From Treponema sp. (lineage in GTDB: Bacteria; Spirochaetota; Spirochaetia; Treponematales; Breznakiellaceae), in the NCBI GenBank assembly GCA_009784975.1, contig WQXG01000018.1:1-47836 (forward strand): a DNA stretch of 47,836 nucleotides, written 5' to 3'. The translations under genes and the position numbers were made by a program. Positions 1-47,836 of the stretch are shown here, piece after piece (the first letter of the stretch is position 1; each line of letters opens with the position of its first letter). The notes under the pieces were generated by a model, which was not told the origin of the DNA, did not search any database, and worked only from the letters and a program-made list of their open reading frames with translations.

Positions 1-321
1 CCTAATTATTAAAACATCACGAATATCGCCATTTTTTGCTACATTATCTGGCTGTAACGAAATAGTTAATTTATCTTTTCCATCTTCTACTATTTTTGGT
101 TCCATTAGAATAATTGCTTCAATGCCAGCAGTTGCAGATTTCAACATATCTTTTTGAATATTTATATCTACTTCATTATATCTATCTCGAGCAATATTTA
201 AACTACTATTTTTAACAATTTCTAACGGGCGGATCTTCCTTAATAATTTTTCAATTGCTATTATACAAGCATACTCATAAGCTTTTCCCATGACAGTTGA
301 TTTTATTGTTGACTTTGACAT
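1..321 (-). CDS. HaeIII-like type II restriction endonuclease, N-terminal part (cut by window edge)
   Basis: About 107 N-terminal residues are visible, beginning [18 protein letters not shown] and including the stretch EIVKNSS; the 3' end lies outside the window. The ATG overlaps the TAA of the methyltransferase by one base (TAATG), the usual sign of translational coupling. The context (directly after an M.HaeIII-like methylase) and the AYEYA / KNSS stretches, which resemble my memory of R.HaeIII, suggest an enzyme cutting unmethylated GGCC. The catalytic region is not in view, so function is inferred mainly from context. The gene is AT-rich compared with the backbone genes that follow, consistent with transfer. 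Confidence 0.6.
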   Translation of the reverse strand, partial: MSKSTIKSTVMGKAYEYACIIAIEKLLRKIRPLEIVKNSSLNIARDRYNEVDINIQKDMLKSATAGIEAIILMEPKIVEDGKDKLTISLQPDNVAKNGDIRDVLIIR

Positions 322-1388
322 TATACCTTCTTAGCCATAATATGCTTTTTTAGAACTTTATGAGTATAACCTATACTTTTTAATTTATATTTTTCAGAAG
401 ATTTTTTACTATGATTTTCAATTTGTTTTTTAATAGCAGTTGCAATTATTCCTGCCATTTCGACAGGAACAGCATTACCAACCATCTTATAACCATCTTC
501 CAAATCCGTATAATAAAAAATGAAATCATCTGGAAAAGTTTGTAAACGAGCACATTCACGGATTGTCATACGTCTGTATAAATGTTCCTTTCCTTTAAAA
601 AATTCTCTTTTATTTTGTTCAATAAATACCATTTTGGGAGCTTGTGGGTGTAATTGCGCTTGACGACCTGTAGCCTGAACAGTAAATCCTGGTTCATTCC
701 ATTGACGAACACGGTTACGACTCATAAAAATTGTAGAAAAACTACCTACAAAATATTCATGATTTGGAATATTAACTTCAGGATTAGTTTTATTTTTTGA
801 AAGAGCGGGAATAGCGGTCTTTTTTAAATCATCTATAGCTTCTTTTAAATTAGTATAATCATTGGTAGGTTCAGGAAATTTAAATGTAAATCCTAGATCT
901 TTTCGGATTCCTATATAAAAAACACGCTTGCGATCTTGCGGAATTCCATAATCAACAACATTTATAAGATTAACAGAAAGGTTATAACCCGCTTTAGAAA
1001 AAAGACTTTTTATATTTTCAACTGCTTCCGAATGTCTTGAAGAAAGCATACCAACAACATTTTCAGCAAGAAAAAATTTTGGTTTTTTATCTTTTAAAAT
1101 TCTTATATAATCAAAAAATAATTGCCCTCTAGAATCTTTTATACCGCGAAGAGACCCTGCTTCTGACCATGATTGGCATGGCGGACCGCCAATAATTCCA
1201 TCACAATCAGGCACCTCAGATGATTGTATTTCACGAATGTCTCTTTTATCCAATTTACAAGGGTGATTTTCTTCATATGTCTGCCAAATAGTTTTATCAT
1301 ACTCATTTGCAAATACAACTTTATAGCCCGCTTTTTCAAATCCCAAATCAAGACCACCAGCCCCTGCAAACAAACTAACAATTTTCAT
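321..1388 (-). CDS. DNA (cytosine-5-)-methyltransferase, M.HaeIII-like (probable GGCC specificity)
   Basis: C5 methylase of 355 residues that transfers a methyl group from SAM to cytosine. Motif I is [11 protein letters not shown] at residue 7, motif IV is GGPPCQSW with catalytic Cys71, followed by the AENV motif, [10 protein letters not shown] (VIII), [12 protein letters not shown] (IX) and GNAVPV (X). The target-recognition stretch around [21 protein letters not shown] resembles M.HaeIII as I remember it, as does the position of the Cys. I chose the start MKIVSLF rather than a longer ORF beginning 15 codons upstream because the family starts just before motif I and a GGGG stretch lies upstream. 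The C-terminal tail is slightly longer than in M.HaeIII. It is the first gene of an R-M pair. Confidence 0.92.
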
Positions 1389-1408
1389 AAAAACCCCGTT
1401 TATTAACA

Positions 1409-1421
1409 TGTCATTTTGACA
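1409..1421. promoter_or_regulatory. Palindrome upstream of the methyltransferase gene
   Basis: TGTCA-N3-TGACA, a perfect 5-bp inverted repeat about 20 bp upstream of the methylase ATG, in the AT-rich stretch where the promoter should lie. It could be an operator for autoregulation, as several C5 methylases repress their own promoter. No HTH extension is visible on this methylase, so the role is speculative. Confidence 0.25.
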
Positions 1422-1542
1422 CACCAAAATCACCCAAAATCTTAACTTCCTTATTTTAACCTTTTTCTGTTTTTATGTCAAATACTTCAAAATTTAATGT
1501 CAAATCTAGCAAACTTCCTTGAAAGTCCTTGCCAATCCCCTC

Positions 1543-1605
1543 TCCCCCCGTTCGTGTCCGTTAGTGTTTTGCCAACGAAGTTTCTAGGCGGTTCGTGGTA
1601 AAAAA
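1543..1605 (-). repeat. Dispersed repeat R1 (copy 1)
   Basis: On the minus strand it reads TTTTACCACGAACCGCCTAG, then a segment containing AACTTCGTTGGC, ending CACGAACGGGGGG. Related copies occur near 2283, 21139, 21237, 22622 and 23268. The C-rich and CT-rich flank to about 1640 holds nothing else I recognise. Confidence 0.75.
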
Positions 1606-1641
1606 TTCCTCTTCCTCCCCCCTCTCCCCTCTGCCAATCCC

Positions 1642-2262
1642 TCACCGCGGAATAAATATAATTTTCTCGCAATCATTAATCTTTATTACCTCGCAATGCG
1701 GGCTGAGTTTTTTCCAGTAATTTAGAATTTTCTTTCTGCCGGTTTCTACGTCGCAGCTGAATTTTTCTGATAAATAATTCAGGTTGGTTCTATCTTTTTC
1801 ATTCAGGGCGGAAGAAAATTGTAAAGGGAAAGGTTTTATTATTATTCCGCCGCAGTCGTAGCCGAAAAAATTAATCATCTTTTTAGAAATGATTTTGCCA
1901 AGGCCCTTTCCCTGAAACGATTTTTCTAAAGTTATTTGGTCAAGTATCAATACATTGTTTGACGGCGGACAATCATTTAATTCTTCTGAAATATATCCGT
2001 TTTCATAAATACAACAGACATAATCGTATAATTCCTGATATTCCCTATCGCATAAATCAACAATATCCAATTTATTGTCAATTGCCCTGTTGGCATGCAA
2101 ATATATCAGGTCTATTTTTCCGATTTCTTTTTCTTCTTCGACCTCATAGTCTTTATCAAGTTTTTGATAAATTATGGGGCTCGAAAAATGGGTGATGTAA
2201 TCATCTTCGGAAATGCCGGCATGAATTTTAAAACAAAATTCAATTTTCTCATTATCTTTCAT
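1642..2262 (-). CDS. GNAT-family N-acetyltransferase (substrate unknown)
   Basis: A 206-residue soluble protein. The segment LILDQITLEKSFQGKGLGKI, residues 106-125, carries the acetyl-CoA pyrophosphate-binding signature Q-x-x-G-x-G (Q117, G120, G122) that follows the central beta strand in GNAT enzymes. The remainder shows no feature I can tie to a substrate. The gene stands alone, flanked on both sides by R1 repeats in the same orientation, which makes it look like a moved module rather than part of an operon. Its final codons run into an AT-rich stretch before the first R1 copy. The fold assignment is fairly good; the acceptor is unknown. Confidence 0.6.
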   Translation of the reverse strand: MKDNEKIEFCFKIHAGISEDDYITHFSSPIIYQKLDKDYEVEEEKEIGKIDLIYLHANRAIDNKLDIVDLCDREYQELYDYVCCIYENGYISEELNDCPPSNNVLILDQITLEKSFQGKGLGKIISKKMINFFGYDCGGIIIKPFPLQFSSALNEKDRTNLNYLSEKFSCDVETGRKKILNYWKKLSPHCEVIKINDCEKIIFIPR

Positions 2263-2282
2263 ATTATCTCCTTAAAAAATAT

Positions 2283-2336
2283 GTTCGTGTTCGTTCGTGT
2301 TTTGCCAACGAAGTTTCTAGGCGGTTCGTGGTAAAA
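2283..2336 (-). repeat. Dispersed repeat R1 (copy 2)
   Basis: Same orientation as copy 1, with the same AACTTCGTTGGC-containing core. The pair brackets the acetyltransferase gene as direct repeats. Confidence 0.75.
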
Positions 2337-2344
2337 CCTCTTGC

Positions 2345-3622
2345 CTAAAAATCAAATAACGGCAGCTGTAAGCCCGCTCCATCCTGATTTGACAGCAGGC
2401 GGCGGATACGCACCGGGTCATCGGGCTGCTCGATAAATTTACCGGCGGCTGTTAAAAAATAACGCGCGCGTTTTAAGACAGCGCCCATTCTTTGCAAATT
2501 TTCCATTGATAAACTTCGGGAACGGCGCGTCTCTATGATACGGCGGGCTGTCTTTGCGCCGATGCCGGGGACACGCAGTAAAGTTTCGTAATCGGCGCGG
2601 TTGATTTCTATCGGGAAAAAGTTTAAGTTCTTTAAAGCCCAAACCGTTTTAGGATCCAGGTGCGCGTCAAGGAACGGATTTTCCTCGGTTAAAATTTCGT
2701 TTGCGCTGAAATGGTAAAAGCGCAAAAGCCAATCCGCCTGATAGAGACGGTGTTCTCTTACCAAAGGCGGTCCGATATTATCAGGCAGGCGAGAATCGGT
2801 ATTGTTACCCGGATGAATAAATGCCGAATAGTACACTCGCTTTAGGGAAAATTTATTGTAGAGCGAACTAGTAAGGTTGATGATTTGCCTGTCATCCTCG
2901 TTTGTTGCACCTACGATGAGCTGGGTGCTCTGCCCTGCCGGAGCAAACCATGGAGCGGCTGTTTTTCCGGCGGATAAAAATTGCGGTTTACTGCGTGTTT
3001 TTTCAAATTCGCCGCTGATACAGGAAAAATCGTTCATCGCGCCAAGGATTGTTTTTTTTGATTTTTCCGGCGCAAGGCAGCAAAGGCTTTTTTCTGTGGG
3101 CAATTCGATATTTACGCTTAACCTGTCTGCCCAAAGACCGGCTTCGCGGATCATTTTTTCGCCGGTTCCGGGAATTAGTTTTAAGTGAATGTAGCCGCCG
3201 TACCCCATTTCCGTGCGAAGTGTTTTTGCCGTTTCTATAAGTTTTTCCATTACAATATCGGGGTCTGCAAAAATACCCGATGATAAAAAAAGCCCTTCGA
3301 TATAGTTACGGCGGTAGAATTCGCTTGTTAACTGCGCCAATTCTTTGGCTGTAAAACTCGCTCTTTTTATATCCGCAGATGCGCGGTTGACGCAATATGC
3401 GCAGTCGTACTTACAGACATTGGAATACAATACTTTTAAAAGACTTACGCAGCGGCCGTCCTCTGTCCAGCTATGACAAACACCCATGGGAAGACTTGTA
3501 CCGAATTTATTGGAAGCAGCCCCCTGCCCCTTAAAACCGGTGCTCCCTGACGTTGCGCAGGAAGCATCGTATTTTGCGGCGGCACAGAGGACAGAAATTT
3601 TTTCGTGCAGGTCGTGGTTCAT
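2345..3622 (-). CDS. Putative DNA modification/repair radical SAM protein with helix-hairpin-helix
   Basis: A 425-residue protein. The radical SAM 4Fe-4S motif C-x3-C-x2-C is seen as CKYDCAYC near residue 73, preceded by a conserved-looking GVCHSWTEDGRC block. Near residue 350 a helix-hairpin-helix is visible (LLRVPGIGAKTARRI), implying DNA binding. This order matches the family annotated as putative DNA modification/repair radical SAM protein, normally encoded next to a uracil-DNA-glycosylase-like partner. No such partner is in this window; the upstream neighbour is a membrane protein. The exact reaction is not known for the family. The gene looks intact, with base composition like the neighbouring backbone genes. 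Confidence 0.8.
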   Translation of the reverse strand: MNHDLHEKISVLCAAAKYDASCATSGSTGFKGQGAASNKFGTSLPMGVCHSWTEDGRCVSLLKVLYSNVCKYDCAYCVNRASADIKRASFTAKELAQLTSEFYRRNYIEGLFLSSGIFADPDIVMEKLIETAKTLRTEMGYGGYIHLKLIPGTGEKMIREAGLWADRLSVNIELPTEKSLCCLAPEKSKKTILGAMNDFSCISGEFEKTRSKPQFLSAGKTAAPWFAPAGQSTQLIVGATNEDDRQIINLTSSLYNKFSLKRVYYSAFIHPGNNTDSRLPDNIGPPLVREHRLYQADWLLRFYHFSANEILTEENPFLDAHLDPKTVWALKNLNFFPIEINRADYETLLRVPGIGAKTARRIIETRRSRSLSMENLQRMGAVLKRARYFLTAAGKFIEQPDDPVRIRRLLSNQDGAGLQLPLFDF

Positions 3623-3671
3623 CTATCCATAAGACTACACAAATGTTTAGGGGTTTGTCAAGAGGTAAATC

Positions 3672-4439
3672 TTACTTTTTTTTGATTTTCCCAATAATTG
3701 ACTTTACTTCCCCGATAATTTCCTTTAGATAGCAGAAAATAAACAAGACCATACATATCCAGCCAAGATGAAGCATATAAACCAGCCAGCCGTGATTGAA
3801 ATTCAGTACAGGTATATTTTCTACCGGGGGACGAACGATAAACCAGAAATTTACGTCCGGATTCCAGCCGAAAAACGCGTTCAGCCAGATAGCCAATATC
3901 AATACAAGGAAAATTAAACCGGAGGCTATACCGAAGCTTTTAATTGTGTATTCGACGGGTTTGGATAAATACAGGTAAAGACCAAGGAAAATCAGCATTG
4001 CATGGTAGATAAAATAACGATAGGTTGCAAATTCAACAAGCCCATGAAAGTTGATAGCCGCAGACGGTATAAGCATCCCTATAAAGCCGCCTCCTACCAT
4101 TGTAGGATACATAAAATACAATAAAATCTTGCATTTTTTGGGGCATTCAGAAACCGCCAGGGCAAATATCAGGAAGATTTGAAACGGACACATATTGAAG
4201 GGCAAATGTTCCGCGGGCAAACGAAAACCGAATTCTGTTCCTTCTATAAAAAACAGTATTTTTTCGATTTCGCTTAAAATTCCGATGATTGCGCAAACCC
4301 AAATCAATTTTTTATTGTATCCTAATTTCTTTGAAAAATAGAATGCAAGAATTGCCGCCAATGTCCACAGAACCACCAGAAAAATTATATGGGAAACAGA
4401 AAATAATCCCATTGGATATTGAATATCATATACACGCAT
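3672..4439 (-). CDS. YwaF-type (TIGR02206/TMEM164-like) integral membrane protein
   Basis: A 255-residue protein with about seven hydrophobic segments and a lysine-rich C-terminus. Family-like landmarks are LPFNMCPFQIFLIF near residue 80 and YRYFIYHAMLIFLGLY near residue 140, with His and Asn/Cys residues inside membrane helices. The start is supported by an AGGAG about 7 nt upstream. The function of this family is not established in bacteria. It lies 50 bp upstream of the radical SAM gene on the same strand and could be co-transcribed with it. Confidence 0.65.
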   Translation of the reverse strand: MRVYDIQYPMGLFSVSHIIFLVVLWTLAAILAFYFSKKLGYNKKLIWVCAIIGILSEIEKILFFIEGTEFGFRLPAEHLPFNMCPFQIFLIFALAVSECPKKCKILLYFMYPTMVGGGFIGMLIPSAAINFHGLVEFATYRYFIYHAMLIFLGLYLYLSKPVEYTIKSFGIASGLIFLVLILAIWLNAFFGWNPDVNFWFIVRPPVENIPVLNFNHGWLVYMLHLGWICMVLFIFCYLKEIIGEVKSIIGKIKKK

Positions 4440-4474
4440 TTTTTAACTCCTATAAATTGATATATAACATTTTT

Positions 4475-5749
4475 TTATAAATTATGCAAGATCTCAGGCG
4501 TGCGCTCAAGCGTGCGCTCAGGCGTGCGCTCAAGCGTGCGTTTAAATAATAGCAAAAAAGAATGCCAAATACGCTTTAAAAAGCTCCCTTTTTCATAAGC
4601 TTTTGCGGTAACAAGCGGCACACGTTTTATTTCGCCGTATTCATCAGAGATGATTAAATATCCTGCATGAGAATTTTCCTCTAGCGGAGCTTTTATAAAA
4701 CCTTCTATTATTGTTTTATATTCTATTCCTTCGCTGCGAGAAACAGGGGAGGTAAATTCCGCGGGGATGGCATACTTTAACTGCACGGTTTTTTCTCTTC
4801 CTTTCCACAAAGGCACATTGTCAGGAGGCGCAATTGGCGGGTAGATTGTTTCAAAATTATTAAAAACCCATGTAAAAATGCGCAAACCGTCCGCTTCACG
4901 GACTCTTTCCGAAGGAGCGCCCATAAGTATCAATATAAAACGGCTGTTATCCCTTTGTGCTGTTAGCGCGATATTATATCCGGATTCTACAATGTAGCCG
5001 GTTTTTAATCCGTCTACTCCGGAAAATCTTCTTAGTAAAAAATTTCTGTTAAACTGTTCAATAGTTCGCGGATTTTCGCGGTATCTTTCAATTTCATTTT
5101 CTGCCAATGGATATGAAAAAGACGGAACTGAATGGAAATCCCTAAGGCTTTCAGGATGTTTCATGATATATTGATGGCAGAAATACGCAAACTCCTGCGC
5201 TGTTGTATTGTTCTGCTCCGAATAGCCAGATGCTTCAACAAAGCGCGTAACATTAAGACCCATTTTTTTTGCTTCGGCTGTCATAAGTTCTCCAAAATCA
5301 CTCATTGAACGGGCAAAACGCAGAGCAACAGCTACAGAAGCGTCATTGCCGGAAGAAACCGCAAGCCCCAGCAATAATTCGCGTAACGTAACCCTTTGTC
5401 CGGGTTCAAGAAACATCAGGCTGGAACGGCGCGGCTGCCTTTGCGCCCAGCTTTCCACTGTTACAGGAATTAGCTCATCATAACAGGCGCGCCCTTCTTT
5501 AATTTCATTCATAACAAGAAACATGGTCATTAGCTTTGCAAGCGAAGCCGGAGGAATTTCTTCATTTGCGTTTTTTGAATAAATTAACGCTCCTGTTGCC
5601 GCGTCAATTAAAACAGCTGCGCGGGAAACAATCTGCGGTGCATTTTTAATATACGGTTCAAGCAAAGGCGGCGTAGAATAATACTGCGCAAATAAACAAA
5701 CCGGAAAAAAAATAAAAACAAACAAAGGTGCGAAAGCGCGGATTTTCAT
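4475..5749 (-). CDS. dacA: D-alanyl-D-alanine carboxypeptidase (PBP5/S11 family)
   Basis: Serine DD-carboxypeptidase that trims peptidoglycan pentapeptides in the periplasm. Residues 1-21 form a signal peptide (FVFIFFPVCLFAQ). The three penicillin-binding motifs are present: SLAK (Ser69, Lys72), SGN (133-135) and KTG (249-251), followed by the S11 C-terminal beta domain. The start MKIRAFAPLF is preferred over an ORF extending 15 codons upstream because it begins the signal peptide and leaves a one-base gap after asnS. The C-terminus has an amphipathic stretch (IWHSFLLLFKR) suited to membrane anchoring, then an odd tail RTLERTPERTLERTPE encoded by a 12-bp tandem repeat. Last gene of the long backbone run. 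Confidence 0.92.
   Translation of the reverse strand: MKIRAFAPLFVFIFFPVCLFAQYYSTPPLLEPYIKNAPQIVSRAAVLIDAATGALIYSKNANEEIPPASLAKLMTMFLVMNEIKEGRACYDELIPVTVESWAQRQPRRSSLMFLEPGQRVTLRELLLGLAVSSGNDASVAVALRFARSMSDFGELMTAEAKKMGLNVTRFVEASGYSEQNNTTAQEFAYFCHQYIMKHPESLRDFHSVPSFSYPLAENEIERYRENPRTIEQFNRNFLLRRFSGVDGLKTGYIVESGYNIALTAQRDNSRFILILMGAPSERVREADGLRIFTWVFNNFETIYPPIAPPDNVPLWKGREKTVQLKYAIPAEFTSPVSRSEGIEYKTIIEGFIKAPLEENSHAGYLIISDEYGEIKRVPLVTAKAYEKGSFLKRIWHSFLLLFKRTLERTPERTLERTPEILHNL
4494..4540. repeat. 12-bp tandem repeat inside the dacA 3' end
   Basis: Just under four units, alternating TCAGGCGTGCGC and TCAAGCGTGCGC on the plus strand. They are in frame and encode R-T-L/P-E units at the extreme C-terminus, so copy-number change by slippage would alter length without a frameshift. 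Confidence 0.9.
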
Positions 5750-5750
5750 T

Positions 5751-7139
5751 TTATAATCCTGCCTGACCTGCCGCGCGCGGATAGGGAATAACATCTCTTA
5801 TGTTCGCCATGCCGGATATATATTGAATAAGCCTTTCAAAGCCAAGTCCAAAACCTGCATGAGGAGCGGTTCCGTAACGGCGAAGATCAAGGTACCACGA
5901 ATAATCTTTTGGTGACATTCCAGCCTCTTTTATCCTATTGCATAATTTTTCATAATCGTCTTCCCGCTGAGATCCTCCGATAATTTCACCTAACCTGGGA
6001 ACAAGCACATCCATTGCGCGTACTGTTTTGTTATCATCGTTTAGTTTCATATAAAATGCCTTTATCTCTTTTGGATAATCTGTTACAATTACAGGACCGC
6101 CCGCTATTTTTTCTGTCAAAAACTTTTCATGTTCGCTTTGCAGATCGCATCCCCAGCGCGGTTCGAATTCAAAAAGCGATTTGTTTTTTTCCAGTTCCCT
6201 GACTGCATCGGTATATGTAACATGCGTAAACTTTGCGTTTGCTGTCTGCCCAAGACTTTCAATTATTCCTTTTTCCACATGCGTATCAAAAAATGCAAGC
6301 TCATCAGCGCATTCTTCCAGCGCAGATTTAATTATATATTTTAAAAATTCTTCTGCCAGATCCATATTATCTTTTAAATCCGCAAATGCTGCTTCCGGTT
6401 CCACCATCCAGAACTCCGCAAGATGACGCGCTGTGTTGGAATTTTCAGCCCTGAATGTAGGACCGAATGTATAAACACGCGAAAGCGCCATAGCATAAGT
6501 TTCTGCTTCAAGCTGGCCTGAGACTGTTAAAAATGTCTGCTTTCCAAAAAAATCTTTTGCCCACTGCCCTGCCTCTTTCGCAGAAAGCGTCGTCACCTGA
6601 AACATCGCCCCCGCTCCCTCGCAATCTCCCGCAGTGATAATCGGCGTATGCAAATATTGAAAATCCCTCTCCTTAAAAAACCTATGAATGGCAAAAGCCA
6701 TACTGCTTCTAAGGCGAGCTACGGCTCCAAAAGTATTTGTTCTGGCACGCAAATGCGCTATCTCACGAAGAAACTCCAGCGAGTGGCGTTTTTTCTGAAG
6801 AGGATATGCCGGTATATCACCGTCAGTTTCAGCGGGGGCTTTTCCAAGCACCGCAAGGGAAACTGCCGCAACTTCAACTGCCTGCCCTGAGGCGGGAGAA
6901 GCGACAAGTTTACCTGTTATTTTTACAGACGCGCCTGTAGTAAGAGAGGCAAACTCGTTTGCAAGCGTTTCATCGGGCTCATTGAATGTTGCCTGAATTC
7001 CGGCAAAACATGAGCCGTCGTTAACTTCTACAAAAACCAGGTTTTTCATCTCCCTTTTTGTTCTTACCCAGCCGTAGATTTCTACATCCTGGGACATTGG
7101 AGATTGCGTAAGTATGTTTTTAATAAGCATTGGCAGCAT
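5751..7139 (-). CDS. asnS: Asparaginyl-tRNA synthetase
   Basis: A 462-residue class IIb synthetase that charges tRNA-Asn in the cytoplasm. An N-terminal OB-fold anticodon domain begins near VEIYGWVRTKR. Motif 2 is GPTFRAENSNTARHLAEFWM and motif 3 is GFGLGFERLIQY; the C-terminal block LDLRRYGTAPHAGF...RDVIPYPR is characteristic of AsnRS rather than AspRS. Length fits the family. The first in-frame ATG (MLPMLIKN) is kept, but a second ATG three codons in is equally possible, as no Shine-Dalgarno is seen before either. It sits between an RluA-type gene (29 bp upstream) and dacA (1 bp downstream). Confidence 0.95.
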   Translation of the reverse strand: MLPMLIKNILTQSPMSQDVEIYGWVRTKREMKNLVFVEVNDGSCFAGIQATFNEPDETLANEFASLTTGASVKITGKLVASPASGQAVEVAAVSLAVLGKAPAETDGDIPAYPLQKKRHSLEFLREIAHLRARTNTFGAVARLRSSMAFAIHRFFKERDFQYLHTPIITAGDCEGAGAMFQVTTLSAKEAGQWAKDFFGKQTFLTVSGQLEAETYAMALSRVYTFGPTFRAENSNTARHLAEFWMVEPEAAFADLKDNMDLAEEFLKYIIKSALEECADELAFFDTHVEKGIIESLGQTANAKFTHVTYTDAVRELEKNKSLFEFEPRWGCDLQSEHEKFLTEKIAGGPVIVTDYPKEIKAFYMKLNDDNKTVRAMDVLVPRLGEIIGGSQREDDYEKLCNRIKEAGMSPKDYSWYLDLRRYGTAPHAGFGLGFERLIQYISGMANIRDVIPYPRAAGQAGL

Positions 7140-7145
7140 GATGGT

Positions 7146-7174
7146 ATTTTATATTTTAAATGATTAATTTACAA
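7146..7174 (-). promoter_or_regulatory. Possible internal promoter for asnS-dacA
   Basis: TTGTAA and TAAAAT boxes with a 17-bp spacer on the minus strand; the -35 box overlaps the stop of the preceding gene. The expected start point falls at or next to the asnS ATG, which would give a leaderless transcript and fits the absence of a Shine-Dalgarno. Confidence 0.35.
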
Positions 7175-7813
7175 TTGGTGGATTTTGAATTCAAGGCTTT
7201 TGTTGTCTTTTGGGTTTGGAAAAAATAATGCGTGGGAACGCAGGGCAAGCAGAGTGCCGGAATCTAACGAATACAAAGGGTCGTTTTTTATGGGATAGCC
7301 TATCCAGCAAAGATGACAGCGTATCTGATGGCGGAAACCGCGTTTTATTCTGGCAGTAATGTTATTCTCTTTTATTTTAATTATCTCTGTACGGTAAAAT
7401 CCGCCCTTATCTTTGGCAATTTCCTTGTGTTTTTTTCCGTCTTCTATAACCGGACGCACCTGTTTTCTGCCGGGTCCAAAGGGACGAAAATAGCTTTCTA
7501 CTGTAAATGGCGGTGTATTTTCATTTAACCTTGGAGGAAATCCTTCCATTTCGATTTTGGATGAACAAACAGCGGAATATTCTTTTATAAATTCCCCATT
7601 GTCCTGAGCCGATTTAAAAAAATGATAACTTTTTTCATTTTTTGCAAAGAGTACAAGTCCGTTGGTTTCATAATCAAGGCGGTGCATGATATCAAAGACG
7701 GCAGAAGAATGTATTTTGCACCATTTCAAAAGATCCGGAATACAGTGCATTTTTGGAGGTTTAAAAACAACAATGAAATCTTCTGTTTCTTCGAGGATGT
7801 ACGGATTATCCAA
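7169..7813 (-). CDS. RluA-family RNA pseudouridine synthase (short form)
   Basis: A 214-residue protein with the RluA signature HRLDYETNGLVLFAK; catalytic Asp is residue 47. Conserved blocks later in the family are visible (GFRHQIRCHL and YPIKNDPLY). It lacks an S4 domain and is shorter than RluD-type enzymes. It is predicted to isomerise a uridine in rRNA or tRNA; the site cannot be told from sequence. Its start overlaps the end of rluD by 8 bp, so the two synthases are translationally coupled. Its 3' neighbour is asnS. Confidence 0.85.
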   Translation of the reverse strand: MDNPYILEETEDFIVVFKPPKMHCIPDLLKWCKIHSSAVFDIMHRLDYETNGLVLFAKNEKSYHFFKSAQDNGEFIKEYSAVCSSKIEMEGFPPRLNENTPPFTVESYFRPFGPGRKQVRPVIEDGKKHKEIAKDKGGFYRTEIIKIKENNITARIKRGFRHQIRCHLCWIGYPIKNDPLYSLDSGTLLALRSHALFFPNPKDNKSLEFKIHQL

Positions 7814-8726
7814 GAGGCGCCCCCAATTTTTCCATTATTTTAAGAAAACGATCCGGCACAGGAGATGTAAAAATACTTTCTTTTGTTTCGCCTGGCAAAA
7901 TTATTTCCAATCGCTTTGAGTGAAGCATGAGGCTCGCATCAGGAAACTGACTGTCGCTTTTCCCGTAAACAGGGTCTCCAAGTATCGGGCAGCCAAGCCA
8001 GCGCATATGAACGCGAAGCTGATGAGTACGTCCTGTTTTGGGACGAAGCAAAAGCAGCGAATGGTTTTTCCATTGTTTTATTATTTTATAAAATGTTACG
8101 GAATGTCTTCCGTTAGCCGAAACTGTAAAACGTTTGCGATTCGCCGGATCCCGGGAAATATTTGTCTCTATACGTCCTTTTGCATCCTTTGGCACTCCGC
8201 ATACAATCGCTATATAACTTTTTTTTACTTTTCTGTTTTTAAACTGATCTGACAAAAAAAGATGGGTTCTTTCATCCCATGCCGCAATTATAATACCAGA
8301 TGTTTCTTTATCCAGACGATGAACAATCCCGGGGCGTAAACCCGCATCCGATGCAGAACCGTTTCTTTGAATTTTTCTGTAATACAGGGCATTCGCAAGA
8401 GTTCCCTGCCTATTTCCCGCGCCGGGATGAACAACCAAACCTTGAGCTTTGTTCACAACAATGCAATTTTCGTCTTCCCATACAATTTCAAGAGGAATAT
8501 TTTCCGCTATTATTCCATCTATCGGCGGATCATCCCAGAAAATTTCAAGGTTATCACCGGCTTTTACAAGCCTTGAAATCTTTACTTCCTTTCCGTTAAT
8601 TTTCGCGTTAAGATTTCTTGCCCTAATCTGCGAACGGGAAAGAATATTTAAAATCTCTGACACATAACGATCCAGGCGCATGGGCAAAGAAGAATGATCT
8701 TCTGCAAAACAGGAATAGGCTGGCAT
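7806..8726 (-). CDS. rluD: 23S rRNA pseudouridine synthase, RluD-like
   Basis: A 306-residue protein with an N-terminal S4 RNA-binding domain (RLDRYVSEIL...SRSQIRARNLNAKINGKEV, residues 17-50) and a catalytic domain with GIVHRLDKETSG (catalytic Asp139) and RTHQLRVHMRWLGCPILGD. It is full length for RluC/RluD enzymes, which modify 23S rRNA; RluD rather than RluC is a best guess. Its ATG overlaps the stop of the upstream membrane-protein gene by one base (TAATG), and its 3' end overlaps the second synthase gene. Confidence 0.85.
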   Translation of the reverse strand: MPAYSCFAEDHSSLPMRLDRYVSEILNILSRSQIRARNLNAKINGKEVKISRLVKAGDNLEIFWDDPPIDGIIAENIPLEIVWEDENCIVVNKAQGLVVHPGAGNRQGTLANALYYRKIQRNGSASDAGLRPGIVHRLDKETSGIIIAAWDERTHLFLSDQFKNRKVKKSYIAIVCGVPKDAKGRIETNISRDPANRKRFTVSANGRHSVTFYKIIKQWKNHSLLLLRPKTGRTHQLRVHMRWLGCPILGDPVYGKSDSQFPDASLMLHSKRLEIILPGETKESIFTSPVPDRFLKIMEKLGAPLG

Positions 8727-9286
8727 TACGGCGAAAGTTCCTGCTCAGTCTCTTCAAATTCCCGCTCCTGCCAATCTTCGGTTTCATGCGGCGTTAACTC
8801 TTCTTCTTCTTCTTCTGAGGCAGAAATTTGCCTTCTTTCTATTGTGACTGAGCCGGAAGGCCTTCTTTCGATACGCCGGCGTTCATTGCCTTGTTTAATT
8901 TTTACAATGATAAGATCAACAAGCGCAACTGTTAAAGAAACACCTGCGGAAATTAAAATGGTTCTGAATTGCTCATCGGTTGTCATAGGCACCGCTCCCG
9001 CAGATTTCAGCGGCCATGGCGCATAACGTCGTCCATCTTCAGAAAAATCAAGCCCGTTTGCATTGTACCAGCGGAACATATCTGTCGCGAATGTAACAAA
9101 GAATATAGAAAACGGAAATACTCCGAATGCGATTATATCAAAGCGGCGCAGATCCTTTCCCCACTGCGGAAAATCAGTAGTATCAAAAATATTCGCCTGA
9201 GATTGCGATGAGGTTTGCGCCGCCGCCTGTGACAGCGGAGAGAGTAACAGAGAAATAACTATTGCCAAAAAAAACAATTTTTTCAC
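8726..9286 (-). CDS. Hypothetical exported/membrane protein
   Basis: A 186-residue protein not recognised by family. A signal peptide covers residues 1-24 (LFFLAIVISLLLSPLSQAAAQ), a hydrophobic segment follows at about 50-68 (FDIIAFGVFPFSIFFVTFATD) and another at about 108-127. The C-terminal third is charged, first basic (ERRRIERRPSG) then acidic with an EEEEEE run, suggesting a soluble tail. It lies in the tight backbone run: 9 bp after yggS and overlapping rluD by 1 bp. It looks like a lineage-specific envelope protein; no function is proposed. Confidence 0.7.
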   Translation of the reverse strand: MKKLFFLAIVISLLLSPLSQAAAQTSSQSQANIFDTTDFPQWGKDLRRFDIIAFGVFPFSIFFVTFATDMFRWYNANGLDFSEDGRRYAPWPLKSAGAVPMTTDEQFRTILISAGVSLTVALVDLIIVKIKQGNERRRIERRPSGSVTIERRQISASEEEEEELTPHETEDWQEREFEETEQELSP

Positions 9287-9295
9287 TGTTCTTTT

Positions 9296-9994
9296 TTACT
9301 CCTTAAAAATTGCGCTGCCTATTCTAAGCAAAGTTGAACCTTCTTCTATGGCTATCTCAAAATCATTGGACATTCCCATGGACAGCATATCCCAGTTTTC
9401 TTCCCCAAAACGTTTTTTTAGCTCTTTCTGAGCTTTTACAAGCTGCAAAAAAGATGTACGAATTAAAGCTTTATCTGTTGTATACGGCGCCATTGTCATA
9501 AGCCCGGATGGCTTTAAATTTGAACAGCCTAAAACCAGTTCTGCCGCCGCAAACAGCGTTTCCATATCGGCAAAACCGCTCTTTGTTTCCTCTCCCGTGT
9601 GCAATTCAAGCAAAATTTCAACCTGCCGCTGCTGTTCAGAAGACCTCTGCTGTCTTCCAGACAGCTTAATCAGCTCATTTACAAGTTCTATTCTGTCAAC
9701 CGATTGTATACAATCGAAAATCTTCATTGCCTGTTTTGCTTTATTTCGCTGCAATGAACCGATTAAATGAAGCCGTGTTCCATCTCCCCTAAAAACATCA
9801 ATTTTTTCTGCCGCTTCCTGCACCCTGCTTTCGCCGAAATAACGAATCCCTGCGCAAAAAGCTTCCTTGATCTTTTCTTTGGGCACAAATTTGGAAACTC
9901 CCATAAGGATGATTTCACTTCGTTTTCTGCCGGAACGATCGCAGGCTTTAATGAGGCGTTCTTCTATAATCTCAATATTTTCCGCAACACTCAT
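9296..9994 (-). CDS. yggS: YggS-family PLP-binding protein (PLP homeostasis)
   Basis: A 232-residue single-domain alanine-racemase-like TIM barrel. PLP-binding Lys35 lies in MGVSKFVPKEKIKEA. The family block HxIGxLQxNK appears as LHLIGSLQRNKAK, and the C-terminal block LSMGMSNDFEIAIEEGSTLLRIGSAIF is diagnostic. Family members carry PLP without racemase activity and buffer vitamin B6 and amino-acid metabolism. The gene starts 2 bp after rsmA ends, inside the ten-gene minus-strand run. Confidence 0.93.
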   Translation of the reverse strand: MSVAENIEIIEERLIKACDRSGRKRSEIILMGVSKFVPKEKIKEAFCAGIRYFGESRVQEAAEKIDVFRGDGTRLHLIGSLQRNKAKQAMKIFDCIQSVDRIELVNELIKLSGRQQRSSEQQRQVEILLELHTGEETKSGFADMETLFAAAELVLGCSNLKPSGLMTMAPYTTDKALIRTSFLQLVKAQKELKKRFGEENWDMLSMGMSNDFEIAIEEGSTLLRIGSAIFKE

Positions 9995-9996
9995 TC

Positions 9997-10878
9997 CTAT
10001 TTAGATAATCGCATATTCTCAATGGTCTTTGCAAGGGATGCAAAAGCCTCAATTTCAAGGTTTTCCGCTCTTTGGTTCTCATTCAGTCCGTTTTCTTCCA
10101 AAACAGACATGCAAATATCCCGTGATATTCCGGGAAACGATAAAAGATTGTTTTTTATTGTCTTTCTGCGGGAAGAAAAAAGAGTACGTACCAAAGGATA
10201 AAAAATATCGGGGTAGACGCGGGAATCCCGTTTTTCAAGGAGAACTCCCATACTGTCTACATTCGGCTGGGGATAGAACGATGATGGGCGGATAGTCATA
10301 AGAGGTTTAACCTTGTATACAGAGGCGCACAATACCGAAAACGAAGAATAATCCTTTGAACCAGCAGAGGCTGCCATTCTTAGCGCTACCTCTTTTTGAA
10401 CGGTCACAACCATTCGCGAAAAAACGTGTTTCTTTTCTATAAAATCTGCCAGCAGCACGGCGGCTATATTGTAGGGAAGGTTGCCCAAAAGAAAACTGTT
10501 GTCTGTGCCTGGGAAGGCAGACCGGCAGGTTTGCCATGTTTTAAGCACGTCACCTTCAATGAGTTCAAAACCGGCATCCTGCGAAAACAATTTTTTTAAA
10601 ATGCGGATAAAACCATTGTCTATCTCAAATGCTTTTACTGTAAATCCTTTTTCAAGGAGCAAAGCAGTCATGGCGCCGAGACCGGGGCCTATTTCCCAAA
10701 CTTCATCGCCTTTTTGAGCGCCATGAGCTCCCCCCAAAGCGTCAACAAGCGGCTGTCTTACATTTGGATTTATTAAAAAATTCTGCCCGAATTTCTTCTG
10801 CATACCAAGACCTTCCTGTTCAAGAAAAGCGCGCAATGATACAGCAGAATTATAATTTAACATATTTATATTTTCCAT
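9997..10878 (-). CDS. rsmA: 16S rRNA dimethyladenosine transferase (KsgA/RsmA)
   Basis: A 293-residue SAM-dependent methylase that dimethylates two adjacent adenosines in helix 45 of 16S rRNA. Visible landmarks are KKFGQNFLINPNV near residue 28, SAM motif I EIGPGLGAMTALLLEKG and catalytic motif IV GNLPYNI, with the C-terminal helical domain (SRRKTIKNNL) intact. Length is normal. It begins 1 bp after comEC ends and is followed after 2 bp by yggS, so co-transcription is very likely. Confidence 0.94.
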   Translation of the reverse strand: MENINMLNYNSAVSLRAFLEQEGLGMQKKFGQNFLINPNVRQPLVDALGGAHGAQKGDEVWEIGPGLGAMTALLLEKGFTVKAFEIDNGFIRILKKLFSQDAGFELIEGDVLKTWQTCRSAFPGTDNSFLLGNLPYNIAAVLLADFIEKKHVFSRMVVTVQKEVALRMAASAGSKDYSSFSVLCASVYKVKPLMTIRPSSFYPQPNVDSMGVLLEKRDSRVYPDIFYPLVRTLFSSRRKTIKNNLLSFPGISRDICMSVLEENGLNENQRAENLEIEAFASLAKTIENMRLSK

Positions 10879-10879
10879 G

Positions 10880-12343
10880 TTATGTAAAAGATTTTAACTT
10901 TAGCAATGCTTCCCTTCTTTTTTGTTCAAAAATAGCAATTAAAAGTAATAACACTATGGAGAGTATTAGAACAATCAGAGGGTTTGCCCTGATGGCGGGA
11001 ACATTACCTGCAAGAGAAGACGTTAATTCCATCAGGCGGTAAATCCATGATAAAGGATAACTTAATATAAATGAGAGCGAAAACAAATCCAAAACAAGCC
11101 AGAGAATGCTTCCTACCATAAATACAGTTGTAAGGGGGACAATCACAAGTCCTGCCAATATTCCAACAGGAGCAATCATTCCAAAGAAATAACTGCATAC
11201 TCCCGCTGTCGCCAAAAACGCGCCGCAGGAAAGAGAAAGCGGCTGTAAAACAATATCAGGGATAATGCCGCCCAATAGCGATGATATCTGGCGGCTTGTA
11301 ATTAAAATTCCCAGCAGCGCAAGATATGATAAAATAAATGAAAGGGAATTTCCCGCGGCAGGAGTTATTATTATTTGTATTAAAAAAGAAAGACTTAGAA
11401 TTGACATTGAATTTTTTGGAAGGGATCCAAGCAGCGCAAGAACTCCAAGCAGATACATAATCGCGGAACGGTTAAGGCTCGGCATAGGACCTACCAGCAG
11501 ACAGTAAAGACTTATAATTACAGCTCCTGTAATAGATGCTGCCTTTAAACCCAAAGGTCTTTTTAACAGAAAAGATATAAGCGCCGTAATTACCGCAAGA
11601 TGCATTCCAGATAACGCGAGAATATAAGAAAGACCCGCTCCCCTGTACACGGCAGTCAAATTATTATCAAGGTTGTCTCTTATACCAACAAGCAATGCAA
11701 GAGCGAGACCTCCCCACGTTTTTCCGTCAAAACGGTTAAGTAAATTTAACCTTATTCCTGTGCGCATACGTTCATACTGAGGCGCAGGTTTTACAATGTG
11801 CAAAGAAACCGCGCTGAAACTCCAGCCGTGTTCATTTGAACGAAGAGCGCCTTCCGCGAATATTCTTGTTCCCCGCCCGAACTCACGAAGTCTCTGCGAA
11901 CTTTCCGGCGGAAAAAAAACAGTTATAACGCCCTTGCTGCTCACCCGCGCATTTTCCTGCCTATTTTGTATGGAACTTCTTTGCAATGATACAGAAGCCA
12001 TGATGGTCCCGCTTGCAAGAGCTCTTGGATCTTCCAAAAGCACTCCTTCTATCGCGGTTATTTTTTCGTGCGGGATTCCAAAGTTTACTTTATTCTGCCC
12101 TGCGTCTGCGGCGCAAAGCCCAAGAACAAAACCTGCTGCAATACAGACAGCCGTTATATGCGGCGCATTCATGCGTTCATTAAAGGAAGCAAGAACGCGG
12201 AAAAAGCAAAGCGCAAACAAAGATAAAACAAGAGCTGTAACTGTTACTGCGATATGCGCGGAAAAAAGAAAATAAAAACCAAAACACGCAGATATAGCGG
12301 TAAAGAAAAGCGGGGTTCCCCAGGGAGTGATTGTTTTTTTCAT
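10880..12343 (-). CDS. comEC: ComEC/Rec2-family DNA-uptake channel protein
   Basis: A 487-residue polytopic membrane protein with an N-terminal DUF4131-like segment and a central competence domain (GAGLSYILALSGMHLAVITALI, residues about 230-251), then many transmembrane helices. It stops there: the C-terminal metallo-beta-lactamase nuclease domain of the long form is absent. This is either a natural short form or lineage-specific loss. ComEC carries single-stranded DNA across the inner membrane during transformation. No other com genes are in the window, so competence cannot be concluded. It starts 4 bp after the HEAT-protein gene ends. Confidence 0.85.
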   Translation of the reverse strand: MKKTITPWGTPLFFTAISACFGFYFLFSAHIAVTVTALVLSLFALCFFRVLASFNERMNAPHITAVCIAAGFVLGLCAADAGQNKVNFGIPHEKITAIEGVLLEDPRALASGTIMASVSLQRSSIQNRQENARVSSKGVITVFFPPESSQRLREFGRGTRIFAEGALRSNEHGWSFSAVSLHIVKPAPQYERMRTGIRLNLLNRFDGKTWGGLALALLVGIRDNLDNNLTAVYRGAGLSYILALSGMHLAVITALISFLLKRPLGLKAASITGAVIISLYCLLVGPMPSLNRSAIMYLLGVLALLGSLPKNSMSILSLSFLIQIIITPAAGNSLSFILSYLALLGILITSRQISSLLGGIIPDIVLQPLSLSCGAFLATAGVCSYFFGMIAPVGILAGLVIVPLTTVFMVGSILWLVLDLFSLSFILSYPLSWIYRLMELTSSLAGNVPAIRANPLIVLILSIVLLLLIAIFEQKRREALLKLKSFT

Positions 12344-12347
12344 CAGA

Positions 12348-13517
12348 TTACCATTTAAGGCGATCTACCGCCTCCCTTGCCGCAGCAATGATATAATCGG
12401 GGTACGGTAAATTAATAACACGCAGTAAATGATCAAAAACGGCATTATCACCGATAAGGCCGAGAGACTGGACAATAGCCAGAGTAACTTCAGCGTCAAA
12501 TGATCCTGTGGAGAACATTCTTACGTTTATAAGACCTTGCTGCAAACCTAACACCAAAGCGGCGTCTGAATTACCAACGGCGCCAAGGCATGTTATTGCT
12601 TCAAGAAAGCGCTCCTTTGGAACAATGTCATGGGAGTAATCTGCCTGCACCCGGTAATAGTGCCTGATTGCAAGAGCGTTTGCGCGTGTCCAGCGAAGCC
12701 GGGAAAGAACAATGACCGCGGCGTAACGCATTGCGTTTAAATCGGCATTTTCTTCAACTGCAAGAAGACTTTGCGCGAGAGCAAGTTCTGCAAGCTGCCC
12801 TCGTTCAGGGATGGATAATCTTTCATTGTTTACGACAACTTTAAAAGCATCATACTTTTCCTGGGGCACATTATTTTCTATTACATTAAATAAAAATTGA
12901 TGCAGATTACCGGGAATTATTTCCAGCGCGCCGAATGCTTCAGAAGTGATTACTTCAGGGTAATCCGAACAAATAATTTCAAAAAGAACAGGATATGAAG
13001 AACTGTCGCCCAATTCCATAATCGCGGAAATACAAGCAGAGATAATTGAATAATCAACATGATGCCCGTTTTTAAATAATTGATTTGTCTCCGTTAAATA
13101 ATTATTCAAATTGTCAATAATAAATCTGTTCCATTTTCCAAGAACACCCAAAGAAATAACAATTTCCGTTTTTGTCTGCACATTTGGGTATTCAAGAAAA
13201 AGTTTCCATAAAGTATTTAAAGCATCTATGCTTAAAACACGCCCATGTTTAAGGAGGCTGCTTATGGAAATAGACGTAATTCTGTTCATGTCGCGAAGAT
13301 CATCAATTTGAGCATAATTATCCAAAACAAACTGAAGAGCGTATTCATAAGGTAAAACAGAATCCAAATCGGCATTTACAGACGCTTCGTGAAGTATATC
13401 AATCTTTCCCAAAAGATCTGCTCTGATAAATCTTTGCAGGTAATCTTCGCAATAACTGTTCGATGAAAAACAAATAAACAGTATAATAAATAAAATACCT
13501 ATCCGCGGTTTATTCAC
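12348..13517 (-). CDS. Exported HEAT-repeat-like protein
   Basis: A 389-residue protein with a signal peptide (GILFIILFICFSSNSYCED) followed by alternating helical pairs with HEAT-like spacing, for example ALNTLWKLFLEYPNVQTKTEIVISLG and AALVLGLQQGLINV, ending AAAREAVDRLKW. It is probably a periplasmic all-helical scaffold. No catalytic motif is seen and no family name is certain. Its start overlaps the 3' end of the PilZ gene by 8 bp, indicating coupling. A role with ComEC or with PilZ signalling would be a guess. Confidence 0.65.
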   Translation of the reverse strand: MNKPRIGILFIILFICFSSNSYCEDYLQRFIRADLLGKIDILHEASVNADLDSVLPYEYALQFVLDNYAQIDDLRDMNRITSISISSLLKHGRVLSIDALNTLWKLFLEYPNVQTKTEIVISLGVLGKWNRFIIDNLNNYLTETNQLFKNGHHVDYSIISACISAIMELGDSSSYPVLFEIICSDYPEVITSEAFGALEIIPGNLHQFLFNVIENNVPQEKYDAFKVVVNNERLSIPERGQLAELALAQSLLAVEENADLNAMRYAAVIVLSRLRWTRANALAIRHYYRVQADYSHDIVPKERFLEAITCLGAVGNSDAALVLGLQQGLINVRMFSTGSFDAEVTLAIVQSLGLIGDNAVFDHLLRVINLPYPDYIIAAAREAVDRLKW

Positions 13518-14586
13518 TTACAGCCTCCTTATTTCCGGGAGCTTCATTATCGGCTTCTTCTTCCAAAACACGGAACGGCAGTTCTTCATCATCTTCTTCC
13601 GGCAGCAGATTAAATACTTCGCATAAAATCCGATTGCGGGTAATAACGGGGAGGGGATCTGCTTCCATGCGAACAAGTGAAATATTTGTATCCTGATTAT
13701 AATCCACAGAACGAACTGTAGCGGGCATACAAATTGGAATCCTGTCCAGAGAAAACTGAACCTTCAGCCGCAGTCCCGCAGTTGCCTGTCCATTAATTTT
13801 AAAAGCGCATCCGGCATCAGAAATATCATCCAGCATACATCTAAGACCTGCGGATGTTTCCAGCCTGTGCGGATTATCGGTATCATCTACAAGATACAGG
13901 AATGCCACTCTTTGAAATTTTATCCGCATGGATTTGCGTTTTTGTGTTCTAAAAAGAGAATCGTTATGTTCAACTTTAAGCGCGGAAAGCCCTTTGGAAA
14001 AAACTTCGTCTGTTACTTCTGTATCAAAAACATAACCCGCATCATCTTCCCGCCAGAAATACACGGATATTTTAAGGCTATACCATTGCATGGAAGCGGA
14101 TAACTTGTTATTTATGGGACGCGAAATTGTAAGATAACCTCCGGCATTTTTGATAACTTCGGATTTAAAAACTCCGGTTCCCGGCACAAGAATCCGCAAA
14201 GTCTGCCCTTCGCTTATTTGATGGGAATTGGAAATACGCACCTTATTTTCGGACGCTTCCATCTCTATCTTTTTGTAATAATCAAAAAGTTTGGAAAGAA
14301 AAACCTGAACGGAGGGATCACTGCCTTCTCCGGAAAGCCGCAGCGTATTAACCATGGAACGCACAACTATTTCAAGCTGCTTTTGAGACTTAAAAATTGA
14401 TCCCGGGTCGGAAATACCGCAGTTGGAAACAAGGCGCCTTAACTGTTCCATATCCTTAATGGAAAAGCCAGCCTCTTTTCCTTTCGCAAAAAAGGAAAGC
14501 CAGTTTCCGGACCCCGTCCTTTTGGCTCTGGTAAATAAAAAAACCAAAACGAGGATAATAGCGGCAACCAATAGAAATTGAATCAT
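13510..14586 (-). CDS. PilZ-domain (c-di-GMP-binding) protein with N-terminal membrane anchor
   Basis: A 358-residue protein. One N-terminal transmembrane helix (FLLVAAIILVLVFLF) is followed by a YcgR/PlzA-like beta domain at about 120-205, then a PilZ domain. The c-di-GMP-binding motifs are present: RKSMR (R216, R220) and DISDAG (D253-x-S255-xx-G258). The acidic tail is low complexity. In treponemes such proteins link c-di-GMP to motility and envelope functions. First gene of the packed minus-strand run; it diverges from the CPBP gene across an AT-rich spacer. Confidence 0.85.
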   Translation of the reverse strand: MIQFLLVAAIILVLVFLFTRAKRTGSGNWLSFFAKGKEAGFSIKDMEQLRRLVSNCGISDPGSIFKSQKQLEIVVRSMVNTLRLSGEGSDPSVQVFLSKLFDYYKKIEMEASENKVRISNSHQISEGQTLRILVPGTGVFKSEVIKNAGGYLTISRPINNKLSASMQWYSLKISVYFWREDDAGYVFDTEVTDEVFSKGLSALKVEHNDSLFRTQKRKSMRIKFQRVAFLYLVDDTDNPHRLETSAGLRCMLDDISDAGCAFKINGQATAGLRLKVQFSLDRIPICMPATVRSVDYNQDTNISLVRMEADPLPVITRNRILCEVFNLLPEEDDEELPFRVLEEEADNEAPGNKEAVSE

Positions 14587-14638
14587 TATTAAATTATAAT
14601 ATAAAAATAAAAATCAGGAAAGACCAGGGAATAAAAAA
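14587..14638. promoter_or_regulatory. AT-rich divergent promoter region
   Basis: This 52-bp spacer separates two divergent genes and contains TATAAT at 14595-14600 (plus strand) and similar AT-rich hexamers on the other strand. No good -35 box was found, so only the regional assignment is offered. Confidence 0.3.
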
Positions 14639-15250
14639 ATGGCTGTATATATAGAAGCACTGATCCTGTATATTATCTTGTTTTTCTCCGGATCGGGCAG
14701 CGCAGAAGGAATATCTTCTCAAATTATGCGAATTTTGCTCTTTTTTATCCCTTCGATTGCCTTAATCTGGTACCTTTTATCCCGAAACTGGAAGATTGAA
14801 TACTGGATAGTAAGACCGCGTAAAAAAGACCTGTTTGCCGCTCTTATCACATTCCCCGTCCTCCTTGCAACTGGCTCTGTGATAGCATTAATTTCTTCGA
14901 TTACCTCGGGAAGCGCTGCCCTTTCAATTTCCTCTCCCGACACATTTGCAGGGTGGCTGGTTCTGTGTATATCCATCATCCTTGCGGCATACCTGGAGGA
15001 AAGTTTTTTCCGTTTTTACCTGCTTTCAAAAAGGAAGGAAATGAACCTTAGCTCCCCTGCGGCGCTGGCTCTTTCCACGGCGCTTTTTGCCGTATGCCAT
15101 ATTTACGAAGGTCCCTGGGGATTTTTAAACGCGGTAATTTCCGGCTTGTTTTTGGGCTTTGTTTTTTTAAGGTACAATACCTTTCACGGGATAGCAATTG
15201 CTCACGGATTATACAACATCACAGCTTATGTAATAAACGCGGTTTTTTAA
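14639..15250 (+). CDS. CPBP-family intramembrane metalloprotease
   Basis: A 203-residue polytopic protein with the ABI/CPBP motifs: EExxxR as EESFFR (E120, E121, R125), FAVCH with His154 and a C-terminal HGxxN (His189, Asn193). These residues are expected to bind zinc inside the membrane. Bacterial relatives process or protect exported peptides; the substrate here is unknown. It is the only plus-strand gene in the backbone part and converges on the barrel-protein gene, with which it overlaps by a few bases at the stop codons. Confidence 0.85.
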   Translation: MAVYIEALILYIILFFSGSGSAEGISSQIMRILLFFIPSIALIWYLLSRNWKIEYWIVRPRKKDLFAALITFPVLLATGSVIALISSITSGSAALSISSPDTFAGWLVLCISIILAAYLEESFFRFYLLSKRKEMNLSSPAALALSTALFAVCHIYEGPWGFLNAVISGLFLGFVFLRYNTFHGIAIAHGLYNITAYVINAVF

Positions 15251-16527
15251 TATTGATGCCCGACGCCTATCGCCGCACGGAAACTGCCGCCGCCGGATCC
15301 GTTAAAAAAGTGCAGGAAATCAAATCCGGCTTTAAATAAAAAGTTGTTAGTTAAACGCCAATTAAAAGAAGCGCCGATTACTGCGGCTAAATCTCCATTT
15401 AAAAAATCCACAACAGAATAAGATGCTCCCAGCCTAAAGCCCAATGCAAATCTTTCACTTGGCAGCCATTTTAGAGCAAGCAGATTTACACCAACATGGA
15501 GTTTGCCTGTTAAATCAGAAACTGTTATTTCCGGTCCAATATAAATATCCAAAGGAAGCAGGAAAACTACTCCTAAACCAATTTCAAGTCCAAAAAGAGA
15601 AAGATTATCTTCAAATAAATTTCCGTAAAGGGTTAAAGCCGGTGTATATGAAATACCGAATATTCTTATGTTACGCCGCAGCGGATCAAATTTTGATTTA
15701 ACTTCCTGTTCAATTTCTTCTTTTATTTCCGGCTCCTGTTCAATTATTACTATTATTTTTTCTTCTTCCGGTTCAGGCTGAACAATTATTTCTTCTTCCG
15801 GCTCGGGCTGAATTATAATTTCCTCTTCCGGTTCAGGCTGAACAATTATTTTTTCCTCTTCCGGCTCCGGTTCTGTTATTTTTTCTTCTTCAGGCTCCGG
15901 CTGATGTTCAATTACAGAAACTCCTCCTGCAATTCTGGCTTCCAGACCTCCGGGATTTCTGATAATTATTTCGTATTGATCCGGAATTTCACCTTCTGCA
16001 AAAACCTTTACACCATCTTCACCGGCTTCTGTTACTTCAAGAGGACTTTGCGTTCCGTCAGAATAACGGATAAAATACCTTGCATCCGGGTCAAGATTGC
16101 TTCCGGTAACTTCAATAATAAAACCCAAAGTTTCACCGCGCTCTCCTGTAACAATTTCCGGCAAAACTTCTGCAGGCTGAGGCTGCAAAGCGGCGCGTAC
16201 CGAAACATTTTTCCACTCTGATGCTTCAGCCGGTCTGTCAAAAAAATCATAAGGTATTACCCTAAAACGATATTCTCCCGGCGGCAGGGAAACCTCTACA
16301 AAATGCTGCCTGGTAAATTCGCGAAGGTGCTCTATAAATCTTCCGCTTACTTCTCTTTCAATTATAATTTCATAACGTGCTGCAAATTCTCCGCCGCTCC
16401 ATGTAAGCCTCTGGACAAAACGCGGCTGTCCGCTTTCTGTATCAATAAAATAATTCTGGGCATGAATGTCAGGTAACAGTATAACAAACAAGGCGCATAA
16501 AATAAAAAAAATCTTTTTAATTGCCAT
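15247..16527 (-). CDS. Exported protein with (PEPEEE)n linker and C-terminal outer-membrane-type barrel
   Basis: A 426-residue protein. A signal peptide (FFILCALFVILLPDIHAQ) precedes an N-terminal FnIII-like domain, then an IPT-like segment (ETLGFIIEVTGSNLDPDARY), an acidic repeat linker of about six QPEPEEE units (residues about 210-260), and a C-terminal region of alternating beta strands (FGLEIGLGVVFLLPLDIYIG...FRAAIGVGHQY) that looks like an outer-membrane barrel. The acidic linker could cross the periplasm. Its start overlaps the FecR gene by 11 bp, so it is the third gene of the cyclase operon. Exact function unknown. Confidence 0.65.
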   Translation of the reverse strand: MAIKKIFFILCALFVILLPDIHAQNYFIDTESGQPRFVQRLTWSGGEFAARYEIIIEREVSGRFIEHLREFTRQHFVEVSLPPGEYRFRVIPYDFFDRPAEASEWKNVSVRAALQPQPAEVLPEIVTGERGETLGFIIEVTGSNLDPDARYFIRYSDGTQSPLEVTEAGEDGVKVFAEGEIPDQYEIIIRNPGGLEARIAGGVSVIEHQPEPEEEKITEPEPEEEKIIVQPEPEEEIIIQPEPEEEIIVQPEPEEEKIIVIIEQEPEIKEEIEQEVKSKFDPLRRNIRIFGISYTPALTLYGNLFEDNLSLFGLEIGLGVVFLLPLDIYIGPEITVSDLTGKLHVGVNLLALKWLPSERFALGFRLGASYSVVDFLNGDLAAVIGASFNWRLTNNFLFKAGFDFLHFFNGSGGGSFRAAIGVGHQY

Positions 16528-18508
16528 AGAGTATACCTGTATCCTCTATCTGAACGGGACCTGGAGCCGGGATATCTATTATCAATGTTCTTTCGCCAAT
16601 GTTACCGCGCTGATCAATTGAATTGCCGCGGATATTTACAGGTTCAACCTGCCACACAAAAGTTCCTCTGTCCAAAAGACGCAGATTATTTAATGTATAA
16701 CTGGTTCCGCTGTTTATAGTTGTTCTTATAATTTGCCGCCTGCCGCCTGCTGTTTGCTGACTAAGCGTAAAAATATAGGCATTTGCTCCCTGTACCGCCT
16801 GCCAACGGAAAACAATTGATCTTTGCGATTGTAATTCCGTAAAACCAAGACGTCCCTGCGGCTGCAAATTTGCAGGAGCGGCAAGCGGCTGTATCGGGAG
16901 CACCTGTAAACGGCGGGGCGGCGCGCTCACAACAATATTATTTGCGGTGCGCACTTCAACTGTCCAGTACCACGTTCCTGCCGCTAAACCGTCAATGTTT
17001 ACGGTACGCGCCGGATTCGATATTACCCTGAAAGGCTGGCCCTGCAATGGATTGGCATTTGCGGAAATTATAAATCTTGAGCTTTCAATTTGCGTTTCTG
17101 TATCCCAGCGGAAAACTACAGGCTGCCGCAGCGCTGCAAGACCTGTTATCTGCGCGCCGTTTGCAGGCACATCAAGGTTTACCTGAACAGACGCAATTTG
17201 CGCCGCAATAATTTCCTGCGGAATAATTTCCGCCGGCACCTCGGGCGGCAAATCGAGTGACGGCGCCTGTTCAGCAATCCATTGTGAAAGCGGAGCTTCA
17301 ATTATCTGCGCGGCAGTTTTTTCTATGCGGAAAAAAGCGGTAGGAGAAAACGCGCCTTCGCCGTTGTAAACTGACGGAAAGAGAGGTTTTACTCTCCAGT
17401 ACCACAATCCTTCACCAAGCGAGGATATTACCTGCGAAGGGGAAGACACCTGCATACGAATCTGCGCAAAAGAAAAGTCAGATGCGCTGCTTACTTCAAA
17501 TGAATAGGAGGAAGCCTCTTCTCTTCTTTCCCACTGAAAATTAAGGGTTGGAAGTTCATCCTGAAACCGGAATATGCTGTTTAAAGCGGGACTTACAAGC
17601 CGCATTGTGCCGTCTGCCGCCATCAGCTGTCCTGTCGCAAGAACTTCATTTTGATATAAAATACGATAGTACCAGTAACCTGCGTCAAACTGCGTTCTTG
17701 CGGTTCTGTCAAGATTATTTAAAGTCCTAATAATTCTTACAAAGCCGGAGTCTTGCGCGATTTCAAGGCGAAGCCTCATATTCGGCTCCAGATTGATTCT
17801 GTTCCATGCAAAGTCAACAGTTAAAGGCGATGCGCTGTTTTTCACATAACGCGAATTGGGCTGCGGAGAAGTGACAACTACTGCCCTGCTCACCCGCAGT
17901 GTTCCGTCCGCAGCCATTGTAACTGCCGATCCTGCCGTGATTTCCCGCGCTACTCCGCCTTCAACAAACTGCGCAAAACCTTCGCTTACCTGAAAAGATT
18001 TCTGCTCCTCGCTTACAGCCGCTGTTAAAACTGTTCCGCGCCCTGTCTGCACCTTCTGCCCGTTAAGATCTATAACAAGACTTTTACTTTGATCTTCCGC
18101 TACCAGAGACAGGCTTCCTTCGCTAAGTGTAATCTGTATACCTTCACCGTCCGGCGCGCGCGTTATGCGAATAATGGTATTTTCATCAAGGTCTATGCTG
18201 TTGGCATCGATATAAAGTGTTGCGGCAGAAATATCCGCAATACGGATTAAATCTCCTATGTATACAGGAGATTCGGATGCAAGCCTGTCCCAAATCGCGC
18301 GATCCGACAATCGTCTTTGAACTGTATTTCTTTTTATAACAACTGTTCCTACAGGATCAACATTCTGCAGGCTGAAGGTTTGCATAAGATCGTTTCTGAA
18401 TAATTCAAAACAAAACACGGCAATAAAGAGAAAAAATACTACAATGAAAAAATCCAAAGGCCGAAAAAAAACACGGCCGGGCCGGACCCCATCTTCTTTA
18501 CGTTTCAT
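16517..18508 (-). CDS. FecR-domain protein with FnIII-like repeats
   Basis: A 663-residue protein. One N-terminal transmembrane helix (FFIVVFFLFIAVFCFELF) is followed by a FecR-like domain (residues about 80-200: YIGDLIRIADISAATLYID...GSLSLVAEDQ...VQTGRGTVLTAAV). After this come at least three repeats of an FnIII-like unit recognisable by VDFAWNRINLEPNMRL, LNFQWERREEAS and VFRWDTETQIESS, each with a following WYWR/WYWTVE strand. It is probably a periplasmic sensor or scaffold tethered to the inner membrane. Its ATG overlaps the cyclase stop (ATGA), so the two are coupled. Confidence 0.75.
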   Translation of the reverse strand: MKRKEDGVRPGRVFFRPLDFFIVVFFLFIAVFCFELFRNDLMQTFSLQNVDPVGTVVIKRNTVQRRLSDRAIWDRLASESPVYIGDLIRIADISAATLYIDANSIDLDENTIIRITRAPDGEGIQITLSEGSLSLVAEDQSKSLVIDLNGQKVQTGRGTVLTAAVSEEQKSFQVSEGFAQFVEGGVAREITAGSAVTMAADGTLRVSRAVVVTSPQPNSRYVKNSASPLTVDFAWNRINLEPNMRLRLEIAQDSGFVRIIRTLNNLDRTARTQFDAGYWYYRILYQNEVLATGQLMAADGTMRLVSPALNSIFRFQDELPTLNFQWERREEASSYSFEVSSASDFSFAQIRMQVSSPSQVISSLGEGLWYWRVKPLFPSVYNGEGAFSPTAFFRIEKTAAQIIEAPLSQWIAEQAPSLDLPPEVPAEIIPQEIIAAQIASVQVNLDVPANGAQITGLAALRQPVVFRWDTETQIESSRFIISANANPLQGQPFRVISNPARTVNIDGLAAGTWYWTVEVRTANNIVVSAPPRRLQVLPIQPLAAPANLQPQGRLGFTELQSQRSIVFRWQAVQGANAYIFTLSQQTAGGRRQIIRTTINSGTSYTLNNLRLLDRGTFVWQVEPVNIRGNSIDQRGNIGERTLIIDIPAPGPVQIEDTGILYGN

Positions 18509-20520
18509 TTTTTATTTTGGTCCCCGCCAATACTGTATTTTTTCTCGTCCGCGTTAACATCAACATCTTTTATTTCAGGCGCGTCTATACCCAAAAGAGA
18601 ACGGACATCTGCAAGAGTTTGAGGTCCTTTTGGCTCCCCTGTAAAATTTACAACCGCAAAAATACGGACAGGTTTAACTTTGCCTTTAACTGTAACAGAC
18701 GGCATTTCTTCGCAGATAAATCTGTCTCCTACAAGTTTCCATGTATCCTCTGATACAAGAATATCCGCGCCTAAAGGTTTAGTAAGCGACTCTATGCGGG
18801 AAGCAAGATTAACAGGATCGCCTATAACCGTATATTCCATTCTCATATCGCTTCCAAGCTGACCTGCTGTAACAATGCCGGAATTTATTCCGCATCCAAT
18901 GCGGATAAACGGAAAAGCGGGATCATCCGCTTTGCGGGATTTATTCAAATAGTAAAGCGCTTTGCGCATCATTAAGGCTGCTTTTACGCAGTTAAATGCA
19001 TCTTTACGCGGACTGCCCGCGCTATACGCCGTTCCCCAGTGAGCCATAACAGCATCGCCTATAAATTTGTCTACTACGCCGTTTGTTTTTTCTACACAGT
19101 CAACCATTTCTGTAAAATAACTGTTCAGCCAATGAACAATTTTATCTGATGCTTCCGCTCCGAAAAATTTGGAGAAACCTTCAGACTTTGCGGTAAAATC
19201 GCGGATGTCAGAAAAGAATACTGTCCCATGTTTCGGCAAACCGCCCGGTTTAATTTCTCCGCGCATTGCCTTAACCGCGATTTCCTTGTTTGTAAATCTG
19301 CCGAAAATATGCAGGGCAGAACACATCTTCTGGAAACTGGAAGTTAAAATTCCTATTTCATCCTTGCTTTGCGGTTTAAGATCATTTTGAAAATTTCCGT
19401 TTTCGATCTGCCGCGCAACTCCTGCCAGAGATTTAAGCGGAATGGAAATTGTTTTGGCAAAAAACCAGATAAAAATAATCGAGATACTTAAAACAGAAAT
19501 AGTTAAATAAATATTACGCCGTGTTGTTGCGGCTATTCCTTCAAAAACTTTATCGTACTCAATGCTTGTTATTACAACCGCGCCTGCAATATTCAATTTT
19601 GTGTATGCGACAAACATCCGCGTTTGCCCGCTTTCTTTATCTTCTATTTTTAACAAAGTTTTAAAAAACATACTTGCCCTGTCAATCAACGGTGAAATTT
19701 TTTCCAGTAAAGGCGTAAAAATTCCGCTGTTTTCACTGTAGTTGTATAAAATATCAAAATCCGCTTCCAGAAGCTGCTGTCTGTTTCGTTCTGTGCTGTC
19801 CAGTATATTCCTTATAACCTGTAAATGAGCTATATTTACGCCTTTTTTTACAAGTTCAGAATCTGCATGAGAAAGAATATCACCCGCGCCGTTTAATAAA
19901 TAAGTCTGATTTAATCCCATCCCGAAATTTTCATTCAAACTATCTGAAGAAAATAATACTCCTCCCACTCCTCCGCCCTGCCATGGAAAAAACAACGCCA
20001 AAAGCGGACGCGAAAAATGAGGCGCAGCGTTCTGCAGCAAAGTTTCTCCGCGAACAGCGCGGCCAAGTGCATCTCTTTGTTCTGCAAAAAAAGAAGTTGC
20101 CAGGTAATCATCAATTTCTCTTGAATGAAAAAATTGCTTATTTAAAAACAATTGTTCTCTTCTGCCGGAAGCGATAAAAAAAACTGCCGCTATCTGCGGA
20201 TTTTCCCCAAAGAAAAAATCTGCCGACTGCTGAATAATCCCCGGCTGCCCTGGCTGCCCTGTAGTTATATTTTGAATAAGGATCCTTGAGTTAGCCCGCA
20301 TATTTACAAGCACGGATTCCGCTTCCATTGCCGAACGGCGGTTAACTTCAAAGTTGTTTTCCTCCGCGGAAATCCGCAAATCTGCCTGAACCAGCAATGA
20401 AACCAGGGCAGTTATGGAACCAAGGGAAATAATAACAATAAACGATATAATCGTTATCAATTTAGCGCCAATCGAAAAACGTATCTTATCCATTTCGCGC
20501 CGCTTGTATTTTGTGCTCAT
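18505..20520 (-). CDS. Membrane class III adenylate/guanylate cyclase with extracytoplasmic sensor and HAMP
   Basis: A 671-residue protein. Helix 1 (about 20-45) and helix 2 (about 340-360) bound an extracytoplasmic sensor of about 300 residues, followed by HAMP (ISIPLKSLAGVARQIENGNF) and a cyclase domain. Metal-binding Asp residues lie in FFSDIRDFTAKSEG and KFIGDAVMAHWG, and the NxxxR transition-state motif is VNLASRIES. The KFIGD form is typical of bacterial adenylate cyclases. The start is uncertain: MSTKYKRRE or MDKIRFS ten codons later. It heads a three-gene operon with the FecR and barrel proteins, suggesting that envelope sensing is tied to cAMP production. Confidence 0.85.
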   Translation of the reverse strand: MSTKYKRREMDKIRFSIGAKLITIISFIVIISLGSITALVSLLVQADLRISAEENNFEVNRRSAMEAESVLVNMRANSRILIQNITTGQPGQPGIIQQSADFFFGENPQIAAVFFIASGRREQLFLNKQFFHSREIDDYLATSFFAEQRDALGRAVRGETLLQNAAPHFSRPLLALFFPWQGGGVGGVLFSSDSLNENFGMGLNQTYLLNGAGDILSHADSELVKKGVNIAHLQVIRNILDSTERNRQQLLEADFDILYNYSENSGIFTPLLEKISPLIDRASMFFKTLLKIEDKESGQTRMFVAYTKLNIAGAVVITSIEYDKVFEGIAATTRRNIYLTISVLSISIIFIWFFAKTISIPLKSLAGVARQIENGNFQNDLKPQSKDEIGILTSSFQKMCSALHIFGRFTNKEIAVKAMRGEIKPGGLPKHGTVFFSDIRDFTAKSEGFSKFFGAEASDKIVHWLNSYFTEMVDCVEKTNGVVDKFIGDAVMAHWGTAYSAGSPRKDAFNCVKAALMMRKALYYLNKSRKADDPAFPFIRIGCGINSGIVTAGQLGSDMRMEYTVIGDPVNLASRIESLTKPLGADILVSEDTWKLVGDRFICEEMPSVTVKGKVKPVRIFAVVNFTGEPKGPQTLADVRSLLGIDAPEIKDVDVNADEKKYSIGGDQNKK

Positions 20521-20629
20521 ATCTATATTATCGTGGTATTTTTGAGCTTAGTATAGAAGGAAAAGGGGGAATTTAGGCGATTTTAGGAAAAATTGCCCGG
20601 ATTTTGCGCCGGATTCATGCAAATACTTA

Positions 20630-21094
20630 TTACTTGCCGATAACATATCCTATTCCTCCGCTAATCACTGCTGTGACCGGGAGTGCTACCATTGTAAAAA
20701 TCCGCCAGAACTTTAACCTTCGTTCTGATCTCGCCGATAAGGCTGACTGCATCCTGTAGGTTTCTGACATTTCGTTCAGCCGCCCCCGTAATTCCGTCAG
20801 CAAGTTCTCTTGCTCTTGTATTATGTTCTCGTAACCGGCGATTAATATCCCGCTCGCGTTCAAGTTCGTTTTCAAGTCGTCCAATAATCTCTGTTGCTCT
20901 TCCGTGCTGGCTATGGTATCTGCTATCAAATTTTCCAGCGAGAGCAGATCGCTGTCCAGCGATGAAAAGTCCTGCGCAAAGACAGCCTGCGAGAAAAGCA
21001 AGGATAATGCAAAATATAAAATAACGTACCGGACGGCGCTGCTGTATCGCCTGATTGATTTTAGAGAAGATTTTCTGTAATGTTTGTTTTTCAT
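20630..21094 (-). CDS. Small exported coiled-coil protein with C-terminal TM (frame A of an overlapping pair)
   Basis: A 154-residue protein with a signal peptide (YVILYFALSLLFSQAVFA, residues 23-40), a long helical, coiled-coil-like stretch (LSLENLIADTIASTEEQQRL...QEQENLLTELRGRLNEMSETY) and a C-terminal transmembrane helix (FTMVALPVTAVISGGIGYVIG). It starts with ATG and has protein-like composition. The same DNA is open in another frame for almost its whole length (see the next entry). No family name is certain. By layout it recalls small phage lysis or holin-accessory proteins, but no other phage gene is nearby. Confidence 0.55.
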   Translation of the reverse strand: MKNKHYRKSSLKSIRRYSSAVRYVILYFALSLLFSQAVFAQDFSSLDSDLLSLENLIADTIASTEEQQRLLDDLKTNLNASGILIAGYENIIQEQENLLTELRGRLNEMSETYRMQSALSARSERRLKFWRIFTMVALPVTAVISGGIGYVIGK

Positions 21095-21098
21095 TCAA
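20661..21098 (-). CDS. Type II membrane coiled-coil protein (frame B of an overlapping pair)
   Basis: A 145-residue product if translation starts at a TTG 4 nt before the ATG of the other frame. It has one N-terminal transmembrane helix (FIFCIILAFLAGCLCAGLFIAG, residues 27-48) and an Arg/Glu-rich coiled coil (RLENELERERDINRRLREHN), ending VLADFYNGSTPGHSSD. It would be an N-in, C-out membrane protein, the topology of a phage i-spanin. Frame A lacks a lipobox Cys, so a classical Rz/Rz1 pair is not shown. One of the two frames may be an accidental ORF, yet both read like real proteins. Confidence 0.45.
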   Translation of the reverse strand: MNEKQTLQKIFSKINQAIQQRRPVRYFIFCIILAFLAGCLCAGLFIAGQRSALAGKFDSRYHSQHGRATEIIGRLENELERERDINRRLREHNTRARELADGITGAAERNVRNLQDAVSLIGEIRTKVKVLADFYNGSTPGHSSD

Positions 21099-21106
21099 TT
21101 TATACG

Positions 21107-21135
21107 AATATATGAATATTTGCGAGCTGCGTCAA
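21107..21135 (-). promoter_or_regulatory. Promoter for the overlapping ORF pair
   Basis: TTGACG and TATATT with a 17-bp spacer on the minus strand. The predicted start point is only a few bases before both the TTG and the ATG starts, leaving no room for a Shine-Dalgarno. Confidence 0.5.
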
Positions 21136-21138
21136 GCT

Positions 21139-21271
21139 TTTTTACCACGAACCATACGAACGGGGGGAGAGTTTGCTAAGAGCTCTCGCGGAGACGCAGA
21201 GGCGCTGAGGACGCGGAGGAAGAGAGGGAAGAATCTTTACCACGAACGGACACGAACGGGGGGGAGGGGAT
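21139..21271. repeat. R1-R2-R1 repeat block
   Basis: Two short R1 copies (ACCACGAACCATACGAACGG and ACCACGAACGGACACGAACG) flank an R2 copy beginning AGCTCTCGCGGAGACGCAGA and continuing with GCGCTGAGGACGCGGAGG. These lack the AACTTCGTTGGC-containing insert of the R1 copies at 1543 and 2283. No gene is seen in the block. Confidence 0.75.
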
Positions 21272-21328
21272 TTATTTTATTTTGTGTAGTTCTTCGTCGC
21301 TGTGGGCGCCTGCTACTTCTTTTTTTTG
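21272..21328 (-). pseudogene. C-terminal fragment of a second retropepsin-like protease gene
   Basis: On the minus strand this reads QKKEVAGAHSDEELHKIK then a stop, nearly the same as the last residues of the intact protease at 22024-22443 (QKEEVVGAHGDEELHKIK). The remainder is missing upstream, where the higA 3' end lies. It is a remnant of a duplicated or recombined copy. Confidence 0.7.
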
Positions 21329-21351
21329 GGGGAGCATAAATGGTACTGGCT

Positions 21352-21690
21352 TCAGGCGCCTTTTTTTTTGTTGTTGTAGACTGCTGGTTTTTCCGCTACT
21401 TGGTTGTAGGGGATTATCTCGTTTATTATGTATTCTTTTTTTTCTTTTTCGGATTCTAAATCGTAATAATTTTGAAGGTTTAACCAGAATTGCGCGGAAT
21501 TGCCGAAATATCTTGAAAGCCGCAGGGCTGTACCCGCCGTTAATTTTCGTGTCCCTTTGATTATTTGACTTAGGGCGGTTTGCTGTACTTTTATTTCTTT
21601 GCTTAATTTGTACGCCGATATCCCCAGAGGTTCCATAAACTCTTCCTGCAGTATGGTTCCCGGTTTAATTAGGTCTAATTTCTTTTTCAT
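21352..21690 (-). CDS. higA: HigA-family (XRE) antitoxin
   Basis: A 112-residue protein of the HigA/VapI addiction-module type: PGTILQEEFMEPLGISAYKLSKEI followed by an HTH (VQQTALSQIIKGTRKLTAGTALRLSRYFG) and AQFWLNLQNYYDLE, which are hallmark blocks. It binds its toxin and represses its own promoter. The ATG overlaps the HigB TGA by 4 bp. The lysine-rich C-terminus ends next to a protease-gene remnant. Confidence 0.9.
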   Translation of the reverse strand: MKKKLDLIKPGTILQEEFMEPLGISAYKLSKEIKVQQTALSQIIKGTRKLTAGTALRLSRYFGNSAQFWLNLQNYYDLESEKEKKEYIINEIIPYNQVAEKPAVYNNKKKGA

Positions 21691-21958
21691 AGCATTCTCC
21701 TAATGTCGGCATTCCCGTCCAGCCATTTAAAGGTGATTCTCCATTGGTCGTTTATCCGGATACTGCACAACCCTTCTTTGTCGCCTTTTAATTTTTCAAA
21801 ACGGTTACCGGGCGGTATACGTAAATCATTTTCATCCGTAGCGGCATGTATAATGAGTAATTTGCTTCTACCGCGTTGCAGTAATTCCGGGGTAATTTTT
21901 TTACCCTCTGGCGGTTGAACAACGCTTCGGTATCTTTGTCTCCAAAACTTTGTATCAT
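21687..21958 (-). pseudogene. higB: HigB-family toxin gene with a 1-nt deletion in a poly-A tract
   Basis: The N-terminus reads MIQSFGDKDTEALFNRQRVKK and the family-like remainder (TPELLQRGRSKLLIIHAATD through NDQWRITFKW to NADIRRML) continues in a different frame. The switch is at a run of seven A's (minus strand; plus T7 at 21896-21902); eight A's would restore a normal 90-residue HigB whose TGA overlaps higA by ATGA. As written, translation ends early after a few dozen wrong residues. Either the toxin is dead, or slippage on A7 restores some product, or the base is a sequencing error. HigB toxins are RelE-fold ribosome-dependent mRNases. Confidence 0.8.
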
Positions 21959-21978
21959 TTAAATACCTGCATTATGTC

Positions 21979-22007
21979 ATAGTATCGTACTTCGATAGTA
22001 TTGTCAA
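21979..22007 (-). promoter_or_regulatory. higBA promoter and probable operator
   Basis: TTGACA and TACTAT boxes with a 17-bp spacer. The spacer contains TATCG-N5-CGATA, a short inverted repeat well placed for HigA binding. The start codon lies about 14 nt past the expected start point. Confidence 0.65.
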
Positions 22008-22023
22008 GGGGCGGGGGTGGATT

Positions 22024-22443
22024 TTACTTGATTTTATGTAGTTCTTCGTCGCCGTGGGCGCCTACTACTTCTTCTTTTTGTGGGTGGATGATTAGGTCCA
22101 TGGCATCAAGAGGGATTTTGCCTAGTAATATGTTGTCTGCTTTGGGTAATACGATGGCGTCGCATGTAGCACGGCGATTTTTCCATTTGACTTCTACCGG
22201 TCCTGCAATGCTGTATTCTGTTATTTTGCCGTTTGCTAGCGTACCTGTTTTAGTTTCAATTTGTCTTTTTCTTAAACCTAGCTGCTGCCGTGTCGCTTCA
22301 TTGATAACCAATGTCCATGCATTTGTGTCTACTAACGCTTTGACTGTAGTTTGACGGATTTTATGGTTTTTGACTAATCCGGTTTCGGCTATCGCTTCAT
22401 CAGCTATATTTCTTAAGGTTATTTCTGTGTATACTGCGGACAT
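22024..22443 (-). CDS. Retropepsin-like (clan AA) aspartic protease
   Basis: A 139-residue protein; the start MSAVYTEITLRN has an AAGGA upstream, while the longer ORF runs back through the promoter. The active-site segment is ALVDTNAWTLVINEATRQQLG; families of this type normally have DTGA, so the Gly is replaced by Asn here. A second hydrophobic-hydrophobic-Gly flap region is seen as NILLGKIPLDAMDLII. It should be a homodimeric soluble protease if active. It sits alone between TA pairs, with its own promoter; a truncated second copy lies at 21272. Confidence 0.75.
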   Translation of the reverse strand: MSAVYTEITLRNIADEAIAETGLVKNHKIRQTTVKALVDTNAWTLVINEATRQQLGLRKRQIETKTGTLANGKITEYSIAGPVEVKWKNRRATCDAIVLPKADNILLGKIPLDAMDLIIHPQKEEVVGAHGDEELHKIK

Positions 22444-22462
22444 TGTTTTATTCCTTGGTACA

Positions 22463-22491
22463 AAGATATTTCTCGTACGTTTATTTGTCAA
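22463..22491 (-). promoter_or_regulatory. Promoter of the retropepsin-like gene
   Basis: TTGACA and TATCTT with a 17-bp spacer, followed by AAGGA and the ATG about 13 nt past the predicted start point. Confidence 0.6.
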
Positions 22492-22498
22492 GCAGGCA

Positions 22499-22756
22499 GG
22501 CGGGGTTGGGAGAAGACTCACACGGAGACACGGAGGAAGAAGAGGCACGGAGGGAAGATTTTGCGAAGAGTTCTCGCGGAGACGCAGGGGCGCTGAGAAC
22601 GCGGAGGAAGAAGGGAATAATTTTTTACCACGAACCGCCTAGAAACTTCGTTGGCAAAACACGAACGGAGGAAGAGGGGGAAGAGGTTGCGAGGAGTTCT
22701 CGCAGACCGCAAACCGAAGGTTTGAAGGAGACGCTGAGGACGCAGAGGGAAGAGGG
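22499..22756. repeat. R2-R1-R2 repeat block
   Basis: A stretch of AG-rich repeats (ACTCACACGGAGACACGGAG and AGTTCTCGCGGAGACGCAGG), an R1 copy with the AACTTCGTTGGC core at 22622-22672, then another R2 copy interrupted by a small hairpin (CAAACC-GAA-GGTTTG at 22710-22724). ORFs through this block are by-products of the repeats. Confidence 0.75.
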
Positions 22757-22760
22757 GCTT

Positions 22761-22934
22761 CTAAGAAAGTCTTCTTATTATTTTTTGCGCTAGAGGCTTT
22801 TTTATTTCTCTATGACGAGGTACAGCATCATAATTACCGGTTTTTGGATTTTTATACCAATCATGATCACTTCCATGCCGAATAAAAACAGCGCCATTTT
22901 TTTCGATTATTCGAATTAAATCTATTCGTTTCAC
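22761..22934 (-). CDS. hicA: HicA-family mRNA interferase toxin
   Basis: A 57-residue protein starting at GTG: KRIDLIRIIEKNGAVFIRHG, then SDHDWYKNPKTGNYDAVPRH and a basic tail. The double-stranded-RNA-binding-like fold with the active-site His in the HGSDH stretch is typical of HicA. The GTG overlaps the HicB TGA by 4 bp. The gene ends directly at the edge of the repeat block. Confidence 0.88.
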   Translation of the reverse strand: MKRIDLIRIIEKNGAVFIRHGSDHDWYKNPKTGNYDAVPRHREIKKPLAQKIIRRLS

Positions 22935-23134
22935 GCCGGCACTGTAATAAAACCTGTGCTTTCATGTACCGCAGCCTGAAAGTCGTCAAATTGCATAATA
23001 TCACCGTAAAGGGATAAAAGCATATCTTCGAGTTCTTTTATACTGTCACCTTGCGTCCAATAATCCGGATATTGATTCAAATAACCTATGAATCCGCCCT
23101 CTTTAGCTTCCCAAAAAGAATATGACAATTTCAT
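22931..23134 (-). CDS. hicB: HicB-family antitoxin (short form)
   Basis: A 67-residue protein: KLSYSFWEAKEGGFIGYLNQ followed by YPDYWTQGDSIKELEDMLLSLYGDI, the partial RNase-H-like HicB core. There is no C-terminal HTH or RHH DNA-binding domain, so it is the short type. An AGAGG lies before the ATG. Here the antitoxin precedes the toxin and is translationally coupled to it. Confidence 0.85.
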   Translation of the reverse strand: MKLSYSFWEAKEGGFIGYLNQYPDYWTQGDSIKELEDMLLSLYGDIMQFDDFQAAVHESTGFITVPA

Positions 23135-23150
23135 TTATTACCTCTAATTA

Positions 23151-23179
23151 ATTATAATGTTTTTTTTATTTTTTTGCAA
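23151..23179 (-). promoter_or_regulatory. hicBA promoter
   Basis: TATAAT with TTGCAA 17 bp upstream on the minus strand, within a T/A-rich stretch; the leader to the hicB ATG is about 10 nt. Confidence 0.6.
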
Positions 23180-23207
23180 TCATTTTCTCTAATTGAGCCA
23201 GCTTGAG

Positions 23208-23303
23208 CGAAGAGTTCTCGCGGAGACGCAGGGACGCAGAGGACGCGGAGGAAGAGGGGGAGGAATTTTTTACCACGAACCACGCTAACGGACACGAACC
23301 CGT
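23208..23303. repeat. R2-R1 repeat block
   Basis: AGTTCTCGCGGAGACGCAGG (R2) followed by ACCACGAACCACGCTAACGG (R1). The stretch from here to 23397 holds no gene I can support. Confidence 0.7.
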
Positions 23304-23397
23304 TGTTCTGTGTTCTTGCAAGAGTTTGTATGGTTAGTTTTTAAATTCTTTACTCTACTCTCCATTCTTTCTCCTCAAAAAGGCAGCGGCTATCATT

Positions 23398-26300
23398 TTA
23401 GTTTACGAAATGTTCAGGCCATGGTTGGGGATTGCCTACGCCTTTTAGGGATGGCATATAGCTACCTCCGTTCCACTGCCAAGTGTCAGTAAAGTCCCAT
23501 GTACTACCTGTAGTTGTGTTCCAATTGGCTGGGGTTGTCCATTGGGATTCTGTCATTATTTGTGCTGCGGTTAAATTTGTACCGTTATTAAGATTGTCAG
23601 GCGGATCGAAGACAGCGCCGTTAACTGTCAACTGCATTTCGTCCCAGGCGTAGTTGTTGGATAAAGTCATTACTAAACTTGAGCCTACTATACGTCCAAT
23701 ATCATCATAAGAACTGGCAATACTCCGGTTTAACGCTAAGTTGTTGGTTATAGTTGGAGTTCCGGTGCTACCGCTATAACTACCAAATAGACCTCCAACA
23801 GAAGAAGCACCTTTTACATTGCTTATGGTGTAGCAGTTTTGAACTATAACATTATCATTGCGACTTATATAACCAACCACACCACCTGTTCCGACATCAC
23901 CCTCAATATCACCTGTGGAGAAGCAATTTTCTATAATACCTTGACTCATCGATCCTACAATACCGCCGACAGAACCAGAACCAGTAATTTTGCCTGTAGA
24001 ATAGCAGTTTGCCACGACACCACCATTTAACTGTCCTGTAATTCCACCAATAATGGTAGTATTGGAATCGCCGGTTATATTACCGGTCGAATAGCTGTTT
24101 TTAATAACTCCGTTGTTAAAACCCGCTATTCCGCCTAGAGAACCATCTTGCCATAAACCTACAATCATTACATCAGTATTACAATTTTTAACAGTACCTC
24201 CATCAGAGTTTCTATATACTATACCGCCAGCGGTACCATATTCTAAAACGTCGATTCGACCTGAAACAAAACAATTATCAATCGTTCCTGAATTTGTGCC
24301 TGCAATCCCGCCGGTAAAACTAGAAGTGATCTGAACTTCTACAAGTCTTACATTCTTTATAACACCTCCGTTACCGATACTTCTGAATAAAGCAATATTA
24401 AAAGCGGCGGGGTCATCGAAATATAAATTAAGATTTGTAATTTCCAACCCGTTGCCGTTGAAACTACCTGTAAAATTACCTGGTCCAATCGGGGTAAAAT
24501 CTACACCCGACATCGGTATATTATCTGTCTGAATATAATGGGCAGAGAGATTGTTTTCGACACCTTGCAATCCGGCAGGGGTGTTAACTTTAATAGCCAG
24601 CGCAAGCCTGCCGCCTGTCACCGATACCACTTGCCTAAGCGCTGTGTCATCTGCGTGGAAATATTGGGCATGCGATTCGTCTGCGCCGTTTTGCACGAAT
24701 ACGCCGTTATTATCGCCGTTGTTTACGTTTACCTGCATACCGGCATTGGGGGCAGATGTTCCAATGGTTATAAATTTGCCGTTTGCCAGATGTACATTGT
24801 TTGGAACTGGAGTGGTCGCGCCATTTGTATTCCCAAAAATTTTCGCGGTACCGCCGAGAATCAATCTGCCTTGATTTCCAGGTAAAAGTTCAAAGAAAGC
24901 GACACCGCCGCCGCTAGTCACCGCTTTATTCGCATCCTCTTGCAAGTCTCCGCCAATTAAACCGCCGCTCATATTGAATTCAGAATCAACCACAAATATC
25001 CCGCCGCCGTTGCTCGCAGTATTTCCTGATATTTTACCGTCATACATATTTACAGTACTAAATCTTTCGGCTGTACCGGTTATATTAATCCCGCCTCCGG
25101 CGCGTTTCGCATCATTACCTGAAATAACACCATTGTAAATATTTACAGTACCGTTATCAGACATATGTATTCCGCCGCCGTCACCGGCTGTGTTATCTGA
25201 AATCCTGCCGCCATGCATATTAAAAACAGCAGAATAAGTGACAGTTACACCGCCGCCAACTTTGAAAACATTTTCGGGCAGAGGAGCATTTTCGTCTTTT
25301 GCTGTATTGCCGGTTATCTGCCCGCCTGTCATTGTAAAATTAACTTTTCCACTGGTGCCGGAACCAGCGATGTAAACACCGCCGGAATTTCCTGTTGCCA
25401 AGTTACCGGTTATTGTCCCGCCGTCCATAATGAAAGTGCCGTCAATCAAATACACTGCACCGCCAATACTTGCACGATTATTTTGCAAGACAGCACCGGC
25501 TCTCATTGTAAAATGACCGCCTGAGTTTACTTTTACAAGCGTGGCTTGGTTATCGGTAAATTCTATAGGAACACCAGAATTATCTTCCTCGTATCCACCG
25601 TCAATTATAATGTTCTCTAAAATCAATCTTGCGCCATTTCCTACAATAAACAAACCGCCGAAATCGGTTTCTGAAATTGAGGTATTCTCTCTACCCCGGA
25701 AAATCGTAAATGTGCAATCTTCGCAGTTTTCAGTTGAAGCGTGAGTTGAACACGGTTTACTCTTAATCGTGAGCGTTATATCACCCGACTTTGCGGGAAT
25801 AAAAACATTGAGGTCTTCCAGAGTAATATCATGTGGAACATAGATTGCCATGCTGTCGGAGCCGTCTCTGTACTCATTAATTTTATCCATGAAGTTAAAT
25901 ATTTCCGCCTCCACCAAAACCCCATTTGCGTTAATTTCATACTTAGGTTTTATCGGAGTAGACAGCGAGCCATTAAAGTACCCAAGACTGCCGTTAATTC
26001 TTGCGATAATTGCAGGAGAGGTGCCGGTTGCCAGTATCTGTACATCTTTCCAATCACCGGCATCTCCAAATAAATCAAGCGTCCCGATTGTCCCGCTCCA
26101 GTCGGCATCGATTTCTATGGGATTGGAAAAGCTAGAAGAATATAAAACAGCAATTTTACCAATTACGGCTGACCCCGACAAGGAGAGTTTGTTGAAGTTG
26201 GATAACACAACATCGCCGTGACCGCCGGTGTTTCCGGTAATGCTTCCGCCTGACATATTAATTTCGGAATCTTCCAAATAAACGGCACCACCATTCCCAT

Positions 26301-27849
26301 CATAATCGTATGTATTACCGGTAATCGTCCCGCCTTCCATTATAAATTTAGCTCTATTAAGAAATACAGCAGACGCATAACCACTATCCTTTGTACTTCC
26401 GGCAATTTTTGAACCAGTTAACATTTTGAAAACCGATTCATAACCGTATACCAACCCTTCAAATGTAATATTTGCACCCAGAATAAAATCGCTTATTTTT
26501 AATGATGCAAAGTCAAGATACCCATCCTGCGTAACTTTTCTTTCCTCGCCAAGTCCGGCTAATAAAAAATGAACATCTTGGATGGGACCTAAACCGCCAG
26601 TAAATGACCTCACTGAAACATCGCCGTCTATTAACAGGGTATATCTATCACCCGAAACGGCGTTCTCATTTACATAATCAAGCGCGTTATCTGCAATGCT
26701 GCCGGAACCTGTGATATTAATCGGTTCATATTTCCATTTGGGGAAAAGCGTCATGTATCTATCTTCAACGATCCTGTTGTCCATATCCCACGAAATATTT
26801 TCGTCGTCGTCGATGTCAGACCACCAATGAAGGAAATCGTTGTTCGCAGGCACAGGGTAGGGCATATTAAGATATAGTCCCTCTGTTATAGGTTTGTAGA
26901 TGGGAGCAACAGCTCTTGCCTCGGTAATTGGTGTAAAGGGAAGAACAGTTACTTTCGGTTCCGTTCCGTCAGGCTGCATAAAGGTAACAACAAAAAAGTT
27001 AAGGTTAAAATAATCTTCGTTTAAATACAGTTTAAAAATTGATTCGAGGTTTAAGTATATATACACTACAGCAAAATAAACAAAGTCCTCAATTTCGTCC
27101 TCGGGTTTAAACGAAATTTTTACTTCAACTTGATAATAACCAATGTTAATTTGCATGGAAGATCTTTTTTGAATTAGATTGCTGCTAACTCCAGTCATTA
27201 AATCAACCGGAGGAAATACATCTATACCGGTAAGCGTTTGTAATGTCATTGTCGCAGTTATAGGCATTGGTATAGTCGGAAAAGCACCAAATTGTAAATC
27301 CCAGCTAAAAAGACCTTTACCGCCGGGTTCGCCATCAAGTATCGCGTTCAGATTTACAGTTATGCTCTCGCCTGCACCTGCTGTGATTGTAAAGGTACCA
27401 TTATATTCACCTCGGGCGACAAGCAGGTATTCATCGTTTTCACCCTCCACATAATCATTATTATAAAGATAAGCTTCTACAGACAGGCTCCACTCATCTT
27501 CTTCTAAAAAAATTGGAACTTCGTTGATGTAATCATTGCCATCTATTTTGACAACGATAATTGTACCTTTCTCGGCGCCGGTAAATGTCAGAACGAACAG
27601 ACTGATATCACTTTCATAAAGAGTCTCCGGCACAATATTGCGGCTGACTTTATTGCCTGCCACGCTGAAGGTTATCCATCCGTGTCCGGGGGGGAGGTTT
27701 TCAGGCGGCGTTATGTGCGGTTCATCGTTAAAAGCGAAAGGATCGGAACAGGAAGTAATGAGCAGAGAGCAAAGAACAAAGAACAGAGAGCATACGGTTC
27801 GGAGCAGAGAGCGAGAAGCTTTGTTATTTGATATTTGCTCTTTTTTCAT
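23398..27849 (-). CDS. Very large surface lipoprotein: beta-helix and GLUG repeats
   Basis: A 1483-residue protein with a lipobox LLITSC (Cys34). An N-terminal beta domain (to about 180) is shared with the lipoprotein at 34530. An InlB/Flg_new-like repeat follows near 300-375 (FLHWWSDIDDDENISWD), then roughly 700 residues of right-handed beta-helix turns of the type NMSGGSITGNTG / GGGI, then GLUG motifs (GGIAGFNNGVIKNSYSTGNI and relatives) and a C-terminal domain ending GGSYMPSLKGVGNPQPWPEH. It is presumably anchored to the outer membrane and surface exposed; adhesion is plausible but unproven. It starts 8 bp after the yoeB stop with GGAAGG upstream, so it appears to belong to the RelB-YoeB transcript. 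Confidence 0.8.
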   Translation of the reverse strand: MKKEQISNNKASRSLLRTVCSLFFVLCSLLITSCSDPFAFNDEPHITPPENLPPGHGWITFSVAGNKVSRNIVPETLYESDISLFVLTFTGAEKGTIIVVKIDGNDYINEVPIFLEEDEWSLSVEAYLYNNDYVEGENDEYLLVARGEYNGTFTITAGAGESITVNLNAILDGEPGGKGLFSWDLQFGAFPTIPMPITATMTLQTLTGIDVFPPVDLMTGVSSNLIQKRSSMQINIGYYQVEVKISFKPEDEIEDFVYFAVVYIYLNLESIFKLYLNEDYFNLNFFVVTFMQPDGTEPKVTVLPFTPITEARAVAPIYKPITEGLYLNMPYPVPANNDFLHWWSDIDDDENISWDMDNRIVEDRYMTLFPKWKYEPINITGSGSIADNALDYVNENAVSGDRYTLLIDGDVSVRSFTGGLGPIQDVHFLLAGLGEERKVTQDGYLDFASLKISDFILGANITFEGLVYGYESVFKMLTGSKIAGSTKDSGYASAVFLNRAKFIMEGGTITGNTYDYDGNGGAVYLEDSEINMSGGSITGNTGGHGDVVLSNFNKLSLSGSAVIGKIAVLYSSSFSNPIEIDADWSGTIGTLDLFGDAGDWKDVQILATGTSPAIIARINGSLGYFNGSLSTPIKPKYEINANGVLVEAEIFNFMDKINEYRDGSDSMAIYVPHDITLEDLNVFIPAKSGDITLTIKSKPCSTHASTENCEDCTFTIFRGRENTSISETDFGGLFIVGNGARLILENIIIDGGYEEDNSGVPIEFTDNQATLVKVNSGGHFTMRAGAVLQNNRASIGGAVYLIDGTFIMDGGTITGNLATGNSGGVYIAGSGTSGKVNFTMTGGQITGNTAKDENAPLPENVFKVGGGVTVTYSAVFNMHGGRISDNTAGDGGGIHMSDNGTVNIYNGVISGNDAKRAGGGINITGTAERFSTVNMYDGKISGNTASNGGGIFVVDSEFNMSGGLIGGDLQEDANKAVTSGGGVAFFELLPGNQGRLILGGTAKIFGNTNGATTPVPNNVHLANGKFITIGTSAPNAGMQVNVNNGDNNGVFVQNGADESHAQYFHADDTALRQVVSVTGGRLALAIKVNTPAGLQGVENNLSAHYIQTDNIPMSGVDFTPIGPGNFTGSFNGNGLEITNLNLYFDDPAAFNIALFRSIGNGGVIKNVRLVEVQITSSFTGGIAGTNSGTIDNCFVSGRIDVLEYGTAGGIVYRNSDGGTVKNCNTDVMIVGLWQDGSLGGIAGFNNGVIKNSYSTGNITGDSNTTIIGGITGQLNGGVVANCYSTGKITGSGSVGGIVGSMSQGIIENCFSTGDIEGDVGTGGVVGYISRNDNVIVQNCYTISNVKGASSVGGLFGSYSGSTGTPTITNNLALNRSIASSYDDIGRIVGSSLVMTLSNNYAWDEMQLTVNGAVFDPPDNLNNGTNLTAAQIMTESQWTTPANWNTTTGSTWDFTDTWQWNGGSYMPSLKGVGNPQPWPEHFVN
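27762..27820. repeat. Purine-rich low-complexity repeat in the signal-peptide codons
   Basis: Repeats of AGAGCAAAGAAC / GAGCAGAGAGC on the plus strand encode SRSLLRTVCSLFFVLCSLL. Units are irregular (5-12 bp). Confidence 0.5.
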
Positions 27850-27857
27850 TTTCCTTC

Positions 27858-28124
27858 CTATGCCTCGTCATAATGGTCTTTGCATTGAACAATTTCAAGG
27901 CTGCCGTTTTCTATTCGATACACAATACGATGCGTATCATCTATTCTGCGTGACCACCATCCTGATAAATTATTTTTTAATGGTTCTGGTTTACCAAGTC
28001 CGTCAAACGGTGTTCTTTCAATATCTTTTACCAATTGATTTATCTTTTTGATCATATTCTTATCGTGCTTTTGCCAGTAGAGATAATTTTCCCATGCTTT
28101 TTCAGCAAATACAATTTTACTCAC
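27858..28124 (-). CDS. yoeB: YoeB-family toxin
   Basis: An 88-residue RelE-fold ribosome-dependent mRNase. YoeB landmarks: WENYLYWQKHDKNMIKKINQ, GKPEPLKNNLSGWWSRRID, HRIVYRI and the C-terminal KDHYD. The catalytic Glu47, Arg66 and His84 correspond to E46, R65 and H83 of E. coli YoeB. It overlaps the antitoxin gene by 8 bp. Confidence 0.93.
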   Translation of the reverse strand: MSKIVFAEKAWENYLYWQKHDKNMIKKINQLVKDIERTPFDGLGKPEPLKNNLSGWWSRRIDDTHRIVYRIENGSLEIVQCKDHYDEA

Positions 28125-28395
28125 TTTCCATTGCCTCTAATTCTTTCATAGTTTTTACAACTACTTTGCCTTCTTTCAATTGCTTTACAGATTCCGCAAG
28201 AGCGCTCATATTGGCTTCACTGTAAAAAGGGTCGGTAACTGATGTGATTTCGAAGGGGATTTTTTGCTGTCTTACAGATGTTTTTGCAAAAACATTAAAA
28301 GCGGTGCTCATAGTTAACCCCACATCTAAGCAGAATGCTTCAAACTGCTTCTTTAATTGTGCATCCATACGGATGTTAATATTCGTCTGTGCCAT
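28117..28395 (-). CDS. relB: RelB/DinJ-family antitoxin
   Basis: A 92-residue protein with an N-terminal ribbon-helix-helix (TNINIRMDAQLKKQFEAFCL DVGLTMSTAFNVFAK), the RelB/DinJ pattern, and an acidic, flexible C-terminus expected to wrap the toxin. AAGGAG precedes the ATG. It pairs with a YoeB toxin rather than RelE or YafQ. It represses from an inverted repeat across its own promoter. Confidence 0.9.
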   Translation of the reverse strand: MAQTNINIRMDAQLKKQFEAFCLDVGLTMSTAFNVFAKTSVRQQKIPFEITSVTDPFYSEANMSALAESVKQLKEGKVVVKTMKELEAMESE

Positions 28396-28405
28396 ACTTT
28401 TCTCC

Positions 28406-28443
28406 TTGTATGTAAATATACACTATTTTGCATACAATGTCAA
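28406..28443 (-). promoter_or_regulatory. relB-yoeB promoter with operator
   Basis: TTGACA (28438-28443) and TATATT (28415-28420) with a 17-bp spacer. A TTGTATG / CATACAA inverted repeat (28406-28412 and 28431-28437) spans the -10 box and spacer, the expected position for RHH antitoxin binding. Confidence 0.75.
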
Positions 28444-28491
28444 TAATTTCATTTTTATATATCAATATTTCCTCTCTTGCAATGTGTTTGT

Positions 28492-31400
28492 TCATTGCTC
28501 GTGCTCCACATGGAACTCGAATACGTGGCTGTGGGGTTTGCCGTCTATAATTGCGTATAGGGTTAGGAATCTTGTACCGTAGCCGTAATCAATTGCTCTT
28601 AGATCAAATGAAAAACCGGTTCCCTTTTCTTCGCCGTTTACCAGCCATTTTATATCATTGGGGGCGATTGTATATTCGCCACCGTAAGTTATAGTTATAC
28701 TCAACACAGTTGGAGAATCGCCGTTGGGTTTTTTAAGGACCATCGGACCGGAGGGTTCTTGAACAAACACAAAGCCCGAGGACGCGAATGGGTTGATTGT
28801 TATTTTGAAGGTTGCGCTGCCGCCTGTTATATACAAAGGCCAATCCTGAGCGGGATGGCTGGCAAGGCGCGGCATTTTTGTTGTGTCGGTCCAACTCCAT
28901 GGGATGGCTGTGAATACAGCAGGCCAGGTGTTTACATTTGTAATGTCATCAAGATGTGCGCCGTCTTTACCATTATTATTATTATTTGCAGTATAATTGT
29001 TGCCGTTTAAGCTTAATTTCATGCCGTTCCATGCTTGGTTGTTGGTTGTCGATGCTGATCCTGTGCCTATTATACGTCCAACATTTGTAGTACCGGCTGC
29101 TGTCACACTCTGGTTTAACGCAACGCAGTTGGTTATTGTTCCGCTTGTTGCGCTTCCTGCGATACCGCCTACATTTGTATTACCTTTTACAGTACCTGAA
29201 ACATAGCAGTTGCTAATTGTAACATTGCCATTGCCTACTAATCCGCCAATATTACCGGTACCGGAGACATTTGCAGAAACGAAGGAATCCGTAATTGTAA
29301 TACTACCGCTTGTGCTTCCCACAAATCCGCCGACATTATTGGAACCGCCGCTAACAATACCGTCAAAATAGCTGTTTTTAATAACAATAGTGCCGGCATT
29401 GCCTACAAATCCGCCAATGTACTGTCCCGACCCGTCGCTAGAAGTGACACTGCCTGTAACAAAACAATTATCAATTGTTCCTCCGCCGCTTCCAGCTATT
29501 GCGCCAACATTCCCACCTGTAGTATTGGTAATTCTAACATCCACAAGTCCAAGATTGCGTACTTTACCGCTTGAACTGCTGAACAAACCTGAACTGCCGC
29601 CGCTGCTATTAATTACAAGCCCGGTTATGGCATATCCGCTGCCGTTTAAACTGCCGGCAAATGGACCTATCGGAGTCCAGGGCTCACCCCCCTCTGAGAC
29701 AGGTATAATCGGGATATTTTTCATTAATCTGTAATGCGAATTAAGATTCCAGCCGTCTGTGGTTGAGCCGATTTTACGTAAACCTTCTTCGTCGTAAATA
29801 GGGAAAGGGTTACCTTCAGTGCCAACTGCGGCAGCAGAAAGAATAAGACTTCCGTTATCCAATACTACTGCCATGCCATCTGCATCTGCGTAGAAATAAC
29901 TAGCTGTATTATCAATTGCACTTGCGCCGCCGCTGACGATTATTTCACCTGGTTGGTTATTTTGTGTTCGCACCCAAACTTCCATACCTGAAGCGGGAAC
30001 TGGTACAGAGACACCATCGCCAAGCATAATTGTAACGCCATTTTCAAGATAGACATTGTTTGGAGTACCATTTGAAGTATTTCCACTTACCTTTGCAGTA
30101 CCACCGAATGTATAACTATCACCACTACTGCTTAGATATATACCTCCGCCGTTGATGGTGGCAGTATTCCCAGATATTTCACCGCCGCTTACGCTTATGT
30201 TGATTATGCTATAGTTAAAAGATGCAATTCCGCCGCCGCTTCTGCCGGAATTTAAATGTATTTTTCCGCCAGTCATGTTTAGTGTACCGTAATCATTTAA
30301 TATACCGCCGCCGTTATTGATGGATGTGTTTTCAGTTATTTCGCCGCCGTTAATGTTTACTATACCATATGAAGCAATACCACCACCCATAGATGCACGG
30401 TTATTTCGCAGAATTGCTCCGTTATTCATCGTAAGTTCAGATTTTGGAACACCAGAAGAAACTAAATATACGAGTGACGATGCATTATTTGGGAATCTGG
30501 TTTTACTGCCGTCAATAATAATATTTTCTAAAATTAATCTTGAATTCGGCGAAACAGTTATTAACCCTCTGAATATATTTGTATCTTCAAAACCGCGTGT
30601 TAGAGTTTGTATTGTATTTTCACTTCTAATAATTAAATCCACGCCATTTGCATTAACAGGAATTAAAACTGGCGTCGGCAATTCAAAACTACTGCTTACA
30701 ATAACTTCCTTGGGATTAGGACCAGTTGCAGTTCGATATTCTGCTACTTCTCTGTAGAATTTTTGCTGTTCTTGTTCCAATGCACTAGAAATAAATAGCT
30801 GTCCGTCAAAGTTATGTTTTATTTTACCGGTATCATCAGGATGGAAATAAGCAATGTTAGTATCATCTATTCCGCTTTGTACTATTGTACCTGTTGTGTT
30901 AACGAAAATACTCATACCAGGCGCTGGAGGGGGAACTCCATTATCAAGCTCGATAGTTTTGGCTCCATCAAGATAGACATTATTGTTTCCGTTACCTTGT
31001 ATCTTTGCATCTCCGCCAACTTTGAATGATTCAGTATAACTGTTGATATATACCCCGCTACCATTTGAGCTCGTGTTATTTGTTATTAAACCGCCGCTCA
31101 TGTTGAATACACCTGAACGAGAGTAAATACCGGCGCCGTTTCTTGCGGTGTTACCTGAAATTGTACCGCCATTCATGTTAAATGTTCCATATTCTATGAA
31201 TACACCGCCGCCGTCACCGCTTGTATGATTATTTTGTATAGCAGCTCCGGCATTCATCGTAAGTGTTCCATCTTCAATCCTCACAAGAGAATCGTTATTA
31301 TTACTGTGCCCAACAAGTGTGATACCGTTATTTAAAGTTAAAGATGCACCTCTTTCAACATTAAACATGCTTCCTTGCCCGGAAAGATTTATTACGGCTT

Positions 31401-33411
31401 CGGTTAGCGAACCACCAGCTATCAGGGTGATATTGGTACCGTCAGACAAGCTTGTCGGTGTTAGTGTTTGCGGACTTGATAATATTCTTACGGTGTAGGT
31501 GCCGGTAGTGTTAGTGATGGCTTCAGCTAGAGTTGGATACGGTATTTCGTTTGTACCTTGAATTACCATTACACCGTTGCTCTGCTGTTTTGCAACAAGT
31601 CTGCCATCCGGCGCAATCTCGTGGGTGATGTTGATGTCAATTGCGCCACCAATGCTAAAAATAAAGTCCCCTAATGAAATATCTCCTGATATATTGTTCA
31701 ATGTTCCTGTTAGCACTTGACTGTCTTCCCACCATCCAATAGTGTCAGCAAGATCAGAAGTTCCTTCCAGATTAAGAATCTCAATTACACCTGACCAGTC
31801 CGAAGCAATATTTATAGCGCTTGTTGTATCTTCACTATCAGCTAATAAAGTTATTGATTCTATAATAGATTCTTTTGATAAAGTTAAATTTGCAGCAAAG
31901 AAACTATGTATATCCTCATTTCCATTATTTCCTTCGATAACACTATCTGTAATTACTAATGATTCGGCTTCACTAATCGCTATTCCGCCGCCATTATTCG
32001 AATTATTTACAGTAATACTGCTGTTATTTACAGCAACAGAACCGCGTTCTATATACATTCCGCCACCAGATTCTTCTGCTTGATTATCTTCAACGACTAC
32101 ATTATTTAATACTAACGAGGAATTAACAGAATAAATACCACCGCCGCGATTTTTCTGGATAGTATTCGTCTGAACCAATATGCTGTCACCGCTATTCGCA
32201 TTCCCGCCAGTTATCGTAAACCCATCAACAATTGCTGTTGCATCTCCGCCAGGAATGTTTACTGCCAGCACAACATGATATGCTTTATCATTGTCATTAG
32301 CTGTAAAATCGCCTGAAAGCGTTACACGATGATTTTCATTTATAGGTTCGCCATTTATGTTAAAACGATCTTTCCTATCCGCTTCGCCGATTTCTTCTCC
32401 AGCAATATACCCGCCGCGAAGCTCTACACCACGGCGCAGAATAAATGTTTTGTCACGAGGATCGATGCCATCGCTGACTGTGGCACCTGTGACTCCATCG
32501 ATCCAATATGTGGGTTTATACTCTCCTGCTGCAACATGCACAATCGCTTTTTTCGCGCCTAGACGCCAGGCTTCATGTACATCATCTATCATTTTTTGGA
32601 GATCGCCGGAAGCGTTTACCCAGGAAGAGCCGTCGCCGGTTCCGTTTTGTACTACATAGCGTTCTTGTGTGTCGATAGGATTAATATCTTTCATTGCAAG
32701 AGCAATAGACGCATAGGTTGAAACATTTCCTCGTACATGTATCATTTCTGATACAGTTATTCTTAAGTGACGATCATTTTCACTTTTCTCTTGATTCCAA
32801 ATGCGTGTGTAAAATTTAAATACTGTAAAATAATCATCTGCAGATATATTATTTTTATAATACATATAATTGTCGTTTGCTATATCTTCCTCTAATGCAA
32901 GCGATCCATTTACAAAAACTTCTACGAAGTTTATTCCAGCCTCTACAGGAATAACAAATGTTATATCAATTGTGCCGTTATCAGAATTTATAGGATAAAG
33001 TGTAAACCTGATAGCATCATTATTAACAAGCGGGATAACAATGTTTAATACCTTGCCTTCCAGAACCGGATTATCATTATCATCATAAGCGGTTAGGGTA
33101 AAGTTCCATTTTCCCGGATCAAGAGGGACTGTTACTTCATTAGCGTCAGTATCAATATTAGTTATTAATTCTTCATCAGGAGGATCATTTTCGTCTTCAA
33201 CAATAGCTCCGAATAATTCATAGTATGCAATTTCTAAATTATCTAGATCCGGATAAATACTTCGATTACTTATATTCTTTATTTGAAATTTTACCTGTAC
33301 TTTACCGTCGGGGAGATTAGTTGGTATGTCAATTGATGGGGCAAAAAGATCACATGCTGATAATAAGAGAATGGATAATATTATTACAACAATCGTTAAT
33401 CTTTTTATCAT
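28492..33411 (-). CDS. Very large surface lipoprotein: beta-helix repeats, GLUG-like repeats, Ig-like end
   Basis: About 1639 residues from MIKRL. I chose this start because the GTGAGGAGC just upstream supplies its Shine-Dalgarno. The lipobox is LLLSAC (Cys20). A DUF1565/pectin-lyase-like opening (VVQNGTGDGSSWVNASGDLQ...VHVAAGEYKP) precedes many beta-helix turns (GGGIYSVNSSLVLNNVVVED), two more beta-helix blocks, then GLUG-like repeats (GGFVGNAGTIVIKNSYFDGI) and a final Ig-like domain. The end resembles the end of the neighbouring 34530 protein. Export to the outer membrane is likely; function unknown. It starts 8 bp after the YhcG-type gene. Confidence 0.8.
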   Translation of the reverse strand: MIKRLTIVVIILSILLLSACDLFAPSIDIPTNLPDGKVQVKFQIKNISNRSIYPDLDNLEIAYYELFGAIVEDENDPPDEELITNIDTDANEVTVPLDPGKWNFTLTAYDDNDNPVLEGKVLNIVIPLVNNDAIRFTLYPINSDNGTIDITFVIPVEAGINFVEVFVNGSLALEEDIANDNYMYYKNNISADDYFTVFKFYTRIWNQEKSENDRHLRITVSEMIHVRGNVSTYASIALAMKDINPIDTQERYVVQNGTGDGSSWVNASGDLQKMIDDVHEAWRLGAKKAIVHVAAGEYKPTYWIDGVTGATVSDGIDPRDKTFILRRGVELRGGYIAGEEIGEADRKDRFNINGEPINENHRVTLSGDFTANDNDKAYHVVLAVNIPGGDATAIVDGFTITGGNANSGDSILVQTNTIQKNRGGGIYSVNSSLVLNNVVVEDNQAEESGGGMYIERGSVAVNNSSITVNNSNNGGGIAISEAESLVITDSVIEGNNGNEDIHSFFAANLTLSKESIIESITLLADSEDTTSAINIASDWSGVIEILNLEGTSDLADTIGWWEDSQVLTGTLNNISGDISLGDFIFSIGGAIDINITHEIAPDGRLVAKQQSNGVMVIQGTNEIPYPTLAEAITNTTGTYTVRILSSPQTLTPTSLSDGTNITLIAGGSLTEAVINLSGQGSMFNVERGASLTLNNGITLVGHSNNNDSLVRIEDGTLTMNAGAAIQNNHTSGDGGGVFIEYGTFNMNGGTISGNTARNGAGIYSRSGVFNMSGGLITNNTSSNGSGVYINSYTESFKVGGDAKIQGNGNNNVYLDGAKTIELDNGVPPPAPGMSIFVNTTGTIVQSGIDDTNIAYFHPDDTGKIKHNFDGQLFISSALEQEQQKFYREVAEYRTATGPNPKEVIVSSSFELPTPVLIPVNANGVDLIIRSENTIQTLTRGFEDTNIFRGLITVSPNSRLILENIIIDGSKTRFPNNASSLVYLVSSGVPKSELTMNNGAILRNNRASMGGGIASYGIVNINGGEITENTSINNGGGILNDYGTLNMTGGKIHLNSGRSGGGIASFNYSIINISVSGGEISGNTATINGGGIYLSSSGDSYTFGGTAKVSGNTSNGTPNNVYLENGVTIMLGDGVSVPVPASGMEVWVRTQNNQPGEIIVSGGASAIDNTASYFYADADGMAVVLDNGSLILSAAAVGTEGNPFPIYDEEGLRKIGSTTDGWNLNSHYRLMKNIPIIPVSEGGEPWTPIGPFAGSLNGSGYAITGLVINSSGGSSGLFSSSSGKVRNLGLVDVRITNTTGGNVGAIAGSGGGTIDNCFVTGSVTSSDGSGQYIGGFVGNAGTIVIKNSYFDGIVSGGSNNVGGFVGSTSGSITITDSFVSANVSGTGNIGGLVGNGNVTISNCYVSGTVKGNTNVGGIAGSATSGTITNCVALNQSVTAAGTTNVGRIIGTGSASTTNNQAWNGMKLSLNGNNYTANNNNNGKDGAHLDDITNVNTWPAVFTAIPWSWTDTTKMPRLASHPAQDWPLYITGGSATFKITINPFASSGFVFVQEPSGPMVLKKPNGDSPTVLSITITYGGEYTIAPNDIKWLVNGEEKGTGFSFDLRAIDYGYGTRFLTLYAIIDGKPHSHVFEFHVEHEQ

Positions 33412-33419
33412 GCTGCTCC

Positions 33420-34523
33420 TCACAATAATTCCTTCAACTGCTCTGCGTCTGGAAGAACATTTTTATATTCTGGCGGCAATTCCGATGCTGTTTTATAAGT
33501 AGCCACACCCATTGATTTTGTCATATCGCGAAAAGCATACTCAACAATTCGCTGGCTTTTGGATTTGCATAAAATAATCCCAACAGACTGATTTTCGTGC
33601 GGAAGTCTTACTAAATCGTCAAGCGCAGATAAATAAAAGTTCATTTTACCTAAATATTCAGGTTTAAAATCACCTCGTTTTAATTCAATGGCTATAAGAG
33701 CCTGAAGCTGCCTGTTAAAAAAAAGCAAATCTATAAAATATTCTTGTTCTTCTATTATTAAACGATATTGATTGCCGATAAAAGAAAAATCTTTACCAAG
33801 CGACATAATAAATTTTCGAATATTGTTTACGATTTCTCTTTCAAGTACTCGTTCATCCGGTTCATCATCACTATCTTCTATGTTTATATAATCAAGCAGA
33901 TATTCATCTTTAAACGATTGAATGGCTTTTTGCTGCATATCCTTATCCGAAATTGCAGCTTGAAAATTATTAGAAATTTTACCAATGGTTGCGTATAAGT
34001 TGCTTTTTAAATTATAACGTAATATTTCAACACTCCAAAATTCTGCAGCACATCGTTCTAAATAAAACAAACGTTCTTCAAGTGATGCTGTTTTATTAAT
34101 TATTTCATAATGATGTGTAAAACCTGTATTTAAAAATCCAAAAGGTAGTTTTTCCAATTCGTGCGTTATCAACGCACGAATTTCTACATCTTGATTTGGA
34201 TTTATTTCTAAATCGTGCGTTATCGATGCACGATTTTCTATGTATCCATGCCATTCTTCATAAAAAATTCTCATTTTCTTGATATTACCAGCCGAAAATC
34301 CTCGTAATCCAGGCAATTCCTGTTGTAGTTTTTCTGAAATTGTTTCAATTGCACCTGTTCCCCAAACTTCTTTTCTGCTATTTTCCGAAACAAACTTTCC
34401 AATTCCGTAATAGAGTGACAATAATTCTTTATTTGCCAAGGTTGCTGCACGATAACGGCTTTTAAGTATGGCGCTTTTTATTAATTGGATTGCTTCAAAA
34501 AAATTATTAGTCAATTTTCCCAT
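33420..34523 (-). CDS. YhcG-family (DUF1016) PDDEXK nuclease-domain protein
   Basis: A 367-residue protein. The N-terminal DUF1016 helical domain has LLSLYYGIGKFVSE and LQQELPGLRGFSAGNIKKMR. The C-terminal restriction-endonuclease-like domain carries a PDDEXK-type core, FIDLLFFNRQLQALIAIELK (about 255-280), including Asp and the E-x-K. The central insert ENRASITHDLEINPNQDVEI / RALITHELEKLPFG consists of two palindrome-bearing repeats not expected in the family. It sits between two giant lipoprotein genes with gaps of 6-8 bp. YhcG is suggested to act in recombination or mobile-element biology, so its position here is odd. Confidence 0.85.
   Translation of the reverse strand: MGKLTNNFFEAIQLIKSAILKSRYRAATLANKELLSLYYGIGKFVSENSRKEVWGTGAIETISEKLQQELPGLRGFSAGNIKKMRIFYEEWHGYIENRASITHDLEINPNQDVEIRALITHELEKLPFGFLNTGFTHHYEIINKTASLEERLFYLERCAAEFWSVEILRYNLKSNLYATIGKISNNFQAAISDKDMQQKAIQSFKDEYLLDYINIEDSDDEPDERVLEREIVNNIRKFIMSLGKDFSFIGNQYRLIIEEQEYFIDLLFFNRQLQALIAIELKRGDFKPEYLGKMNFYLSALDDLVRLPHENQSVGIILCKSKSQRIVEYAFRDMTKSMGVATYKTASELPPEYKNVLPDAEQLKELL
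34156..34236. repeat. Two palindromic elements within the YhcG-type gene
   Basis: First: a perfect 12-bp inverted repeat AATTCGTGCGTT-ATC-AACGCACGAATT (34156-34182). Second: AAATCGTGC / GCACGATTT around a 9-bp centre (34210-34236). Both encode a RA(L/S)ITH(E/D)LE motif in frame. Confidence 0.9.
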
Positions 34524-34529
34524 ATAGCC

Positions 34530-37500
34530 CTACCTTTCCACCCTTATGCGGACTCCGCCAGAGCGGCTTTCGTCGCTGCCATTCTTTGTTACTACTACAA
34601 CAAGTTCAAAGTTACCGGCTTGTTTTTCGCTAGATACATTAAATTCATACTGATATGATGTTTCACCTGTCAGCGCATTACCGTCTAAATACCATTGATA
34701 GGTATAACCGTCTCTGTAGGCTACCTCTACCTCGAAAGTTTTTGGCAGTAAACTTGGCTCATCAAAGATGTCAAAGACTAATTCGTCTTCGTCGAGCAAG
34801 TTCCATTCGTCTATTTTGTGAATGGTGATGTTGAATGTGTAGTCGTCTGTACTGGATAAAGACATCAATCTTCCTATATTTGAACCAGAGGTAACGATAA
34901 AATGTGTGTCATCAATTGCTTGAGTTTCACCATAAGAAATAAAGTTTCCTAATGTGATTCCTTCTAAATCTTCTTCTGTGAGTATACCCACTGCTTGGAT
35001 TATTCTTTCACCTTGCCAACAATTTATTGTCTCTGCCATACTAGAATTATAAATTAAATTAAGAGTATTAACCCAGCTCTTAAAACCAGCTGCTCCAATG
35101 ATAATACTTGGTTTAAATACTGCATTTGCTTCTAACGAGAGAGTGTGAATTGAGGCTGTCCCCGACAAGGTTATAGGATAATTTCGAGTATAAACATCTG
35201 ATATAGTATCATTAGACAATAAACGATTCCATGTAATATGACCGCCACTAATAGCAGAATTACCAAAAACATCTATACCGCCGCCGCCGTTAACCGTCAT
35301 GTTATCGACAATACTGCCGCCGTTCATTACAAATCGTCCGGGGTTTACATTATCAACAGCCCTTACTGCACCACCTTGATATGCACGGTTATTTCTTAAC
35401 ACTGCACCATCATTCATGGTAAAAATACCTGCAGACGTTTGACCATCGCTGCCGATAATCCTAACAAGTGAAGCTTCATTCCCAGTAAAACCACTGCTAC
35501 TGGAAGAGAGACCGCTTTTACCATCAACTATAATATTTTCAAATACTAATCTAGCGTTAGCCGAAACTATAAACAGAGCACTTTCAGGATCATCGTCCTC
35601 AATACTGCGAGATAAAATTCGTGCTGGTGCATTACTTCTTATTGTAAGAGTTGCTCCGCTTGTGTTTGGCGGAATTACAACATTCTGCTGTAAAGCAATA
35701 TTCGCAGGAACAACTATTTCCATATTAGCAGTTGCATTTTCATATTTAGCAACTTCTTCATAAAGATCGAATGGGTTTAATCTTAAGATTCCGCCTGAAT
35801 CAATATGGTGAGTAGAACTAATTGACAACGGAGGAGGAATAGGCAAATCATATACACTCATTTGTGGAAAAAAACCTGTAAACGAAAGTCCATTTAAACC
35901 TGCGTTTACATTACCAGTCAGTATAGCTTTTCCTTCCCAGTCATTAGGAGATCCGCCGTAATAATCATCCCATTCTAAAATTATTTCTGCAATCTCACCT
36001 TCCCAATCATCTTCAATATTTATGGATTTATAAGACAGTGTTAAAAATATTTTTCCTATCTTTGCGTCTCCTGAAAGATTTAAACTTCCAGTCAAATGAG
36101 CAATATCACCAAATGCTCCAGAATTATTATTGATAGTCCCGCCTTTAATTGAAATAACAGGAAAATTACCGCCAGCAAATATTGAACAACCGTTATATCC
36201 GCCGCCAAAATTTTCAGTTATACTTCCGCCAGTCATTGTAAAAATACCAGTTCCATTATTTGTTGATGGTCCAGCAATATATACAGCAGCAGAGCCATGC
36301 ATATTCCTATTACGGCTAATAGTCCCATTATCCATATTAAAGATACCTTCAACGTATACGCCGCCGCCATACATATAAGAATCATTACCAACAATGTTTC
36401 CGCCAGTCATTGTAAATATTCCAGCTTGACCTATATTTACTGCACCATTGCCGCTAGTATAGTTTTCACTAATGTTTCCGCTATTCAGTAAAAAAGTGCC
36501 ATTTTCGATGTGCACTCCGCCGCCGGTAGCTGCATAAATTGCTCTATTTCTAGAAATTTCAGAATTACCGTTCATAACAAGTGTGCCGCCGCCAGTTACA
36601 GTTACCCCACCGCTGCCTTCACCGTCATTTATATTGTTAGTTATTTTAGAATTATCGTTCATGGTAAATGTACCATAATCAATAGTTACGCCGCCGCCGC
36701 CGCTAATACCAGAGTTCCATGAAAAATAATTACCTGTTATCATAGAATTACCATTCATGGTAAAGCTGGCGCCGTTTTGAACTCTCACAAGAGTGTTATT
36801 GTTATTCTCATTTCCATTTTCTTCATTGTATCGTCCAACTAATGAAATATTATTTCCAAGAGTCAGTTCAATACCAATACATATGGGAGCTCCAATAGTA
36901 AAGAGAACGCCGTTTTCTGATAATCGAAGTTCTCTTGCTTGTTCCATACCTATAATTGTTAGTTTTATATCACTAGTATTTATTACCTGCGGCTTAACAT
37001 CAAAATCATCATTAACAAATAAAGTATATGTCTGACCATTATCAGAATGATCTTTTACATACGCAATTGCTTTTTCAAAATTGTTGCCGTCGAATGTAAA
37101 CGAAGAAACATCTATCGACCCTGTCCAGTTGGCATAAAGGATCATGTCATTATCAACAGGTTTACTAAAATCCCATTTAATTCCATTCTCCGGCGCCTCA
37201 TTATTATACCAGCCTTCCAAATTCCAACCAGGAGTTACCGGCGCAGGATCAAGATACAGATATACATTTGATTCTCTTGTATGTCCAGGTGCAGTTGCAG
37301 TATTTCCGTGCATAACAGATTCTGTTATAAATTCACTGTTACCTGTGTAATTGTAATAAAGTGTTACCTGATAATGCGTTTTATTAAAATGATCATCAGT
37401 AAAAGTAATTTGAAAACTACTGTCCAAAGCGGCGTACACATGAAGGACTTCGTACCATACAACAGCTTTGCTGTTATTTTCTATCAGATTAAATACTACA

Positions 37501-38132
37501 CTGTAAACACCGGAAGACAGAGAATGAGAGCCAACGGTTTTTCTATCTCCTTCAGTATTTAAATTTATTGGACCATGCACCGGATTACCGGAAAGATTAT
37601 TTATGGTCATTGTAGCGCTATTAACAGTAATAGCAGGTGAAGTATCTATAGTAATATCCCACGAGAATGTTCCGGTACCTTCTGTTAAAAGCGCATTAAG
37701 CATTATGGTTTCTGAAATGCTTGCATCTGAAACAATAACTATTCCGTTTTTTGTGCCGCGCGCGGCAAGAGGACCTCTTGTACCTGATGTTGTCCCTTCT
37801 TTGTAGGCATTTACCGTTAAATTATATGTTCCCGGCATCAGATAAACCGGCGCTAAAATTGGATTGTCTCCGTCGGCAGCTCTTCTTTCAGATTCATTCC
37901 GTCCGCCGGATGTTGCTGTAAAGATAAGCTGAAAATCAAAAAAATCTGATAATCTCGGAGTATCAGGCAGTATCGTGCGCGCCGGCGAGAGTGAAAGTGT
38001 AAATGAACCCATGCCCGGCGGTATGTCTAATCCGGTATTATAAACAAACGGATCATGACATGAGAAAATTAAAAAAGAGAAAATAACCGCTAATAAAGAG
38101 AGGCTAAATCTTTTCATCTGCTCTTTTCTCAT
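34530..38132 (-). CDS. Large surface lipoprotein: N-terminal paralogue domain, beta-helix repeats
   Basis: A 1200-residue protein with a lipobox FLIFSC (Cys25). The N-terminal domain (GMGSFTLSLSPARTILPDTP onward, ending GTGTFSWDITIDTSPAITV) parallels that of the 23398 protein. An InlB/Flg_new-like repeat follows (GWNLEGWYNNEAPENGIKWD FSKPVDNDMILYANW), then beta-helix turns (GGGVTIDYGTFTMNDNSKI and kin) and a C-terminal Ig-like domain (YTYQWYLDGNALTGETSYQY). The start is uncertain: ATG MRKEQ with an AAGGA, or MKRFSL five codons later. It lies 11 bp after the 38144 lipoprotein gene and 6 bp before the YhcG-type gene, consistent with one transcript. Confidence 0.8.
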   Translation of the reverse strand: MRKEQMKRFSLSLLAVIFSFLIFSCHDPFVYNTGLDIPPGMGSFTLSLSPARTILPDTPRLSDFFDFQLIFTATSGGRNESERRAADGDNPILAPVYLMPGTYNLTVNAYKEGTTSGTRGPLAARGTKNGIVIVSDASISETIMLNALLTEGTGTFSWDITIDTSPAITVNSATMTINNLSGNPVHGPINLNTEGDRKTVGSHSLSSGVYSVVFNLIENNSKAVVWYEVLHVYAALDSSFQITFTDDHFNKTHYQVTLYYNYTGNSEFITESVMHGNTATAPGHTRESNVYLYLDPAPVTPGWNLEGWYNNEAPENGIKWDFSKPVDNDMILYANWTGSIDVSSFTFDGNNFEKAIAYVKDHSDNGQTYTLFVNDDFDVKPQVINTSDIKLTIIGMEQARELRLSENGVLFTIGAPICIGIELTLGNNISLVGRYNEENGNENNNNTLVRVQNGASFTMNGNSMITGNYFSWNSGISGGGGVTIDYGTFTMNDNSKITNNINDGEGSGGVTVTGGGTLVMNGNSEISRNRAIYAATGGGVHIENGTFLLNSGNISENYTSGNGAVNIGQAGIFTMTGGNIVGNDSYMYGGGVYVEGIFNMDNGTISRNRNMHGSAAVYIAGPSTNNGTGIFTMTGGSITENFGGGYNGCSIFAGGNFPVISIKGGTINNNSGAFGDIAHLTGSLNLSGDAKIGKIFLTLSYKSINIEDDWEGEIAEIILEWDDYYGGSPNDWEGKAILTGNVNAGLNGLSFTGFFPQMSVYDLPIPPPLSISSTHHIDSGGILRLNPFDLYEEVAKYENATANMEIVVPANIALQQNVVIPPNTSGATLTIRSNAPARILSRSIEDDDPESALFIVSANARLVFENIIVDGKSGLSSSSSGFTGNEASLVRIIGSDGQTSAGIFTMNDGAVLRNNRAYQGGAVRAVDNVNPGRFVMNGGSIVDNMTVNGGGGIDVFGNSAISGGHITWNRLLSNDTISDVYTRNYPITLSGTASIHTLSLEANAVFKPSIIIGAAGFKSWVNTLNLIYNSSMAETINCWQGERIIQAVGILTEEDLEGITLGNFISYGETQAIDDTHFIVTSGSNIGRLMSLSSTDDYTFNITIHKIDEWNLLDEDELVFDIFDEPSLLPKTFEVEVAYRDGYTYQWYLDGNALTGETSYQYEFNVSSEKQAGNFELVVVVTKNGSDESRSGGVRIRVER

Positions 38133-38143
38133 TCCTGTTCCTT

Positions 38144-39094
38144 TTATTCCACTATCCTAAATGGAATATTTACCATGTAGGGCACATTTGGCGCGCCGGC
38201 TTTATAAATTGTCAGTCTTAATGTATGACCGCCGATGTTATTGTACCTGACATCTGATGCATCAATCGTGAATTTTCTTAATTGTTCTATGTTGTTTATT
38301 CCATCGCTGTTAATATCTACTCTTACATTCGATCCAATTTGCCATACAATACTGTTTACATTAAAATCTGCCTCTGTTAAAGCGGTGATTGTTGCAGGCT
38401 CTATCTCTACATCGAGAGTATCTCCAGCAATACGAGAAAGCGGCAGAATTGCAGGCGGAGTAAAATCAATATCTATTATATTTTCTATGGTAATCGTAAT
38501 TAATACCGAGCCCAGAGTATTAACTATCAATGGATCGGTATTTGCATCAAATGTATTATAGAAAACAGATACCGGTATACCGTTATGGCTCGTTGCAGAT
38601 AACGCTGTGCCGTTTACAGGCATCGTAGTAATTCCTCTGGCTGCAAAATCACTGAACGGCAAAGTTTCGGTAAAAGAGCTATCGTAGTAAAGCGTTAGTT
38701 CCAGCCCGTCTAAATTAAGAGTTTCACCGTCAAAATATTCCATCTTTAAAGGCTGTCTTGTTACTACGATACCAATAAGTTCAAGCTCTACCCACCTTGC
38801 ATGCAAAACAAGCTCTTCATCCGGCGCTGTACTAAAATCCCACTCTAAAAGAAAAGTTTCGTTATCCTCGAACCAGCCGTTAAACAGATGCCTAACCTTT
38901 ACAGGATCACCGGGGCGGGTAACCGTCTCCCCTTTAAACAAGTGCTGATTTGGAACAGCGCTTCCGCCGTTACTGTTAAAAGATATTGTTATAAGACCAA
39001 ACGCCTGCGTCATCCAGGGGTTTTCGCAGGTGATTAAAAACAAGGAAGAAAAAAGAAGAAGCAGGATAATAACGGACAGCGAGCGGGTCTTCAC
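38144..39094 (-). CDS. Lipoprotein with InlB-type repeat and Ig-like domains
   Basis: A 316-residue protein starting at GTG. Lipobox FLITC (Cys23). An InlB B-repeat follows (LITISFNSNGGSAVPNQHLF...WFEDNETFLLEWDFSTAPDE), then a bacterial Ig-like segment (LIGIVVTRQPLKMEYFDGET) and a third beta domain ending YKAGAPNVPYMVNIPFRIVE. It is the first gene of the lipoprotein run. A role in building or displaying the following beta-helix proteins is possible but not shown. Confidence 0.75.
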   Translation of the reverse strand: MKTRSLSVIILLLLFSSLFLITCENPWMTQAFGLITISFNSNGGSAVPNQHLFKGETVTRPGDPVKVRHLFNGWFEDNETFLLEWDFSTAPDEELVLHARWVELELIGIVVTRQPLKMEYFDGETLNLDGLELTLYYDSSFTETLPFSDFAARGITTMPVNGTALSATSHNGIPVSVFYNTFDANTDPLIVNTLGSVLITITIENIIDIDFTPPAILPLSRIAGDTLDVEIEPATITALTEADFNVNSIVWQIGSNVRVDINSDGINNIEQLRKFTIDASDVRYNNIGGHTLRLTIYKAGAPNVPYMVNIPFRIVE

Positions 39095-39290
39095 AGCCTT
39101 ACCCCCGCAGCAATCGGCAAGAGAAAAGAAAGAGTAAGCAGATTTTTACAAAAAAAGCCCTGCATAGTTAAAGTATATCGATTTTTGCTGAATATTTCTA
39201 CTGGAAAATGTAATAATTGGCAGGAATCCTGCTTTTGGCACATTTTCATTGTCTTAAAATGCAGAAAATTTGGCAAGAAACTGCAAAAAT

Positions 39291-39382
39291 GGTAATTGAT
39301 ACCATACGTTTTCTACCGCACCACGCTACATATGGTGTAGGGGGGGTCGCGGGTACACTACGAAAAAGTGGTAATTGATACC
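39291..39382. repeat. 92-bp REP-like element, copy A
   Basis: Both ends are the 13-mer GGTAATTGATACC in direct orientation, 79 bp start to start. The interior contains TACCGCACCACGCTACATAT and GGTGTAGGGGGGG, then GGGTACACTACGAAAAAGT. CACCA and TGGTG can pair, and TTTTC plus ACCGC can pair with GCGGGT and GAAAA, giving an imperfect hairpin. Confidence 0.9.
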
Positions 39383-39402
39383 TTGGGAGCAGTCTGCAAT
39401 AA

Positions 39403-39431
39403 TTGAACTAATTTTTATATTGACATATAAT
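39403..39431 (+). promoter_or_regulatory. Promoter of the AAA-ATPase-like gene (leaderless)
   Basis: TTGAAC and perfect TATAAT with a 17-bp spacer; the expected start point coincides with the A of the ATG at 39438. No Shine-Dalgarno is present, so a leaderless mRNA is predicted. Confidence 0.55.
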
Positions 39432-39437
39432 TAAATC

Positions 39438-41009
39438 ATGAAGAGACAACTGCCAATTGGTATCCAAGATTTTGACAGAATCCGTGAAAATGGCTATTGT
39501 TATGTTGATAAAACAAAGATAATTCATCAATTAATTACCGGTTCCAGCAGTATATACTTTCTTTCCCGCCCCCGGCGCTTTGGCAAATCGCTCTTGTGTT
39601 CTACACTATGTACTATTTTCGAGGGTAAACGTGAACTTTTTAAAGAAATTGCCGGATACCCTGCTCTTGCAATTAATTCTCTTGATTGGGAGTGGAAAAA
39701 ACATCCGGTTATCAGAATTGATATGAATATTGGAAATTTCAAAGAAGGAACTGATTTTCTAAATTCTGCGTTAAATAACACTCTTAACAATATAGCACGA
39801 AGTTTTAACCTTGAACTTCGAGGAAACTATTCCTCTGAATTTTTTTCCAATCTTATTATAGATTTGAATAATAAATACAAAGAAAAAGCTGTCGTAATAA
39901 TTGATGAATATGATAAACCTTTATTAGATACAATGCTGGATGTATCTCTTCATAAAAACATTAGGGATGAATTAAAAGGATTTTATAGTATTTTAAAACC
40001 TTTCGGTAAATATCTGCGTTTTGTTTTTTTAACCGGTATAACCAAGTTTTCTCATGTTAGTTTATTTTCCGATTTAAATAATTTAGATGATTTAACCCTT
40101 GATCCTTTATATGCAGATATTTGCGGAATAACACAAGAAGAATTGGAAGCCAATTTTGAACCGGAAATTCAATCGATACTTAATGATACAAGTATGGAAC
40201 GGGATGATTATTTAAATGAACTGCGGAGATTTTATAATGGTTATAGATTTTCAAAAAATCCATTGAAGGTTTACAACCCTTTTGGTTTACTTAAACATTT
40301 TAAAAACGGAGACTTTTCATCTTATTGGTATGAAACCGGAACTCCCAGTTTTTTAGTAAATTTACTTAAAGAGCAAAAAATCAATATTTTAAACTTAAAC
40401 AATCTTCAGATTGATAATAACGATTTACATAAATACGATATAGAAAACATGAGAGCAGAACCTATTCTTTATCAAGCCGGTTATCTGACAATAAAAGACT
40501 ACAACAAAGAAACAAACCAATTCACTCTTGATTATCCAAACATCGAAGTAGAGTCATGTTTTGCTAAATCTTTATTAGATGAATATTTATTAACATCTAA
40601 CGAAACCGCAGGCAGTTTTAATACTCGCCTTATAAACGCAGTTGTCAAAGGCAGTATTGATGATACTATAAATACATTAAAACAATTCTTATCTTCTATT
40701 CCGTACGATATAATAAAAGACACAGAAAATTATTTCCAAACCGCAATACATCTTGTTTTCACGATGCTTGGTCTTAATTGCCGCAGCGAAGTACGCATCG
40801 CAGCCGGCAGAATTGACACATTAGTCGAAACAAAAAACTATGTTTACTGCTTTGAATTTAAACTTAACGGCACAGCAGAAGATGCTCTCGCTCAAATTAA
40901 TACCAAAGAATACTTACTGCCATGGGAAGGCAATACAAAAAAAATATTTAAAATCGGTGTCGATTTTGACTACGAGAAACGCAACATCGGAGAATGGAAA
41001 ACGGAGTAA
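39438..41009 (+). CDS. AAA-ATPase-like protein with C-terminal PDDEXK domain
   Basis: A 523-residue protein of the AAA-ATPase_like plus PDDEXK_9 (DUF1703) architecture. N-terminal MKRQLPIGIQDFDRIRENGY is followed by a P-loop RPRRFGKSLL (Lys50), Walker B VVIIDEYDKPLLD near 150 and the nuclease-like end CFEFKLNGTAEDALAQI near 475. Such proteins are abundant in gut bacteria and lack a firm function; a defence or mobile-element role is suspected. It lies between REP-like copy A and an MITE-like element, alone on the plus strand in this mosaic, and is AT-rich. Confidence 0.85.
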   Translation: MKRQLPIGIQDFDRIRENGYCYVDKTKIIHQLITGSSSIYFLSRPRRFGKSLLCSTLCTIFEGKRELFKEIAGYPALAINSLDWEWKKHPVIRIDMNIGNFKEGTDFLNSALNNTLNNIARSFNLELRGNYSSEFFSNLIIDLNNKYKEKAVVIIDEYDKPLLDTMLDVSLHKNIRDELKGFYSILKPFGKYLRFVFLTGITKFSHVSLFSDLNNLDDLTLDPLYADICGITQEELEANFEPEIQSILNDTSMERDDYLNELRRFYNGYRFSKNPLKVYNPFGLLKHFKNGDFSSYWYETGTPSFLVNLLKEQKINILNLNNLQIDNNDLHKYDIENMRAEPILYQAGYLTIKDYNKETNQFTLDYPNIEVESCFAKSLLDEYLLTSNETAGSFNTRLINAVVKGSIDDTINTLKQFLSSIPYDIIKDTENYFQTAIHLVFTMLGLNCRSEVRIAAGRIDTLVETKNYVYCFEFKLNGTAEDALAQINTKEYLLPWEGNTKKIFKIGVDFDYEKRNIGEWKTE

Positions 41010-41026
41010 ACCGAGGGTTGGCTAGG

Positions 41027-41223
41027 ACTCACACAAAGGCACAAAGGACACCAAGGCACGGAGATTGCCAAGGACTCACGCAGAGACGCAAAGACGCGGA
41101 GAACGCAGAGCTTTAATTCGAAATCTTCCCTTAATCCCTATAAATATATCGAAGCTATGAGAGATTTAATAGGGATAAAAGAAAAGATTTCAAACCACCG
41201 CTCCGCGCCTTTGTGTCTCCGGG
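41027..41223. repeat. MITE-like inverted-repeat element M1
   Basis: GC-rich left arm (ACTCACACAAAGGCACAAAG and ACTCACGCAGAGACGCAAAG) and right arm (CCGCGCCTTTGTGTCTCCGG) surround an AT-rich core running from CGAAATCTTCCCTTAATCCC to GGGATAAAAGAAAAGATTTC. In the core GAAATCTT pairs with AAGATTTC. It occupies the gap between the ATPase gene and REP copy B; no gene is seen there. Confidence 0.75.
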
Positions 41224-41227
41224 AAAT

Positions 41228-41319
41228 GGTAATTGATACCATACGTTTTCTACCGCACCACGCTACATATGGTGTAGGGGGGGTCGCGGGTACACTACGA
41301 AAAAGTGGTAATTGATACC
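41228..41319. repeat. 92-bp REP-like element, copy B
   Basis: Identical in layout to copy A (AT-segment ATACGTTTTCTA after the left 13-mer). Its right part, read on the minus strand, encodes KVSITTFS-stop of the transposase. Confidence 0.9.
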
Positions 41320-42155
41320 TTAAAGTCGAGTTTTATGTTTTGCGTTTTTTTTAATTCTGCCAGGCTGAATTTTCTGTTTTCTGTTGTGTGGGGGTAGACG
41401 TTTAGCTGGTATTTGCCGTACATGGTGTCGTCTTTGTCGTATTCGTAAATAAAATAATCTGCTGTTGGGGTGTAGTAACGCATATAGACTCGCATGGGTT
41501 TGTTGATTTTTGTGCCGCTTAATGACGGTATTTGTCTGACCGTTTTATAAAGTTTTTCCAGCTCTAATGCGTAAGTTCCGTAATATTTTATTGTTTTTTC
41601 CAGTTGCGCTGGCGGCAATAAATTTGCGACTATATACTGTACCGGCAATAACAGTTTTACGTCTCTGTACTTTGTTTGTTCAAACTGGTCATAGTCTACT
41701 AAATCTGTTAAGCCCTGTACTTTATAAAATGCTCCTGACGCTTTCCAATCTTGCGGCGTTTGTGAAAGACCTGCTTTCACCGGGTTCTGGTCGATGTAGT
41801 CCATTACAAAATCATATTCGTTTTGGTCTTTTATCGGTCTTGAATAATATGGTTGAGCGCCCCATAGGTGATCGGTGGAACCGTGTATAAAATTCCAGCG
41901 TTTTGCGGATTGTATCTTTATCCATTGCATTATTCTGCTCAAACCTGTTCCTTCCTCCGGCTGTATCAGCAGGTGTATATGTGTCGGCATGATACAAAAA
42001 TTTGTTAACCGAAAATGGAATTTGTCCTTTGCGTCCTGCAAGGTTAATTCCATTATTTTACGTCCCATTTTGTTTTCAAAAACCCTTATTTTATTGTTGG
42101 TTCTTGATGTAACGTGATAAAACGCACTTTCCGCAAGCTCTCTTTTTTTACGCAT
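41295..42155 (-). CDS. REP-associated tyrosine transposase (RAYT, Y1 HUH family)
   Basis: A 286-residue protein; the start MRKKRELAES has a strong AGGAGG at 7 nt, so a longer ORF start is rejected. HUH motif CIMPTHIHLLIQP (His59, His61) and catalytic Tyr120 in VMDYIDQNPVKAG are the Y1-transposase signatures; the layout with a following KxG and a long C-terminal domain fits RAYTs, which cleave and join single-stranded DNA hairpins (REPs). The last eight residues KVSITTFS and stop are encoded by the flanking repeat. It is probably a single-copy, domesticated-type enzyme that mobilises the 92-bp elements, but this is inference. Confidence 0.87.
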   Translation of the reverse strand: MRKKRELAESAFYHVTSRTNNKIRVFENKMGRKIMELTLQDAKDKFHFRLTNFCIMPTHIHLLIQPEEGTGLSRIMQWIKIQSAKRWNFIHGSTDHLWGAQPYYSRPIKDQNEYDFVMDYIDQNPVKAGLSQTPQDWKASGAFYKVQGLTDLVDYDQFEQTKYRDVKLLLPVQYIVANLLPPAQLEKTIKYYGTYALELEKLYKTVRQIPSLSGTKINKPMRVYMRYYTPTADYFIYEYDKDDTMYGKYQLNVYPHTTENRKFSLAELKKTQNIKLDFKVSITTFS

Positions 42156-42286
42156 TTTTTTGCCTCCTGACTGCCAGCATATTTTGCAAAAACAATCATA
42201 TATATATGGCACACAGATGCGTGGTGCTTGACCGAAAATGAAAAAAAAATGAAAAAAAATTTAAATGGTATAAAAATGTAAAAAAA

Positions 42287-42378
42287 GGTAATTGATACCT
42301 AGCATTTTTAACCGCACCACGCTACATATGGTGTAGGGGGGTCAGCGGGTACACTACGAAAAAGTGGTAATTGATACC
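42287..42378. repeat. 92-bp REP-like element, copy C
   Basis: Same 79-bp spacing; the variable segment reads TAGCATTTTTAA, as in copy G except for the first base. The right end is 18 bp from the DUF2442 stop codon. Confidence 0.9.
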
Positions 42379-42396
42379 CTAAGAAAACTAAAGTGA

Positions 42397-42642
42397 CTAC
42401 TTAATCTCAGGTTTGCTGTTATAATAAAGTTCATCAGGGCAAATATCTTGTCCATGCAGCCATTCAACACTTAAACCTGCAGGTTTTACAGTATTAAATA
42501 AAGTCAAATTCTTTAATTCGCTATATGGCTTAAAATCAAGGTATGGATTGACATCAAATATTCGTTTTTCATTATTACTGAATGTAACCAAAAGACAATA
42601 ATCAGATCGTGGTTCTACATCTATAGCTTTTGGACGTATCAT
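42397..42642 (-). CDS. DUF2442 protein (likely partner of DUF4160)
   Basis: An 81-residue protein with MIRPKAIDVEPRSDYCLLVT and FDVNPYLDFKPYSELKNLTLF, the usual DUF2442 landmarks. It follows a DUF4160 gene by 5 bp. These two families are found together widely and the pair is often suspected of being a TA system, but which partner is toxic is unknown. Confidence 0.75.
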   Translation of the reverse strand: MIRPKAIDVEPRSDYCLLVTFSNNEKRIFDVNPYLDFKPYSELKNLTLFNTVKPAGLSVEWLHGQDICPDELYYNSKPEIK

Positions 42643-42647
42643 GCAAT

Positions 42648-42914
42648 TTACCTTAATCCTTCAATTTTTACTACTTCACCGCTTTCACTCCAGGCAATCC
42701 AAGCGGCATTTAATTCATCTTCATGAAGCAACGCCCAGGCTTCCACAAGTTTTCTTTGTTTAGGCGGTAGTTCACCTTCAATGAGGTTAGCTTTAAAATC
42801 AAACACTCCCTCAAACTCGGCATACTTGGCATGGAAATGCGGTATATGGTGTTTGCTATTTAATTCCTTGTATATGTAAATTAGTATTCCATAAAATTGC
42901 GATATTAGCGGCAT
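42648..42914 (-). CDS. DUF4160 protein
   Basis: An 88-residue protein: SQFYGILIYIYKELNSKHHI PHFHAKYAEFEGVFDF, with the conserved HxPHFH stretch of DUF4160. AAGGAGAAAG precedes the ATG. A possible nuclease-like small domain; no function is established. First gene of a two-gene unit with DUF2442. Confidence 0.8.
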   Translation of the reverse strand: MPLISQFYGILIYIYKELNSKHHIPHFHAKYAEFEGVFDFKANLIEGELPPKQRKLVEAWALLHEDELNAAWIAWSESGEVVKIEGLR

Positions 42915-42938
42915 TTTTTATTCTTTCTCCTTACATTT

Positions 42939-42967
42939 AGTATACCACATGCAATGTTTTTTAGCAA
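42939..42967 (-). promoter_or_regulatory. Promoter of the DUF4160-DUF2442 pair
   Basis: TATACT with TTGCTA 17 bp upstream on the minus strand; leader about 18 nt, with an AAGGAG Shine-Dalgarno. Confidence 0.45.
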
Positions 42968-43105
42968 GTTTTTTTGGTGATAGAGTCTCGGCAGACAACC
43001 GGATTTTTTCTCGCCAAGGACGCCATAAATCCTTACGGGCTATCGGCAGTGTTATTTCGTTTTTCCTGCGCTCCCAACCCGCCGCCCGCTCCTCTTCCCC
43101 CGCGT

Positions 43106-43143
43106 CTCAGCGGGTACACTACGAAAAAGTGGTAATTGATACC
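43106..43143. repeat. Partial REP-like element, copy D (right end only)
   Basis: Only TCAGCGGGTACACTACGAAA through the right 13-mer remains; the left half is replaced by unrelated GC-rich sequence (42970-43105) in which I see no gene. Confidence 0.85.
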
Positions 43144-43148
43144 TTGAA

Positions 43149-43342
43149 GGAGATTGCCAAGGACTCACGCAGAGACGCAAAGACGCGGAGAACGCAGAGC
43201 TTTAATTCGAAATCTTGCCTTAATCCCTAGAAATATATCAAAGCTATAAAAGATTTCTAAAATTAAAGAAAAGATTTCAAACCACCGCTCCGCGCCTTTG
43301 TGTCTTTGTGTGAGTCTTAGCGCATTCCTCTGCGTGAGTCAT
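43149..43342. repeat. MITE-like element M2
   Basis: Left arm ACTCACGCAGAGACGCAAAG and right arm CGCGCCTTTGTGTCTTTGTG are complementary apart from A/G changes. The core contains GAAATCTTGCCTTAATCCC and ends AAAGAAAAGATTTCAAACC. The stretch 42915-43355 between genes holds only copy D and this element. Confidence 0.75.
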
Positions 43343-43355
43343 AGCAGTCTTTTCC

Positions 43356-43553
43356 TTACGCTGTAACAGGAGTATTTGCGCCTCTGGCGGGATCAAATTG
43401 CACAGAATTGTTTGTTTCGTATACAGGTTCGGGTGTTTTAACAAGACACATTTCATCGTACTCGCGCATTCTGGCTTCCGAAATAGCCCCAATCTTATAA
43501 TTTTCTGATGCATTTTCATGTATCATTTCTAAAATGTCACTTTTGCATTTCAT
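43356..43553 (-). CDS. Antitoxin-like protein, apparently truncated
   Basis: A 65-residue protein whose first 40 residues (MKCKSDILEMIHENASENYK IGAISEARMREYDEMCLV) match the N-terminus of XRE-type antitoxins that accompany RelE-like toxins. The expected HTH continuation is missing; the tail KTPEPVYETNNSVQFDPARG looks unrelated. It is either a natural short form or cut by repeat insertion, since MITE-like M2 lies just downstream. It starts 11 bp after the toxin gene. Confidence 0.6.
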   Translation of the reverse strand: MKCKSDILEMIHENASENYKIGAISEARMREYDEMCLVKTPEPVYETNNSVQFDPARGANTPVTA

Positions 43554-43564
43554 ATTCTAACCTC

Positions 43565-43930
43565 CTAAAAAATCTCTATTAATGTTCCATTTCTTTTTCT
43601 TATTTCAATTTGTTCATCAGTTAAAGCAAATTGGTCTTTTGCATCGGTTTTAAAAGCCTGTAATTCCTTATTACTTATATTATCCTTGTCAGACTTTGCA
43701 AAACCATAAACAAAAAAAGTACGAAATCCACTTTTAAAATACACAATTATTCTATAGCCGCTTGCTTTTCCTTCTCCTGATCTAGCTTGTCTAATTTTAT
43801 AAACACCTCCGCCAAGATCTGTAACAACCTGACCAGATTCAAACTGTTTTAAAATTTCCTTTAATTCTATATCAGAGATTCCCTCTTTCCCGGCAAATCG
43901 ACTGAACCGTGTATATTTGAAGATTCTCAC
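43565..43930 (-). CDS. RelE-type toxin (PF06296-like)
   Basis: A 121-residue protein starting at GTG: MRIFKYTRFSRFAGKEGISD, then KIRQARSGEGKASGYRIIVYFKSG and TFFVYGFAKSDKDNISNKEL, typical of RelE-fold toxins of the RelE/RelB (DUF1044-like) subgroup. The toxin gene precedes the antitoxin gene, as is common for this subgroup. It is expected to be a ribosome-associated mRNase. Confidence 0.82.
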   Translation of the reverse strand: MRIFKYTRFSRFAGKEGISDIELKEILKQFESGQVVTDLGGGVYKIRQARSGEGKASGYRIIVYFKSGFRTFFVYGFAKSDKDNISNKELQAFKTDAKDQFALTDEQIEIRKRNGTLIEIF

Positions 43931-43936
43931 TTATTA

Positions 43937-43965
43937 ATTATAACAAAAAATAAAACTTATTTCAA
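43937..43965 (-). promoter_or_regulatory. Promoter of the RelE-type toxin gene (leaderless)
   Basis: Perfect TATAAT and TTGAAA with a 17-bp spacer; the expected start point falls on the GTG start codon at 43930. Confidence 0.55.
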
Positions 43966-43982
43966 GATAAATTTCTATATTT

Positions 43983-44222
43983 TTGGCAAGGGCTCACACA
44001 AAGGCACAAAGGACACGGAGGCACGGAGGTTGGCAAGGACTCTCGCGGAGACGCTGAGATCGCTGAGATCGCGGAGCCGTAATACGAAATCTTGCCTTTA
44101 TCCTTAGAACTATATCGAAGCTATGAGAGATTTAATAGGGATAAAAGAAAAGATTTCAAACCAAAACTCTGCGTCCTCTGCGCCCCCGCGTCTCTGCGAG
44201 AGTCTTGGCAAACTATTTGCAA
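43983..44222. repeat. MITE-like element M3
   Basis: Arms CTCTCGCGGAGACGC and GCGTCTCTGCGAGAG are complementary with one mismatch; the core has GAAATCTTGCCTTTATCC pairing with GGGATAAAAGAAAAGATTTC. It accounts for nearly all of the gene-free stretch 43966-44269, with copy E. Confidence 0.8.
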
Positions 44223-44230
44223 CGAAAAAT

Positions 44231-44242
44231 GGTAATTGATAC
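44231..44242. repeat. Single 13-mer of the REP-like family, copy E
   Basis: GGTAATTGATAC followed by AGTTGC rather than the usual C; no interior follows. The 30 bp to its left are the same as those left of copy G. Confidence 0.75.
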
Positions 44243-44269
44243 AGTTGCAGTGGAAAGGGGTGGGCTGTT

Positions 44270-44638
44270 TTAGGTTTGGGGGTTAAGAGAACGAATCTCT
44301 AGCTGTGCCCGCAGGGCTGCGATTTCTGCGTCTTTGTCAGCGAGTTTAGCATCTTTCTCGTTTACAACAACCTGCCATTTCTCCCGCTCTTGCTGCAACA
44401 CCCATCTTTCACGGGCATCCAGATCACGTAAGGCTTTTTCACGGCGTTCGTACATATCTCGGGCACGTTCATCGTCGCTTAATTTGCGCAAAGTAACTAC
44501 GGCTTTTTTAACCTGCGGGTTTTTTTCGGCTACCATATTTAACTCCTCCTCACTTTCTGCATTTATAAATTTTGCCCAGTCATACAACTCAGTCCCGTCA
44601 TCGCCATCCGGCAATTTTTCAAGTTCAACATTGGGCAA
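44270..44638 (-). pseudogene. C-terminal fragment of an Rpn-family (PD-(D/E)XK) nuclease
   Basis: About 122 residues: ELEKLPDGDDGTELYDWAKFINAESEEELNM followed by NPQVKKAVVTLRKLSDDERAR and a charged coiled coil. This matches the C-terminal part of Rpn/TIGR01784 recombination-promoting nucleases as I know them. The catalytic N-terminal domain is absent: the readable frame begins at a TTG right beside the 13-mer copy F, so the gene is truncated at the repeat. The fragment lies between copies E and F in direct orientation. Confidence 0.7.
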
Positions 44639-44639
44639 T

Positions 44640-44652
44640 GGTAATTGATACC
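44640..44652. repeat. Single 13-mer of the REP-like family, copy F
   Basis: GGTAATTGATACC alone, abutting the truncated Rpn gene and 12 bp from the stop of the following antitoxin gene. Confidence 0.85.
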
Positions 44653-44664
44653 TTGGTTCATCTT

Positions 44665-45051
44665 CTATAAAAAAACTCTGTAATCAATATTCAGCGCTTT
44701 CCCTATTTTTAATGCATTTTGTTTTCCAATAGACCGCCTGCCATTTTCCATGTCAGAGATGTGTCTTCTGGGAATACCTGTTAATTCAGAAAGCATTACT
44801 TGTGTGATATTTTCTTTACACCTTGCCCCAATAAGCATATTGGATTGTGTACGTTCGGTAAACAGACCTTTTGCATCTGCCCATTCTTGCGTATCATTTA
44901 CGAATTCACATCCTTGCTTTTTAAGATAAAGCCTTATTTGATTTGCGTTTACCGCAGGGCATGATATTAAAAACGTCATATTACCAGTATTCGTTTTAGT
45001 ATTTACTGTGTGTTTTACTTTAATAGGGGGCTTTTTCGTGTGTGCCAACAT
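44665..45051 (-). CDS. XRE-family antitoxin
   Basis: A 128-residue protein from MLAHTKKPPI; a longer ORF would run through the toxin gene. The N-terminal half (LISCPAVNANQIRLYLKKQG) is variable; the C-terminal half is a HTH_3 domain (ITQVMLSELTGIPRRHISDM ENGRRSIGKQNALKIGKALN). The gene overlaps the toxin gene by 32 bp, so the pair is coupled, toxin first. Confidence 0.8.
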   Translation of the reverse strand: MLAHTKKPPIKVKHTVNTKTNTGNMTFLISCPAVNANQIRLYLKKQGCEFVNDTQEWADAKGLFTERTQSNMLIGARCKENITQVMLSELTGIPRRHISDMENGRRSIGKQNALKIGKALNIDYRVFL

Positions 45052-45298
45052 AAATAATCTCCACCAATTTAACTTTATTTTTTCCAATATCTTCCCACAC
45101 AGCAACGTATGTAGGTTTACCCTTTTTAAGATGGCAATGATGCTTATTGTTGGGTAATTTACTATAATTTGACCAATTCCCGCGCACCGGACCGCATTTT
45201 TCAATTTCAGAAACTAATAATTCCATAGCAGCCGCTACTTTAGAAGGCAAACGTTTCTTTTTGAATTTTCCTCTGTTGTATATTACTTGCCAATTCAT
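45020..45298 (-). CDS. RelE-family toxin
   Basis: A 92-residue protein beginning MNWQVIYNRGKFKKKRLPSK with a RelE-like core: EIEKCGPVRGNWSNYSKLPN and HHCHLKKGKPTYVAVW, ending VEIIYVGTHEKAPY. This subgroup pairs with XRE antitoxins. I prefer this ATG because homologues start MxWxVIYN; a GTG three codons earlier is possible. A tandem operator overlaps the -10 box. Confidence 0.82.
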   Translation of the reverse strand: MNWQVIYNRGKFKKKRLPSKVAAAMELLVSEIEKCGPVRGNWSNYSKLPNNKHHCHLKKGKPTYVAVWEDIGKNKVKLVEIIYVGTHEKAPY

Positions 45299-45301
45299 CT
45301 T

Positions 45302-45339
45302 ATGCACTAATTATTGGTGCATTTAAGTTGTTTTGTCAA
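45302..45339 (-). promoter_or_regulatory. Promoter/operator of the XRE-RelE pair
   Basis: TTGACA (45334-45339) and AATAAT (45310-45315) with an 18-bp spacer. The perfect inverted repeat ATGCAC-N9-GTGCAT (45302-45307 and 45317-45322) brackets the -10 box, a good site for the antitoxin. Confidence 0.55.
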
Positions 45340-45357
45340 GACCCCCTGATAAGAATG

Positions 45358-45598
45358 TGGCAAGGGCTCACGCAAAGGCACAAAGGACACAAAGGCACGG
45401 AGGTTGGCAAGGACTCTCGCGGAGACGCTGAGACGCGGAGATCGCGGAGCCGTAATACGAAATCTTGCCTTTATCCTTAGAACTATATCGAAGCTATGAG
45501 AGATTTAATAGGGATAAAAGAAAAGATTTCGTACCACAACTCTGCGTTCCCTGCGCCCCCCGCGTCTCAGCGAGAGTCTTGGCAAACTATTTGCAACG
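45358..45598. repeat. MITE-like element M4
   Basis: Near-identical to M3 in arms and core, including the shared flank GGCAAACTATTTGCAACGAA before the 13-mer. It is the first of several repeats filling the gene-free stretch 45308-46000. Confidence 0.8.
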
Positions 45599-45604
45599 AA
45601 AAAT

Positions 45605-45696
45605 GGTAATTGATACCAAGCATTTTTAACCGCACCACGCTACATATGGTGTAGGGGGGTCAGCGGGTACACTACGAAAAAGTGGTAATTGATACC
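45605..45696. repeat. 92-bp REP-like element, copy G
   Basis: Full copy with AAGCATTTTTAA as the variable segment; 79-bp spacing. Confidence 0.9.
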
Positions 45697-45705
45697 TTGG
45701 CGGCT

Positions 45706-45850
45706 CAAAGACGCGGAGAACGCAGAGCTTTAATTCGAAATCTTGCCTTAATCCCTAGAAATATATCAAAGCTATAAAAGATTTCTAAAATTAAAGAAAA
45801 GATTTCAAACCACCGCTCTGTGCCTTTGTGTCTTTGTGTGAGTCTTAGCA
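45706..45850. repeat. MITE-like element M5
   Basis: Shorter copy: left arm begins CAAAGACGCGGAGAACGCAG, core as in M2, right arm GTGCCTTTGTGTCTTTGTGT. Confidence 0.75.
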
Positions 45851-45861
45851 CATAGGGAAAT

Positions 45862-45953
45862 GGTAATTGATACCTTACGTTTTCTACCGCACCACGCTAC
45901 ATATGGTGTAGGGGGGTCAGCGGGTACACTACGAAAAAGTGGTAATTGATACC
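45862..45953. repeat. 92-bp REP-like element, copy H
   Basis: Full copy with TTACGTTTTCTA as the variable segment; 79-bp spacing. Its right end lies about 47 bp from the stop of the lipoprotein-type gene. Confidence 0.9.
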
Positions 45954-45962
45954 TTATATACC

Positions 45963-45992
45963 TCTAAAACCCCCTTTCTAATAGTTAAAGGG
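45963..45992 (-). terminator. Weak terminator-like hairpin
   Basis: On the minus strand CCCTTT-N9-AAAGGG is followed by GGTTTTAG, just after the stop at 46001. The T-run is short, so termination is uncertain. Confidence 0.35.
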
Positions 45993-46000
45993 TTAAAGTG

Positions 46001-47718
46001 TTAAAAAGCCCGAACAGCACGGACACTATAATTGCGGTTCTTGCCGTAGTAGTTGCCCTGATAGCCAGTGCTGAAATCCTGACTCCACGCGTAACTACTA
46101 TTGGTCTGCGACGAAGACCAGAATAAGCCTGTGTTTGGAATTCCATGCTGTCCTCTAATTTGCGCAAGCACGTTTAATTCATTTCTGCTTGGAAGAAACC
46201 AATCATCTTTATCACCTGTTCTTAGAACAGCGCAAGCGCTGGCTGCCGGTGTTGTATATGGCGTTGAGTGGTTTTTTCCGCGAGCTATTATTATCGCTGT
46301 ATTCATACGCCCTCGCCCTATTACCCAGTCGGTTTGGTCACTCGAATTTTGTGAAAGACCTGGTATCAAATCACTAATACTTGCCCATTGTTGATTTCCA
46401 GTTATATTCTCCGGTGCTGCTTCCAGATAATATGCAGTATAGGAAGCAAAATACCCTTCATCACCGGCGGTTCCATAGCCATGCACGGTAAAGCCTGTTG
46501 GTCTTCCCGATAATCCATCTGCAACATAGAAGATTATTCCACCACCGGGACCAGTTTGACCTATTGCTCGAATTGGGTATTCACGTGTTTCGCTTTCGCT
46601 ATATTCGCATTGGGTACATTTTTTAGTTTCTTCTCCGGATGTTGAAGGGAATATAGGAGCAGTCGTTATTATCCATTTTATATCATGTCCAAATGCTAAA
46701 ACTACCACTTCCGGATTCACCGCATCGCATTTTGTGCAATTGCCAGGTATGCTGTTTGCTATACAAGTAGCTGGTGTTGTAGCTGGGAATGTGTGAGCAA
46801 GTACAGGTATACTATCAGTATCTAAAACAAAATTACAAATTGTGCATTGCAGCTCTTTTGCACCGGCAGCTGCACATGTTGGTTCAAGCGTTGTATCCCA
46901 TTCGCTGTCATGCTCACAATTTACGGTCCCATCCGTCCCGCCTTTCGTATTCACACTCAAACTATAGTTTCCCGCCAGCTCCGTATCCTTCAACGTAACA
47001 GTATAAACATACGACCTATTCCCAATCCCAAAATTAAAATCCGTAAACTCCGCGCTCACTTCGTAATCAATGCCAACTGCCAACTCTTCACCATCAAGCA
47101 ATCCGCTAAATACAACTCCCCCTGCCGTTGCTGTTGCATTACCGTCATAAGTTTTGGTGAGGGGTTCAACGGAGTATATGCTTATATTTTTCCTGCCAAC
47201 TGTAAATCCAACTGTAATGCTCGCTGTAATTCCGCCGTCTCCTGTTACTGTGACTTTTGCGGTGTAATGTCCTGCCGCAAGATTGTCATTTGGAACTATG
47301 GTGAAGGTATCTTCTTCTCCCACGGGAATGTTTGCAATTGAAGCGGGTTCAATTGTAAAATCATTTGTGTTATCAAGCGTGAGTGTTAGCTCGCCGGTAT
47401 CAGATTGTTCGTTTGTGTTTCTTATGGTTACTTCAAATTCTTCCTGCGGCTCGTAACCGTAGGAAACTTCTTCAAATGTATGGGTGGTATCAAGGAGCAT
47501 TATTCCAAAACGCGCTGTCCATTGCGCATACAGTATTGTGTTTTCTGATATATCAAAATGCTCGCCTGCAAGCCAGGGGTCGCCGGAGCCGTCGTCTTCG
47601 GTGTTCCAGCCTGCAAAATCATGATCTGCTTTTACAAAATCTATATTTTCTAACACATAAACTGTTGTGCCGCGTTCATAAGGTGAATTGGGATCTATCA
47701 GCTCTGTGCCGGTATTGT
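46001..47718 (-). pseudogene. Surface protein with InlB/Flg_new repeat, YDG domain and Lcl-type C-terminus; 5' end lost to IS
   Basis: Coding frame of about 572 residues reading ELIDPNSPYERGTTVYVLEN, then an InlB B-repeat (FAGWNTEDDGSGDPWLAGEH), a beta domain (FTIEPASIANIPVGEEDTFT), a YDG-like domain (LTKTYDGNATATAGGVVFSG), two CxxC-rich repeats (CTICNF, CTKCDA and CTQCEY) and a DUF1566/Lcl-type C-terminus (DDWFLPSRNELNVLAQIRGQ, ending SVRAVRAF). No signal peptide is found. The frame continues upstream of the first start-like codon (GTG at 47656) to about 47718, where it meets IS-like sequence. I infer that the IS removed the 5' end, so this is likely a broken lipoprotein gene. Confidence 0.65.
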
Positions 47719-47836
47719 TGTGCCCACGCTGAACTTGCCGAATTAGACCAAAGCTTATAAGGTGGTATTACCAATGCTCAGGAGGGAAAGATGGGCAAAA
47801 GAAAAAGGTATACTGCCGAAGAGAAAATAAAGATTC
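47719..47836 (+). mobile_element. Left end of an IS3-like insertion sequence
   Basis: The element seems to begin around 47719 (TGTGCCCACGCTGAACTTGC), where the lipoprotein-type reading frame loses its InlB homology. It contains a transposase start 72 bp further in. The true end and any target duplication cannot be verified, as the other end lies outside the window. Confidence 0.5.
47791..47836 (+). CDS. IS3-family transposase OrfA-like, N-terminus only
   Basis: Only 15 residues are visible, MGKRKRYTAEEKIKI, preceded by AGGAGGG at 4 nt. The K-R-x-x-T-x-E-x-K-x-K start is typical of the HTH transposase OrfA of IS3-type elements, but with so little sequence another HTH_Tnp family cannot be excluded. 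Confidence 0.5.
   Translation, partial: MGKRKRYTAEEKIKI

What the first reader, a model, noticed from the sequence alone, without database searches (positions are those of the whole stretch)
39291..45953. A 92-bp element with fixed 13-bp direct-repeat ends punctuates a cassette-like mosaic
Seen: GGTAATTGATACC occurs at 39291, 39370, 41228, 41307, 42287, 42366, 43131, 44231 (last base differs), 44640, 45605, 45684, 45862 and 45941, always in the same orientation. Five full copies have exactly 79 bp between their paired 13-mers and a nearly constant interior. Between copies lie single modules: AAA/PDDEXK gene, transposase, DUF2442/DUF4160 pair, RelE pair, Rpn fragment, XRE-RelE pair, surface protein. 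Minus-strand modules end 12-47 bp from a 13-mer, or overlap it. Inferred: the repeats serve as insertion or recombination points for small modules, integron-like in layout but without an integrase or attC consensus here.
Basis: partly seen in the sequence, partly recalled or inferred. Interest (0 to 1): 0.78.

Follow-up and report, generated by a model that had tools for sequence, protein, structure and literature searches.

The report
RAYT-linked palindromic repeats in Treponema
The repeated 92-base element is most likely a small passive mobile element tied to a neighbouring single-strand-DNA transposase gene in a termite-gut Treponema; its 13-base ends differ between species, which makes the genus useful for studying how such enzymes and their DNA signals change together, while the idea that the repeats capture gene cassettes is only weakly supported.

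Summary
In detail: 12 exact copies (plus one with one mismatch) of GGTAATTGATACC, all in one orientation, with five 92-bp elements 90-100% alike. The genome has 20 exact copies, reversed control 0. In another Treponema (G015) a 78%-identical RAYT is bracketed by the same kind of element but with another 13-mer. In the genus, 10 of 14 related RAYTs have GGTR-N5-YACC palindromes within 350 bp, and two genomes with two RAYTs have different ones beside each. I read the element as a non-autonomous, RAYT-dependent repeat (REP/TIR kind) with new sequence and layout. Cassette capture is weakly supported: one exchange at a 13-mer is visible, but the DUF2442/DUF4160 module occurs in three congeners at 92-93% identity without such repeats. 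The G015 RAYT island lies before a gene that in 13 of 16 examined congeners directly follows another gene, so the unit may move. No activity was tested.

The parts
39291..39382 (+). 92-bp element E1 (13-mers at both ends, direct orientation)
41228..41319 (+). 92-bp element E2, identical to E1; on the minus strand it encodes the end and the stop codon of the RAYT gene
41295..42155 (-). RAYT (REP-associated tyrosine transposase), 286 aa, start codon chosen at 42155; HIH and YIDQNP motifs; C-terminal ~130 aa in no known family
42287..42378 (+). 92-bp element E3, 5' of the RAYT gene
43110..43143 (+). left-truncated element, right 34 bp kept
44231..44243 (+). single 13-mer with changed last base, left border of the Rpn fragment
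44270..44638 (-). 5'-truncated Rpn-type (PDDEXK_2) gene fragment lying between two 13-mers
44640..44652 (+). single 13-mer, right border of the Rpn fragment
45605..45696 (+). 92-bp element E4 (98.9% identical to E3)
45862..45953 (+). 92-bp element E5
39438..41009 (+). AAA-ATPase_like/PDDEXK_9 gene between E1 and E2
42397..42914 (-). DUF2442/DUF4160 pair between E3 and the truncated element; found in three congeners without the repeats
43356..43930 (-). RelE toxin gene (43565-43930) with a 65-aa ORF
44665..45307 (-). XRE-type HTH gene with an overlapping small ORF (second ORF without a family match)
41019..41225 (.). second repeat family, copy 1
43149..43325 (.). second repeat family, copy 2
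43984..44213 (.). second repeat family, copy 3
45358..45587 (.). second repeat family, copy 4
45709..45853 (.). second repeat family, copy 5

Best explanation
The 92-bp element is a non-autonomous repeat of the REP/TIR kind that depends on the RAYT gene lying between two of its copies. The 13-bp imperfect palindrome GGTA-ATTGA-TACC marks its ends. By analogy with E. coli TnpA(REP), the RAYT would bind folded single-stranded copies, cut beside them and rejoin, and so spread elements over the genome. The cluster in the window would come from repeated local insertion, segmental duplication and recombination between copies, in a stretch that also collects toxin-antitoxin modules and a second repeat family. 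Shown: sequence, copy number, RAYT identity, bracketing of the RAYT in two species, palindromes beside most related RAYTs, and agreement of palindrome type with RAYT lineage. Inferred: that the RAYT recognises the 13-mer, and every step of cutting, joining and spreading.
For: RAYT by curated cut-off and nearest solved structure TnpArep 4er8. The RAYT lies between elements in this genome and, with 78% identity, in G015, where the 13-mer is GGTAGCAGGTACC. 10 of 14 related RAYTs have a strict GGTR-N5-YACC within 350 bp: 36 sites near the genes (two of them inside coding sequence) against 10 in about 46 kb farther out. G009 and G049 each have two RAYTs with different palindromes. GGTA versus GGTG beside the gene needs 2 changes on the RAYT tree; 4 of 1000 label shuffles do as well. 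GGTAATTGATACC: 20 copies here, 6 in all in 58 other genomes. Motifs read beside the RAYTs of G009 and G011 are most frequent in just those genomes, 20 and 19 sites, ranks 1 and 2 of 39.
Against: 4 of 14 related RAYTs lack a strict palindrome nearby, and the 4 distant RAYTs have none. The motif read beside the G059 RAYT has one site in that genome. G006 and G001 have 110 and 39 GGTGAYTGWCACC sites but no RAYT match at E 1e-10, in genomes 70% and 83% complete. This genome has about 48 GGTAGCWGSTACC sites but one RAYT match, beside another 13-mer. Copy number is low for a REP. Compensatory change in the internal hairpins does not exceed shuffles. Four motif labels of the tree test were read by eye from degenerate copies, one RAYT had no label, and 7 of 16 inner branches are open.
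Confidence: 0.7

Rival explanations
1. The 13-mers are mainly recombination points of a mosaic, like dRS3 repeats in neisserial intergenic mosaic elements: inserts are swapped between short palindromes by homologous or site-specific recombination, and the RAYT is just one insert. This is.
For: One visible exchange at a 13-mer, element interior against Rpn fragment; arrays of 13-mers with changing spacers in G049 and G041; dRS3 arrays lie near surface genes (PMC3898611, passages), as does this cluster.
Against: The palindromes go with RAYT genes in the genus; the one module followed up sits in three congeners without the repeats; only one exchange seen.
Confidence: 0.18
2. The element is a regulatory or terminator-like hairpin kept for its effect on neighbouring transcripts, and the link with the RAYT is secondary.
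For: Five of the six minus-strand modules end 0-47 bp from, or inside, a 13-mer; three + strands fold better than shuffles.
Against: No Rfam match of note; compensatory change not above shuffles; species-private sequence with near-identical copies in one cluster.
Confidence: 0.07
3. A MITE of a classical DDE transposase.
For: Short element with fixed ends; G002-type copies have inverted ends.
Against: Ends are direct in this species; no target duplication was noticed in the printed flanks (not tested formally); the transposase between copies is a RAYT.
Confidence: 0.03
4. Integron-like cassette array.
For: Single small modules between repeats of one orientation.
Against: No integrase among the ten proteins scanned; repeats also occur singly over the genome; the tested module is free of repeats elsewhere.
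Confidence: 0.02

Closest known systems
RAYT/TnpA(REP) with REP, BIME and REPIN repeats, 'REPtrons' (PMC8266576, PMC6006769)
   Same: A RAYT gene flanked by palindromic repeats that are also dispersed in the genome; different RAYTs with their own repeats; in G002 doublets with inverted ends, as in REPINs.
   Different: 13-bp palindrome GGTR-N5-YACC rather than a 20-50 nt hairpin preceded by GTAG; direct ends in this species; low copy number; unassigned C-terminal domain; RAYT loci share no neighbours between most species.
TIRYT/TIRtrons, RAYT-like genes flanked by other repeats (PMC3733652)
   Same: RAYT-type gene flanked by repeats other than GTAG REPs, some self-complementary, with moderately abundant genomic families in dimers or clusters.
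   Different: Ends direct here; sequence does not fit GGGGWSAS; none of the HTH-type C-terminal domains reported for subclass 2.1 in PMC6006769 was found.
Neisserial dRS3 / NIME arrays (PMC3898611)
   Same: Short palindromes (ATTCCC-N8-GGGAAT) flank varied spacers in arrays, often near surface genes.
   Different: No sequence relation seen; the partner discussed there is a phage integrase, here a RAYT.
IS200/IS605 elements
   Same: Y1 HUH transposase with hairpins on both sides.
   Different: IS200 model below its cut-off (33.9 against 55 bits); one copy per genome here.

Membership tests
REP/RAYT (REPtron) | transposase is a RAYT (HUH, Y---NP; curated model) | tested here: met
   NF047646 88.1 bits, cut-off 80; 7 of 7 full-length homologues match the model at E<=0.001; HIH/HVH and YIDQNP kept in 7 of 7
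REP/RAYT (REPtron) | RAYT gene flanked by palindromic repeats | tested here: met
   both sides in this genome and in G015; strict palindrome within 350 bp in 10 of 14 related RAYTs
REP/RAYT (REPtron) | repeat dispersed in high copy number | tested here: inconclusive
   20 exact copies, 12 of them in one cluster
REP/RAYT (REPtron) | GTAG or GTGG directly 5' of the repeat hairpin | tested here: inconclusive
   the 13-mer has none; CGTAG stands inside each element next to the right 13-mer (read), role unknown
REP/RAYT (REPtron) | inverted doublets (REPIN/BIME) | tested here: not met
   direct ends in the window; met in G002-type elements
REP/RAYT (REPtron) | RAYT cuts and joins its repeat | not testable with these tools
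   needs protein and single-stranded DNA
TIRYT/TIRtron | gene flanked by terminal inverted repeats | tested here: not met
   direct orientation at the window RAYT
TIRYT/TIRtron | GGGGWSAS motif (majority of TIRs) | tested here: not met
   absent from the 13-mer; one such motif within 350 bp of, or in, the window RAYT gene
TIRYT (subclass 2.1) | C-terminal HTH-type domain | tested here: not met
   no Pfam HTH at E<=10 in five C-termini
Integron | tyrosine integrase next to the array | tested here: not met
   none among ten proteins scanned; rest of the genome not searched
Integron | attC sites | not tested
   no attC model was run
IS200/IS605 | TnpA of IS200 type above curated cut-off | tested here: not met
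   33.9 against 55 bits
dRS3/NIME | ATTCCC-N8-GGGAAT repeats | tested here: not met
   13-mer differs by inspection

The most novel reading that the evidence does not exclude
A RAYT-based exchange system: a RAYT unit framed by direct copies of its own palindrome moves between loci as one piece, and its palindromes are borders between which other DNA (an element interior, a gene fragment, possibly small modules) is swapped, while the palindrome's sequence drifts together with the RAYT from species to species.
Probability: 0.2. Interest if true: 0.75.

Novelty: new variant of a known kind. Interest (0 to 1): 0.5.

Why it matters
How RAYTs and their repeats change together is open. This genus offers many related RAYTs, in some genomes two, beside 13-bp palindromes that differ mostly in the loop and one stem position, so recognition could be read off a natural series. 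[quoted passage not shown]

Tried and rejected
Integron and DDE-transposon readings: disfavoured (no integrase among the proteins scanned; a RAYT between the copies). Proof of a conserved hairpin by covariation: the internal hairpins pair in 80% (A1) and 95% (A2) of cells, but compensatory changes do not exceed shuffles. The two inverted 13-mers of the G002-type elements change together at one pair (2 of 8 distinct sequences; 21 of 500 shuffles reach it for cells, 240 of 500 for pairs). Orthologous locus of the island: not found. Another copy of the Rpn fragment in this genome: none at E 1e-5. Element core or this RAYT in viral contigs: none, by exact patterns. Fold of the RAYT C-terminal domain: mean pLDDT 43.9, so no fold search was run. 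Prediction that the motif beside the G059 RAYT is frequent there: failed. My note says 11 of 14 for palindromes near RAYTs; recounting one search gives 10 of 14. One search covered 18 of the 19 RAYT loci of the genus; G059 was read by eye.
Full report
What is there. GGTAATTGATACC is present as described: 12 exact copies and one with a changed last base, all on the + strand. A dinucleotide model expects 0.0014 exact copies in the window and 0.08 in the genome; the genome has 20 and 0 of the reversed control. Five full elements are 90.2-100% identical; E1 and E2 are identical, E3 and E4 98.9%. The 13-mer is an imperfect palindrome, GGTA-ATTGA-TACC. The + strands of three elements fold better than shuffles (z -3.2, -3.4, -4.0); two minus strands less clearly (-1.7, -1.5).

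The missing piece. The gene at 41295-42155 (-), between E2 and E3, is a RAYT: NCBIfam REP_Tyr_transpos 88.1 bits against a cut-off of 80, the IS200 model 33.9 against 55. The 7 full-length homologues all match the RAYT model. The only solved relative found by sequence is TnpArep, 4er8. HIH/HVH and YIDQNP are kept in all seven; Y---NP is the class-2 signature in PMC6006769 (passages read). The C-terminal ~130 residues reach no Pfam cut-off and no PHROG. E2 supplies the RAYT's last residues and stop codon.

A second species. G015 carries a RAYT of 78% identity bracketed by elements of the same kind, again with the stop codon inside the element, but with the 13-mer GGTAGCAGGTACC and diverged left ends. 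A small ORF lies between its first two elements. The island ends about 60 bp before a HAD-like gene (name recalled from sequence). That gene was found in 34 of 39 genomes of the genus. I looked at the upstream region in 16 genomes besides G015: in 13 it directly follows a conserved gene (11 of 13 by eye; G048 and G020 by ORF); in G021 (one of its two copies), G059 and this genome it does not. The left border of the G015 island is cut off by the contig end, so insertion is likely but its left junction is unseen. Between RAYT neighbourhoods of 7 species only the RAYT is shared, except one ORF of G011 and G059. Either the RAYT unit moves or its surroundings are rearranged.

A genus-wide set of palindromes. 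GGTAATTGATACC is nearly private to this species: 6 copies in all in 5 of 58 other genomes. GGTGAYTGWCACC occurs in 24 of 36 genus genomes and 4 of 23 others, up to 110 sites in G006; reversed control 0 in the genus genomes. GGTAGCWGSTACC has about 48 sites here and occurs in 12 of 36 genus genomes and 4 of 23 others; reversed control 0 here, at most 1 per strand in genus genomes, at most 3 elsewhere. GGTRYCWGRYACC occurs in 31 of 39 genus genomes, with reversed-control counts of 1-2 in five of them. Within 350 bp of 14 related RAYTs, 10 have a strict GGTR-N5-YACC; the 4 more distant RAYTs have none. GGGGWSAS, the TIRYT motif, is seen 1-4 times by the distant RAYTs but also 0-2 times by the related ones, so it separates them poorly. 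Near regions held 36 sites (two inside coding sequence), about 46 kb farther out 10. G009 and G049 each have two RAYTs with different palindromes beside them. On a RAYT tree GGTA or GGTG beside the gene needs 2 changes; 4 of 1000 label shuffles do as well. Limits: four labels come from degenerate copies read by eye, one RAYT (G015b) has no label, 7 of 16 inner branches are open. Motifs read beside RAYTs were looked up genome-wide: G009 (20 sites) and G011 (19) rank first and second of 39, G044 without such a RAYT match has 18, and G059, where many were expected, has one. G006 and G001 hold many GGTGAYTGWCACC sites without a RAYT match at E 1e-10, in incomplete genomes.

Forms of the element. 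By eye, 6 of the 8 copies of the 13-mer outside the window stand beside a related hairpin core (ACGCTATATATAGCGT-like; the one on C68 weakly); C26 and C28 do not. A 91-bp element on C21 has the whole layout with a changed left 13-mer. In G002 the elements are 75-76 bp with inverted 13-mers, each followed by such a core, and this genome has one of that type on C27. Compensatory change in the cores does not exceed shuffles.

The cassette idea. For: blocks 43984-44242 and 45358-45616 are 95% identical and part at the 13-mer; one continues with the 66-bp element interior, the other with a 396-bp piece carrying a 5'-truncated Rpn-type gene, and both close with another 13-mer followed by TTGG. Against: the DUF4160 protein of the DUF2442/DUF4160 pair is 92-93% identical in G014, G007 and G048; DNA homology covers about 42415-42924 and the flanks are unrelated; none of the three loci holds a strict GGTR-N5-YACC, though L119 (G014) has AGTGTCAGACACC, one base off. 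Of 29 fetched loci outside the window 25 hold none (30 of the 35 matches were fetched). This module thus travels without these repeats. A second repeat family, 145-230 bp, sits five times among the 13-mers, two copies with 26-nt inverted arms, and may also have driven rearrangement.

Known and new. RAYTs with REP repeats (PMC8266576: abstract, introduction and one discussion section read) and RAYT-like genes with other repeats, TIRtrons (PMC3733652: one section and passages read; PMC6006769: two sections and passages read), are known kinds. The present set differs by its 13-bp palindrome, direct ends in this species, the unassigned C-terminal domain and the unlike RAYT loci. The layout resembles neisserial dRS3/NIME arrays (PMC3898611, passages read). 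A library search for six of the 13-mers found one paper, on a human gene. Searches for RAYT with Treponema and related terms listed no paper on this subject. Most subscription papers are not held, and Bertels et al. 2017 did not appear in the listings, so absence from print is not established. I file this as a new variant of a known kind.

Noticed in passing
41019-41225, 43149-43325, 43984-44213, 45358-45587, 45709-45853: A second repeat family (145-230 bp) alternates with the 92-bp elements; two copies have 26-nt inverted arms. Similar sequence flanks the DUF2442/DUF4160 pair on one side in G014 and G007 (by eye).
   Followed up: partly
own genome, e.g. L105:430-494, L106:317-355, L107:387-425: About 48 sites of GGTAGCWGSTACC, often in doublets about 26 bp apart, although the only RAYT match lies beside another 13-mer.
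   Followed up: no
window 41298-41708 (-) and homologues: RAYT C-terminal ~130 aa shared by 7 species, with no convincing Pfam or PHROG family.
   Followed up: partly
upstream of RAYT genes, e.g. window about 42200-42220 (-): TATATA within 80 bp before the start codon in 17 of 19 RAYT loci, often as GCCATATATA; role unknown.
   Followed up: no
L101 (G049:C22) 1020-1411: Array of ten GGTGTCAATCACC copies 37-57 bp apart, next to a RAYT gene.
   Followed up: no
L099 (G014:C16) 474-1742: Two GGTGACAATCACC copies with similar flanks frame a small module; the right copy lies 23 bp before a gene that looks like a phosphofructokinase (name recalled), whose start seems duplicated at the left copy.
   Followed up: no
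window 42415-42924: DUF2442/DUF4160 pair: DUF4160 92-93% identical in G014, G007 and G048 in other contexts, which suggests horizontal transfer.
   Followed up: partly
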